Shown here one piece after another: positions 1 through 43,092 of a stretch of 43,092 nucleotides of DNA (the first letter of the stretch is position 1; every line of letters starts with the position of its first letter). The DNA lies in contig JAUSHL010000036.1 in assembly GCA_030648645.1 (NCBI GenBank), positions 1-43,092 of the forward strand, read 5' to 3'. The stretch comes from Candidatus Daviesbacteria bacterium. GTDB taxonomy: Bacteria; Patescibacteriota; Microgenomatia; Daviesbacterales; UBA10151. Made by a program: the position numbers and the translations under genes. The notes under the pieces were generated by a model that searched no databases, was not told the DNA's origin, and saw nothing but the letters and a program-made list of their open reading frames with translations.

Positions 1-3000
1 CCTCAACAAATTTGGGTCACAGGAAATTTAGGCTTTCTCTGGAATCCTCCCACAGTTGATTCAGCAGGGAATATATATCTTGGAACTGATATTGGGGGAG
101 TTATTTCCCTTGATAAAAATGGCACCAAAAAATGGGCTACCAATACTTTCCACCCCAATGACAGTGTTGTTTTAGATAATAATAACAATATTTATTACTC
201 TGCTTCAGGCTACCCTGCTAAAGTTTATTCCTATGATCAAAATGGCAACAAAAGGTGGGAATATAGTTTAGGAGGATGGGGAGGAAATAATGTTCCTACA
301 GGAGTAGCTTTATCCAGAAATAAAGATGTGCTTTATGTAGGGATAGCTTATCCATCTCAAACTTTGCTGGCTCTAAATACAGACGGAACTTTTAGATGGC
401 AACAGGACTCAAATTATAGTTCTCCCTCCTCTGCTCCAACTGTAGCTTCAGATGGAACTATTTATTTGGGGACAGGAAGCACAGGAATCATCATTGCCTA
501 CATGTCCAATGGCACTAAAAAATGGTACAGATATACAGGTACTTATGATATCAAAAATATTCTTTTAGATTCTAATAATAATTTATATGCCCTGACTTCC
601 AATGGTAACGGAGGTACTCTTTTAGCTTATAACTCAATAGGCACCAGACTTTGGACTTACCAACACGCAAGTGGTCTTTTTAATGGAGAGGGAGCTTTAA
701 AAAATAGTACTATTTATGCTGCTGTAAAAAATACTATCATTGCTGTTAATACTTCCGGAAATTTAGTTTGGACTTGGACAGTGCCTGTAACCGGAGCAAA
801 TAACTTAACCAGTCCGGTTATTGATAAGGATGGGAATATTTATACAAGTTATGGAAATATATTCTATGTTTTAAATCCAAATGGGACTTTAAAATGGGAA
901 GTACCTCTTGGCAGTTATCCCAGTTATCTAGGAAAACCTATTATTGTTGATAATAATTTAATTTATATTTACCAAAATGTAAGTGGTAACTGGAATGGTT
1001 ATTTACATGCTTTGGGAAAAATTACCCCAGATAAAACTCCAGTTATTTTTATTCCAGGGATAGGAGGATCAGAATTAAAGGTTAAAAATGATACTATTTG
1101 GTCAAATGATGATGGTCATGGAGGAACTTATAATCATGCATATCTTGCTGGGGAAAAAGTTTGGGTTAATGAAGGAGAAGGAGCAAACTTTGGAGATGAT
1201 GATTATTTTGATATTTTAAGATTAAAATCTGATGGGACTCAAGCAGAAGCAGAGTTAGAGTTAACAGGAGATATTTATGCTGGGGCATATGGGAATACCA
1301 TTAAATTTTTTACTGATAATGGTTATGTTTTAAATCAGGATTTATTTATTTTCCCTTATGATTGGAGAAAAGATATTGCTTTAATTGCTCCACTTTTGGA
1401 TCAAAAAATTGATGCTGTTAAAACTCAAACTGGGGCTACAAAAGTAGATATTGTGGCTCACTCTATGGGAGGGCTGGTTGCCAGAAATTATATTGCGGAT
1501 GCTAATAAAGCTTCAAAAGTCAGGAAATTAATTACTCTGGGCACACCACATCTGGGAGCAGTTAAATTCTTGAACACATTACAACATGGTGATTGTTTAA
1601 TTTATGGATTTGAATCATTTTGTCTTTCTATTGCTCCTTCAGAAATTAAGGATGTAATGCAAAATATGGTTTCTGGTTATGAATTATCACCAACTAAAAA
1701 ATATTTTGATTTTTATTCCGGAGAAGATAATTTACACCCATTTCCTTTTAATGATGTCAGAGATGTTGATAATAATGGAATTACTGGTTCGTTGAATTAT
1801 AATCAAACAAAAACATTACTTACTAATTTAAATTATCATACTAATCTTTTTAACTCCACAGAAACTTTTCATAACTTAGATAATGACTTAGACAAAACCA
1901 ATAATGTCGAAGTATCAATAATTGCAGGTTCAGGTATTGATACTTTAGGACAAATTATTGAAAAAAATGTAGTTGATTTTCTAGGAATTAAAATACCTAA
2001 AAAAGATATTCTTATCATCAATGGAGATGAAACAGTGCCTCTGCTTAGCGCTTCTTTAATTGATTCACATAAAAATATTTCTTTAGTTGGATTAGCCAAA
2101 GTTTATTACACCCAGCAAAAACATGGAAATTTAGTTTTTGATGGACCTGCTATGAAACTTGTTAAAAATATTTTAGATGGAAATTCAGATCTTCCTTCTG
2201 AAGTATCTTCAGAACCATATAAACTCATGGGGCAACAACTTTCTGTCCATTCTCCTGTTTTAATCAGTGCCTATGATGCAAATAATAATCATACCGGACC
2301 TTTAGATAATGGAGATTATGAAGAAAACATTCCCGGATCATCTTACGAGGTAATCGGTAATGCTAAATTTATCTGGCTCCCGGATAGTGGAGAGTATAAT
2401 CTTAAATTTGAGGCTACAGACAATGGTAGTTTTGATTTTAAAATTAGGACTTATGAAAATGATACCAATAGTAAAACCATTGTCTATAACAATATTCCTT
2501 TAACTACACAAACTAAAGCAGATGCCATTTATGATACTGCCTCAGCAAATCCTCCTTTAATTAATTTAGATGTTGATGGAAATGGAGTAGCTGATGCAGA
2601 AGTTGGAGCAACTGGAATAGTAACAGGTGCAGGTACTACAGATAGCACAGCTCCTGAAACATCCATTACTTTAACAGGGGAAATAAATAGTGACGGAACT
2701 TATAAAACTGATGTTAAGGTAGAACTATCTGCCACAGATAATAGTGCTGGAGTTGCTAAAACAGAATATTCTTTGGACAGTGGAACAACAATCAAAACTT
2801 ATACTGGATATTTTACTATTTCAGACAATGGTACTGCCAAAGTAAAATACCGTTCAATTGATAATGCCGGCAATGAAGAAAATCCCAAAGAAAAAGAAAT
2901 AATTATTAATAAACCATCTACTAGTTCCGGCTCTGATTCTGATTCTGATTCCAATAACTCATCATCTACCACTACCACATCATCAACAGATAGTAATAAT

Positions 3001-3231
3001 CAAACTGCAATTACCAATGAAATTAAAAAAGTTGTGTCTAATATTTTAAAAATTAATAATGAAGAAAATAATAATAATCAAATTTCTGATCGGATTTTTG
3101 AAAGTACTAATTCTGCAGTTTTAGGGGCAACAACTGAAAATAAAAATAGTAAAAATAATAATATTAATCCGTTAATATTATTACCTTTAATTATTTTAGG
3201 TGGTTTTATAATCTACAAAAGAAGAAGTTAA
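1..3231 (+). CDS. Partial (5' end outside window) surface protein: PQQ-like beta-propeller repeats + LCAT/alpha-beta hydrolase domain + OmpL47/Ig-like domain + Ser/Asn-rich linker + C-terminal TM anchor
   Basis: Frame 1 is open from base 1 through the listed ORF (e.g. PQQIWVTGNLGFLWNPPTVDSAGNIYLGTD); repeated G(T)xxW/NIYxxxG blades; TPVIFIPGIGGSEL and VDIVAHSMGGLVARNYI (GxSxG-like AHSMGG); TAPETSITLTG...EYSLDSG; C-terminal INPLILLPLIILGGFIIYKRRS. Confidence 0.8.
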   Translation, partial: PQQIWVTGNLGFLWNPPTVDSAGNIYLGTDIGGVISLDKNGTKKWATNTFHPNDSVVLDNNNNIYYSASGYPAKVYSYDQNGNKRWEYSLGGWGGNNVPTGVALSRNKDVLYVGIAYPSQTLLALNTDGTFRWQQDSNYSSPSSAPTVASDGTIYLGTGSTGIIIAYMSNGTKKWYRYTGTYDIKNILLDSNNNLYALTSNGNGGTLLAYNSIGTRLWTYQHASGLFNGEGALKNSTIYAAVKNTIIAVNTSGNLVWTWTVPVTGANNLTSPVIDKDGNIYTSYGNIFYVLNPNGTLKWEVPLGSYPSYLGKPIIVDNNLIYIYQNVSGNWNGYLHALGKITPDKTPVIFIPGIGGSELKVKNDTIWSNDDGHGGTYNHAYLAGEKVWVNEGEGANFGDDDYFDILRLKSDGTQAEAELELTGDIYAGAYGNTIKFFTDNGYVLNQDLFIFPYDWRKDIALIAPLLDQKIDAVKTQTGATKVDIVAHSMGGLVARNYIADANKASKVRKLITLGTPHLGAVKFLNTLQHGDCLIYGFESFCLSIAPSEIKDVMQNMVSGYELSPTKKYFDFYSGEDNLHPFPFNDVRDVDNNGITGSLNYNQTKTLLTNLNYHTNLFNSTETFHNLDNDLDKTNNVEVSIIAGSGIDTLGQIIEKNVVDFLGIKIPKKDILIINGDETVPLLSASLIDSHKNISLVGLAKVYYTQQKHGNLVFDGPAMKLVKNILDGNSDLPSEVSSEPYKLMGQQLSVHSPVLISAYDANNNHTGPLDNGDYEENIPGSSYEVIGNAKFIWLPDSGEYNLKFEATDNGSFDFKIRTYENDTNSKTIVYNNIPLTTQTKADAIYDTASANPPLINLDVDGNGVADAEVGATGIVTGAGTTDSTAPETSITLTGEINSDGTYKTDVKVELSATDNSAGVAKTEYSLDSGTTIKTYTGYFTISDNGTAKVKYRSIDNAGNEENPKEKEIIINKPSTSSGSDSDSDSNNSSSTTTTSSTDSNNQTAITNEIKKVVSNILKINNEENNNNQISDRIFESTNSAVLGATTENKNSKNNNINPLILLPLIILGGFIIYKRRS

Positions 3232-3232
3232 A

Positions 3233-3475
3233 TTATCTTTTTAAAAGCTTCTTCATTAATTTCCAAATTGCAAAAAGGATAATAAACCAAAAGATTATAT
3301 CTATAAAAAACATAAAATTATCTGTTGATCCACCTAAAAATGACCCAGTAGCAAACGTAAAAGGAACTCCACCATAACCAAGAAAGTGATTGTTCATCAA
3401 CCCCTCTGTAATTGCTACCCCATAGGTAACCACCACACTCAAAACCAAAAAAATAACAAAAGACTTTTTACTCAT
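3233..3475 (-). CDS. Small membrane protein, paralog A (MSKKSF...FWFIILFAIWKLMKKLLKR); start likely at internal Met, not 3511
   Basis: Two hydrophobic segments; paralogous to 4193-4435 and 5045-5386; stop lies 1 nt from the stop of the convergent hydrolase gene. Confidence 0.7.
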   Translation of the reverse strand: MSKKSFVIFLVLSVVVTYGVAITEGLMNNHFLGYGGVPFTFATGSFLGGSTDNFMFFIDIIFWFIILFAIWKLMKKLLKR

Positions 3476-3583
3476 TAATCTAACAATATCACATCTCTCC
3501 CTCCTCAACAACTAATTTAACCTTCCACATTTAGCCTTCCCAGGGGACGTCTGGAAGGCTACGTCTGGAAGGCTACAGATACC

Positions 3584-4192
3584 ATGGATAATACTGCTCC
3601 GGAAACATCTATTTCTTTAACAGGGGATACAAACAGTGACGGGTCTTATAAGACTGACATTAAAGTGGAACTATCTGCAGCAGATAATACCAATGGTTCA
3701 GGCATAGCTAAGATAGAATATTCCCTGGATAACGGGCAAACAACAAAAACTTATACTGATGTCTTTACCTTATCAGATAACGGCACTATAAAAGTTAAAT
3801 ACAGGGCAACTGACAATACCGGTAATGAAGAAAATCCCAAGACAAAAGAAATAATTATTAGTAAACCATCCGGCAGTTCTAGCTCTAATTCCGATTCTAA
3901 TAGCTCATCATCGACAACATCTACCAGCAGTGATAATCAGAATAGTTTCGGTAATCAAACAACCGCAATAGTTGCCAATGGAGTGAAGAAAGTTTTATCC
4001 AATATTTTAAGTTTTAATAATGATAATAAAGAGAATAACAATGATAAAATCTCTGAAAGTATTAATTCCGCAGTTTTAGGAACTAAAACAGAAGGCAAAA
4101 ATACTAAAAATAATAGTATTAACCCATTAATATTTTTGCCTGTGGTTATTTTAGGAGGTTTTATTATCTGCAAAAAGCAGTTTAAAACTTGA
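3584..4192 (+). CDS. 5'-truncated copy of the surface hydrolase 3' end (Ig-like domain + linker + TM anchor)
   Basis: TAPETSISLTGDTNSDGSYKTDIKVELSA...INPLIFLPVVILGGFIICKKQ closely matches the C-terminus of the 1-3231 product; no signal peptide. Confidence 0.75.
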   Translation: MDNTAPETSISLTGDTNSDGSYKTDIKVELSAADNTNGSGIAKIEYSLDNGQTTKTYTDVFTLSDNGTIKVKYRATDNTGNEENPKTKEIIISKPSGSSSSNSDSNSSSSTTSTSSDNQNSFGNQTTAIVANGVKKVLSNILSFNNDNKENNNDKISESINSAVLGTKTEGKNTKNNSINPLIFLPVVILGGFIICKKQFKT

Positions 4193-4435
4193 CTATCTTT
4201 TTAGAAGTTTACCAACTAGTTTCCAAATCCCAAATAGAATAATAAACCAAAAAATAATATCTAAAGATAACATTAGATAATCTGTGTTAGCATTAGAAAA
4301 TAATGACACTGAAGTGAATGCAAAAGGAATTCCACCTTGATTAGCCGTTTTATCCATCATAAACACCACTACTGAAACCATAAGAGTAATTATCACACTC
4401 AAAACCAAAAATATAATAAAAGATTTTTTACTCAT
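4193..4435 (-). CDS. Small membrane protein, paralog B
   Basis: MSKKSFIIFLVLSVIIT...DIIFWFIILFGIWKLVGKLLKR; tail-to-tail with 3584-4192. Confidence 0.7.
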   Translation of the reverse strand: MSKKSFIIFLVLSVIITLMVSVVVFMMDKTANQGGIPFAFTSVSLFSNANTDYLMLSLDIIFWFIILFGIWKLVGKLLKR

Positions 4436-4585
4436 AATTAGATTACATCTATTCTAGAATATCACAATTCCCCCCAAATCAACAACTATTTTTTATTCCA
4501 TTAAATATCCGTTCCTCCAATGTGAAACATTCATTTTTTAGGCTAGCCTCCCAGAGGACGTCTGGGAGGCTAAACAGAATATTCT

Positions 4586-5044
4586 TTGGATCAAGAGACA
4601 ACGGTCAAAACTTATACCGGCTCTTTTACTCTGTCGGATAATGGAACCATAAAAATTAAATATCACTCAATTGATAATGCCGGTAATGAGGAAAGTCCTA
4701 AAGAAAAAGAAATAACTATTAATCAATCATCCAGCAATTCCGAATCTAATAACTCAGTTTCCACATCCACAAACAACAGCAATCAAGATACCTCCAATAA
4801 CCCAAATATAGTCGCAAATGAAGTTAAAAAAGTTTTATCTAATATTTTAGATTTTGGAGATGAAGAGAAAAATAATGATCAAATCTCTGAAAATAATGAT
4901 TCGGAAGTTTTGGGAATACAAACAGAAGCTAAAAATAATAATATTATTCAAAATATATTAAATTTTCTTCATAAAAATAAATTTATATTTATACCGGTGA
5001 TAATTATTGGGAGCCTAATTATCCACAAAAAGAAGTTAAAATAA
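4586..5044 (+). pseudogene. Second, shorter 5'-truncated copy of the surface hydrolase 3' end
   Basis: TVKTYTGSFTLSDNGTIKIKYHSIDNAGNEESPKEKEITIN matches the 1-3231 C-terminus; homology starts at 4573 (AACAGAATATTC) directly after a hairpin. Confidence 0.6.
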
Positions 5045-5386
5045 CTATTTTTTTAGAAGTTTACCAGCTAACTTCCAAATTCCAAAAAGAATAATAAACC
5101 AAAGAATTATGTTGATAGCACAAATTAAATAATAAATGTTATCAGTTTGGCTTATATTTTGAGCGATAGGATAACCAGTCTCAGAAATTGATGTTGAATA
5201 TAATGAAATAGAAGAATTTTTAAATACAAATACTTCTACTAAAGCCTGTATAACTCGTGAAATATACCAAACCACCACACTTAAAACCAAAAATATAATA
5301 AACTTATTTAACTCGAGTTTACCACTCTCATTAAATAGCTTGAACCCAAAATGAAATATTTTGGGTATAAAAGACTTTTTGTTCAT
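5045..5386 (-). CDS. Small membrane protein, paralog C (longer N-terminus)
   Basis: KFIIFLVLSVVVWY...NIILWFIILFGIWKLAGKLLKK; tail-to-tail with 4586-5044. Confidence 0.65.
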   Translation of the reverse strand: MNKKSFIPKIFHFGFKLFNESGKLELNKFIIFLVLSVVVWYISRVIQALVEVFVFKNSSISLYSTSISETGYPIAQNISQTDNIYYLICAINIILWFIILFGIWKLAGKLLKK

Positions 5387-5571
5387 TTATTAAACCTTAT
5401 TATTTAGACTTTACTTATTTTAGAATATCACATCTTCCTCAAATCAACAACATTCCAGTAGAACCTTTATCTTTTTTTAGCCTCCCATAGCCTCCCAGAC
5501 GTCCCCTGGGAGGCTATGTCCGCAGATGCTAAGCCAATTCACCCTAAGGATGGAAACCTCAAGAACCAAAT

Positions 5572-5739
5572 TCATAATTTACTAATTTTATATCCAAGCC
5601 AAATTCCCAAAAGTGCACCTAGTCCACTAGTTATTACTGAAATATAAGAAAATATATCAGCTCCAAATAATACTGGAATATAACCACCAATTATAGATCC
5701 TACAAGCATTCCTAAAAAAATTAAAGTTTTAGTGGACAT
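5572..5739 (-). CDS. 55-aa small Gly-rich membrane protein (below the ORF-track cutoff)
   Basis: Hand translation: MSTKTLIFLGMLVGSIIGGYIPVLFGADIFSYISVITSGLGALLGIWLGYKISKL*; two hydrophobic helices. Confidence 0.55.
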   Translation of the reverse strand: MSTKTLIFLGMLVGSIIGGYIPVLFGADIFSYISVITSGLGALLGIWLGYKISKL

Positions 5740-5779
5740 TTATGTTAATTATGACACAAATTATGTTTATAATATAAAT

Positions 5780-6223
5780 ATGTCTAAAGATTTTATATTA
5801 CAAATCCAAAAAAGAGTAATTTCTTTGCTTCGTTCGAATGAAAAGAATACAAAAATATCTCTTTCGTTACTTATAAAAGATACATGTAGTGAAGTTTCTC
5901 GGTTAGTAGCTTGTTGGATTATATCTGCGGATCCAAAAGCTGAAACAATGATTGCCAAGGGAAAAGATGTTTTAGGAAGAAGAAATTTTTGTCATGATGT
6001 TTTATTAGTAGTGAAAGATAATGTTGTATCAATCATTGACCCAACAATTTGGCAGATTTACCCAAAAAAGAAAAGTATTTATGTTGGAAAAACACATTCT
6101 GCAGATACAGCTTTAGAAGTTTTAAACAAGAAATATGATGGTTTGTGGAAAATTTCTGAAACTATAACATTGGATAATTATCCCAAAAGTGAACAAGAAA
6201 AACTACAAAAAAGTATTTTTTAG
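5780..6223 (+). CDS. Hypothetical protein, possible Cys-His-Asp (papain/transglutaminase-like) fold
   Basis: ORF of 147 aa from ATG 5780 (track start at GTG 5732 overlaps the divergent 55-aa ORF); motifs DTCSEVSRL, FCHDVLLV, IIDPTIWQ. Confidence 0.45.
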   Translation: MSKDFILQIQKRVISLLRSNEKNTKISLSLLIKDTCSEVSRLVACWIISADPKAETMIAKGKDVLGRRNFCHDVLLVVKDNVVSIIDPTIWQIYPKKKSIYVGKTHSADTALEVLNKKYDGLWKISETITLDNYPKSEQEKLQKSIF

Positions 6224-6504
6224 CTTCAAATCTAGTATTGTGCGTATTTGTGGTAAATTTTGAGCTACGGGATTAAGTCTACTCGTCCTTGGCGAGATCT
6301 TGGTTCCTCGCAAAACTACGTTTTGCTGAGCATATCGGTCTAGAATCTTTTTATCCCTATAACTCCGATGCTAGACCTGTGGGATTGAGAGTATTAATCA
6401 AGGTCTTTTGGAACCCATAATCACTTCAGATAAAAGTGAAGTTCAAATAGTTAATCATTGTTGTAGAGCATGATATTGACAATAACCATTTGTAATGATA
6501 GCAT

Positions 6505-7395
6505 GTGCTTGTGGATAAGAATGAAGTATTATCACATCTCAAAAAGCTTGCCTCTGGGTTAAAGACAAAAAAATATCTCACCTTGGACGATCTTCGCCAA
6601 ATACCTAGACTAGAATATTATATGCAATTTCACTATCGTGGTTTTGCTAATGCTTTAAAAGCTGCAAATTTACCATCTTCAAAGTTGGCAGCGGCGATGA
6701 GAATAACAAACGAAGAACTTCTTGATTATCTGAGAGATTTAAAGACCAAATTAAAACGTAATCCAAAAGTTTGGGATTTTACAGATGATAATGAATTATA
6801 TAAAAAGTATTCAGATTACAAAATTTCATGGTCAATATATAAAACAAGATTTGGAGGATTACGAGAAGCAATTAAGTTAATAGAAAAAGATACTATAAAA
6901 ACTGAAGAAGAAATCAAGGTTTTCGATAGAAATAATGATATATTGGAAAAACCCGATTTTTTGGGAGGAAAGGGTAGGTATTGGGGAGAAGCTGCAGAGA
7001 TTCATGTAACAGCAGAACTATTATACCGTGGTTTTCAGGCCGCAAATATACCAGTAGATGTGGGATTAGACATACTTGCGGTTAAAGATAACAACACTTT
7101 CTATTTTCAGGTTAAACATAAAGATACTAGCAATAATCAGGCTATTAAAATTACCAAAAGTTCATTTGAAAAGACTGGAAGAGGTAATGTCTATTATGTT
7201 TTTGTCCTATTATCAAACGATAAAAGAGATTTCTTAATTATTCCATTTCACATAGTAAATGATTGGATAAGAGAAGATATCGCTGAAGCCACGGAGGACG
7301 GATATATGATTCATATAAAAGTAAGAGATAGTAAATATTACTTGAAAGAAAAAGGATTAGATTATTACCTTAATAATTGGAATCTAATTAAGTAA
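6505..7395 (+). CDS. Protein with N-terminal homing-endonuclease-associated-like repeats and C-terminal PD-(D/E)XK nuclease-like domain
   Basis: GTG start; repeats KRNPKVWDF...SDYKISWSIYKTRFGGLREAIK; nuclease core GRYWGEAAEIHV...PVDVGLDILAVKDNNTFYFQVKHK. Confidence 0.6.
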   Translation: MLVDKNEVLSHLKKLASGLKTKKYLTLDDLRQIPRLEYYMQFHYRGFANALKAANLPSSKLAAAMRITNEELLDYLRDLKTKLKRNPKVWDFTDDNELYKKYSDYKISWSIYKTRFGGLREAIKLIEKDTIKTEEEIKVFDRNNDILEKPDFLGGKGRYWGEAAEIHVTAELLYRGFQAANIPVDVGLDILAVKDNNTFYFQVKHKDTSNNQAIKITKSSFEKTGRGNVYYVFVLLSNDKRDFLIIPFHIVNDWIREDIAEATEDGYMIHIKVRDSKYYLKEKGLDYYLNNWNLIK

Positions 7396-7526
7396 AGTGG
7401 TATGAGACTTCTATTAAAAATGATGAGTTTAGGAATCCCCATCAACTCAATTGAGGGGACATGGTCATATGGGGTGCCCTACTTTTGCTGAGTAGGCCGG
7501 TCTAGAACTGTCTTAACCTTATAATA

Positions 7527-8213
7527 TTATTTTTTAGTCAAGATTTTTTCAAACTTTTTATATTTTTCTAAAGTTGAGTGTATCTTGTCTAAATATTCAT
7601 CATAAACACCTTCATACAATACATCTTTATTCCATCCCTCTAAACCTAAATTATTTGGATCTATCCCGCTCAGTAGGCCTTTATTATGTAGACAACGAAG
7701 GCTATCAAAAAATAGGTCACGGCAAAAACCTCCTGTTTTAGGCCATTCTTTTGTTCCAGATACATATGCTTGAAATTCTGCATTCTTAATTGCTAAATAA
7801 AAAGGCTCTTCCTCTTCTTTTGTTTTTTTATGAAGAATGGGAGTATACCTCTTATAATATATAAGCTTGGGTTTATTTTTGACCACTATAACTAAAAATA
7901 AAAAAACTGGAAAATCAAAACCCTCCCAATAATTTAACGTTGTTGGCTTAATAATGATGTGCTTTTTATATCCTTGTAGAAAATTAGCTCCATTTGTTGC
8001 AATTTTAGTTTTTAGTGGAGTTCTTTGAGTTTTTACTTGTATACCAAAAAGTGTTTGTGTTGGTGATTCACCATTTACCCACTCACATAGCATATCAAGC
8101 CCAACATCTTTTGAACCATCTATCTTGTGAACAATAGAATATTGAGATAAAACACTCTCCACAAATGCTTCGCCAAAATTCCCAAGCTGTTTTGTTTTTA
8201 AGTATAACGACAT
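7527..8213 (-). CDS. DUF4365-like / PD-(D/E)XK nuclease-like protein
   Basis: LGNFGEAFVESVLSQYSIVHKIDGSKDVGLDMLCEWV...FGIQVKTQ (E...GxD...QVK core). Confidence 0.6.
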   Translation of the reverse strand: MSLYLKTKQLGNFGEAFVESVLSQYSIVHKIDGSKDVGLDMLCEWVNGESPTQTLFGIQVKTQRTPLKTKIATNGANFLQGYKKHIIIKPTTLNYWEGFDFPVFLFLVIVVKNKPKLIYYKRYTPILHKKTKEEEEPFYLAIKNAEFQAYVSGTKEWPKTGGFCRDLFFDSLRCLHNKGLLSGIDPNNLGLEGWNKDVLYEGVYDEYLDKIHSTLEKYKKFEKILTKK

Positions 8214-8237
8214 ATTCTATTTAATGTCCAGTCTTGC

Positions 8238-8307
8238 TGCGGGACTAGGATTCGAACCTAGATAGACAACTTCAGAGGCTGTCGTCCTACCATTAGACGA
8301 TCCCGCA
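8238..8307 (-). tRNA. tRNA-Gln(CUG)
   Basis: Reverse complement TGCGGGATCGTCTAATGGTAGGACGACAGCCTCTGAAGTTGTCTATCTAGGTTCGAATCCTAGTCCCGCA; acceptor TGCGGGA/TCCCGCA, D arm GTC/GAC, anticodon loop CTCTGAA, T loop TTCGAAT. Confidence 0.93.
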
Positions 8308-8609
8308 ATGTATTAAAATGTACTGAATGTACTGAAATTATACCAAAGCAAATTTCTTAAAGCTAATTATTGGAGAATAGTAGTGGCACAAACCTCTGCT
8401 ATAGCTTAATGTTGTACCCCAAAAACAGAGATATAAAACAGAGATATCCTTAGGTGTCAATATAATTCCACCTCGGAGGTGGAACACAAAATTTAAGATC
8501 TAAGCACAGAATAATTGAAAAATCCGCAGGTGGCAAGCTAGTTCACCCCAAGGGTGGACACCTAACCTAATATGTGTACTTTATAAGAATTTTTTAATAT
8601 ACTTCAGGT

Positions 8610-9059
8610 ATGAAAAAACCTGGAGCTAAGGCATTTGTTGTATATAATAAAAAACTACTTTTAATCTTAAGGGATAACAATCCTGGTATTTCCTTTCCTA
8701 ATACTTGGAATTTGCCAGGTGGAGGGATTGAAGAAGGTGAATCTGGTTTAGAAACTATTAGAAGAGAATTACAGGAAGAAATTGGTGTTGTTCCTGAAAA
8801 TATTCTTGAATTGGGACAACAAACTTTTGAAGACGGGAGTATTTTATTTCGATATTTAGCAAAACTTACTATGGATGAATATCAGAATCTAAAATTAGGA
8901 AATGAAGGACAAAAAATGGATTTTTTTAGTGTAGATGAAGCTTTCAAATTAGATTTAGCAGGTTATTCCAAAGAATATTTTATAAAATATAAAAATCAAA
9001 TTAAGGAATTAATTGAAGAAAATAAAATACCCAAATTAGAGCTTCTCGATCTGGTGTAA
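8610..9059 (+). CDS. NUDIX hydrolase
   Basis: Nudix box GGGIEEGESGLETIRRELQEEIGV. Confidence 0.9.
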   Translation: MKKPGAKAFVVYNKKLLLILRDNNPGISFPNTWNLPGGGIEEGESGLETIRRELQEEIGVVPENILELGQQTFEDGSILFRYLAKLTMDEYQNLKLGNEGQKMDFFSVDEAFKLDLAGYSKEYFIKYKNQIKELIEENKIPKLELLDLV

Positions 9060-9078
9060 GATAGTGTAGAATTAATGG

Positions 9079-9735
9079 ATGAAAATTTTGAGTTTGACTG
9101 TGGGACAGGTAAGAACAAATTGTTATTTAATAGAATCTGATGGGGAAGTGGGGATTATTGATCCTGGGGATGATGCTGATTTTATTATCAGAAAAATTAC
9201 TGATTCAGGAGCCAAGCCTGTTTGGATATTATCTACTCATGGTCATTTTGATCACGTTCTGGCAGTATCAGAACTTGCTCTAACTTATCAAATTCCATAT
9301 TACCTTAATCCCAAAGATAATTTTTTACTTAAAAGAGCAAAAGAAACTGCCGAGCATTTTTTAAAAATCTCAGTTGATCCTATTTTAACAAAACCCAAAT
9401 ATTTTTCCTCAGCTTCCCAAGCCTGGCTTGGCGTGGGTAAATTAGAATTTAAAATTATAGAAACGCCAGGGCATTCCCAAGGAGGGATTTGTTTGTACTG
9501 CCAAAAAGAAAAAGTTATTTTTACCGGAGATACACTTTTTGCCAGAGGATTGATTGGTAAAACTACAATGCAATATTGCAGTCAAGAGGATTTAGAAAAA
9601 TCTCTGGAAAAAATATTTAAACTTCCTGCTGAAACTTTGCTTTATCCCGGACATGGAGAGGAATCAACGTTAGGCAAAACAAAAAAAGAATATATTCAAA
9701 GGACAAAAAATCCCGCACATAGCGGGATTTCTTGA
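9079..9735 (+). CDS. MBL-fold metallohydrolase (glyoxalase II-like)
   Basis: STHGHFDHV, GHSQGGICLY, FTGDTLFARG, PGHG. Confidence 0.9.
   Translation: MKILSLTVGQVRTNCYLIESDGEVGIIDPGDDADFIIRKITDSGAKPVWILSTHGHFDHVLAVSELALTYQIPYYLNPKDNFLLKRAKETAEHFLKISVDPILTKPKYFSSASQAWLGVGKLEFKIIETPGHSQGGICLYCQKEKVIFTGDTLFARGLIGKTTMQYCSQEDLEKSLEKIFKLPAETLLYPGHGEESTLGKTKKEYIQRTKNPAHSGIS
9708..9730 (+). terminator. Hairpin overlapping the MBL gene 3' end
   Basis: AAATCCCGC-ACATA-GCGGGATTT, 9-bp perfect stem; encodes the terminal NPAHSGIS. Confidence 0.5.
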
Positions 9736-9813
9736 GAACCCTATTAGTAAAAACAGGTAAGAGATTTATATCATGACTTGTACAAATGGTCAACTCTGTC
9801 ATAATATATCAAT

Positions 9814-10260
9814 ATGATTTATCTGGGGGCTGATCATCGGGGATATGATTTAAAATCCAGAATTTTTAAATGGCTGGAAGATGAAGGATATGAAGTTACT
9901 GATTTAGGAAATGATCATCTTGATCCCGATGACGATTATGTAGATTTTGCGCAAAAAGTAGCTGGAGCTGTTGCAGGTGGATCGGACAATATTGGAATTT
10001 TATTTTGTGGATCCGGAGCGGGTGTAGATATTGTAGCCAACAAATTTGATGGAATAAGATCTGCTTTGGTTTTTGATTTAGCTCGTGCCAAACAGGCAAG
10101 AGAAGATGATGATGCCAATATAATTTCGCTTCCTGCAGATATTTTAGATGAAGAAAAAGCTTTGGAAATTGTGAAAGTTTTTCTGGAAACTAAATTTAGT
10201 GAGGAAGAAAGACATCAAAGAAGATTGCAAAAGCTACAAAAAATAGAAGAAAATAATTAA
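9814..10260 (+). CDS. rpiB: Ribose-5-phosphate isomerase B
   Basis: MIYLGADHRGYDLK...GILFCGSGAGVDIVANKFDGIRSAL. Confidence 0.9.
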   Translation: MIYLGADHRGYDLKSRIFKWLEDEGYEVTDLGNDHLDPDDDYVDFAQKVAGAVAGGSDNIGILFCGSGAGVDIVANKFDGIRSALVFDLARAKQAREDDDANIISLPADILDEEKALEIVKVFLETKFSEEERHQRRLQKLQKIEENN

Positions 10261-10286
10261 TTTATGAACTTGTAGCTTACCTACAT

Positions 10287-10393
10287 GATGTCATTCCCGC
10301 GAAAGCGGGAATCTATATAATTAATTATTTATATAGATCCCGCATCATCAGCCAAAGGTTGATCGTCCTTTGGACGAAGTGCGGGATGACAGA
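10287..10393. repeat. Palindromic intergenic repeat with a nested 31-bp element
   Basis: TGTCATTCCCGCGAAAGCGGGAATC...GATCCCGCAT[CATCAGCCAAAGGTTGATCGTCCTTTGGACGAA]GTGCGGGATGACAG. Confidence 0.75.
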
Positions 10394-10433
10394 TATGCGA
10401 ATCTTATATAATTTTCTGCTACAATAATTGTAG

Positions 10434-11081
10434 ATGGAACCTTTAATTAAAGTTTGGAAAAAAATTACCAAAGATTCTTTGCCTGAAAAAGCTGAATCTA
10501 TCGAACAGGTAGCAATTTTTGGTTCTGCTGAGGCTTCACCTGAAAGTAAATTATTTAAGGAAACCTTTGCTGTGGCAGAAGCTTTGGCAAAATCCGGTTA
10601 CACTGTGGTTGACGGAGGAGGGCCCGGAGTAATGAGAGCAGCTTCACTAGGAGCTAAGGCCGGAGGAGGAAAAGTAATTGGCGTAACTTTATATCCGGAG
10701 GATTGTAAAAATTTCGAAGGAAGAGATTCGGAAAATCCAATTGATAAAGAAATAAAAACTGAAACTTATGTTGAAAGAACTCTGACTTTAATGTCAGAAG
10801 GTCAAGTTTACGTAATTTTTAACGGAGCATCAGGTACTATGTCAGAATTTGCCATGGCTTGGGGACTTGCCAGATTGCATTTTGGTCACCATAAACCGCT
10901 GATTTTGTACGGTAAATTCTGGAAGCAGGTTATGAAAGTTCTACGCAAACATCTGGTTTTAAGACCGGAAGAAATTAAAGTTTATAAAATAGTTGATTCT
11001 CCGAGAGGGGTTTTGCAGGCGATAAAACAATTTGAAGAGGAAATTAAAGAAGGACGGCATCAACATTTACAAACATCATGA
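10434..11081 (+). CDS. LOG-family / TIGR00730-like Rossmann protein
   Basis: GGGPGVMRAASLGAKAGGG; downstream NGASGTMSE at the usual PGGxGTxxE position. Confidence 0.75.
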   Translation: MEPLIKVWKKITKDSLPEKAESIEQVAIFGSAEASPESKLFKETFAVAEALAKSGYTVVDGGGPGVMRAASLGAKAGGGKVIGVTLYPEDCKNFEGRDSENPIDKEIKTETYVERTLTLMSEGQVYVIFNGASGTMSEFAMAWGLARLHFGHHKPLILYGKFWKQVMKVLRKHLVLRPEEIKVYKIVDSPRGVLQAIKQFEEEIKEGRHQHLQTS

Positions 11082-11926
11082 CTAATTTTTCTGCCCAAAG
11101 GATCTTTGAGCTTAAAAAAATTGCCAATAAGATAAGACAAAATATCATTTCAATGATTTTTGAGGCTGGTTCAGGACATCCGGCTGGATCTTTGGGAATG
11201 GCAGATATTTTTACAGCCCTTTATTTTGAAATTTTGAAACATGATCCCAAAAATCCCGATGATCCGGACAGGGACAGATTAATTTTGTCCAATGGTCATA
11301 TTTGTCCTGTTCAATATGCCTCACTTGCCCATGCCGGATATTTTCCGGTGGAAGATTTACAAACTTTGCGGAAATTTGGTTCAGGATTACAAGGACATCC
11401 TCACCGTGGTTTTTTACCGGGGATTGAAACTACCTCCGGACCTTTGGGATGTGGCTTATCGGAGGCTTGTGGGATGGCTTGGGTAGGTAAAAATGATAAT
11501 AAAGATTGGAAGGTTTATTGTTTAATGTCAGATGCAGAAGGGCAGGAAGGAAATACTTGGGAGGCAGTAATGTTTGCCAATAAATATAAGCTAAATAATT
11601 TAATTGCTGTAATTGACAGAAACAATATTCAAACAGATGGAACAGTTGAGGATGTGATGCCATTAAATTCGCTGAAGAAGAAATATCAGGCTTTTGGTTG
11701 GGCTGTGGCAGAAATTGACGGACATAATTTTGAAGAAATTTTAGGAGCTTTTGAGGAAGCTAAAGATTTGGCAGTTGCCGGACCGTCTTTAATTATTGCC
11801 AATACTATCCCCGGCAAAGGTGTTTCTTTTATGGAAAATAAATTTGAGTGGCACAGTCATAAAATAAGTAAAGAAGAAATGGAAAAAGCTCTAACAGAAT
11901 TAAGAGAGGAGATTTTGCATGGATAA
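11078..11926 (+). CDS. Transketolase, N-terminal (TPP-binding) subunit
   Basis: SGHPAGSLGMADI, HPHRGFLPGIETTSGPLGCGLSEACGMA, SDAEGQEGNTWEA. Confidence 0.9.
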   Translation: MTNFSAQRIFELKKIANKIRQNIISMIFEAGSGHPAGSLGMADIFTALYFEILKHDPKNPDDPDRDRLILSNGHICPVQYASLAHAGYFPVEDLQTLRKFGSGLQGHPHRGFLPGIETTSGPLGCGLSEACGMAWVGKNDNKDWKVYCLMSDAEGQEGNTWEAVMFANKYKLNNLIAVIDRNNIQTDGTVEDVMPLNSLKKKYQAFGWAVAEIDGHNFEEILGAFEEAKDLAVAGPSLIIANTIPGKGVSFMENKFEWHSHKISKEEMEKALTELREEILHG

Positions 11927-12863
11927 AGTTTCAATGAGGGATGGATTTGCTGAAGGGTTAGTTCAAGCCGGGGAAGAAGATGAAAATTTAATTGTGGTTT
12001 GTGCAGATTTGGTCAAATCTATAAAAATTGATAAATTTGCAGAAATTTTTCCTGACAGAGTAATTGATTTGGGAGTAGCTGAACAAAATTTAGTGACAGT
12101 ATCTTCTGGCATAGCCAGTTGTGGTAAAAATGTTTTTGCTGCCTCTTATGCTATTTTTTCTCCTGGAAGGAATTGGGAGCAAATCAGAACTACAATTTGT
12201 ATTAACAACCAACCGGTTAAAATAGTTGGTTCTCATGCCGGGATTACCACCGGTCCTGATGGAGCAACCCATCAAGCTTTAGAAGATATTGCTTTAATGC
12301 GCGTTTTACCCAATATGATTGTTTTGAGCCCCTGTGATTATCTGGAAACTAAAAAAGCAACAATTGCTATGGCGAAATTAAATAAACCCTGTTACATCAG
12401 GTTCCCCAGATCTGAAGTGCCAATAATAACAACTCTGGATTCTCCCTTTGAAATTGGCAAAGCTCAAGTTTTAAAAGAAGGAAATGATGTGTCAATAATA
12501 GCAACTGGGGAGATGGTGCATTTTGCACAACTAGCAGCGAGTGAACTAGAAACGAGTAATATAAGTGCTCGAGTAATAAATGTATCCACTATAAAACCAC
12601 TGGATACAAAAGTTATTCAACAGGCAGCAGAAGATACAGGAGCCATAGTTACAGTAGAGGATCATCAGATAGTCGGAGGATTAGGTTCGGCAATAGCAGA
12701 ATATTTATCAGAAAATTTTCCTGTACCTATTAAAATGGTAGGAATTAAAGATAAATTTGGTGAGTCAGGTGCTCCTGAGGAGTTAATGCAAAAATATGGT
12801 TTAACTAAAGAAGAAATAATCAAAGCGGTTACTACAGTTTTAAGAATGTCAGCCAAAGGCTGA
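11919..12863 (+). CDS. Transketolase, C-terminal subunit
   Basis: DLGVAEQNLVTVSSGIA, GPDGATHQALEDIALMR, EDHQIVGGLGSAIAEYL; overlaps the N-subunit gene by 8 nt. Confidence 0.9.
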   Translation: MDKVSMRDGFAEGLVQAGEEDENLIVVCADLVKSIKIDKFAEIFPDRVIDLGVAEQNLVTVSSGIASCGKNVFAASYAIFSPGRNWEQIRTTICINNQPVKIVGSHAGITTGPDGATHQALEDIALMRVLPNMIVLSPCDYLETKKATIAMAKLNKPCYIRFPRSEVPIITTLDSPFEIGKAQVLKEGNDVSIIATGEMVHFAQLAASELETSNISARVINVSTIKPLDTKVIQQAAEDTGAIVTVEDHQIVGGLGSAIAEYLSENFPVPIKMVGIKDKFGESGAPEELMQKYGLTKEEIIKAVTTVLRMSAKG

Positions 12864-12879
12864 TCGTCCTTTGGACGAA
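12849..12879. repeat. 31-bp repeat overlapping the transketolase stop codon
   Basis: TCAGCCAAAGGCTGATCGTCCTTTGGACGAA; 30/31 identical to 10348-10378. Confidence 0.8.
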
Positions 12880-12941
12880 AATTCCTCTTGACTTAAGTAT
12901 TTTTATGATTTATGATATCCCCCATAGGGGGACTTAATAAT

Positions 12942-13012
12942 TGTCATCGCGAGCATAGCGAAGCGATCTTGTAAATAAAGATTGCTTCGTCGAAGACTCC
13001 TCGCAATGACAG
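12942..13012. repeat. ~70-bp TGTCATYGCGAG...TCGCAATGACA palindromic repeat
   Basis: TGTCATCGCGAGCATAGCGAAGCGATC...GATTGCTTCGTCGAAGACTCCTCGCAATGACA. Confidence 0.85.
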
Positions 13013-13048
13013 ATAAGAGAAAGATTTTAAATTTTAAAATCAATAATT

Positions 13049-13318
13049 ATGTACACACCAAAAGATACACAGGAAAGAATATTACACAGATTCAAAATTG
13101 CTTCCGGGCATTTGAAAAAAGTTATCAATATGATGGAAAATCATCAATATTGTATTGATGTAATTCATCAATCACAAGCTGTGCAAAGAGCGCTGCAAGA
13201 AGCTGATGATTTAATTTTAGAAAATCACTTAAAAACCTGTGCTGCAGATGCCATTCGCAAAGGTAATCAGGACGAAGCTGTAAAAGAAGTAATGAATGTT
13301 TTTAAAAAAAGACAATAA
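13049..13318 (+). CDS. csoR: CsoR-like copper-sensing repressor
   Basis: HRFKIASGHLKKVINMMENHQYCIDVIHQ...HLKTC (C-H-C pattern of CsoR/RcnR family). Confidence 0.85.
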   Translation: MYTPKDTQERILHRFKIASGHLKKVINMMENHQYCIDVIHQSQAVQRALQEADDLILENHLKTCAADAIRKGNQDEAVKEVMNVFKKRQ

Positions 13319-13321
13319 TAT

Positions 13322-13837
13322 ATGAACAACGATAAAAAAATATTGATCGGTTTTGTAATTATTACCTTGGCTATTTTAGGGGGAGCGATATTTTTTTTAA
13401 GTCAAGGTCCATCTTCTTCTAAAGCGGTGATTCAAAAAACTGTGGGAGCAAAAATTGAAACACCGGAAACCAGTTTTGATTTTAAAGATATTCCTTATTC
13501 AGGAGGTAATGCTGTCCATGAATATAAGATCAAAAATACCGGAGACAAAGATTTGGAGATTGCCAATATGAATACTTCCTGTGCCTGCAGTAAAACTTAT
13601 TTTAAGTCACAAAAAGGAGAGAGTCCAAAATTTAGTATGAAAGGCATGTCTGCTCCCTCATCCTGGAAAGGAATATTGTCTCCCGGAGAAGAAGGATCTG
13701 TAATATTTTCTTTTGACCCAACTTATCATGGTCCTACTGCAATTGGACCAATCTCCAGAATTGTTAGCTTTGAAACAAATGATCCAGATCATCCTTATGT
13801 AGAATTTTCTTTTACTGGAAATGTATTAAAGAATTAA
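13322..13837 (+). CDS. DUF1573-like protein, membrane anchored
   Basis: FDFKDIPYSGGNAVHEYKIKNTGDKDLEIANMNTSCACSKT. Confidence 0.75.
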   Translation: MNNDKKILIGFVIITLAILGGAIFFLSQGPSSSKAVIQKTVGAKIETPETSFDFKDIPYSGGNAVHEYKIKNTGDKDLEIANMNTSCACSKTYFKSQKGESPKFSMKGMSAPSSWKGILSPGEEGSVIFSFDPTYHGPTAIGPISRIVSFETNDPDHPYVEFSFTGNVLKN

Positions 13838-13841
13838 ATGT

Positions 13842-14759
13842 ATGAATTTTAAAAAAAATAAGTCAAATTTATTAATTATTATTGGGGTGTTTATTTTAGG
13901 AATTTTTGTCCAGCAATTAATCATTAGGGATAATCTAAAACTCTATGTTCAAAATGGGAATTTAAATGTAGCTTTAGGACAAAAAGTTGTTCCTACTAAA
14001 ACTCCAGCTCCTCAAATAGATTTAAACAAACTTACAGCAGAAGTTTTTCCTCAAAATGGTTATGTTTTTAAAATTAAATGGGGGGATTTAGGGAAGAGAA
14101 TGATTGCAGATGGAGTTATTGATGAAGAAAAACTTGCCAAAGTTACTAAAATTGATAAAAAATATTTAGATGGTTCTGCTGAAAATATTGAACTAAATCA
14201 GGGCAATGCCCAATTTTGGGTGGATATTTTATGGGGATTAGGTTTGGCAAATAAAAATGATATTTTGGATATTGGCCCAATGATAGATGGGGGTAAAACG
14301 GCTAATTTTGCCTCAACCGGAGGATATACGATTGGAAAATCTAAACCAATGGATATTTATAGTAATTTTTCCTATATAAAACTTACTCCAAAACAGCAAA
14401 TTAAAGTAAAAGAAATTGCCGGAAATATTTATAGACCTTGTTGTAATAATTCCACAGCTTTTCCTGATTGTAATCATGGCATGGCTGCATTGGCTTTAGT
14501 TGAACTGATGGTTTCTCAAAATTTTACTGAAGATGAAATCTATCAAACTGTATTGGCTTTTAATTCTTATTGGTTTCCACAAACATATTTAGATATTTCC
14601 TATCATTTTGCTAAAAATAAAAGGGATTATAGATCTGTACCTGCCAAAGAAATTCTTTCCAAAACTTTTTCTTCCTCATCCGGTTACAAAGCTGTTTCTG
14701 CCCAAAATGGACCTGTTGCCTGGCCAAATTCTTCCGGTAGAAGTAGTTGTGGAGCTTAA
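13842..14759 (+). CDS. Membrane-anchored Cys-rich protein of the copper locus
   Basis: N-terminal TM; YRPCCNNSTAFPDCNHGMAALAL and C-terminal SSCGA. Confidence 0.55.
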   Translation: MNFKKNKSNLLIIIGVFILGIFVQQLIIRDNLKLYVQNGNLNVALGQKVVPTKTPAPQIDLNKLTAEVFPQNGYVFKIKWGDLGKRMIADGVIDEEKLAKVTKIDKKYLDGSAENIELNQGNAQFWVDILWGLGLANKNDILDIGPMIDGGKTANFASTGGYTIGKSKPMDIYSNFSYIKLTPKQQIKVKEIAGNIYRPCCNNSTAFPDCNHGMAALALVELMVSQNFTEDEIYQTVLAFNSYWFPQTYLDISYHFAKNKRDYRSVPAKEILSKTFSSSSGYKAVSAQNGPVAWPNSSGRSSCGA

Positions 14760-14763
14760 AATT

Positions 14764-15597
14764 ATGGAAAATACTTTATTTCAGGTATCAATTATTGCGT
14801 CCTTTGTGGCTGGAATGGTAGCTCTTTTTGCACCTTGTTGTATAACTTTTTTACTTCCTGCATATTTAGGAAATGTTTTTAAGGAAAAAGAAAAAGTATT
14901 GTTTATGACTTTAATCTTTGGTTTAGGAATTTTTATAGTTTTAATGCCGGCAGTTTTGGGAGTATCAATAGTATCAAAAATGATTTTTCGTTATCATGAT
15001 GGTATTTATATTTTTGGAGGTATAGTTATGTTAATTGTAGCTTTGATAACTTTTTTAGGTATAAAGATGCCAATGCCGAGAATTTCTCAAAAAACTCAGG
15101 GTAAAACTGATGTTTTATCTATTTTTACTTTGGGAATTTTTTCCGGAATTACTTCTGCCTGTTGTGCTCCGGTATTAATTGGAGTGATGGCATTAACCTT
15201 TTTAACACCTTCCTTTTTTGGATCATTATTGGTAGGAAGTATGTATGTTTTAGGAATGGTAACACCTTTACTTTTAATTTCTGTTTTTCTTTCCGGGAAA
15301 ATGCCTAAATTGATAATTTTAAAAAGACCAATCGGAAGTTTAAAAATATTTAAAAAAGAGTATGTAATCATTTTAAGCAATGCTATAGCTGGAGCAATAT
15401 TTTTTATTGCCGGAACATTAACTTTAGTTTTGAATTCAGAAGGGAAATTATCTATGGCTCAGTCTGAAAGTGTTTCTAAAATGATTCAAAATGTAGGAGG
15501 ATATGTTAATTCTCAAGTTGGAGGAAATATTGCTTTAAATGTGATTTTTGTGGGACTAGTAATTTTGTTTATTTATAAAATTTCCAAAAAAGTATAA
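14764..15597 (+). CDS. CcdA/DsbD-like transmembrane protein
   Basis: ALFAPCCITFLLPAYLGNVF and GITSACCAPVLIGVMAL; start set to ATG 14764 because the 14608 start lies inside the upstream gene. Confidence 0.75.
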   Translation: MENTLFQVSIIASFVAGMVALFAPCCITFLLPAYLGNVFKEKEKVLFMTLIFGLGIFIVLMPAVLGVSIVSKMIFRYHDGIYIFGGIVMLIVALITFLGIKMPMPRISQKTQGKTDVLSIFTLGIFSGITSACCAPVLIGVMALTFLTPSFFGSLLVGSMYVLGMVTPLLLISVFLSGKMPKLIILKRPIGSLKIFKKEYVIILSNAIAGAIFFIAGTLTLVLNSEGKLSMAQSESVSKMIQNVGGYVNSQVGGNIALNVIFVGLVILFIYKISKKV

Positions 15598-15615
15598 ACT
15601 GGAAAGTGGATATTT

Positions 15616-15978
15616 ATGGTTACTGATAAAGTGTTAATTACTATCATTGGGGCAACATTAATTTTGTTTATTTACTGGTTCTTTTTGTCCAAAAAAGAAA
15701 AAGAGATTAAGATATTAAATAATGAAGTAGACATTATTGTGAATGGAGGATATTCACCTGAGGTAATTTCTATACCTTTGGGCAAAACAACTAAAATAAA
15801 TTTTATCCGCAAAGACTCAACTGAATGTTTATCTGAAGTTGTTTTGGGAGATTTTAAGATAAAAAGAGAGTTGCCTTTAAACCAAAAAGTTATGATAGAG
15901 ATTACTCCTAAAAAGAAAGGTGAATTTGAATATTCCTGTGGCATGGGAATGTATCATGGGAAGATTATGGTGAAATGA
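15616..15978 (+). CDS. Membrane-anchored cupredoxin-like protein
   Basis: [22 protein letters not shown]...[17 protein letters not shown] (C-terminal Cys/His/Met copper-site pattern). Confidence 0.8.
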
Positions 15979-15979
15979 T

Positions 15980-18247
15980 ATGAGAAATTTAACTAAAAAA
16001 ACATTTCCTATTAAAGGCATGCATTGTGCTTCTTGTGTGAGGGTAATTGAAAATGCTCTATCTAAAGTTGAAGGAGTTACTATGGCCAATGTTAATTTAG
16101 CCAGTGAAACAGCTACAGTTACTTTTGATCCCCAAAAAGTTAATGATCAAACTTTAGCTTCAGCTGTGGCCAATGTTGGTTACAAAGCTGGAGTTGAGGA
16201 AGAAATAAAAACAGAAGATGAAGATAAAATCCAGAAACAGAAAGAGTTAAAGAATTTGCGGACCAAAGCTTTAGTAAGTTTATTTTTAGGATCATTAATA
16301 GTTTGGGGGAGTTTCCCGGGGCTTATGAACACTGCTCCGGAAATTTTAAAAAATTTTTATGTCCAGATGATATTAGCAATCCCTGTTCAGTTTTGGGCAG
16401 GATTACAATTCTATAAAGCAACAATACCAGCACTGCGACATAGAACTGCCAATATGGATACCTTAATTGCTATTGGTACCTCAACAGCCTTTCTTTACTC
16501 CGCAGTTGTGACAGTTTTTCCTCAATTGGTAATGGAATTGGGAATTGAGCCAATGCCTTATTTTGATGTTTCAACAGTTATTATTGGTTTAATTTTATTG
16601 GGCAGATATTTTGAAGCCCGGGCAAAAATGGGAACTTCTGAGGCTATTAAAAAATTAATTGGGTTACAGCCAAAAACAGCCCGAATTTTAAAAAATGGAA
16701 AGGAAATAGATGTTCCTGTAAGTGAAGTGGCAATTGGCAATGTAATCAGAGTAAGGCCCGGAGAAAAAATTCCTGTTGATGGGGAAATTTTGGAGGGAGA
16801 ATCATCAATTGATGAATCAATGATTTCCGGAGAGAGTATTCCGGTTGATAAAAGCAAAGGCAGTTTAGTAATTGGGGGAACAATTAATAAAACCGGTACC
16901 TTTACTTATAAAGCAACAAAAGTTGGAGCTGATACTATGCTTGCTCAAATTATTAAATTGGTGACAGAAGCTCAAGGTAGCAAAGCACCAATCCAAAGAG
17001 TGGCTGATTTAATTTCTTCCTATTTTGTGCCAATTGTTTTAATGTTGGCGGTGGCTACCTTTGTAATTTGGTTTGATTTTGGACCTGTGCCTGCTTTTTT
17101 GTTTGCTTTATTAAACTCTGTGGCAGTATTAATTATTGCTTGTCCTTGTGCTATGGGGTTGGCTACTCCTACTGCCATTATGGTGGGAGTAGGGAAAGGG
17201 GCTGAGAATGGAATTTTAATAAAAGATGCAGAAAGTCTGGAAACTGCTCATAAAATTAATGCCATTATTTTTGATAAAACAGGTACACTGACTTATGGGA
17301 AACCGGTGGTAACAGATGTCATTGCGAGGAGTGAAACGACGAAGCAATCTCAAAGTGAGAGATCGCTTCGCTCCGCTCGCGATGACATCTTGCAACTTGC
17401 TGCATCTTTGGAAAAAGGATCAGAGCATTCTTTGGCTGAAGCAATTGTTAATAAAGCTGAAGTTGAGAAACTTGTCCTGAGCAAAGTCGAAGGGTTTAAA
17501 GCAATTCCCGGACATGGTGTAGAAGGGATGATTGGTAAAAATAAAGCGATTTTGGGAAACCGTAAATTAATGGAGAAAGAAAAGGTGGATATTACGCACG
17601 TAGGGTCTCACCTTGCGAAGCTGGAGAGTGAAGGGAAAACAGTGATGATGTTAGCTCAAAATGGCAAGCTATTGGGCTTAATTGCTGTGGCAGATACTGT
17701 TAAAGATACTGCCAAATCTGCTGTGCAGAATTTACAAAAAATGGGAATAGAAGTAATAATGATTACAGGTGATAATGAAAGAACAGCTCAGGCAATTGCT
17801 AAGCTTGTTGGAATCAAAAGAATTTTGGCAGAAGTTTTACCAGATGGAAAAGAAGCTGAAGTTAAAAAAATTCAGGCTGAAGGAAAAATTGTAGCAATGG
17901 TGGGAGATGGAATAAATGATGCACCGGCACTGGCATCTGCTAATGTAGGAATTGCTATGGGAACCGGAACTGATGTGGCAATTGAAGCTGCGGATATTAC
18001 TTTAGTGAGTAAAGATTTAAAAGCTGTAGTTTCAGCAATCCTGCTTTCCAAAAAAACTATGAAAACAATTAGATTGAATCTTTTCTGGGCTTTTGGTTAT
18101 AATATAATTCTGATACCGGTTGCTATGGGAGCTTTATATCCATTTTTCCATATTTTATTAAATCCAATCTTTGCTTCAGCTGCGATGGCTTTATCTTCGG
18201 TATCAGTTGTTTCAAATTCCTTACTACTTAAAAGGGTTAAAATTTAA
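15980..18247 (+). CDS. copA: Copper-translocating P1B-type ATPase
   Basis: [44 protein letters not shown]-domain carries repeat-derived segments. Confidence 0.95.
17317..17387. repeat. TGTCATTGCGAGGAGT palindromic repeat embedded in copA
   Basis: TGTCATTGCGAGGAGTGAAACGACGAAGCAATCTCAAAGTGAGAGATCGCTTCGCTCCGCTCGCGATGACA; same family as 19311-19381. Confidence 0.9.
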
Positions 18248-18312
18248 TAAGCAAAGCTTGATTCCTAATAAACTCGGAATTAAGCAGAGCTTGAAATTTT
18301 GAAGACAAAATT

Positions 18313-19293
18313 ATGGATCTTGTAACAATTTTCTTTATTGGTTTAACAGCCGGAGGTTTTGGGTGTGTGGCACTTCAGGGTGGACTTTTGGCTTCGGCTA
18401 TTACTGCCAGAAAAGAAGTAGATAAGCAGGATAAAAATGATTTTTTGCCAACTTTGGCATTTTTAATTTCCAAATTGGTAGTCTATGCTATTTTAGGCTT
18501 AATTTTAGGATTTTTTGGACAAGCTTTATCTATTTCTGATAATTTGCGGATAATTTTACAATTTGCAGCCGGATTTTACATGATTATTATCGCTCTAAGT
18601 TTACTGAATGTTCACCCATTTTTTAGGCATTTTATTATTCAACCTCCCAGATTCTTGACCAGAATGGTTAAAAACCAATCAAAAAGTGCGGATATTTTTG
18701 CTCCGGGAGTTTTGGGAGCCATGACAATCTTTGTTCCCTGTGGAACAACTTTAGCAATGGAAGCTTTGGCAATTTCTTCAGGCAGTCCCATTAAAGGTGC
18801 TTTGATTTTAATTTCTTTTGTCTTGGGTACTTTCCCAATATTTTTTGGGCTGGGTTATATTACAGCAAAATTATCTGATTCATATAGACAAACTTTTTTC
18901 AAAATAGCAGCTTATGTAATTATTTTTGTGGGACTTTTGACTATTTATAATTCCTGGAACGCCACAGGGCTTCCAACAATAGTTTTAGATACAAGTGGAG
19001 GTAGTCAGCAAGTGGATTCTACTGTAAAACAAGATTATGAAATCCAGATTTTAAACTCAGGGTATAGTCCGAATTACATCAAAGTCAAAAAAGGACTTCC
19101 TGTAAAACTTACTTTGATTTCAAATGATATTCGCAGTTGTTCGCTAGCTTTTAGAATTCCCTCTCTGAGAGTTTCTAAAAATTTAAGACCAACAGATTCT
19201 CAGGTAATAGAATTTACTCCAACTGAAGCAGGTATAATTCCTTTCAGTTGTTCGATGGGAATGTACAGAGGAACGATTGAAGTGGTGGAGTAG
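18313..19293 (+). CDS. TauE/SafE or DsbD-like transporter fused to a C-terminal cupredoxin domain
   Basis: Six or more hydrophobic segments, FVPCGTTLAMEALA; C-terminal LNSGYSPNYIKVKKGLPVKLTL...FSCSMGMYRGTIEVVE. Confidence 0.8.
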   Translation: MDLVTIFFIGLTAGGFGCVALQGGLLASAITARKEVDKQDKNDFLPTLAFLISKLVVYAILGLILGFFGQALSISDNLRIILQFAAGFYMIIIALSLLNVHPFFRHFIIQPPRFLTRMVKNQSKSADIFAPGVLGAMTIFVPCGTTLAMEALAISSGSPIKGALILISFVLGTFPIFFGLGYITAKLSDSYRQTFFKIAAYVIIFVGLLTIYNSWNATGLPTIVLDTSGGSQQVDSTVKQDYEIQILNSGYSPNYIKVKKGLPVKLTLISNDIRSCSLAFRIPSLRVSKNLRPTDSQVIEFTPTEAGIIPFSCSMGMYRGTIEVVE

Positions 19294-19310
19294 GCTATAG
19301 ACTACTCTCT

Positions 19311-19381
19311 TGTCATTGCGAGGAGTTTTCGACGAAGCAATCCCAAAAAGTAGAGATTGCTTCACTTCGTTCGCAATGACA
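19311..19381. repeat. TGTCATTGCGAGGAGT palindromic repeat
   Basis: TGTCATTGCGAGGAGTTTTCGACGAAGCAATC...GATTGCTTCACTTCGTTCGCAATGACA. Confidence 0.9.
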
Positions 19382-19399
19382 GAAAAGGAAATATAAAAC

Positions 19400-19624
19400 A
19401 TGGCTAATTTAGTCAAAGTAAAACTTAAGATTGATGGTATGCATTGTACTTCTTGTGCCATGTGTATCGATATGGATTTGGAAGATCTGCCAGGGGTTTG
19501 TAATTGCAAAACATCTTATGCCAAAGCAGAAACTGAAGTAGAATATGACCCTGAAAAAATAGATCTAGAAAAAATTACAGAAACCATCAAAAAATCAGGA
19601 TATACTGCAATTTCCATAGACTAA
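19400..19624 (+). CDS. Heavy-metal-associated (HMA) domain protein, CopZ-like
   Basis: VKLKIDGMHCTSCAMCIDMDLEDLPGV. Confidence 0.85.
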   Translation: MANLVKVKLKIDGMHCTSCAMCIDMDLEDLPGVCNCKTSYAKAETEVEYDPEKIDLEKITETIKKSGYTAISID

Positions 19625-19774
19625 GCAACTCGTTACAGCACAAAAAATCGTTCGCACGGTAGGGACTTGCTCACTTGAGGTTTGCCAATCGCCGGAAGCT
19701 AGTGGTAATATTGAGTCAAGGGCACGATTGTCTGCACCACATTTTTGTTACTTGCAACTTCGTTGCTTTTTATT

Positions 19775-20785
19775 ATGTTTGATTTAATTTCTATTGGAGA
19801 CGGGGCGGTTGATTTATTTTTTCAAATTTCTGATGCTCATTTAGAACTTGATCAAGGAGCAGAGGAACTCTGTTTAAGATTTGGGGATAAGATTCCTGTA
19901 GAACAATTTCACCAAAGTTTAGGAGGAAATAATCCCAATAATGCTGTGGGAGCAGTACGACTAGGTTTAAAAACTGCTATTTATCTTAATGTAGGGACAG
20001 ATTTAATGGGAAAATTTACCCTGGAGAAATTAAAAGAGGAAAAAGTTGATACCAGATATGTGAGTATTAATGAAAATGTAAATTCTAATGTTTCTGCCCT
20101 GATAAGTTTTCAAGGAGAGAGAACAATTTTAACTTATAGGCAGGCTTTTAAATACCAACTACCGGATTTAGAAAAAACAAGATGGGTATATTTAGCATCT
20201 ATGGGTAAATCTGCATTGGAGGATAATTTAGTCAAACAGGTAGAAAATTATGTGGAAAGAGTAGGAGCATCTTTAATTTATAATCCCGGGCCATATGAAT
20301 TATCATATGGAGTGAAAAAATTTCCTAAACTTTTATCACTATGTAAATTGTTGATTTTAAATAAAGAAGAAGCAGAAGAAGTGTTAGACGAGAATAAAGA
20401 ATCAAGAATAAAGAATCAAGGAATAAAAAAACTGTTAAGTGGATTGGCAGAATTAGGACCAAAAATGGTAATTATTACCGATGGAAAAGAGGGATCATAT
20501 GGCTTTGACTCCGGTCAAAACGGAGTTGATGGAGAAAAATTTTGGCAGTTAGATATTTTTCCGGCTCATTTAGTAGATATGACAGGGGCAGGTGATGCTT
20601 TTGCTACAGGGGTACTTGCGGGGCTTTTTCATGGTAAAAATTTAGAAGAGGCAATGAGATGGGGATCTGCTAATGGAGCATCAGTAGTTGAAGAAATTGG
20701 CTGTCAAAAAGGACTTTTAATTTATGATCTAATGCAAAAAAAATTAATAGAACATGCTAAAATTATTGCTAAGGAATTAAAATGA
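19775..20785 (+). CDS. PfkB-family carbohydrate kinase
   Basis: GGNNPNNAVGAVRLG; VDMTGAGDAFATGVLAGL; start set to ATG 19775. Confidence 0.88.
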   Translation: MFDLISIGDGAVDLFFQISDAHLELDQGAEELCLRFGDKIPVEQFHQSLGGNNPNNAVGAVRLGLKTAIYLNVGTDLMGKFTLEKLKEEKVDTRYVSINENVNSNVSALISFQGERTILTYRQAFKYQLPDLEKTRWVYLASMGKSALEDNLVKQVENYVERVGASLIYNPGPYELSYGVKKFPKLLSLCKLLILNKEEAEEVLDENKESRIKNQGIKKLLSGLAELGPKMVIITDGKEGSYGFDSGQNGVDGEKFWQLDIFPAHLVDMTGAGDAFATGVLAGLFHGKNLEEAMRWGSANGASVVEEIGCQKGLLIYDLMQKKLIEHAKIIAKELK

Positions 20786-21648
20786 CAGCAAGAGAATGGT
20801 TGCAAAAAGCTAAAAAGGAAAAATTTGCTATTGGGGCTTTTAATGTAGGAAATCTAGAAACTTTTAAAGCTATAGTTTTAGCTTCAGCCAATAAAAAATC
20901 CCCAATTATTATAGAAACATCTCCAGGTGAAACTGATTGGTTAGGGGAAGACAATATTGTTGATTTGGCAAAGAATTACTCTCAGGATTATGGAGTGCCA
21001 ATTTTAGTAAATTTAGATCATGCGGGGAGTTTGGCGGAGTGTATTTTAGCAATTGAAGCCGGTTTTGATTTAATTCATTTTGATGGATCAAAATTACCTT
21101 TGGAAGAAAATATAAAAATAGCTAAAGAAGTAGTAGAACTGGCTCACCAAAAAGGGATTTTAGTTGAGGGGGAAATGGATCATATTGCCGGTTCTTCTGA
21201 GATACATCAAGGTTCTGCAGAAACTGCCATAAAAAATATCCCTATGACAGATCCAGAAAACGCTGCTCAATTTGTTACTGAAACTGGAATTAATATTCTA
21301 GCAGTTTTTGTTGGCAATGCTCATGGTATTTTTAGTGAAGGTGGAGAAAATCTAGATTTAGATAGATTACAAAACATTGCACGTACAACAAATTGTTATT
21401 TATCATTACATGGTGGATCAGGTGTTCCAGAGGATCAGGTAAAAGAAGCAATCAAATATGGCATAGTTAAAGTAAATATTAATACAGAGATGAGACAAGC
21501 TTTCAAAAAAGAGTTAACAGAAGTATTAGCAAATAATCCTGATGAGATAGCTATGTACAAATTGGAACAGCCAGTTGTGGAAAGTATTCAAAAAGTGGTA
21601 GAAATAAAGATAGAGGAATTTGGAAGTGGAGGAAAAATATATGGGTGA
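20782..21648 (+). CDS. Class II fructose-bisphosphate aldolase family protein
   Basis: GAFNVGNLETFKAI, NLDHAGSLAECILAIEAGFDLIHFDGS, LHGGSGV, KVNINTEMRQAF. Confidence 0.88.
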   Translation: MTAREWLQKAKKEKFAIGAFNVGNLETFKAIVLASANKKSPIIIETSPGETDWLGEDNIVDLAKNYSQDYGVPILVNLDHAGSLAECILAIEAGFDLIHFDGSKLPLEENIKIAKEVVELAHQKGILVEGEMDHIAGSSEIHQGSAETAIKNIPMTDPENAAQFVTETGINILAVFVGNAHGIFSEGGENLDLDRLQNIARTTNCYLSLHGGSGVPEDQVKEAIKYGIVKVNINTEMRQAFKKELTEVLANNPDEIAMYKLEQPVVESIQKVVEIKIEEFGSGGKIYG

Positions 21649-22087
21649 AAATATTGGAGATTATTTAAATTTAAGAAGAGCTCCGGAGAATGTTAATTTA
21701 AAACATAAACAGGGGTTAAATTTTCAGGATAGAATTGCTTTGGTAATTACCAGATCTGTGGGAAGCATGTATGCTGTTTATTTTTTCATCTTGTTTATAA
21801 TGGGTTGGATTTTTTGGCAATTAAATGATACTAAACCCCTTGATCCATTTCCTTTTATCTTTTTACTTTTCATAGGAAATGTGGTTCAGCTACTTTTAAT
21901 GCCTTTGATTATGGTGGGACAAAATTTACAAGGCAAACATGCAGAAAGAAGGGCGGAAGAAGAATACAAAACCACAGAAACTATTTATAAAGATATAGAA
22001 AAGATTTTTATTCATTTGGATAAACAGGATAAAGAGATTCAAAAACAAACAGAACTCCTAAATCAACTACTGGAAAAGAAAAAATAG
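21641..22087 (+). CDS. DUF1003-like membrane protein
   Basis: TRSVGSMYAVYFFILFIMGWIFWQL...PFPFIFLLFIGNVVQLLLMPLIMVGQNLQG. Confidence 0.7.
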   Translation: MGENIGDYLNLRRAPENVNLKHKQGLNFQDRIALVITRSVGSMYAVYFFILFIMGWIFWQLNDTKPLDPFPFIFLLFIGNVVQLLLMPLIMVGQNLQGKHAERRAEEEYKTTETIYKDIEKIFIHLDKQDKEIQKQTELLNQLLEKKK

Positions 22088-22099
22088 TTTTTATTTACA

Positions 22100-22456
22100 A
22101 TGAGAAATATTGCTCCACAAATCACAAGACAAAGATTACTTATTGAAGGTAAATTTACAATTATAGTCACTCAAGAAAAGGTTAAAAACTATCTATTAAG
22201 TGTATCTAAAGAATTAGATTTAAGAACTTATGGTGATCCCATTATTTATTCTCCTGAAAGTAAAGGTAAAGAAGAAAATCAAGGTTTTGATGCATTTATT
22301 CCTTTGATTGATTCAGGTATAGCTTTATATATTTGGACCAATGAGAAGTTTATGTCTTGTGTTCTCTATACTTGTAAAAATTTCTCTATGGAAAAGGCAA
22401 TTGAGTTTACTAAAAACTTTTTTCAGACTACAGAGTTGGAGTATCAAGAGTTTTGA
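22100..22456 (+). CDS. Hypothetical protein, possibly S-adenosylmethionine decarboxylase-like
   Basis: GFDAFIPLIDSGIALYIWTNEKFMSCVLYTCKNFSMEKAIEFTKNFF resembles the SpeD C-terminal half; no evident pyruvoyl-serine motif. Confidence 0.4.
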   Translation: MRNIAPQITRQRLLIEGKFTIIVTQEKVKNYLLSVSKELDLRTYGDPIIYSPESKGKEENQGFDAFIPLIDSGIALYIWTNEKFMSCVLYTCKNFSMEKAIEFTKNFFQTTELEYQEF

Positions 22457-22486
22457 TAATAAATAGGTATTTTCGGCAGATATAAT

Positions 22487-22529
22487 TTAGTGGACTACTA
22501 CTCTAGTGCCTGGGTTTTCGGGGGTGGCT
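22487..22529 (-). repeat. L,D-transpeptidase 3'-end remnant, copy 1
   Basis: Minus strand reads ATPENPGTRVVVH*. Confidence 0.85.
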
Positions 22530-22819
22530 TATTGGATATTAACAGCAATTTTAGTTTGTAGTGCTTGGGCTACTTTGTATAAAAGAGAAATTGATGGTTT
22601 GGCATTCATTCCTTCTAATCTGGAAATAACTGCCTGACCAGTCCCAATTTTTTTAGCTAAGTCTTCTTGAGTCATATTCTTTTTTAGTCTAGCATCAATG
22701 ATTTGGCAGGCAATTTCATATTCCGGTTGAAGTTTTTGATATTCACTTACAAACCCAGGTTTTTTCATGAGCTTATTTTTTAATTCTTCAACTGTAAAAT
22801 ATTTTTTATTAGCTCTCAT
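22529..22819 (-). CDS. XRE/HigA-like HTH protein (orphan antitoxin-like)
   Basis: IIDARLKKNMTQEDLAKKIGTGQAVISRLEGMNAKPSISLLYKVAQAL. Confidence 0.85.
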   Translation of the reverse strand: MRANKKYFTVEELKNKLMKKPGFVSEYQKLQPEYEIACQIIDARLKKNMTQEDLAKKIGTGQAVISRLEGMNAKPSISLLYKVAQALQTKIAVNIQ

Positions 22820-22824
22820 GCTAT

Positions 22825-22852
22825 GACATTATGACAAATTTATCATAATGTC
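22825..22852. promoter_or_regulatory. Near-perfect inverted repeat, candidate operator of the HTH gene
   Basis: GACATTATGACAAATTTATCATAATGTC, just upstream of the HTH start. Confidence 0.6.
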
Positions 22853-22854
22853 AA

Positions 22855-22899
22855 TTAGTGGATTACTACTCTTGCCCCTGGGTTTTCGGGGGTGGCTCT
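22855..22899 (-). repeat. L,D-transpeptidase 3'-end remnant, copy 2
   Basis: Minus strand reads RATPENPGARVVIH*. Confidence 0.85.
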
Positions 22900-22940
22900 G
22901 TTATTATCTAATGAAAAATATCACACCCTTGGGGTGTGAT

Positions 22941-22976
22941 GTGATAATAATAATAATAATGTTGTTGTTGTTGTTG
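22941..22976. repeat. Trinucleotide microsatellite (AAT)n-(GTT)n
   Basis: GTGATAATAATAATAATAATGTTGTTGTTGTTGTTG. Confidence 0.9.
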
Positions 22977-23000
22977 AATTCAGGTTAAAAGATTTCAATT

Positions 23001-23483
23001 ATGTCTAGGATATGGAATAATAAAGATATAGAAGAAAAAGGCTTTACCCTAATTATTTTTATTTTACTAATCTTCCTTATTAGTGGAGGAATTATTGGTG
23101 GATCATTTTATATAAAAAATAACCATCCTGAGTGGGTTAGTAAAAAAATAGCAAAAATACCCAATAATAGTACACAAAACAACTCTTCTTCATCTAAAAT
23201 TCAGAATGAAGCTATTTCTGGATCAAAAGTGCAAGTTATAGGGAAAAAGCCGGAATTAATATTACAAGCGCCACTTATGTGTAATGATAGTGAAGGGAAC
23301 TATTTCGATGTTGAAGGATATGGACAAATACAAGTTTGTTTTCGGGAAGGAATTACATGCAATAAAGCAAATATCTCAGGTTCGTTACGCAAAATTAATA
23401 TAGATTGTCCAGACCAGAATCCTGTAAAGTGTGGAGAATGGATTATAATTGATGCTCAGGATGTAAAATGTCTAATTAATTGA
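23001..23483 (+). CDS. Secreted/anchored small protein with prepilin-like N-terminus
   Basis: EEKGFTLIIFILLIFLISGGIIGGSF; Cys-containing C-terminal half. Confidence 0.5.
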   Translation: MSRIWNNKDIEEKGFTLIIFILLIFLISGGIIGGSFYIKNNHPEWVSKKIAKIPNNSTQNNSSSSKIQNEAISGSKVQVIGKKPELILQAPLMCNDSEGNYFDVEGYGQIQVCFREGITCNKANISGSLRKINIDCPDQNPVKCGEWIIIDAQDVKCLIN

Positions 23484-23515
23484 TAAGAAAGTTTTAAAAT
23501 AGTTGCCAAAGAAAT

Positions 23516-23560
23516 TTAGTGTACTACCACTCTTGTCCCTGGGTTTTTGGGAGTGGCTCT
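23516..23560 (-). repeat. L,D-transpeptidase 3'-end remnant, copy 3
   Basis: Minus strand reads RATPKNPGTRVVVH*. Confidence 0.85.
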
Positions 23561-23629
23561 GAAAAAACTATAATTAGCTTCCCAGACGTCCTCTGGGAGG
23601 CTGTTACCATGTTTGTATATTATGAAAAA

Positions 23630-23715
23630 TATCACACCCTTGGGGTGTGATATTAAACCCCCCTTGGGGTGTGATATTAAACCCTTGGGGTGTGATATTA
23701 AAGTGTGATATTAAA
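23630..23715. repeat. Tandem (CCCTTGGGGTGTGATATTAAA)n minisatellite seeded by a hairpin
   Basis: ATATCACACCCTTGGGGTGTGATATTAAA then successive CCTTGGGGTGTGATATTAAA units; the hairpin is also at 22918-22940. Confidence 0.85.
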
Positions 23716-23757
23716 ATAAGCAGTACTTTTGAAATCAACTTCCAGAGAAAAGAGCTC

Positions 23758-24459
23758 CTAGTGGACTACAACTCTTGTCCCTGGGTTTTCGGGAGAGGCT
23801 CGAACAACACCTTGATTTTCCGGAACTACCGGACCAGACCATTCAAAAAGCTGAGCAGCTGAAGCCAAAGGAGAATTGACACAGCCGTGACTCATTGGAT
23901 GTCCAAAATTATTGTGCCAATAAGCCCCATGAATAGCAAATCCCTGATAGAAAAACATATTATGAGGAACATTGGGCAGATCATAAAAAGTTCCAATATC
24001 TCTATTGCCACCTGTCATCCTTTGTGCTCTGGTTTTATACCAGATAGAAAATTCCCCTTTGGGAGTGGGAAACCAAAGCCCTGAAGAAACAGGAAATTCT
24101 ATCACTACTCTATTCCCTTCATAAGCCCGAAGTTTTTGTTCATCTAAAGAGATATCAATCCATTTTTCTTCACCTTGAGCATTAACTGTACCCAATACTT
24201 GTGTATCATTATTTTTATTATTAAAATTGGCTGCCAGTGAAGTTTTTGGGTAATCAATTACCTCATTATTAAAAATAGCAGTTGTAGCTCCTTCATCAAA
24301 ACTACCATTGGATTTGACAATCTCATCAATATTGCAACAAGAAGTTGTTTTATCATTACTTACCCCAAGTTTATAGAAAACTTGTTGTTTTAAAGGCATA
24401 TAGGAAAAAATGGCAATTAATAATCCGGCTATTATCAATATGGGCAGAAACTTATGCAT
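23758..24459 (-). CDS. L,D-transpeptidase (YkuD/ErfK family), membrane anchored
   Basis: WIDISLDEQKLRAYEGNRVVIEFPVSSGLW...FAIHGAYWHNNFGHPMSHGCVNSPLASA. Confidence 0.92.
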   Translation of the reverse strand: MHKFLPILIIAGLLIAIFSYMPLKQQVFYKLGVSNDKTTSCCNIDEIVKSNGSFDEGATTAIFNNEVIDYPKTSLAANFNNKNNDTQVLGTVNAQGEEKWIDISLDEQKLRAYEGNRVVIEFPVSSGLWFPTPKGEFSIWYKTRAQRMTGGNRDIGTFYDLPNVPHNMFFYQGFAIHGAYWHNNFGHPMSHGCVNSPLASAAQLFEWSGPVVPENQGVVRASPENPGTRVVVH

Positions 24460-24542
24460 CTACTCTATTGTGCAGGATTTATAACATATTAGTCAAGGTG
24501 TACATTAGGACATTTTAGGTATAAAATAAAAAAACCAAGGAA

Positions 24543-25667
24543 ATGTTTAAAGAAAAATATCTTCCCAAAATACACTGGTTTTTGCGTTTTGTAATTGTTA
24601 TTTTTTGTCTGGCATTAATGTGGTTTTTTATAGCTTATATTATCCCCAATATTTTACCTGTGAAGAATGTTTCAAATACTTCTAAATTTGGTTTTGTTTC
24701 TCGAAATGAAATTTGGAGTGGAGATATTAAAATAATTGGAGATATCTGGGCATTGCCCGGAACAACAGTAACTATTGCTCCAGGAACAAGGGTGTTAATA
24801 GCTGATCATGGTGACCGTTCAAATATGCATTTTTTTCCGGCTGATTTGAGATCAGGTCTAAATACTAAAGAAGAAAGTTTTGGAGTTAGAAATGGAGAAT
24901 TATTTTGGGATGAGGGTCAAAAAATTTCTTTAAGCTTTGCAAAATTATATGCAATTGGTACAAAACAACAACCTATTATCATTAAATCTGATGTACTGTA
25001 TCCACCCAGTCCTTATGATTTTAATTTATTTTCAATGGGATCTGGAATTTTTAGCAATGTTAGAATGTCCAATTACAGAAGATTTCAAATTGGTAGTGAT
25101 GTTTCTGTTAGAGATAGTGAATTTAAAAATGTAGCCGAATGTTCAATCTGCGTAGAATATGATACTAAACCTACGATTGTCAATAATCTTTTTGAAAATT
25201 CTTTGCGGGAGTATATTTTGATTGAGGGAGCTTCTCCAAAAATTTCGGATAATTGGTTTATGGCCTCAAAAGGCAAGGGCATTGTTGTTGATCCTAAAAC
25301 TATTGGTACTCCTTTAATTTATTATAATAATTTTGAAATGCCGGGACAAATTGCCATTGAATTTTTGGGAGGGGCTGAAGATAATGGGGGGGCAATTTCG
25401 TTTAATAATTTTGCCGGGGCGAGCATTATTCAAATTCCCTGTGACTCAAAAGTTAAATTGAATCAAAATTTAATTAAAGGAGTAATTAAATTTTCCCATT
25501 CCGGAAATTGTGTTGGTGATTTTATAATCGGATCAAATTATTGGCAGACTACCGATAAAAAAGCAATATTAAATGAAAAAATAGTTGATAAAGAAAAAGG
25601 TTTTAACGTTTTATTACCTTCGATTTTAAAAAATGATTCTCAAGTTCAAGTTGGAAAAAGAAACTGA
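24543..25667 (+). CDS. Membrane-anchored right-handed parallel beta-helix protein
   Basis: N-terminal TM; WSGDIKIIGDIWALPGTTVTIAPGTRVLI; repeated IxNNxF/ISDNWF rungs. Confidence 0.65.
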   Translation: MFKEKYLPKIHWFLRFVIVIFCLALMWFFIAYIIPNILPVKNVSNTSKFGFVSRNEIWSGDIKIIGDIWALPGTTVTIAPGTRVLIADHGDRSNMHFFPADLRSGLNTKEESFGVRNGELFWDEGQKISLSFAKLYAIGTKQQPIIIKSDVLYPPSPYDFNLFSMGSGIFSNVRMSNYRRFQIGSDVSVRDSEFKNVAECSICVEYDTKPTIVNNLFENSLREYILIEGASPKISDNWFMASKGKGIVVDPKTIGTPLIYYNNFEMPGQIAIEFLGGAEDNGGAISFNNFAGASIIQIPCDSKVKLNQNLIKGVIKFSHSGNCVGDFIIGSNYWQTTDKKAILNEKIVDKEKGFNVLLPSILKNDSQVQVGKRN

Positions 25668-25700
25668 TTGCAAGCTTTTTGAAAAGATGATATAACAAAT

Positions 25701-26411
25701 ATGTCTTCTTCCTGCCTCAATAACATGAGTCAAAAGCATGTAGTAATTATTTTTGTTATATTGATTTTGGTGGGTATTGGAACTGTAATTATCAGTAATG
25801 CTAAAAGTACTATTGAAAAGAAATTACAGGTAACAAATACTGCCAAAATAACACCAACGAAGACGCCGGAAGAAGTAATTTTTAGTCAAAATGCACAAAG
25901 TACTCAAACACAACAAGTAATGAATAAAAAACAAATTAAACAATATCCACAATTTCCTGGGGAGTTATCGTCAGCTGATATAGAAAATAAAGAAGCGGTG
26001 ATCGAAACTAATAAAGGTGTTATTGAAATGGAAATTTATCCTGAGGCGACTAAATCTGCTTCAAATTTTATTTTTTTGGCGGAAGATAAATTTTATGATG
26101 GATTAACTTTTCATCGGGTTGAGCCTGGCTTTGTGATTCAAGGAGGAGATCCTTTGGGTAATGGCCGTGGCGGACCAGGATATCAATTTGCCGATGATCC
26201 GGTAACGCGTAAATATGATCGGGGAATTGTGGCAATGGCCAATTCCGGTCCCAATACTAATGGTTCTCAATTTTTTATTATGTTGGCAGATAATTCTTCT
26301 TTACCTCCGCAATATTCTATTTTTGGAAAAGTTGTATCCGGAATGGATATTGTTGATAAAATTAAAGTTGGAGATATTATGAATAAAATTTCTATTATTG
26401 ACAGACGGTAG
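25701..26411 (+). CDS. Peptidyl-prolyl cis-trans isomerase, cyclophilin type, membrane anchored
   Basis: FYDGLTFHRVEPGFVIQGGDPLGNGRGGPGYQF...NTNGSQFFIML. Confidence 0.93.
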   Translation: MSSSCLNNMSQKHVVIIFVILILVGIGTVIISNAKSTIEKKLQVTNTAKITPTKTPEEVIFSQNAQSTQTQQVMNKKQIKQYPQFPGELSSADIENKEAVIETNKGVIEMEIYPEATKSASNFIFLAEDKFYDGLTFHRVEPGFVIQGGDPLGNGRGGPGYQFADDPVTRKYDRGIVAMANSGPNTNGSQFFIMLADNSSLPPQYSIFGKVVSGMDIVDKIKVGDIMNKISIIDRR

Positions 26412-26447
26412 TAATTTTAGTTAAGTTATTAGAGCAAAATATTTATA

Positions 26448-29400
26448 ATGACAAAAAGAGCAGAAAAACAACTTACGCGTGAACAAGCTTGGGAAATCGG
26501 GAAAAATATTTCCCCTGTGCCAAATGATTTAAAGAATCCGGAGTTATCAGAAACTGCTCTTTATATTAGTAAAACAAGATATGCCAAAAGAGATATAAGT
26601 GGAAATCCGGATGAGACTGCCAAAAGTATGTTTTGGAGAGTAGCTTACAATATTGCCTGCGCAGATTTACAATTTGATGCCGATAAAAAGCATTTGGATG
26701 AAACTGCCAAAACTTTTTATCTGGCAATGGCTTCTCAAAAATTTATTCCCAATACTCCAACTTTGCTTAATGCCGGTAAACCAATGCAACAACTTTCGGC
26801 CTGTTTTGTTTTGCCGATTGAAGATGATATGAAATCAATTGGTAAAACTTTAGTGGATATGATCATGATTCATAAATCAGGTGGGGGTTGTATCTCAGCA
26901 GATGCCAGAGTTTGGAGTACTTTTTGTGGCATAGAACCAATTGAAGTGTTATTTTCTCGAGCTACAGCAGATGGTCGAAAAGGTATACCGCAAGGTTTAG
27001 GTATTGCTTATGATATTAAAGACCTGAATATTGAGACTGTTTCCATGGACCCAAAAAATGGCAAAACAGGTTTAAAAAAAGTCTCTCATGTTTGGCAATA
27101 TAATGTGCCTATGGAAGATCAATTAATGGTAACTACAGTTGAAGGTACATTGGTTCAAACTAGCCGTTGGCATCCTTTTATGGTAATAAAAGGGACAAAA
27201 ATAATCAAAGTTAGAGCTGATGATCTAGTCTCTGGTGATATTGTTCTTGGTCCGGATAAAGCAGATGAATATTGGCCTTGGAAAGAACAGAGAAGTGTTA
27301 GAGATATAAAAATAGATTCAGATTTTGCCTGGTTGATTGGTTTTACTTTAGGTGACGGATCATTTGGTTATGTTCCTTCTCTTCGACAATACAGAGTACG
27401 TTGGTTTTCCGGCACCAAAGATGTTCTCGAAAAGGTTCAAAATGTACTCGCTAAATTAAACATCAAAGTATCAATCCAAAAAGATCACAGGGGACTACTG
27501 AGTGTGGCTACTTTGAATCAAAAATTTGTTCATAGTCTATTGGAAGCATGTGGATTGGAAAAATTTGGTCCAAAAGATAGTCTAATTAGAGTACCTGAAA
27601 TAATTTCCAAGTCTCCACTTCAAATAATAAAAGCTTTTTTAGCAGGTCTTTTGGATAGTGATGGTTATGTAGCAGGTGATGGTAGTCCTTCTTATTGCAG
27701 TGTTTCTCAAGCAATGATTGAGGATTTAGCAGCTATGGTTTCCCTTTTAGGTTATCATTCATCTACGAAGACGAAAAATCCTTATGGAAAAGGTAAGTTG
27801 CCAACTTATATTATCCAAATTTGTCCTCTGCCACAAGTTAATCAATTAGCGGTGGATCTGACACCATATATGGCTAATGATTTGCGTAAGGGTAGACTTC
27901 AAAGTTCATCGCGAAGACAAACTGCTTTGCCTTTAGATTTTAGATTGTGGAGGGACACATTAGTTAGATTTGGCTTATCTATTGTCAGAGGAACTAAAAG
28001 TAAAGGCAGGGGGATATGTGCAGACCAGCTTTCTGTGTGGGCATCCCATAATCGGGTTAATCGTGATGACATTGATTTTATTGCTAAGCGTCTTTATAAA
28101 AAAAATAAAGCTTTATCTGTTTTACTTGAGCGAATTGCTAAAACAGGTCAAGAGATTAAGACAATAACTAAAGCACCTGTCGCAAAAACTTATTATGATT
28201 TATCGGTTGATAAATGGAATACCTATGCTGCTGGTCAGTCTGGTTTATTGATGATCCATAATACAGGTTTTTCTTTTTCTAGCTTGCGACCATATGGTGA
28301 TACTATTGCTTCATCCGGCGGAACAACTGTCGGTCCAACTTCTTTTTTGCAAGCTTATAATGATGTAACTTCTCAGATTAAACAGGGTGGAGTAAGAAGA
28401 GGAGCAAATATGGGGATTTTACATATCACTCATCCTGATATTTTAAGATTTGCAGTGATGAAAGTTGATGAATTTTCCCTGACTAATTTCAATATTTCCG
28501 TATCAGTTACAGAAGATTGGATGAAACAGGTGCAACTTGATAGTAAATATGTGGTAGAGGAACCGCAGTGGGATGAAATTATTGAAGAAATCAAAACTGC
28601 TGAGGCAATCCGTGATGTTGATTTAAAATTAAAAAAAGTTGAAGATGGAGTCAAGAAATTATATGAATTGGTCAAGTCAACTCACGATGATGAAGGCTAT
28701 GAACTTATTAATCCCCGAACCGGCAAGGTCACAGATAAGTTAAATGCCAAAAAAGTCTTTTTGCTTATTACGCAACTAGCTTGGCATTATGGTGATCCGG
28801 GGATGATTATAATTGATCGGATTAATAATTCTAAGGCTAATCCGACTCCTTCTTTGGGTATGATTGAATCAACAAATCCGTGCGTTACAGGAGATACACT
28901 AGTTGCTACGGAGGATGGTTGGAAACGTGTTGATAAGATCAAAATAGGTGTACGTATAAGTACAGTGCTGGGAAGTGGTCTAGTGAATAAAATTGAATTT
29001 CACAAGAATTGTTCTGTTTTTCGGGTAAAGTTTTCTGATGGTGCGGAAGTGAAAGTAACAGCAGCACATCAGTTTCATGCAATTGTACGTGAAGAGAGAA
29101 TAAAAAATTCTGCTAATAAAAAATTTACTCCACTAAGACTTGATCAATTAAAAGTGGGAGATATGGTAAGAGTTGCTCCTGCCTTTATGCCAGATAAGCC
29201 TGTATTGGATTTACCGAATGGATGGAGTGAAAAAGAATATGGATTTTTTTTAGGGGTTTTATTAGGAGACGGCTGTATAACACAAACTTCTATTGAAAGG
29301 AATGTAGTTAAAATAGCAGTTAATACTGAGGAAAAGGAATGGACTGAAATAATTCGAAATATTTTAAAGAAGGCTGGATCTAGGTTTGTTAGTTTGGATA

Positions 29401-31523
29401 CCAGTGGAGGATTATCAGCTAATTTGACTGTTCAAAATAGTAATGGAGCTGTACTTTTAGTTAAACAATCATACCTTAAACCAGCATATTCTTATGAGAA
29501 ATATATTCCAGAGGAATATTATCAAACAAACAGAGAATTTCTAACAGGACTTTTAGATGGACTATTTAGCACAGACGGAAATGTAAATTTAACAAGTACT
29601 CACCCGTCTTTAAGATTAAAAACTACCAGTAAACAATTAGCCTTGGGTATTCGAAGAATCTTACTTTATTTTGGAATTCATGGAAGGATTGTAACTATTA
29701 AAAAAGTTGCAGATAGTCATATTGGTAAAAGAATTATTATTTCTAAACATCAACAATATGAAGTAATAATTTCTGGAGCGAGTATGAAAATTTTTGTGCA
29801 ACAGATTAGTCTTTCTCATCCAAATAAACAAAAAAAGACGCATGATGCACAACTAAAATTTGCTTTAACCGGTAATACTTGGTTAACTCAGATTGTTTCT
29901 ATTGAACCGGTTGGTGTAGAAAAAGTTTATGATTTGTATGAGCCGGTTTCGGATACATGGAATACAGAAGGTGTTATTTCTCGTGGATGTGGTGAACAAC
30001 CACTGCTTCCTTATGATGCCTGCACTTTAGGGGGAATTAATGTTGGGAAACATGTAAAAAATGGGGCAATTGATTGGGAAACTTTAGGGGAGACTATAAA
30101 ATTAGCCGTGCATTTTTTAGATAATATCTTGGATATGAATAATTATCCGATCCAAGCTGTTAATGATATGACCAGACAAATTAGAAGAATTGGTTTGGGA
30201 ATGATGGGTTTTGCAGATTTATTGGTGCAATTGGAGATTGGATACAACACTGATGAAGCTCTAAAAATGGCAGAAGAAATAATGGGGTTTATTAATGAAA
30301 AAGCCAGACTTGCCAGTATCGAACTTGCTAAGGTGAGAGGCACTTTTTTGGCTTGGAATGGTTCAATCTATGATCCAAAAAGTCAATATTTTAAAGGGGA
30401 AAATTTAAAAGTAAGAAATGGAGCAATTACCACTATTGCTCCAACAGGTACAACTTCAATGTTGGCTGATGCATCTTCCGGTATTGAGCCTTATTTTGGT
30501 ATTTCTTATGCTAAAAATACTATTGAAGGAAAAAGACTGTTTAATACCAATTCTTTTTTCTTGAAAATAGCACAGGATGAAGGTTTTTATAGTGAGGAAT
30601 TATTGGCCAAGATTGAAGAAAATCATGGATCAGTACAAGGGATTGATGAAGTTCCCCTAAAATGGCAGAAAGTTTTTGTGGTATCTCATGATATTTCACC
30701 TCTCTGGCATGTCAAAATTCAGGCAGCTTTTCAAAAACATGTTGATAATGCAATTTCTAAGACCATTAATTTTTCTCATGATGCCACAGTTGAAGATGTC
30801 AGAAAAGTTTATATGATGGTTTATGAGCTGGGGTGCAAAGGAGTGACTATTTATAGAGATGGATCCAGAGAGAAACAAATTTTAGAAACTAAAAAAGATA
30901 GTTCATATTATGATCAATTAACTGCGGGAACAGTAGTTAAATCAAATGGAATAGCAGTTGAAGCACAGGATACTTTAGGAGAAAGACCAATGATACTTCG
31001 GGGCAGAACTTACAAAATTAATACTCCGGTAGGTGAGGCTTTTGTCACCATAAACCGGGATAATAAAGATCAATTATTTGAAGTATTTGTTACAATTGGC
31101 AGGGCAGGGATGCACACATCAGCCGATGCTGAAGCTATTGGTAGGTTGGCATCTTTGGCTCTCCGGAGAATTTCCCGGACTGATGCTAATTCAATTGCCA
31201 GAAAAATTGTTGGCCAATTAAAAGGGATTGGGGGATCTTCACAAATTGGTTTTGGTAAAGAAAGAGTGATGAGTTTGGCTGATGCTATTGCCAAAGCTTT
31301 ATCAGAGGAATTATCTTTGTTGGAATCTACCGGAACAGAAAAAAGTCAGGCTGAAGTAATACCTTTGGGTTTGACAACTGAAGAAACAAATGGGGTACAG
31401 GAAAATTTAGTGACTTCGGTGGAAAAAGTGGTAGCTGATTTTTGTCCGGAATGCGGTCAGGCAACATTTGTCTTTACTGAAGGATGCAAGAAATGTCACA
31501 GCTGTGGGTATTCAATGTGCTAA
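26448..31523 (+). CDS. nrdJ: Adenosylcobalamin-dependent (class II) ribonucleotide reductase containing two inteins
   Basis: TPTLLNAG, HKSGGG/TGFSFSSLRP, NP/CGEQPLLPYDAC, ITTIAPTGTTSMLA; C-terminal Zn ribbon CPECGQ...CKKCHSCGYSMC. Confidence 0.93.
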   Translation: MTKRAEKQLTREQAWEIGKNISPVPNDLKNPELSETALYISKTRYAKRDISGNPDETAKSMFWRVAYNIACADLQFDADKKHLDETAKTFYLAMASQKFIPNTPTLLNAGKPMQQLSACFVLPIEDDMKSIGKTLVDMIMIHKSGGGCISADARVWSTFCGIEPIEVLFSRATADGRKGIPQGLGIAYDIKDLNIETVSMDPKNGKTGLKKVSHVWQYNVPMEDQLMVTTVEGTLVQTSRWHPFMVIKGTKIIKVRADDLVSGDIVLGPDKADEYWPWKEQRSVRDIKIDSDFAWLIGFTLGDGSFGYVPSLRQYRVRWFSGTKDVLEKVQNVLAKLNIKVSIQKDHRGLLSVATLNQKFVHSLLEACGLEKFGPKDSLIRVPEIISKSPLQIIKAFLAGLLDSDGYVAGDGSPSYCSVSQAMIEDLAAMVSLLGYHSSTKTKNPYGKGKLPTYIIQICPLPQVNQLAVDLTPYMANDLRKGRLQSSSRRQTALPLDFRLWRDTLVRFGLSIVRGTKSKGRGICADQLSVWASHNRVNRDDIDFIAKRLYKKNKALSVLLERIAKTGQEIKTITKAPVAKTYYDLSVDKWNTYAAGQSGLLMIHNTGFSFSSLRPYGDTIASSGGTTVGPTSFLQAYNDVTSQIKQGGVRRGANMGILHITHPDILRFAVMKVDEFSLTNFNISVSVTEDWMKQVQLDSKYVVEEPQWDEIIEEIKTAEAIRDVDLKLKKVEDGVKKLYELVKSTHDDEGYELINPRTGKVTDKLNAKKVFLLITQLAWHYGDPGMIIIDRINNSKANPTPSLGMIESTNPCVTGDTLVATEDGWKRVDKIKIGVRISTVLGSGLVNKIEFHKNCSVFRVKFSDGAEVKVTAAHQFHAIVREERIKNSANKKFTPLRLDQLKVGDMVRVAPAFMPDKPVLDLPNGWSEKEYGFFLGVLLGDGCITQTSIERNVVKIAVNTEEKEWTEIIRNILKKAGSRFVSLDTSGGLSANLTVQNSNGAVLLVKQSYLKPAYSYEKYIPEEYYQTNREFLTGLLDGLFSTDGNVNLTSTHPSLRLKTTSKQLALGIRRILLYFGIHGRIVTIKKVADSHIGKRIIISKHQQYEVIISGASMKIFVQQISLSHPNKQKKTHDAQLKFALTGNTWLTQIVSIEPVGVEKVYDLYEPVSDTWNTEGVISRGCGEQPLLPYDACTLGGINVGKHVKNGAIDWETLGETIKLAVHFLDNILDMNNYPIQAVNDMTRQIRRIGLGMMGFADLLVQLEIGYNTDEALKMAEEIMGFINEKARLASIELAKVRGTFLAWNGSIYDPKSQYFKGENLKVRNGAITTIAPTGTTSMLADASSGIEPYFGISYAKNTIEGKRLFNTNSFFLKIAQDEGFYSEELLAKIEENHGSVQGIDEVPLKWQKVFVVSHDISPLWHVKIQAAFQKHVDNAISKTINFSHDATVEDVRKVYMMVYELGCKGVTIYRDGSREKQILETKKDSSYYDQLTAGTVVKSNGIAVEAQDTLGERPMILRGRTYKINTPVGEAFVTINRDNKDQLFEVFVTIGRAGMHTSADAEAIGRLASLALRRISRTDANSIARKIVGQLKGIGGSSQIGFGKERVMSLADAIAKALSEELSLLESTGTEKSQAEVIPLGLTTEETNGVQENLVTSVEKVVADFCPECGQATFVFTEGCKKCHSCGYSMC
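26889..28262 (+). mobile_element. Intein 1 (LAGLIDADG type) in the ribonucleotide reductase
   Basis: Starts Cys (CISADARVW), ends LLMIHN before Thr; DOD motifs WLIGFTLGDGSFGY and FLAGLLDSDGYV; exteins join as HKSGGG-TGFSFSSLRP. Confidence 0.93.
28881..29987 (+). mobile_element. Intein 2 (LAGLIDADG type) in the ribonucleotide reductase, noncanonical C-terminus
   Basis: Starts CVTGDTLVATEDGW, TAAH block B, FFLGVLLGDGCI and LLDGLFSTDGNV; ends WNTEGVISRG before CGEQPLLPYDAC. Confidence 0.9.
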
Positions 31524-31532
31524 AATAGTTAT

Positions 31533-31895
31533 ATGGTCATAGAAACTGGAAGTTCTTCACATATTAAAAAAAGATCATCCTCTAAAGATTTGTTGAAAAT
31601 GGAGGTAATAATTGAAACGGATCCTTCCTTATTATTGCCCCCAGAGTGTCCTTTCTGTGATGCAATTATGGTTAAGGGTGTAGAAGTTTTTAAACAATAT
31701 GGTAGGTTGATAAATGTTGTAGCTAACAATTTTCCTGAATATGAATGTTTAGAATGTGGTATAAAAGTGTATGATTCCCGAGCTCTTTTAGAGTTTAAAA
31801 AGAAAGAATTAGCTATACGCAGACAATATGAAGAAAGAGGTTCTATTAGAATTATACAAGGAGAAATTCGCAATATTCTTGGGCATATCCATTAG
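31533..31895 (+). CDS. YgiT/MqsA-type zinc-finger-like protein
   Basis: CPFCDAIMVKGVEVFKQYGRLINVVANNFPEYECLECGIKVYDSRALLEFKK. Confidence 0.5.
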   Translation: MVIETGSSSHIKKRSSSKDLLKMEVIIETDPSLLLPPECPFCDAIMVKGVEVFKQYGRLINVVANNFPEYECLECGIKVYDSRALLEFKKKELAIRRQYEERGSIRIIQGEIRNILGHIH

Positions 31896-31986
31896 TTTGG
31901 AATATTTAGCTTTCCACCCCAAAGGTGGATGCACATTTAGCCTCCCAGACGTCCTCTTGCGAGGCTATAGTATGTATTAAATTTTC

Positions 31987-32034
31987 TGTCATTGCGAGGA
32001 GTCCTCAGTTTGTCGAAGGACGACGAAGCAATCT
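31987..32034. repeat. Half TGTCATTGCGAGGAGT repeat with nested CCTCAGTTTGTCGAAGGA element
   Basis: TGTCATTGCGAGGAGT[CCTCAGTTTGTCGAAGGAC]GACGAAGCAATCT; right arm missing. Confidence 0.75.
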
Positions 32035-32110
32035 AATTCATTTTTTGTTTAGATAATGAAATTATCACAAATTTTGCTATACTTAAATAAATGAAAACAA
32101 ATTTAATTGA

Positions 32111-32335
32111 ATGGGGGGGTGGTATGGAACTGTTGCAATAGTCATGGCTTTTGCCTTATCCAGTTTCTCCCTCATTAAACCAACAGATTTAATTTACCAA
32201 TTCCTAAATCTTACCGGTGCGGTAGGGATAGTTTTAGTTTCTTTATCCAAAAAAGCTTACCAACCAGCAGTTTTAAATATAATCTGGACATTTATAGCTT
32301 TGATTGCAATTATAAAAATCTTTTTTAATAACTAG
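32111..32335 (+). CDS. CBU_0592-like small membrane protein
   Basis: VMAFALSSFSLIKPTDLIYQFLNLTGAVGIVLVSLSKKAYQPAVLNIIWTFIALIAI. Confidence 0.6.
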   Translation: MGGWYGTVAIVMAFALSSFSLIKPTDLIYQFLNLTGAVGIVLVSLSKKAYQPAVLNIIWTFIALIAIIKIFFNN

Positions 32336-32391
32336 ATTGTTTCTTTGGTTTTAGCTTTCTACCCCAATGATTGGACGCACAAAACTGTTCA

Positions 32392-32453
32392 AATATCCTT
32401 AGGTGTTAGTACAATTCCACCCCCGGTAGTACAATTCCACCCCCGGGGTGGAG
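32392..32453. repeat. REP-like repeat (left flank of RAYT) with internal duplication
   Basis: ATATCCTTAGGTGTTAGTACAATTCCACCCCCGGTAGTACAATTCCACCCCCGGGGTGGA. Confidence 0.85.
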
Positions 32454-32454
32454 C

Positions 32455-33096
32455 TCAGATATCTTCAATTAACTGGTGTTGAATAAATTCCAGATCATAG
32501 CTTGCTTGGTCAAAAATGAATTGCTGATAATCTTTGGGGTCTTTAAATAAACTTAGAATATCTTTTTTAAAACAAAAACCATTGAAGTTGGGATCAATAT
32601 ATTCTGAATATGATGACCATCGATAGTAGTTAAGATCTTTTGTTAAATGTGAAGAAATTGGATTAAGATGAATATATCTAGAGATGTGGATTAATTGAGT
32701 GTCATTTTCTATTGAAACAGCTTTAAATACACCCTGTAATAATGGTCCTACTCTATTATGTTTAGTATTGTAATATTTTGTATAACTGTTGAAAGATTTA
32801 TTCATAAATTCAGTAATACCACCATCCCTAATTTGCTTTATTAGTAGATGAAAATGATTAGGCATTAGGCAATAATTAGCAATTTCTACTATTTTTTTGG
32901 TTTCATCTAATTTATTTACTATTAAATTAGGAAAATTTGAAAATTTTGGTTTTGGTCCTTCTATTTGATAATATTTTAATGTTTTGAGGAATCTTCGATA
33001 ATCCGAGGTATCTTCAAAAATCCTTCTTTTTTCACTACCTCGATTATAAATATGGTAATACTCTCCTATAACAAATGGGATAAATCTATACGGCAT
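32455..33096 (-). mobile_element. REP-associated tyrosine transposase (RAYT, Y1/HUH family)
   Basis: YYHIYNRGSEKRRIF, YCLMPNHFHLLIKQ (HUH), SRYIHLNPI, YRWSSYSEY. Confidence 0.92.
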
Positions 33097-33116
33097 CTGA
33101 TCCTAGCATATCTGAA

Positions 33117-33158
33117 ATATCCTTAGGTGTCAACACAAATCCACCCCCGGGGTGGAAA
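33117..33158. repeat. REP-like repeat (right flank of RAYT)
   Basis: ATATCCTTAGGTGTCAACACAAATCCACCCCCGGGGTGGAA. Confidence 0.9.
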
Positions 33159-33192
33159 CTTAAAACCAAACTGGATGTAGTATATTACGGGG

Positions 33193-33705
33193 ATGGTAAT
33201 TGTTTATACAGGTAATGGAAAAGGGAAAACAACTGCTGCTTTGGGGTTAATTTTGAGATCATCAGGATATGGGAAGAAAATTTTACTGATTCAATTTATT
33301 AAAAATAGTTTTTCAGGGGAACTTAAATCTTTAAAGAAAATTAAGGGAGTTAAGGTGATTCGGGGGGGTAGGGGATATGTAGGAATAATGGGAGATAAAT
33401 TGTCTTTGGAGGAACATAAAAAAGTTGCCCAGAAAACTTTAAAAAAATTATCTCATGAAATAAAATCAGGTAATTGGGATTTGATTGTGGCTGATGAAAT
33501 TCTAGGAGCTTTGACTGGGAAATTAATAAAATTAGCTGATGTTTTGGAAATTATCAAAAAGAAACCGGAAAATCTGGATTTAGTTTTAACCGGAAGAGGA
33601 ACCCCCAAGGAAATAATTAATTTAAGCGATTTAGCTACCGAAATGAAAGAAATTAAGCATCCTTTTAAGAGTGGAAAAATGGCTAAAAAAGGGATTGATT
33701 ATTAG
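33193..33705 (+). CDS. CobO/BtuR-like cob(I)alamin adenosyltransferase
   Basis: MVIVYTGNGKGKTTAALGLILRSSGYGKKILLIQFIK; DLIVADEILGAL; LVLTGRG. Confidence 0.88.
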   Translation: MVIVYTGNGKGKTTAALGLILRSSGYGKKILLIQFIKNSFSGELKSLKKIKGVKVIRGGRGYVGIMGDKLSLEEHKKVAQKTLKKLSHEIKSGNWDLIVADEILGALTGKLIKLADVLEIIKKKPENLDLVLTGRGTPKEIINLSDLATEMKEIKHPFKSGKMAKKGIDY

Positions 33706-33762
33706 AGAAAAATACCCTCTTGTCAAAAGTTAGCACTCATGCTATTATTTTGCTAATAGAAT

Positions 33763-36192
33763 ATGAATGATTTTATTTCTCAGCCAGTAAAACTTCCTGA
33801 TAAACTTCCTCTAGTTCCCTTACGTGATGTAGTAATGTTTCCTGGAACATCACTACCTATTGTTTCAGGCAGATCAAAATCAAAGTCAGCTTTGGATCAG
33901 GCTTGGGCAACCAATAGACTGGTTGTATTTGTAACTCAAAAAAACAGCAGATTAGAAGATCCCAAAGCCACGGATTTATATCAGGTTGGTACTGTTTGTT
34001 TATTAAAAAGAATGATTAAAAACCCGGAAGGTGAATATACAGTTTCCGCCGAAGGATTAACCCGTGTTTTTATTAAAAGTTATGCTCAAGCTGAACCATA
34101 TTTAGAAGTAGAAATTGAAGAAATTCCGGAACTTTACGAAAAAACTGAAGAAATGGAAGCATTGGTTCGCAATGTTAAAGAACAATTTAAAAGATTTGTT
34201 GAACTGGGAGGAAATCCTTTGCTTGATCCCGGATCTCTCTCTTCCTGGGCTGCTAATTGGCCGATTATCACTCAAAATGAAGATCCAAATTTATTAGTAA
34301 ATTCAATTACTCAGGCAATTGATTTTAAAACAATTGATAAACAACAACTTTTGGAAATGGTTTCTGTGATTGAAAAATTACAAAGAATTTCTGATCTACT
34401 GGCTAAAGAAGTTAAAATTTTAGAAATCCAGCAAAATTTATCTTTCAAAACTAATGAAAGAGTTTCTAAGATGACAAGAGAAGCAATACTGCGGGAGCAG
34501 ATGAGATCAATTGAAGAAGAATTGGGTGAAGGAGAAGGTCAAAATGGGGAAATAAAGGAATTTGAAACTAAAATCAAAAATTCCGGTATGCCAAAAGAAG
34601 TAAGAACTAAAGCTGTAAAAGAATTAGCAAGTTTAGCAAAAATGTCCCCTTACAATCCGGAAGCTTCTTATAAAAGAAATTATTTGGAATGGTTAACAGA
34701 TCTTCCGTGGTCAATAAAAGATAATGCTCCAATTGATATGAAAAGATCAGCAGAAATTTTAGATGAGGATCATTATGGTTTAAATAAAGTTAAAGAAAGA
34801 ATTTTAGAATATTTAGCAGTTCATAAATTATCCGGAAAAGTCAGAGGTTCGATTCTTTGTTTTGTTGGTCCTCCGGGAACAGGAAAAACATCAATTGGAA
34901 AATCCATTGCCAGAGCACTGGGCCGAAAATTTGGCAAGGTTTCTTTGGGAGGAATTAGAGATGAAGCAGAAATTAGAGGGCATAGGAGAACTTATGTCGG
35001 ATCAATGCCGGGAAGAATTGTGCAGGGGATAAAGAGTGCCGGAACTATGAATCCGGTATTTATGCTGGATGAGATTGATAAAATTGGCAATGATTACAGG
35101 GGAGATCCGTCCGCAGCATTGCTTGAAGCCTTGGATCCGGAACAAAACAATGCTTTTTCTGATCATTATTTGGAAGTACCTTTTGATTTATCCAATGTGA
35201 TGTTTATCACAACAGCTAATATGCTGGATACAATTCCACCGGCTCTCCGTGATCGTTTGGAAATTATCAGATATGCCGGTTACACTCAAAATGAAAAATT
35301 TAACATTGCCAAACAATTTATTTTGCCAAAGCTCATCCCTACTCACGGATTAAAAGTTAAAAATGTTAAGTTTACTGATGAATCGATTATGGCAGTGATT
35401 CAAAATTATACTAGAGAAGCCGGAGTAAGAAGTTTGGAAAGAGAACTTTCTTCTGTAATTCGAAAAATTGCCAGAAAAGTGGCAGAAGGATCAAAATTAA
35501 AAACTTTTGAGGTAACTCCGGAGGAAGTAACTAAATTATTAGGTCCTGCTAAATTTTTACCACAACTTAAAGAAATCGAAGATACAGTGGGAGCCTCAAC
35601 CGGACTGGCCTGGACAGAAGTTGGGGGAGAAATTATGTTTATTGAAGTAACATTAATGCCGGGAAAAGGACAATTAATTCTAACCGGACAATTGGGAGAT
35701 GTGATGAAAGAATCAGGTACTGCAGCTATGTCATATGTCCGGACTCATTGGGAAAAACTGGGACTTCCGGAAAAGTTTTTCCAAAAAATTGATGTGCATG
35801 TGCATGTTCCGGAGGGAGCAGTACCCAAAGATGGTCCTTCGGCAGGAGTAGCTTTAACTACAGCCATAATTTCGGCATTAACTAAAATTTCTGTTAAAAA
35901 AGATGTGGCAATGACAGGGGAGATAACACTTCGGGGAAGAGTTTTGGAAATTGGAGGGCTTAAGGAAAAAGTTTTGGCAGCTCACCGAGCTGGGGTAAAA
36001 ACTATCATTGCACCTTTTAACAATGAAAAAGATTTAGAAGATATTCCGGATTATGTGCAAAAAGATTTAGAATTTGTATTTGTTAAACACATTGATGAAG
36101 CTTTAAAAATATCTTTAAATGGAACTCCAACACCTAAATCTGCTCCAAAATCTATGAGAATCCCCCTCACTCCACCCCCAGCCTTTGCTTAA
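33763..36192 (+). CDS. lon: Lon endopeptidase
   Basis: [57 protein letters not shown] (catalytic Ser). Confidence 0.96.
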
Positions 36193-36236
36193 AAATAATT
36201 CTTGACTTCGGGTAACATTGGGTATATTGTAGAAAT

Positions 36237-36614
36237 ATGAAGACCAAAATTGCTTTATTCTTGAACCAGAATACTCGCCGTGGCGAGATGAATGGTTCAC
36301 AGAAGAACTCTCCGCAGGATACTCCGTCAGTTTTACTGCGGAGTAGTTCATTTGAGAAAAAAGAAATTCGCCGAATATGGCATGAAAATGCATGGTGGCT
36401 TTCAGTAGTTGATGTGTGTGAATCATTAACTGGTAGTATTGATGCTGGGGCATATTGGAGAAAACTGAAGCAAAGACTTATAAAAGAAGGAAGTGAGGTC
36501 GTGACATTTTGTCACGGACTGAAATTGGAAGCTGTTGATGGCAAAAAATACAAAACAGATTGTGCTAATATTGCAGGTATTTTTCGTATAATTCAATCAA
36601 TCCTCAGAAATTGA
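36237..36614 (+). pseudogene. BRO-N domain protein fragment with internal palindromic insertion
   Basis: KEIRRIWHENAWWLSVVDVCESLTGS...YKTDCANIAGIFRIIQSI then abrupt end; ~30-aa nonhomologous segment after KIALF. Confidence 0.7.
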
Positions 36615-36786
36615 AGGAGTATTTGGGTGCTTGAGAACTTTCATTAGAAGGATGTATCATCATGTTAGTTGTGACAATTTACCTGGTGTAGTGAGTGAAT
36701 TCTGTGTCAGATTTACACATCCAGAAATGTTTGAATCTCCTTACCAGTACTTGCTAATCACATTAAGACTTGCGACAACACGTTAA
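36610..36786 (+). pseudogene. Possible C-terminal remnant of an IS1595/ISXO2-like transposase
   Basis: Hand translation: IEGVFGCLRTFIRRMYHHVSCDNLPGVVSEFCVRFTHPEMFESPYQYLLITLRLATTR*. Confidence 0.5.
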
Positions 36787-36833
36787 GATTACCCAATCCA
36801 CCCCCGGGGTGGAATATTTTGGAATATTTATTT

Positions 36834-36871
36834 GTTCACCTTCCCACACTCGGTGTGGGAACTCAAAGATC
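36834..36871. repeat. TTCACCTTCCCACACTCGGTGTGGGAACTCAAAGAT repeat, copy 1
   Basis: Identical 36-bp core to 37630-37666; CCCACACTCGGTGTGGG palindrome. Confidence 0.9.
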
Positions 36872-36951
36872 TTTGCAAGGCGAGGCCTTTCAAAAAAAGG
36901 GGTCAAAAAAAGGGGAGGCCTCGAAAAGCTTTTTCCCCCCCCAGCCTTTGC

Positions 36952-37461
36952 CTAAAAATTTTCTTTGATCCATATATCTAAATCTGCAGGTTGATGATAA
37001 TTGATGACATTTTCCTCTGATGTTGGACATTCAAAATCTCTTAAAGCTTCTTCAAAAATATTGTCCGGTAAATCAAATCTAGTTTTAATTTTTCTATTTT
37101 CCAAAAATCTTTTTCTGACTAATTCTGGGGAAGTATCTACATAAATTATTTTCGTTTCAAAACCTTCTTTGTCGGCAACTTTCCTTGCCCTTTCTCTCCA
37201 CTCTTTAGTAATCCAGGCTGTTTCACTTAAAGTACTTTTACCATTTTTTAAATATTTGATTACTTTATTTTCTAAGTCATCAAATATTTTATCCCATTCC
37301 TTTGCTGAGACATCATCATCACTGACTTCACTCAATCCATGTTCAAATTTAATTTCATCCAGACTAACTCGTGCGAAACCTAATCTTTTTTCTAATTCTT
37401 TTGCTAAAACAGTTTTTCCAGAAAAAGGGAGACCACAAAGTACATATTGAACAGGTTTCAT
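36952..37461 (-). CDS. P-loop kinase/ATPase (AAA_33 / zeta-toxin-like)
   Basis: YVLCGLPFSGKTVLAKELEKRLGFARVSLDEI. Confidence 0.75.
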   Translation of the reverse strand: MKPVQYVLCGLPFSGKTVLAKELEKRLGFARVSLDEIKFEHGLSEVSDDDVSAKEWDKIFDDLENKVIKYLKNGKSTLSETAWITKEWRERARKVADKEGFETKIIYVDTSPELVRKRFLENRKIKTRFDLPDNIFEEALRDFECPTSEENVINYHQPADLDIWIKENF

Positions 37462-37499
37462 TATTTATTGATTATCTAATTATTTGGTTAATTTGTAAA

Positions 37500-37573
37500 A
37501 TATCCTTAGGTGTCCCGTCTCGCCAAAAGGCGGACAAGGCGAGCAATACAAATCCACCTCCGAGGTGGAACAC
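37500..37573. repeat. REP-like repeat interrupted by a nested palindrome
   Basis: ATATCCTTAGGTGTC[CCGTCTCGCCAAAAGGCGGACAAGGCGAGC]AATACAAATCCACCTCCGAGGTGGAACAC. Confidence 0.85.
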
Positions 37574-37629
37574 ATTTTTTAACTTTCCAAACTCGGTTTA
37601 CAGCCTTAAATCTGTTTCAAACATGTTTT

Positions 37630-37666
37630 GTTCACCTTCCCACACTCGGTGTGGGAACTCAAAGAT
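37630..37666. repeat. TTCACCTTCCCACACTCGGTGTGGGAACTCAAAGAT repeat, copy 2
   Basis: See 36834-36871. Confidence 0.9.
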
Positions 37667-37673
37667 TTAATGA

Positions 37674-37703
37674 TTGATATTTTGTTAGTGCAGATGATAT
37701 AAT
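37674..37703 (+). promoter_or_regulatory. Sigma70-type promoter
   Basis: TTGATA-18 bp-TATAAT. Confidence 0.55.
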
Positions 37704-37776
37704 TTCAAAACTGTGAAAAGGTATAAATATCGTTGTAAATATAAATTTTTAAACACCTCAAATGGGGTGAAGGAGT

Positions 37777-37803
37777 AAAAGCGCCGAAGAGGCGCTTTTT
37801 TTA
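37777..37803 (+). terminator. Intrinsic terminator upstream of the Hsp70-like gene
   Basis: AAAAGCGCCGAAGAGGCGCTTTTTTT, perfect stem with U-tract. Confidence 0.85.
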
Positions 37804-37838
37804 TGGGAAAAATATTACAATGAAAGGAGGTGAATTAA

Positions 37839-39254
37839 ATGATTAAATTTGGATTAGATTTTGGAACAACTAATAGTTCTATTTCAGTATCTTTTGATGG
37901 GAAAAATTCCCAGATCATAGAGGTGGATAAAAACGCTTTGGATTCCAGAGTAGTAAGATCAATGCTTTATTTTGATCACAGAGAATTAGTTTATGGACCT
38001 AATGTTAAACCAGGACAACTTGAAACACAAAATTTCTCAATTGGGGATATAGAATATAAAGGTGAACAAACTTATTTAATTGGCCAATCTGCAATAGATA
38101 AATATATATTAGAAAATAGAAATAGAAAGCCCGGGATTAAAAGAAAAATTTTTACAGGTAGATGGATAAAGATTCAATACGGGGAAGGAAGTTCCGGAGA
38201 CCCTATGCCTGAGTATTATGAAGAAATCGATTATGGTACAGGTAGATTAATTCAAGCCTTAAAATCCAGTTTGAGAACTTTTTATAAGGGAACTACTATT
38301 TTTGGTAAATATTACACAGTGGAAGAAATGATTGGTATTTTTGTGAAGAAATTTAAAGATACCACAGAGAAAGAAACTGGAGAAATTGTTGAAGAAATTA
38401 CTATTGGCAGACCAGTTCATTTCTCTAATGTTGCAACGATAGATCAAAAAGCTCAGGACCGTTTGGCAGTAGCTATGAAATCAGCAGGATTTAAAAAATT
38501 AAAGTTTCAATTTGAACCTGTAGCTGCAGCTAAGCAATTTGTTTCAAAGACAGAAGGGGAAAAAGAAATAGTTTTTGTTTTTGATTTTGGTGGTGGAACA
38601 TTAGATACAGCTTTAGTTGAAAGTGGGAAGAATTTTAAGGTATTAGCTACAGATGGGGTTTATATTGGAGGAGATTTACTTAATGCAGATATTATGCAGG
38701 CGAAATTATGGAATTATTTTGGAGCTTCAGATAGTTGGGGAGATCAGAGTTTACCAGTGCCTTTGTATATTTATCAGGCTTTGAATTCCTGGCATAGTAT
38801 TCCTTCTTTAAATAATCCTGACAATATGGAGCTTTTGAAAAATATTGCTTATAAACATTCAGATCCTCAGGCTTTAGAAAGATTACTTTATTTGATTAAA
38901 ACAAATGTAGGATTTGAAATTTATGAAGCTATTGAAAAGGCCAAAAAACAATTATCAGAAAATTTAGAATCAAGGATTATTTATCAGGATGGACCAATTA
39001 ATTTGGACTTAAAAATAACTAGGGATGAATTTGAAATTATTATTAATTCCAGAGTAGAAGATGTAAAAGAAATAATCTTTAAAACTTTAGAAAAAGCTGG
39101 AGTAAAGCCTAATGAGGTAGATAAAGTATTAAGAACAGGGGGATCATCACTAATACCAGTGTTTGCTGATATGTTAGAAGAAATATTTGGTAAGGAGAAA
39201 ATTACTTTATTTGAAACTTTTACTAGTATTGCTGCAGGTTTGGCTCTTGACTAG
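37839..39254 (+). CDS. Hsp70-family (YegD-like) ATPase-domain protein
   Basis: KFGLDFGTTNSSISV; VFVFDFGGGTLDTALVE; LRTGGSSLIPVF; RBS AAAGGAGGTG. Confidence 0.88.
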   Translation: MIKFGLDFGTTNSSISVSFDGKNSQIIEVDKNALDSRVVRSMLYFDHRELVYGPNVKPGQLETQNFSIGDIEYKGEQTYLIGQSAIDKYILENRNRKPGIKRKIFTGRWIKIQYGEGSSGDPMPEYYEEIDYGTGRLIQALKSSLRTFYKGTTIFGKYYTVEEMIGIFVKKFKDTTEKETGEIVEEITIGRPVHFSNVATIDQKAQDRLAVAMKSAGFKKLKFQFEPVAAAKQFVSKTEGEKEIVFVFDFGGGTLDTALVESGKNFKVLATDGVYIGGDLLNADIMQAKLWNYFGASDSWGDQSLPVPLYIYQALNSWHSIPSLNNPDNMELLKNIAYKHSDPQALERLLYLIKTNVGFEIYEAIEKAKKQLSENLESRIIYQDGPINLDLKITRDEFEIIINSRVEDVKEIIFKTLEKAGVKPNEVDKVLRTGGSSLIPVFADMLEEIFGKEKITLFETFTSIAAGLALD

Positions 39255-39283
39255 ATAGGCTCAAATGAGGTAAATTTATATCC

Positions 39284-41290
39284 ATGGAATGGGTTTTAGC
39301 AAATTCAATGTTCATAATTTTGGGAGCTGCGGGATTAGCTCTCCTTTATGGACTATTTTTATCTGCTTGGATTTTAAAGTTGCCTTCCGGTGATGAAAAG
39401 ATGAAAGCAATTGCCTCAGCAATTCAAGAAGGAGCTTCAGCCTATCTTAATAAACAATATCAAACTATTGGTCTGGTGGCTCTGGTGCTATTTACTATCT
39501 TGTGGTTTTTCTTGGGTCAAACTACAGCCATTGGTTTTTTAGTTGGAGCAATTGCCTCATCCTTAGCAGGTTATATTGGCATGAATGTATCAGTTCGGGC
39601 CAATGTTCGAACCACTGAGGCTGCCAAATCAGGACTTGCCAAAGCCTTAGATGTTTCCTTCAAAGGTGGAGCTGTGACAGGTCTCATGGTAGTTGGTTTA
39701 GGGTTGTTGTCTGTAGCCGGATTTTACTTTATTACAGGTGATATTAAAGCATTAATTGGTTTAGGTTTTGGAGGATCTTTAATTTCTGTTTTTGCCAGGC
39801 TTGGTGGAGGAATTTTTACCAAAGGTGCAGATGTAGGCACAGACATGGTAGGAAAAATTGAAGCTGGTATTCCTGAGGATGATCCCCGAAACCCAGGTGT
39901 AATTGCTGATAATGTCGGAGATAATGTTGGAGATTGTGCCGGTATGGCAGCCGATTTATTTGAAACTTATGCTGTGACAGCTGTGGCTGTAATTTTATTG
40001 GGTAGTTTAGTTTTTGCTAATTTTGGCAATTCTGTCCTATATCCATTATTTTTAGGAGCAGCTTCAATTATTGCTTCAATTGTGGGTACTTTTTTCGTAA
40101 AAATGGGAAAGAAGAAAAATATTATGATGGCACTTTACAAAGGTTTAGCAGTTTCAGCCATTCTTTCTGCCATTGTTTTTTATCCAATCACCCAAATTTT
40201 AATGGCCGGTAATGGTCTTTATAGTACATTTAATTTATATGTAGCTTCACTTTTGGGACTTTTAGTAACCATCGGAATGGTGGTAATTACCGAATTTTAT
40301 ACCTCTACCAGCTTTGGTCCGGTTAAAGGTATTGCTCAGGCTTCAACTACCGGACATGGGACAAATATTATTGCCGGTCTTGCTTTATCCATGAAATCAA
40401 CTCTTTTGCCAATTCTTTTGATCTCCACGGCAATTATTTTGGCTTACTTTTTGGCAGGACTTTACGGAATTGCTGTAGCGGCAATGGCCATGCTTTCGAT
40501 GACCGGAATAATTGTGGCAATTGATGCCTATGGACCAATTACTGATAATGCCGGAGGAATTGCCGAGATGGCTGGACTACCGGAATCAGTGAGAAATATT
40601 ACCGATCCTCTGGATGCTGTGGGAAATACTACCAAAGCTGTGACTAAAGGTTATGCTATAGCTTCAGCAGGGTTGGCAGCCTTAGTTTTGTTTGCTTCTT
40701 ATTCGCAAGATTTGGCAGCTTTGGGGCAGAATTTAGTCTTTTCTCTGTCTGATCCTAAGGTAATTATTGGTTTGTTTATTGGTGGAGCTTTGCCATATTT
40801 CTTTGCTGCTTTGGCTATGGAAGCAGTGGGCAAGGCTGCTTATGCCGTAGTTAATGAAGTTAGACGTCAATTTAAGCAAATCAAGGGTATTATGGAGGGT
40901 ACAGCCAAGCCTGATTATGCCAGAGCTGTGGCTATTGTGACTGAGGCAGCTCAAAAAGAAATGATTTTACCGGCCTTAATTCCGGTAGTTGTGCCTGTAC
41001 TTGTAGGGCTTATTTTAGGTCCTACAGCCTTGGGGGGATTGCTTATGGGTATTATAGTTACAGGCATCTTTGTGGCTATTTCGATGACTACAGGTGGGGC
41101 AGCTTGGGATAATGCTAAAAAATACATTGAATCTGGAAAGTTTGGTGGTAAGAAATCATTTGCTCATCAGGCAGCAGTGACTGGGGATACAGTCGGTGAC
41201 CCTTACAAAGATACAGCCGGCCCGGCTATCAACCCAATGATCAAGGTGGCAAATATAGTAGCTTTACTTCTGGTCCCATTCTTAAAGTAA
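39284..41290 (+). CDS. hppA: Membrane-bound ion-translocating pyrophosphatase
   Basis: [69 protein letters not shown]. Confidence 0.96.
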
Positions 41291-41316
41291 TTTCAAAAAA
41301 GTATTAGAATAGAGTT

Positions 41317-42102
41317 ATGGGAGAAGATGAAATAAAGAGAGTTTCTGATGTTGAATTGGGAAGAAAAAATCCAGAGCCATTTGGATTGAGGATTGTAGGA
41401 GAGGTAAATCCAAAAACTTTAACTAAAGAACAATTTTCAGCTTCTTCTGAAATTTTATATCATGGCTCTCCTAAGCCATTTATTTTCTCTCCTGAATTTG
41501 ACTATTTAAATAGTGAATATTGTACCAATTCTGATGGTAGTGAGACTTTAGGTCAGGGATTTTATTCAACAGCTGAAAAAGAAATTGCAGAAAATTATTC
41601 TGATGTCAGGAAAAATTCCGAAGATGATAGATTTGTTTTAGAAATTATTCCTTTTAAGGCTAAAATGTTGGATTTACGGGATAAGGAAAATTTATCAAGA
41701 ATTGTTCCAGTACCTAAAGATTTATTTGATTCTTGGTTTTATTCCTTTAAGAAATATTTTTTTGAGGATCAAGGAAGAAAAAATTTGCCTTCATATTTTC
41801 AGCAAATGGAAAGTGAGTATTTTCAACATTTAGTTAAATTAAAAAATAGAGAAATAGAATTAAAAAAAGTAGATTTTGATTTAAGAGTTCTACTTGAAAC
41901 GTCTCCATTTATTCCAATTCATAGCCAAGATTATCCTAGTCCGTTTTGGATGCATAGATTTTCTAATTTTATGCAAACACTTGGTTATGATGGATTAATT
42001 TACATTGAGGGTGGGGAGGGAGAGAAACGTAAAAATCACACCAGCTTTGTTTTTTATAATTTATCCAAAATAGGAACTTATGAAAGCTGGCAAAAATTAT
42101 AA
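41317..42102 (+). CDS. Hypothetical protein, possible ADP-ribosyltransferase-like fold
   Basis: ILYHGSPKPF...ETLGQGFYSTAEKEIAENYSDVRK; GYDGLIYIEGGEGE (order of motifs resembles ART toxins/DUF3990). Confidence 0.4.
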   Translation: MGEDEIKRVSDVELGRKNPEPFGLRIVGEVNPKTLTKEQFSASSEILYHGSPKPFIFSPEFDYLNSEYCTNSDGSETLGQGFYSTAEKEIAENYSDVRKNSEDDRFVLEIIPFKAKMLDLRDKENLSRIVPVPKDLFDSWFYSFKKYFFEDQGRKNLPSYFQQMESEYFQHLVKLKNREIELKKVDFDLRVLLETSPFIPIHSQDYPSPFWMHRFSNFMQTLGYDGLIYIEGGEGEKRKNHTSFVFYNLSKIGTYESWQKL

Positions 42103-42240
42103 TACTACGCACGTAGGGGGACGCCCTCCGAAGCTGTCTAGCCACAGTTAGATTATCTTAGATGTCCAGTCCTCGAAACTTGCTTTATGGCTTATAGTAT
42201 GCTAAAATAAGCAAGCTTGTTGCTTCGCAATTAGCATCTT

Positions 42241-42888
42241 ATGATACAAGATCTTGTAGCTGCTATAATTTTATATACTCAAACTTCTCTGGAAAATCCC
42301 AACTTTGCTTTGCCAAAGCAGGAGCAAGTTTTAGCTTCCAGAGAGATTTCTTTGGAAACAAGATATGCTAATCCTTCTGTTAATGATGTTATGAAAGATA
42401 ATATCTTACTCACTTTGGCTTATTTAAATGGTGATATAAAGCCAGGCACAAAAATTGATTGGAATAAATTAAATCAAAATTCCCATTATGAGTTCAAATT
42501 AGCTCCTAAGGAAACCTTTGCTTTTCAAGATGATGTCTTACCGGAATATGAAAATAAGGTGGCTTTCACAACTAATGCTCATTTTAATGCCCAAGATGGT
42601 TTTAAAACTGATGGCTATTTATATGGAGATGGTGTATGTCATTTAGCTTCACTTTTAAACTGGGTAGCCCGTGATGCTAAATTAGATGTTAAAAGTCCAA
42701 CTGCACATGATTTTGCCTCAATTCCTGAAGTTCCCAAAGAATATGGAACTTCTATCTATTATAATTCCGGTGCTAAAGATGTTAACTCTGCCCAAAATTT
42801 ATATATTACTAATAATCAAGAAAAGCCAGTGGCTTTAAAATTTGATTATGAAAATGGTAAGCTTAAATTTTCTATTTCTGAAATTTAA
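42241..42888 (+). CDS. VanW-like protein
   Basis: FAFQDDVLPEY...DGYLYGDGVCHLASLLNWVARDAKLDV. Confidence 0.55.
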   Translation: MIQDLVAAIILYTQTSLENPNFALPKQEQVLASREISLETRYANPSVNDVMKDNILLTLAYLNGDIKPGTKIDWNKLNQNSHYEFKLAPKETFAFQDDVLPEYENKVAFTTNAHFNAQDGFKTDGYLYGDGVCHLASLLNWVARDAKLDVKSPTAHDFASIPEVPKEYGTSIYYNSGAKDVNSAQNLYITNNQEKPVALKFDYENGKLKFSISEI

Positions 42889-43043
42889 AGAAATTTATAC
42901 AATGGATCCCAGATCCCTTCGATTCTACTCAGGGCAAACAAGTCCGGGATGACTGTAATGCGAAATCTCAATTGATATAGTTTTGCGAAATCTGAACTGA
43001 AACAATCTCAAACATTTTTTGTGTCCTTTAATTAACTACTCTT

Positions 43044-43092
43044 TGTCATTGCGAGCGATCCGCCAGCTGGCGGAGAGCGTGGCAATCTCTTA
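43044..43092. repeat. TGTCATTGCGAG repeat with nested CGCCAGCTGGCG, cut by window end
   Basis: TGTCATTGCGAGCGATCCGCCAGCTGGCGGAGAGCGTGGCAATCTC. Confidence 0.75.

What the first reader, a model, noticed from the sequence alone, without database searches (positions are those of the whole stretch)
2640..5400. Three tandem [surface-protein 3' end + tail-to-tail small membrane protein] modules
The Ig-like/linker/TM-anchor 3' end of the surface hydrolase recurs as 5'-truncated copies at 3576-4192 and 4573-5044. Each copy is followed, with 0-1 nt between stops, by a convergent paralogous small membrane protein (3233-3475, 4193-4435, 5045-5386). Conserved zero-spacing convergence in diverged copies suggests the pair is a unit: either a duplicated cassette or a surface-anchor reservoir that could recombine with the full-length gene to vary its C-terminus.
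Basis: partly seen in the sequence, partly recalled or inferred. Interest (0 to 1): 0.8.

Follow-up and report, generated by a model that had tools for sequence, protein, structure and literature searches.

The report
Orphan surface-gene tails with partner genes
In a tiny groundwater bacterium (Daviesbacteria-like), a cell-surface lipase gene and a small membrane-protein gene that face each other tail to tail form a pair conserved across related bacteria, and here extra copies of the pair have lost the front of the lipase gene exactly at small mobile palindromes, leaving a row of orphan 'lipase tail plus partner gene' modules that still swap sequence with the complete copies.

Summary
One full LCAT-type surface hydrolase gene (ends 3231) and two 5'-truncated tails (to 4192 and 5044) are each followed tail to tail, at 0-1 nt, by a paralogous small two-helix membrane protein gene.

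New here: (1) The pair is a real conserved unit. All 21 close hydrolase orthologues with their 3' end on a contig (Davies-, Levy-, Roizmanbacteria) have the small gene convergent, gap -45 to +7 nt; distant LCATs do not. (2) Both truncation points abut a REP-type palindrome whose cognate RAYT transposase is in the genome. The fusions lie at C|T, the known REP-transposase cleavage site. (3) A second array on contig C19 repeats the pattern. (4) The tails are mosaics of the full-length paralogues (PHI p<0.0005), so they are not simple local duplicates. (5) Two other genomes independently keep only 'tail + small gene'.

Best model: a hydrolase with a dedicated membrane partner, most likely a cis-inhibitor or immunity protein. 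Extra pairs lose the hydrolase by REP-edge deletion, keep the small gene, and recombine with full copies. Partner function is inferred, not shown. The anchor-reservoir idea is partly supported (exchange shown, dedicated purpose not).

The parts
1..3231 (+). Full-length surface hydrolase gene C3A (5' end off the contig): beta-propeller-like repeats, LCAT alpha/beta hydrolase with catalytic motifs AHSMGGL / GDETVPL / QKHGNL, OmpL47-type Ig-like domain, S/T/N-rich linker, C-terminal transmembrane anchor
3233..3475 (-). Small two-helix membrane protein gene a, convergent with C3A, 1 nt between stops
3480..3516 (-). Conserved promoter-like box of small gene a (TTGTTG-17-TATTGT; the TGTGATAnTnT box near the ATG recurs in relatives)
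3532..3575 (.). REP1: REP-type palindrome with duplicated right arm; its 3' foot GGC|TA is fused to tail B
3574..4192 (+). Tail B: 5'-truncated surface-gene 3' end (complete OmpL47-type domain, linker, anchor), open frame, no signal peptide; Ig part closest to C44, anchor closest to C3A/C19A
4193..4435 (-). Small membrane protein gene b (orphan), 0 nt from tail B
4544..4572 (.). REP2 palindrome; its 3' foot GGC|TA is fused to tail C. The same junction and flank occur on contig C19
4571..5044 (+). Tail C: 5'-truncated surface-gene 3' end that begins inside the OmpL47-type domain (profile positions 21-68 of 68), open frame without ATG start
5045..5386 (-). Small membrane protein gene c (orphan), with an in-frame N-terminal extension from a dispersed repeat
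5295..5370 (-). Copy of a dispersed ~80-110-nt two-hairpin repeat (58 core matches in the genome) inserted in frame in small gene c; same insertion in the C44 small gene
5488..5516 (.). REP3 palindrome, opposite orientation to REP1/REP2, closing the array
32455..33096 (-). A RAYT-type (Y1_Tnp) transposase gene flanked by its own, different palindrome; one of 12 in the genome. The one flanked by the REP1-3 family is on contig C28

Best explanation
The core is a conserved convergent gene pair: a Sec-exported, LCAT-type lipase/acyltransferase on the cell surface, and a small membrane protein made from the opposite strand under its own promoter. [Shown: pairing, orientation, abutting or overlapping ends, conservation, promoter-like box, intact catalytic motifs.] The small protein is predicted to have two membrane helices with an outward loop carrying a beta-hairpin. 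Its most likely job is to hold back the hydrolase of its own kin at the membrane, as a cis-inhibitor or immunity protein. [Inferred.] In this genome the pair has multiplied to 6 small genes, 4 LCAT loci over cut-off and a further 5' gene part. Surplus pairs lost the front of the hydrolase by a deletion or joining event running from the 3' foot of a REP palindrome to a C|T site inside the gene. [Junctions shown; RAYT catalysis inferred from the C|T rule and the cognate RAYT.] What remains is an orphan module: hydrolase tail plus intact small gene. The orphan small genes stayed open with omega below 1. The tails are overwritten by gene conversion with the full-length copies and so stay open. [Mosaicism shown; its being the cause of openness inferred.]
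For: Pair conservation; gap -45 to +7, median -4. Hydrolase and small-protein identities correlate, Mantel r 0.75, p 2e-4. Independent promoter-like box near the ATG across genera. Model of the small protein: helix 3-27, strands 42-45 and 48-51, helix 53-79, pLDDT 81. Catalytic Ser/Asp/His motifs in nearly all orthologues. Orphan formation: REPs at both truncations in the window and at the C19 one; a different gene, the C19 exonuclease, is 5'-truncated at a degenerate REP on C11. Junctions are C|T, C|T and C|A, the cleavage sites reported for REP transposases (PMC8266576). A C28 RAYT is flanked by this REP family. Orphan small genes intact; orphan-orphan pair b vs C19T omega 0.18, and omega is higher in the loop (0.63) than in the helices (0.31, 0.15). 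Mosaic tails: PHI 0.339 against 0.509 sd 0.0085, p<0.0005. Independent 'tail + small gene' remnants in G013 and G017. Parallels: displaced effectors leave immunity-gene arrays, in one case with the effector's 3' end (PMC5361080); bacteriocin immunity genes can lie downstream on the opposite strand (PMC5358913).
Against: No biochemical or expression data for the inhibitor role. Pfam, NCBIfam, PHROGs, PADLOC and PDB give the small protein no confident relative. In two of three genomes that lost the hydrolase the small gene also decayed (G017, G012), which fits a partner or chaperone better than orphan immunity. One LCAT gene in this genome (C11, 859 aa) has no small gene. Pairwise omega cannot be assigned to the time after orphaning. 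RAYT involvement rests on junction position; 2-4-nt microhomology at a palindrome would look the same.
Confidence: 0.5

Rival explanations
1. Plain decay: tandem full-length pairs were broken by REP-associated deletions and the tails are pseudogenes kept open only because the events are recent; the small gene is a general partner (folding, export or anchoring of the hydrolase) and the orphans are on their way out.
For: Tail C and the C19 tail start inside the Ig-like domain and have no normal start or signal peptide. With neutral divergence of 0.05 per site a tail of that length still has a 39% chance of no stop. The hydrolase is lost and the small gene decayed in G017 and G012.
Against: Tail C and the C19 tail share a junction whose flank is 87.5% identical, while their 4-fold sites are only 60% identical (18/30). 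If both were neutral at that depth, open frames would be improbable. All three orphan small genes are intact, with promoter-like boxes.
Confidence: 0.28
2. One reading: the tails are silent cassettes that by gene conversion regularly vary the Ig/linker/anchor end of the expressed surface hydrolase, as in pilS/pilE-type systems.
For: Three anchor types among six copies; the C19 tail shares its last ~100 nt with the full C44 gene at 92-95%, yet most of its first half with C3A at 85-90%; PHI p<0.0005. Tails stay in frame.
Against: Mosaicism is not confined to the region covered by tails: 5' parts of the full genes are mosaic too. No relative carries such arrays; each of the other 21 loci has a single small gene. 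The 3' end is not more variable than the middle of the hydrolase. Anchors and linkers are poor candidates for exposed variation.
Confidence: 0.15
3. The REP-tail-small-gene-REP block is itself a mobile cassette moved by the RAYT, like a composite IS200/IS605-type element.
For: Tail B and its small gene lie between REP1 and REP2 in the same orientation; the same [small gene, REP, tail] junction exists on two contigs.
Against: Tail C lies between inverted REPs; the C19 orphan has no REP on its far side. The shared junction includes flank outside the REP, which points to a copied locus rather than a cut-out cassette. No empty site known.
Confidence: 0.08
4. Assembly artefact: short-read joining at repeats made the tails.
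For: The assembly is fragmented and C3 and C44 both break inside this gene family.
Against: Two separate contigs carry diverged versions of the same junction with homologous unique flank; each joined piece keeps an intact small gene.
Confidence: 0.03

Closest known systems
Orphan immunity-gene arrays and displaced effector 3' ends (T6SS of Vibrio cholerae; Rhs and CdiA orphan modules)
   Same: One full effector-like gene followed by a row of intact partner genes, with truncated 3' pieces of older effectors; mosaic exchange between modules
   Different: Convergent instead of same-strand genes; surface-anchored LCAT hydrolase instead of a delivered toxin; the tails are conserved, not polymorphic toxin domains; truncations sit at REP palindromes; immunity function untested
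Bacteriocins with the immunity gene on the opposite strand (pore-forming colicins and pyocins)
   Same: Small membrane protein encoded tail to tail with the effector from its own promoter
   Different: No pore-forming domain; 2 predicted helices; no sequence relation found; LCAT enzyme
REP/RAYT (TnpAREP) systems and REPINs
   Same: Palindromes of about 30 nt, cognate Y1-type transposase flanked by the same palindrome, junctions at C|T
   Different: Loop carries ACGTC but no GTAG tag was identified; here the palindromes mark gene-truncation points; the host is a bacterium of the Candidate Phyla Radiation
Silent-cassette antigenic variation (pilE/pilS)
   Same: 5'-truncated copies next to a full surface gene, with mosaic sequence exchange
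   Different: Every cassette carries a separate intact gene on the other strand; no evidence of regular switching; exchange not limited to the cassette region

Membership tests
LCAT-type alpha/beta hydrolase (PF02450) | Profile match over cut-off and Ser-Asp-His catalytic motifs | tested here: met
   58.9 bits against cut-off 21; AHSMGGL, GDETVPL, QKHGNL
REP/RAYT system | Short palindrome in many intergenic copies | tested here: met
   11 copies at up to 3 mismatches, 0 in the reversed-pattern control; DNA hairpin z -3.5 to -7.7
REP/RAYT system | Y1-type (HUH) transposase gene flanked by the same palindrome | tested here: met
   C28 RAYT flanked by this palindrome family
REP/RAYT system | GTAG tag at the palindrome foot | tested here: inconclusive
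   Feet read TAG...CTA and the loop carries ACGTC; no conserved GTAG seen
REP/RAYT system | Cleavage and strand joining at C|T next to the palindrome | not testable with these tools
   The three fusion sites align at C|T, C|T and C|A, consistent only
Effector-immunity pair with orphan immunity genes | Tight, conserved linkage of effector and small partner gene | tested here: met
   21 of 21; 23 of 28 in the family survey, 4 of the other 5 explained
Effector-immunity pair with orphan immunity genes | Partner gene kept when the effector is lost | tested here: inconclusive
   Intact in G013 and in three orphans of this genome; decayed in G017 and G012
Effector-immunity pair with orphan immunity genes | Partner protein neutralises effector | not testable with these tools
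   Needs expression assay
Silent-cassette antigenic variation | Sequence exchange between cassettes and the full gene | tested here: met
   PHI p<0.0005 and patchwise identities
Silent-cassette antigenic variation | Unidirectional, frequent change at an expression locus | not testable with these tools
   Only one genome of the genus is held
Silent-cassette antigenic variation | Exchange confined to the cassette region | tested here: not met
   5' regions of full-length paralogues are mosaic too
Known family of small membrane proteins | Match to a curated family | tested here: not met
   No confident match in Pfam, NCBIfam, PHROGs, PADLOC or PDB

The most novel reading that the evidence does not exclude
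A REP/RAYT system acts as the engine that turns surplus hydrolase-partner pairs into orphan partner modules: the transposase joins the REP foot to C|T sites inside the hydrolase gene, and the resulting tails serve as conversion donors for the full-length copies. The partner is an undescribed family of membrane immunity proteins against surface lipases of Candidate Phyla Radiation bacteria.
Probability: 0.2. Interest if true: 0.85.

Novelty: new variant of a known kind. Interest (0 to 1): 0.62.

Why it matters
It names a conserved but undescribed gene pair in the Microgenomates, whose interactions with other cells are largely unknown, and gives a testable role to a small membrane protein that no family library covers. 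It also links REP palindromes, usually treated as passive repeats, to precise gene truncation that leaves partner genes behind. If the small protein restrains the surface lipase, the arrays would be orphan-immunity arrays in bacteria without the usual toxin-delivery machines.

Tried and rejected
Sequence and fold searches for the small protein gave no relatives. A viral-contig search with the tails returned only two distant Ig-type hits; the small-protein alignment was too variable for that scan. A sigma-70/terminator scan showed nothing above chance and no terminator between the convergent genes. Whole-genome download was not available, so loci were searched and taken piecewise. Simple local tandem duplication was rejected on mosaicism and the shared insertion with C44. 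Misassembly was judged unlikely because two diverged contigs share the junction. For the four short small genes alone the PHI test was not significant (p 0.22, 28 informative sites). I first read small gene c as a separate 'long' subtype; its extra N-terminus is an in-frame copy of a dispersed repeat.
Full report
Observation. The three modules are as described. The full surface gene C3A runs off the contig start and ends at 3231; tails B and C end at 4192 and 5044; small genes a, b and c end 1, 0 and 0 nt from them on the other strand. The shuffled expectation for such sites in the window is 0.00.

What the genes are. C3A has an LCAT-type hydrolase (58.9 bits against cut-off 21) and an OmpL47-type Ig-like domain, with beta-propeller-like repeats in front and a C-terminal hydrophobic anchor. 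Tail B holds the whole OmpL47-type domain, but tail C and its counterpart on contig C19 begin at position 21 of 68. The small protein has no confident match in Pfam, NCBIfam, PHROGs, PADLOC or PDB. Its AlphaFold model (pLDDT 81) is helix, beta-hairpin, helix, with basic ends; the positive-inside rule puts the hairpin loop outside (inference). G-x-P in the loop and a Trp in helix 2 are invariant in the 21- and 24-sequence alignments.

The pair is a unit. Of 28 LCAT loci, 23 have the small gene convergent at their 3' end; three more are cut by contig ends (G029, G032, G063), one has a transposase gene in between (G009:C50), and one is a true exception (G000:C11). In a scan of a named genome collection, which overlaps the first set, all 21 close orthologues with their 3' end on the contig (HMM E of 4e-160 or lower; Davies-, Levy- and Roizmanbacteria, plus contigs labelled Microgenomates, Patescibacteria and one Ignavibacteria) have it; distant LCATs, starting with Gottesmanbacteria, do not. 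The distance between stops is -45 to +7 nt. Identities of the two proteins correlate (Mantel r 0.75, p 2e-4), as joint inheritance predicts. A promoter-like box, TGTGATAnTnT near the ATG, often with TTGTTG upstream, recurs across genera.

Arrays in this genome. The genome has 6 small genes, where relatives have 1-3. Contig C19 carries [full gene C19A, small gene, REP, tail, small gene]; C44 a full pair with a REP-like palindrome beside the small gene; C11 a fourth gene's 5' part with a REP upstream of it. The C19 tail starts at the same nucleotide as window tail C, and the flank outside the REP is shared (49 of 56 nt), so this truncated junction is old enough to exist at two loci.

REP junctions. 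Aligned with parental sequence, the fusions read GGC|TACAG (parent GTAC|TACAG), GGC|TAAAC (parent TTGC|TAAAA) and, for a 5'-truncated copy of the C19 exonuclease gene on C11, GGC|AAATG (parent CAGC|AAATG). TnpAREP enzymes cleave and join at C|T beside the REP, and one also at C|A (PMC8266576). The genome has 12 Y1-type transposase matches, and the one on C28 is flanked by this palindrome family. REP-edge deletion by the RAYT is therefore plausible; microhomology-mediated deletion at a hairpin is not excluded.

Mosaicism. Across the six surface 3' ends, PHI is 0.339 against 0.509 (sd 0.0085) in 2000 permutations, p<0.0005. The C19 tail is 85-90% like C3A over most of its first half but 92-95% like C44 in its last ~100 nt. 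Tail B is 90% like C44 in part of the Ig region and 76-83% like C19A in the anchor. The fourth gene on C11 switches from C19A-like (83-88%) to C3A-like (96-97%). Small gene c and the C44 small gene share an in-frame insertion of a dispersed repeat. Hence the modules are not simple local duplicates, and full and truncated copies share one recombining pool, though some exchange may predate truncation. 4-fold sites of tail C and the C19 tail are only 60% identical (18/30) against 87.5% in their shared flank, as expected if the tails were overwritten after the junction formed; flank constraint could also explain it.

Selection. Surface 3' ends have omega 0.18-0.37, including the two truncated copies against each other (0.37); small genes 0.18-0.89, highest when the divergent c/C44 type is compared with the short type. 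In the four short small genes the loop (0.63) evolves faster than the helices (0.31 and 0.15). A neutral simulation gives a 39% chance of no stop in a tail-C-sized frame at 0.05 substitutions per site, 4% at 0.2 and 0.4% at 0.45. The tails have either been under constraint or conversion, or are younger than their synonymous divergence suggests.

Independent orphans. G013, without any LCAT match, keeps a 179-aa Ig-only tail convergent at 0 nt with an intact small gene; G017 has an 88-aa tail fragment at 0 nt from a small gene broken by a stop; G012 has a small-gene remnant. Losing the hydrolase from its 5' end while the tail and small gene stay longer is recurrent.

Mechanism. I favour a surface lipase with a membrane cis-inhibitor or immunity partner: an anchored lipase faces its own membrane, the partner has its own promoter-like box and an outward variable loop, and its copies outlive the enzyme. 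The architecture matches immunity arrays left by displaced effectors (PMC5361080), and opposite-strand immunity genes are known for bacteriocins (PMC5358913). This step is inference. A folding or export partner is the main alternative, supported by decay of the small gene in G017 and G012. The anchor reservoir is possible as a by-product; a dedicated switching system is unsupported.

Limits. Only one genome of the genus is held, so age and polymorphism cannot be measured. Function of the small protein and RAYT action need experiments.

Noticed in passing
window 5295-5370 (minus strand); L051 about 3010-3075; L052 small gene; 58 matches genome-wide: A dispersed ~80-110-nt repeat with two hairpins (TTATACCCAAAAT...ATTTTGGGTTCAAaCcATTTAAcGAG...TCGAGTTAAATTGGTTTAT) sits in frame inside two small-protein genes, adding about 30 aa, and between the convergent stops of the C19 pair; reminiscent of coding palindromic elements of Rickettsia (from memory)..
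   Followed up: partly
G000, 12 loci (L012-L019 among them; window 32455-33096): Twelve Y1/RAYT-type transposase matches in a 0.96-Mb genome; most of those inspected are flanked by their own distinct palindrome family.
   Followed up: partly
L053 (G000:C11) 1300-1590: 5'-truncated copy of the C19 exonuclease gene plus the small-gene promoter box, next to a degenerate REP; the small gene itself is gone and an unrelated 95-aa membrane ORF lies there.
   Followed up: partly
window 26448-31523: Ribonucleotide reductase-like ORF of 1691 aa that appears to contain two intein-like insertions (CISADARVWS..., CVTGDTLVAT...); judged by eye only.
   Followed up: no
L157 (G009:C50): IS30-type transposase gene between an LCAT gene and a 182-aa variant of the small protein: a conserved convergent pair apparently split by an insertion.
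   Followed up: partly
window 23576-23602, 23630-23700: Another copy of the REP1-3 palindrome next to tandem ATATCACACCCTTGGGGTGTGATATTA palindromes of a second family.
   Followed up: no
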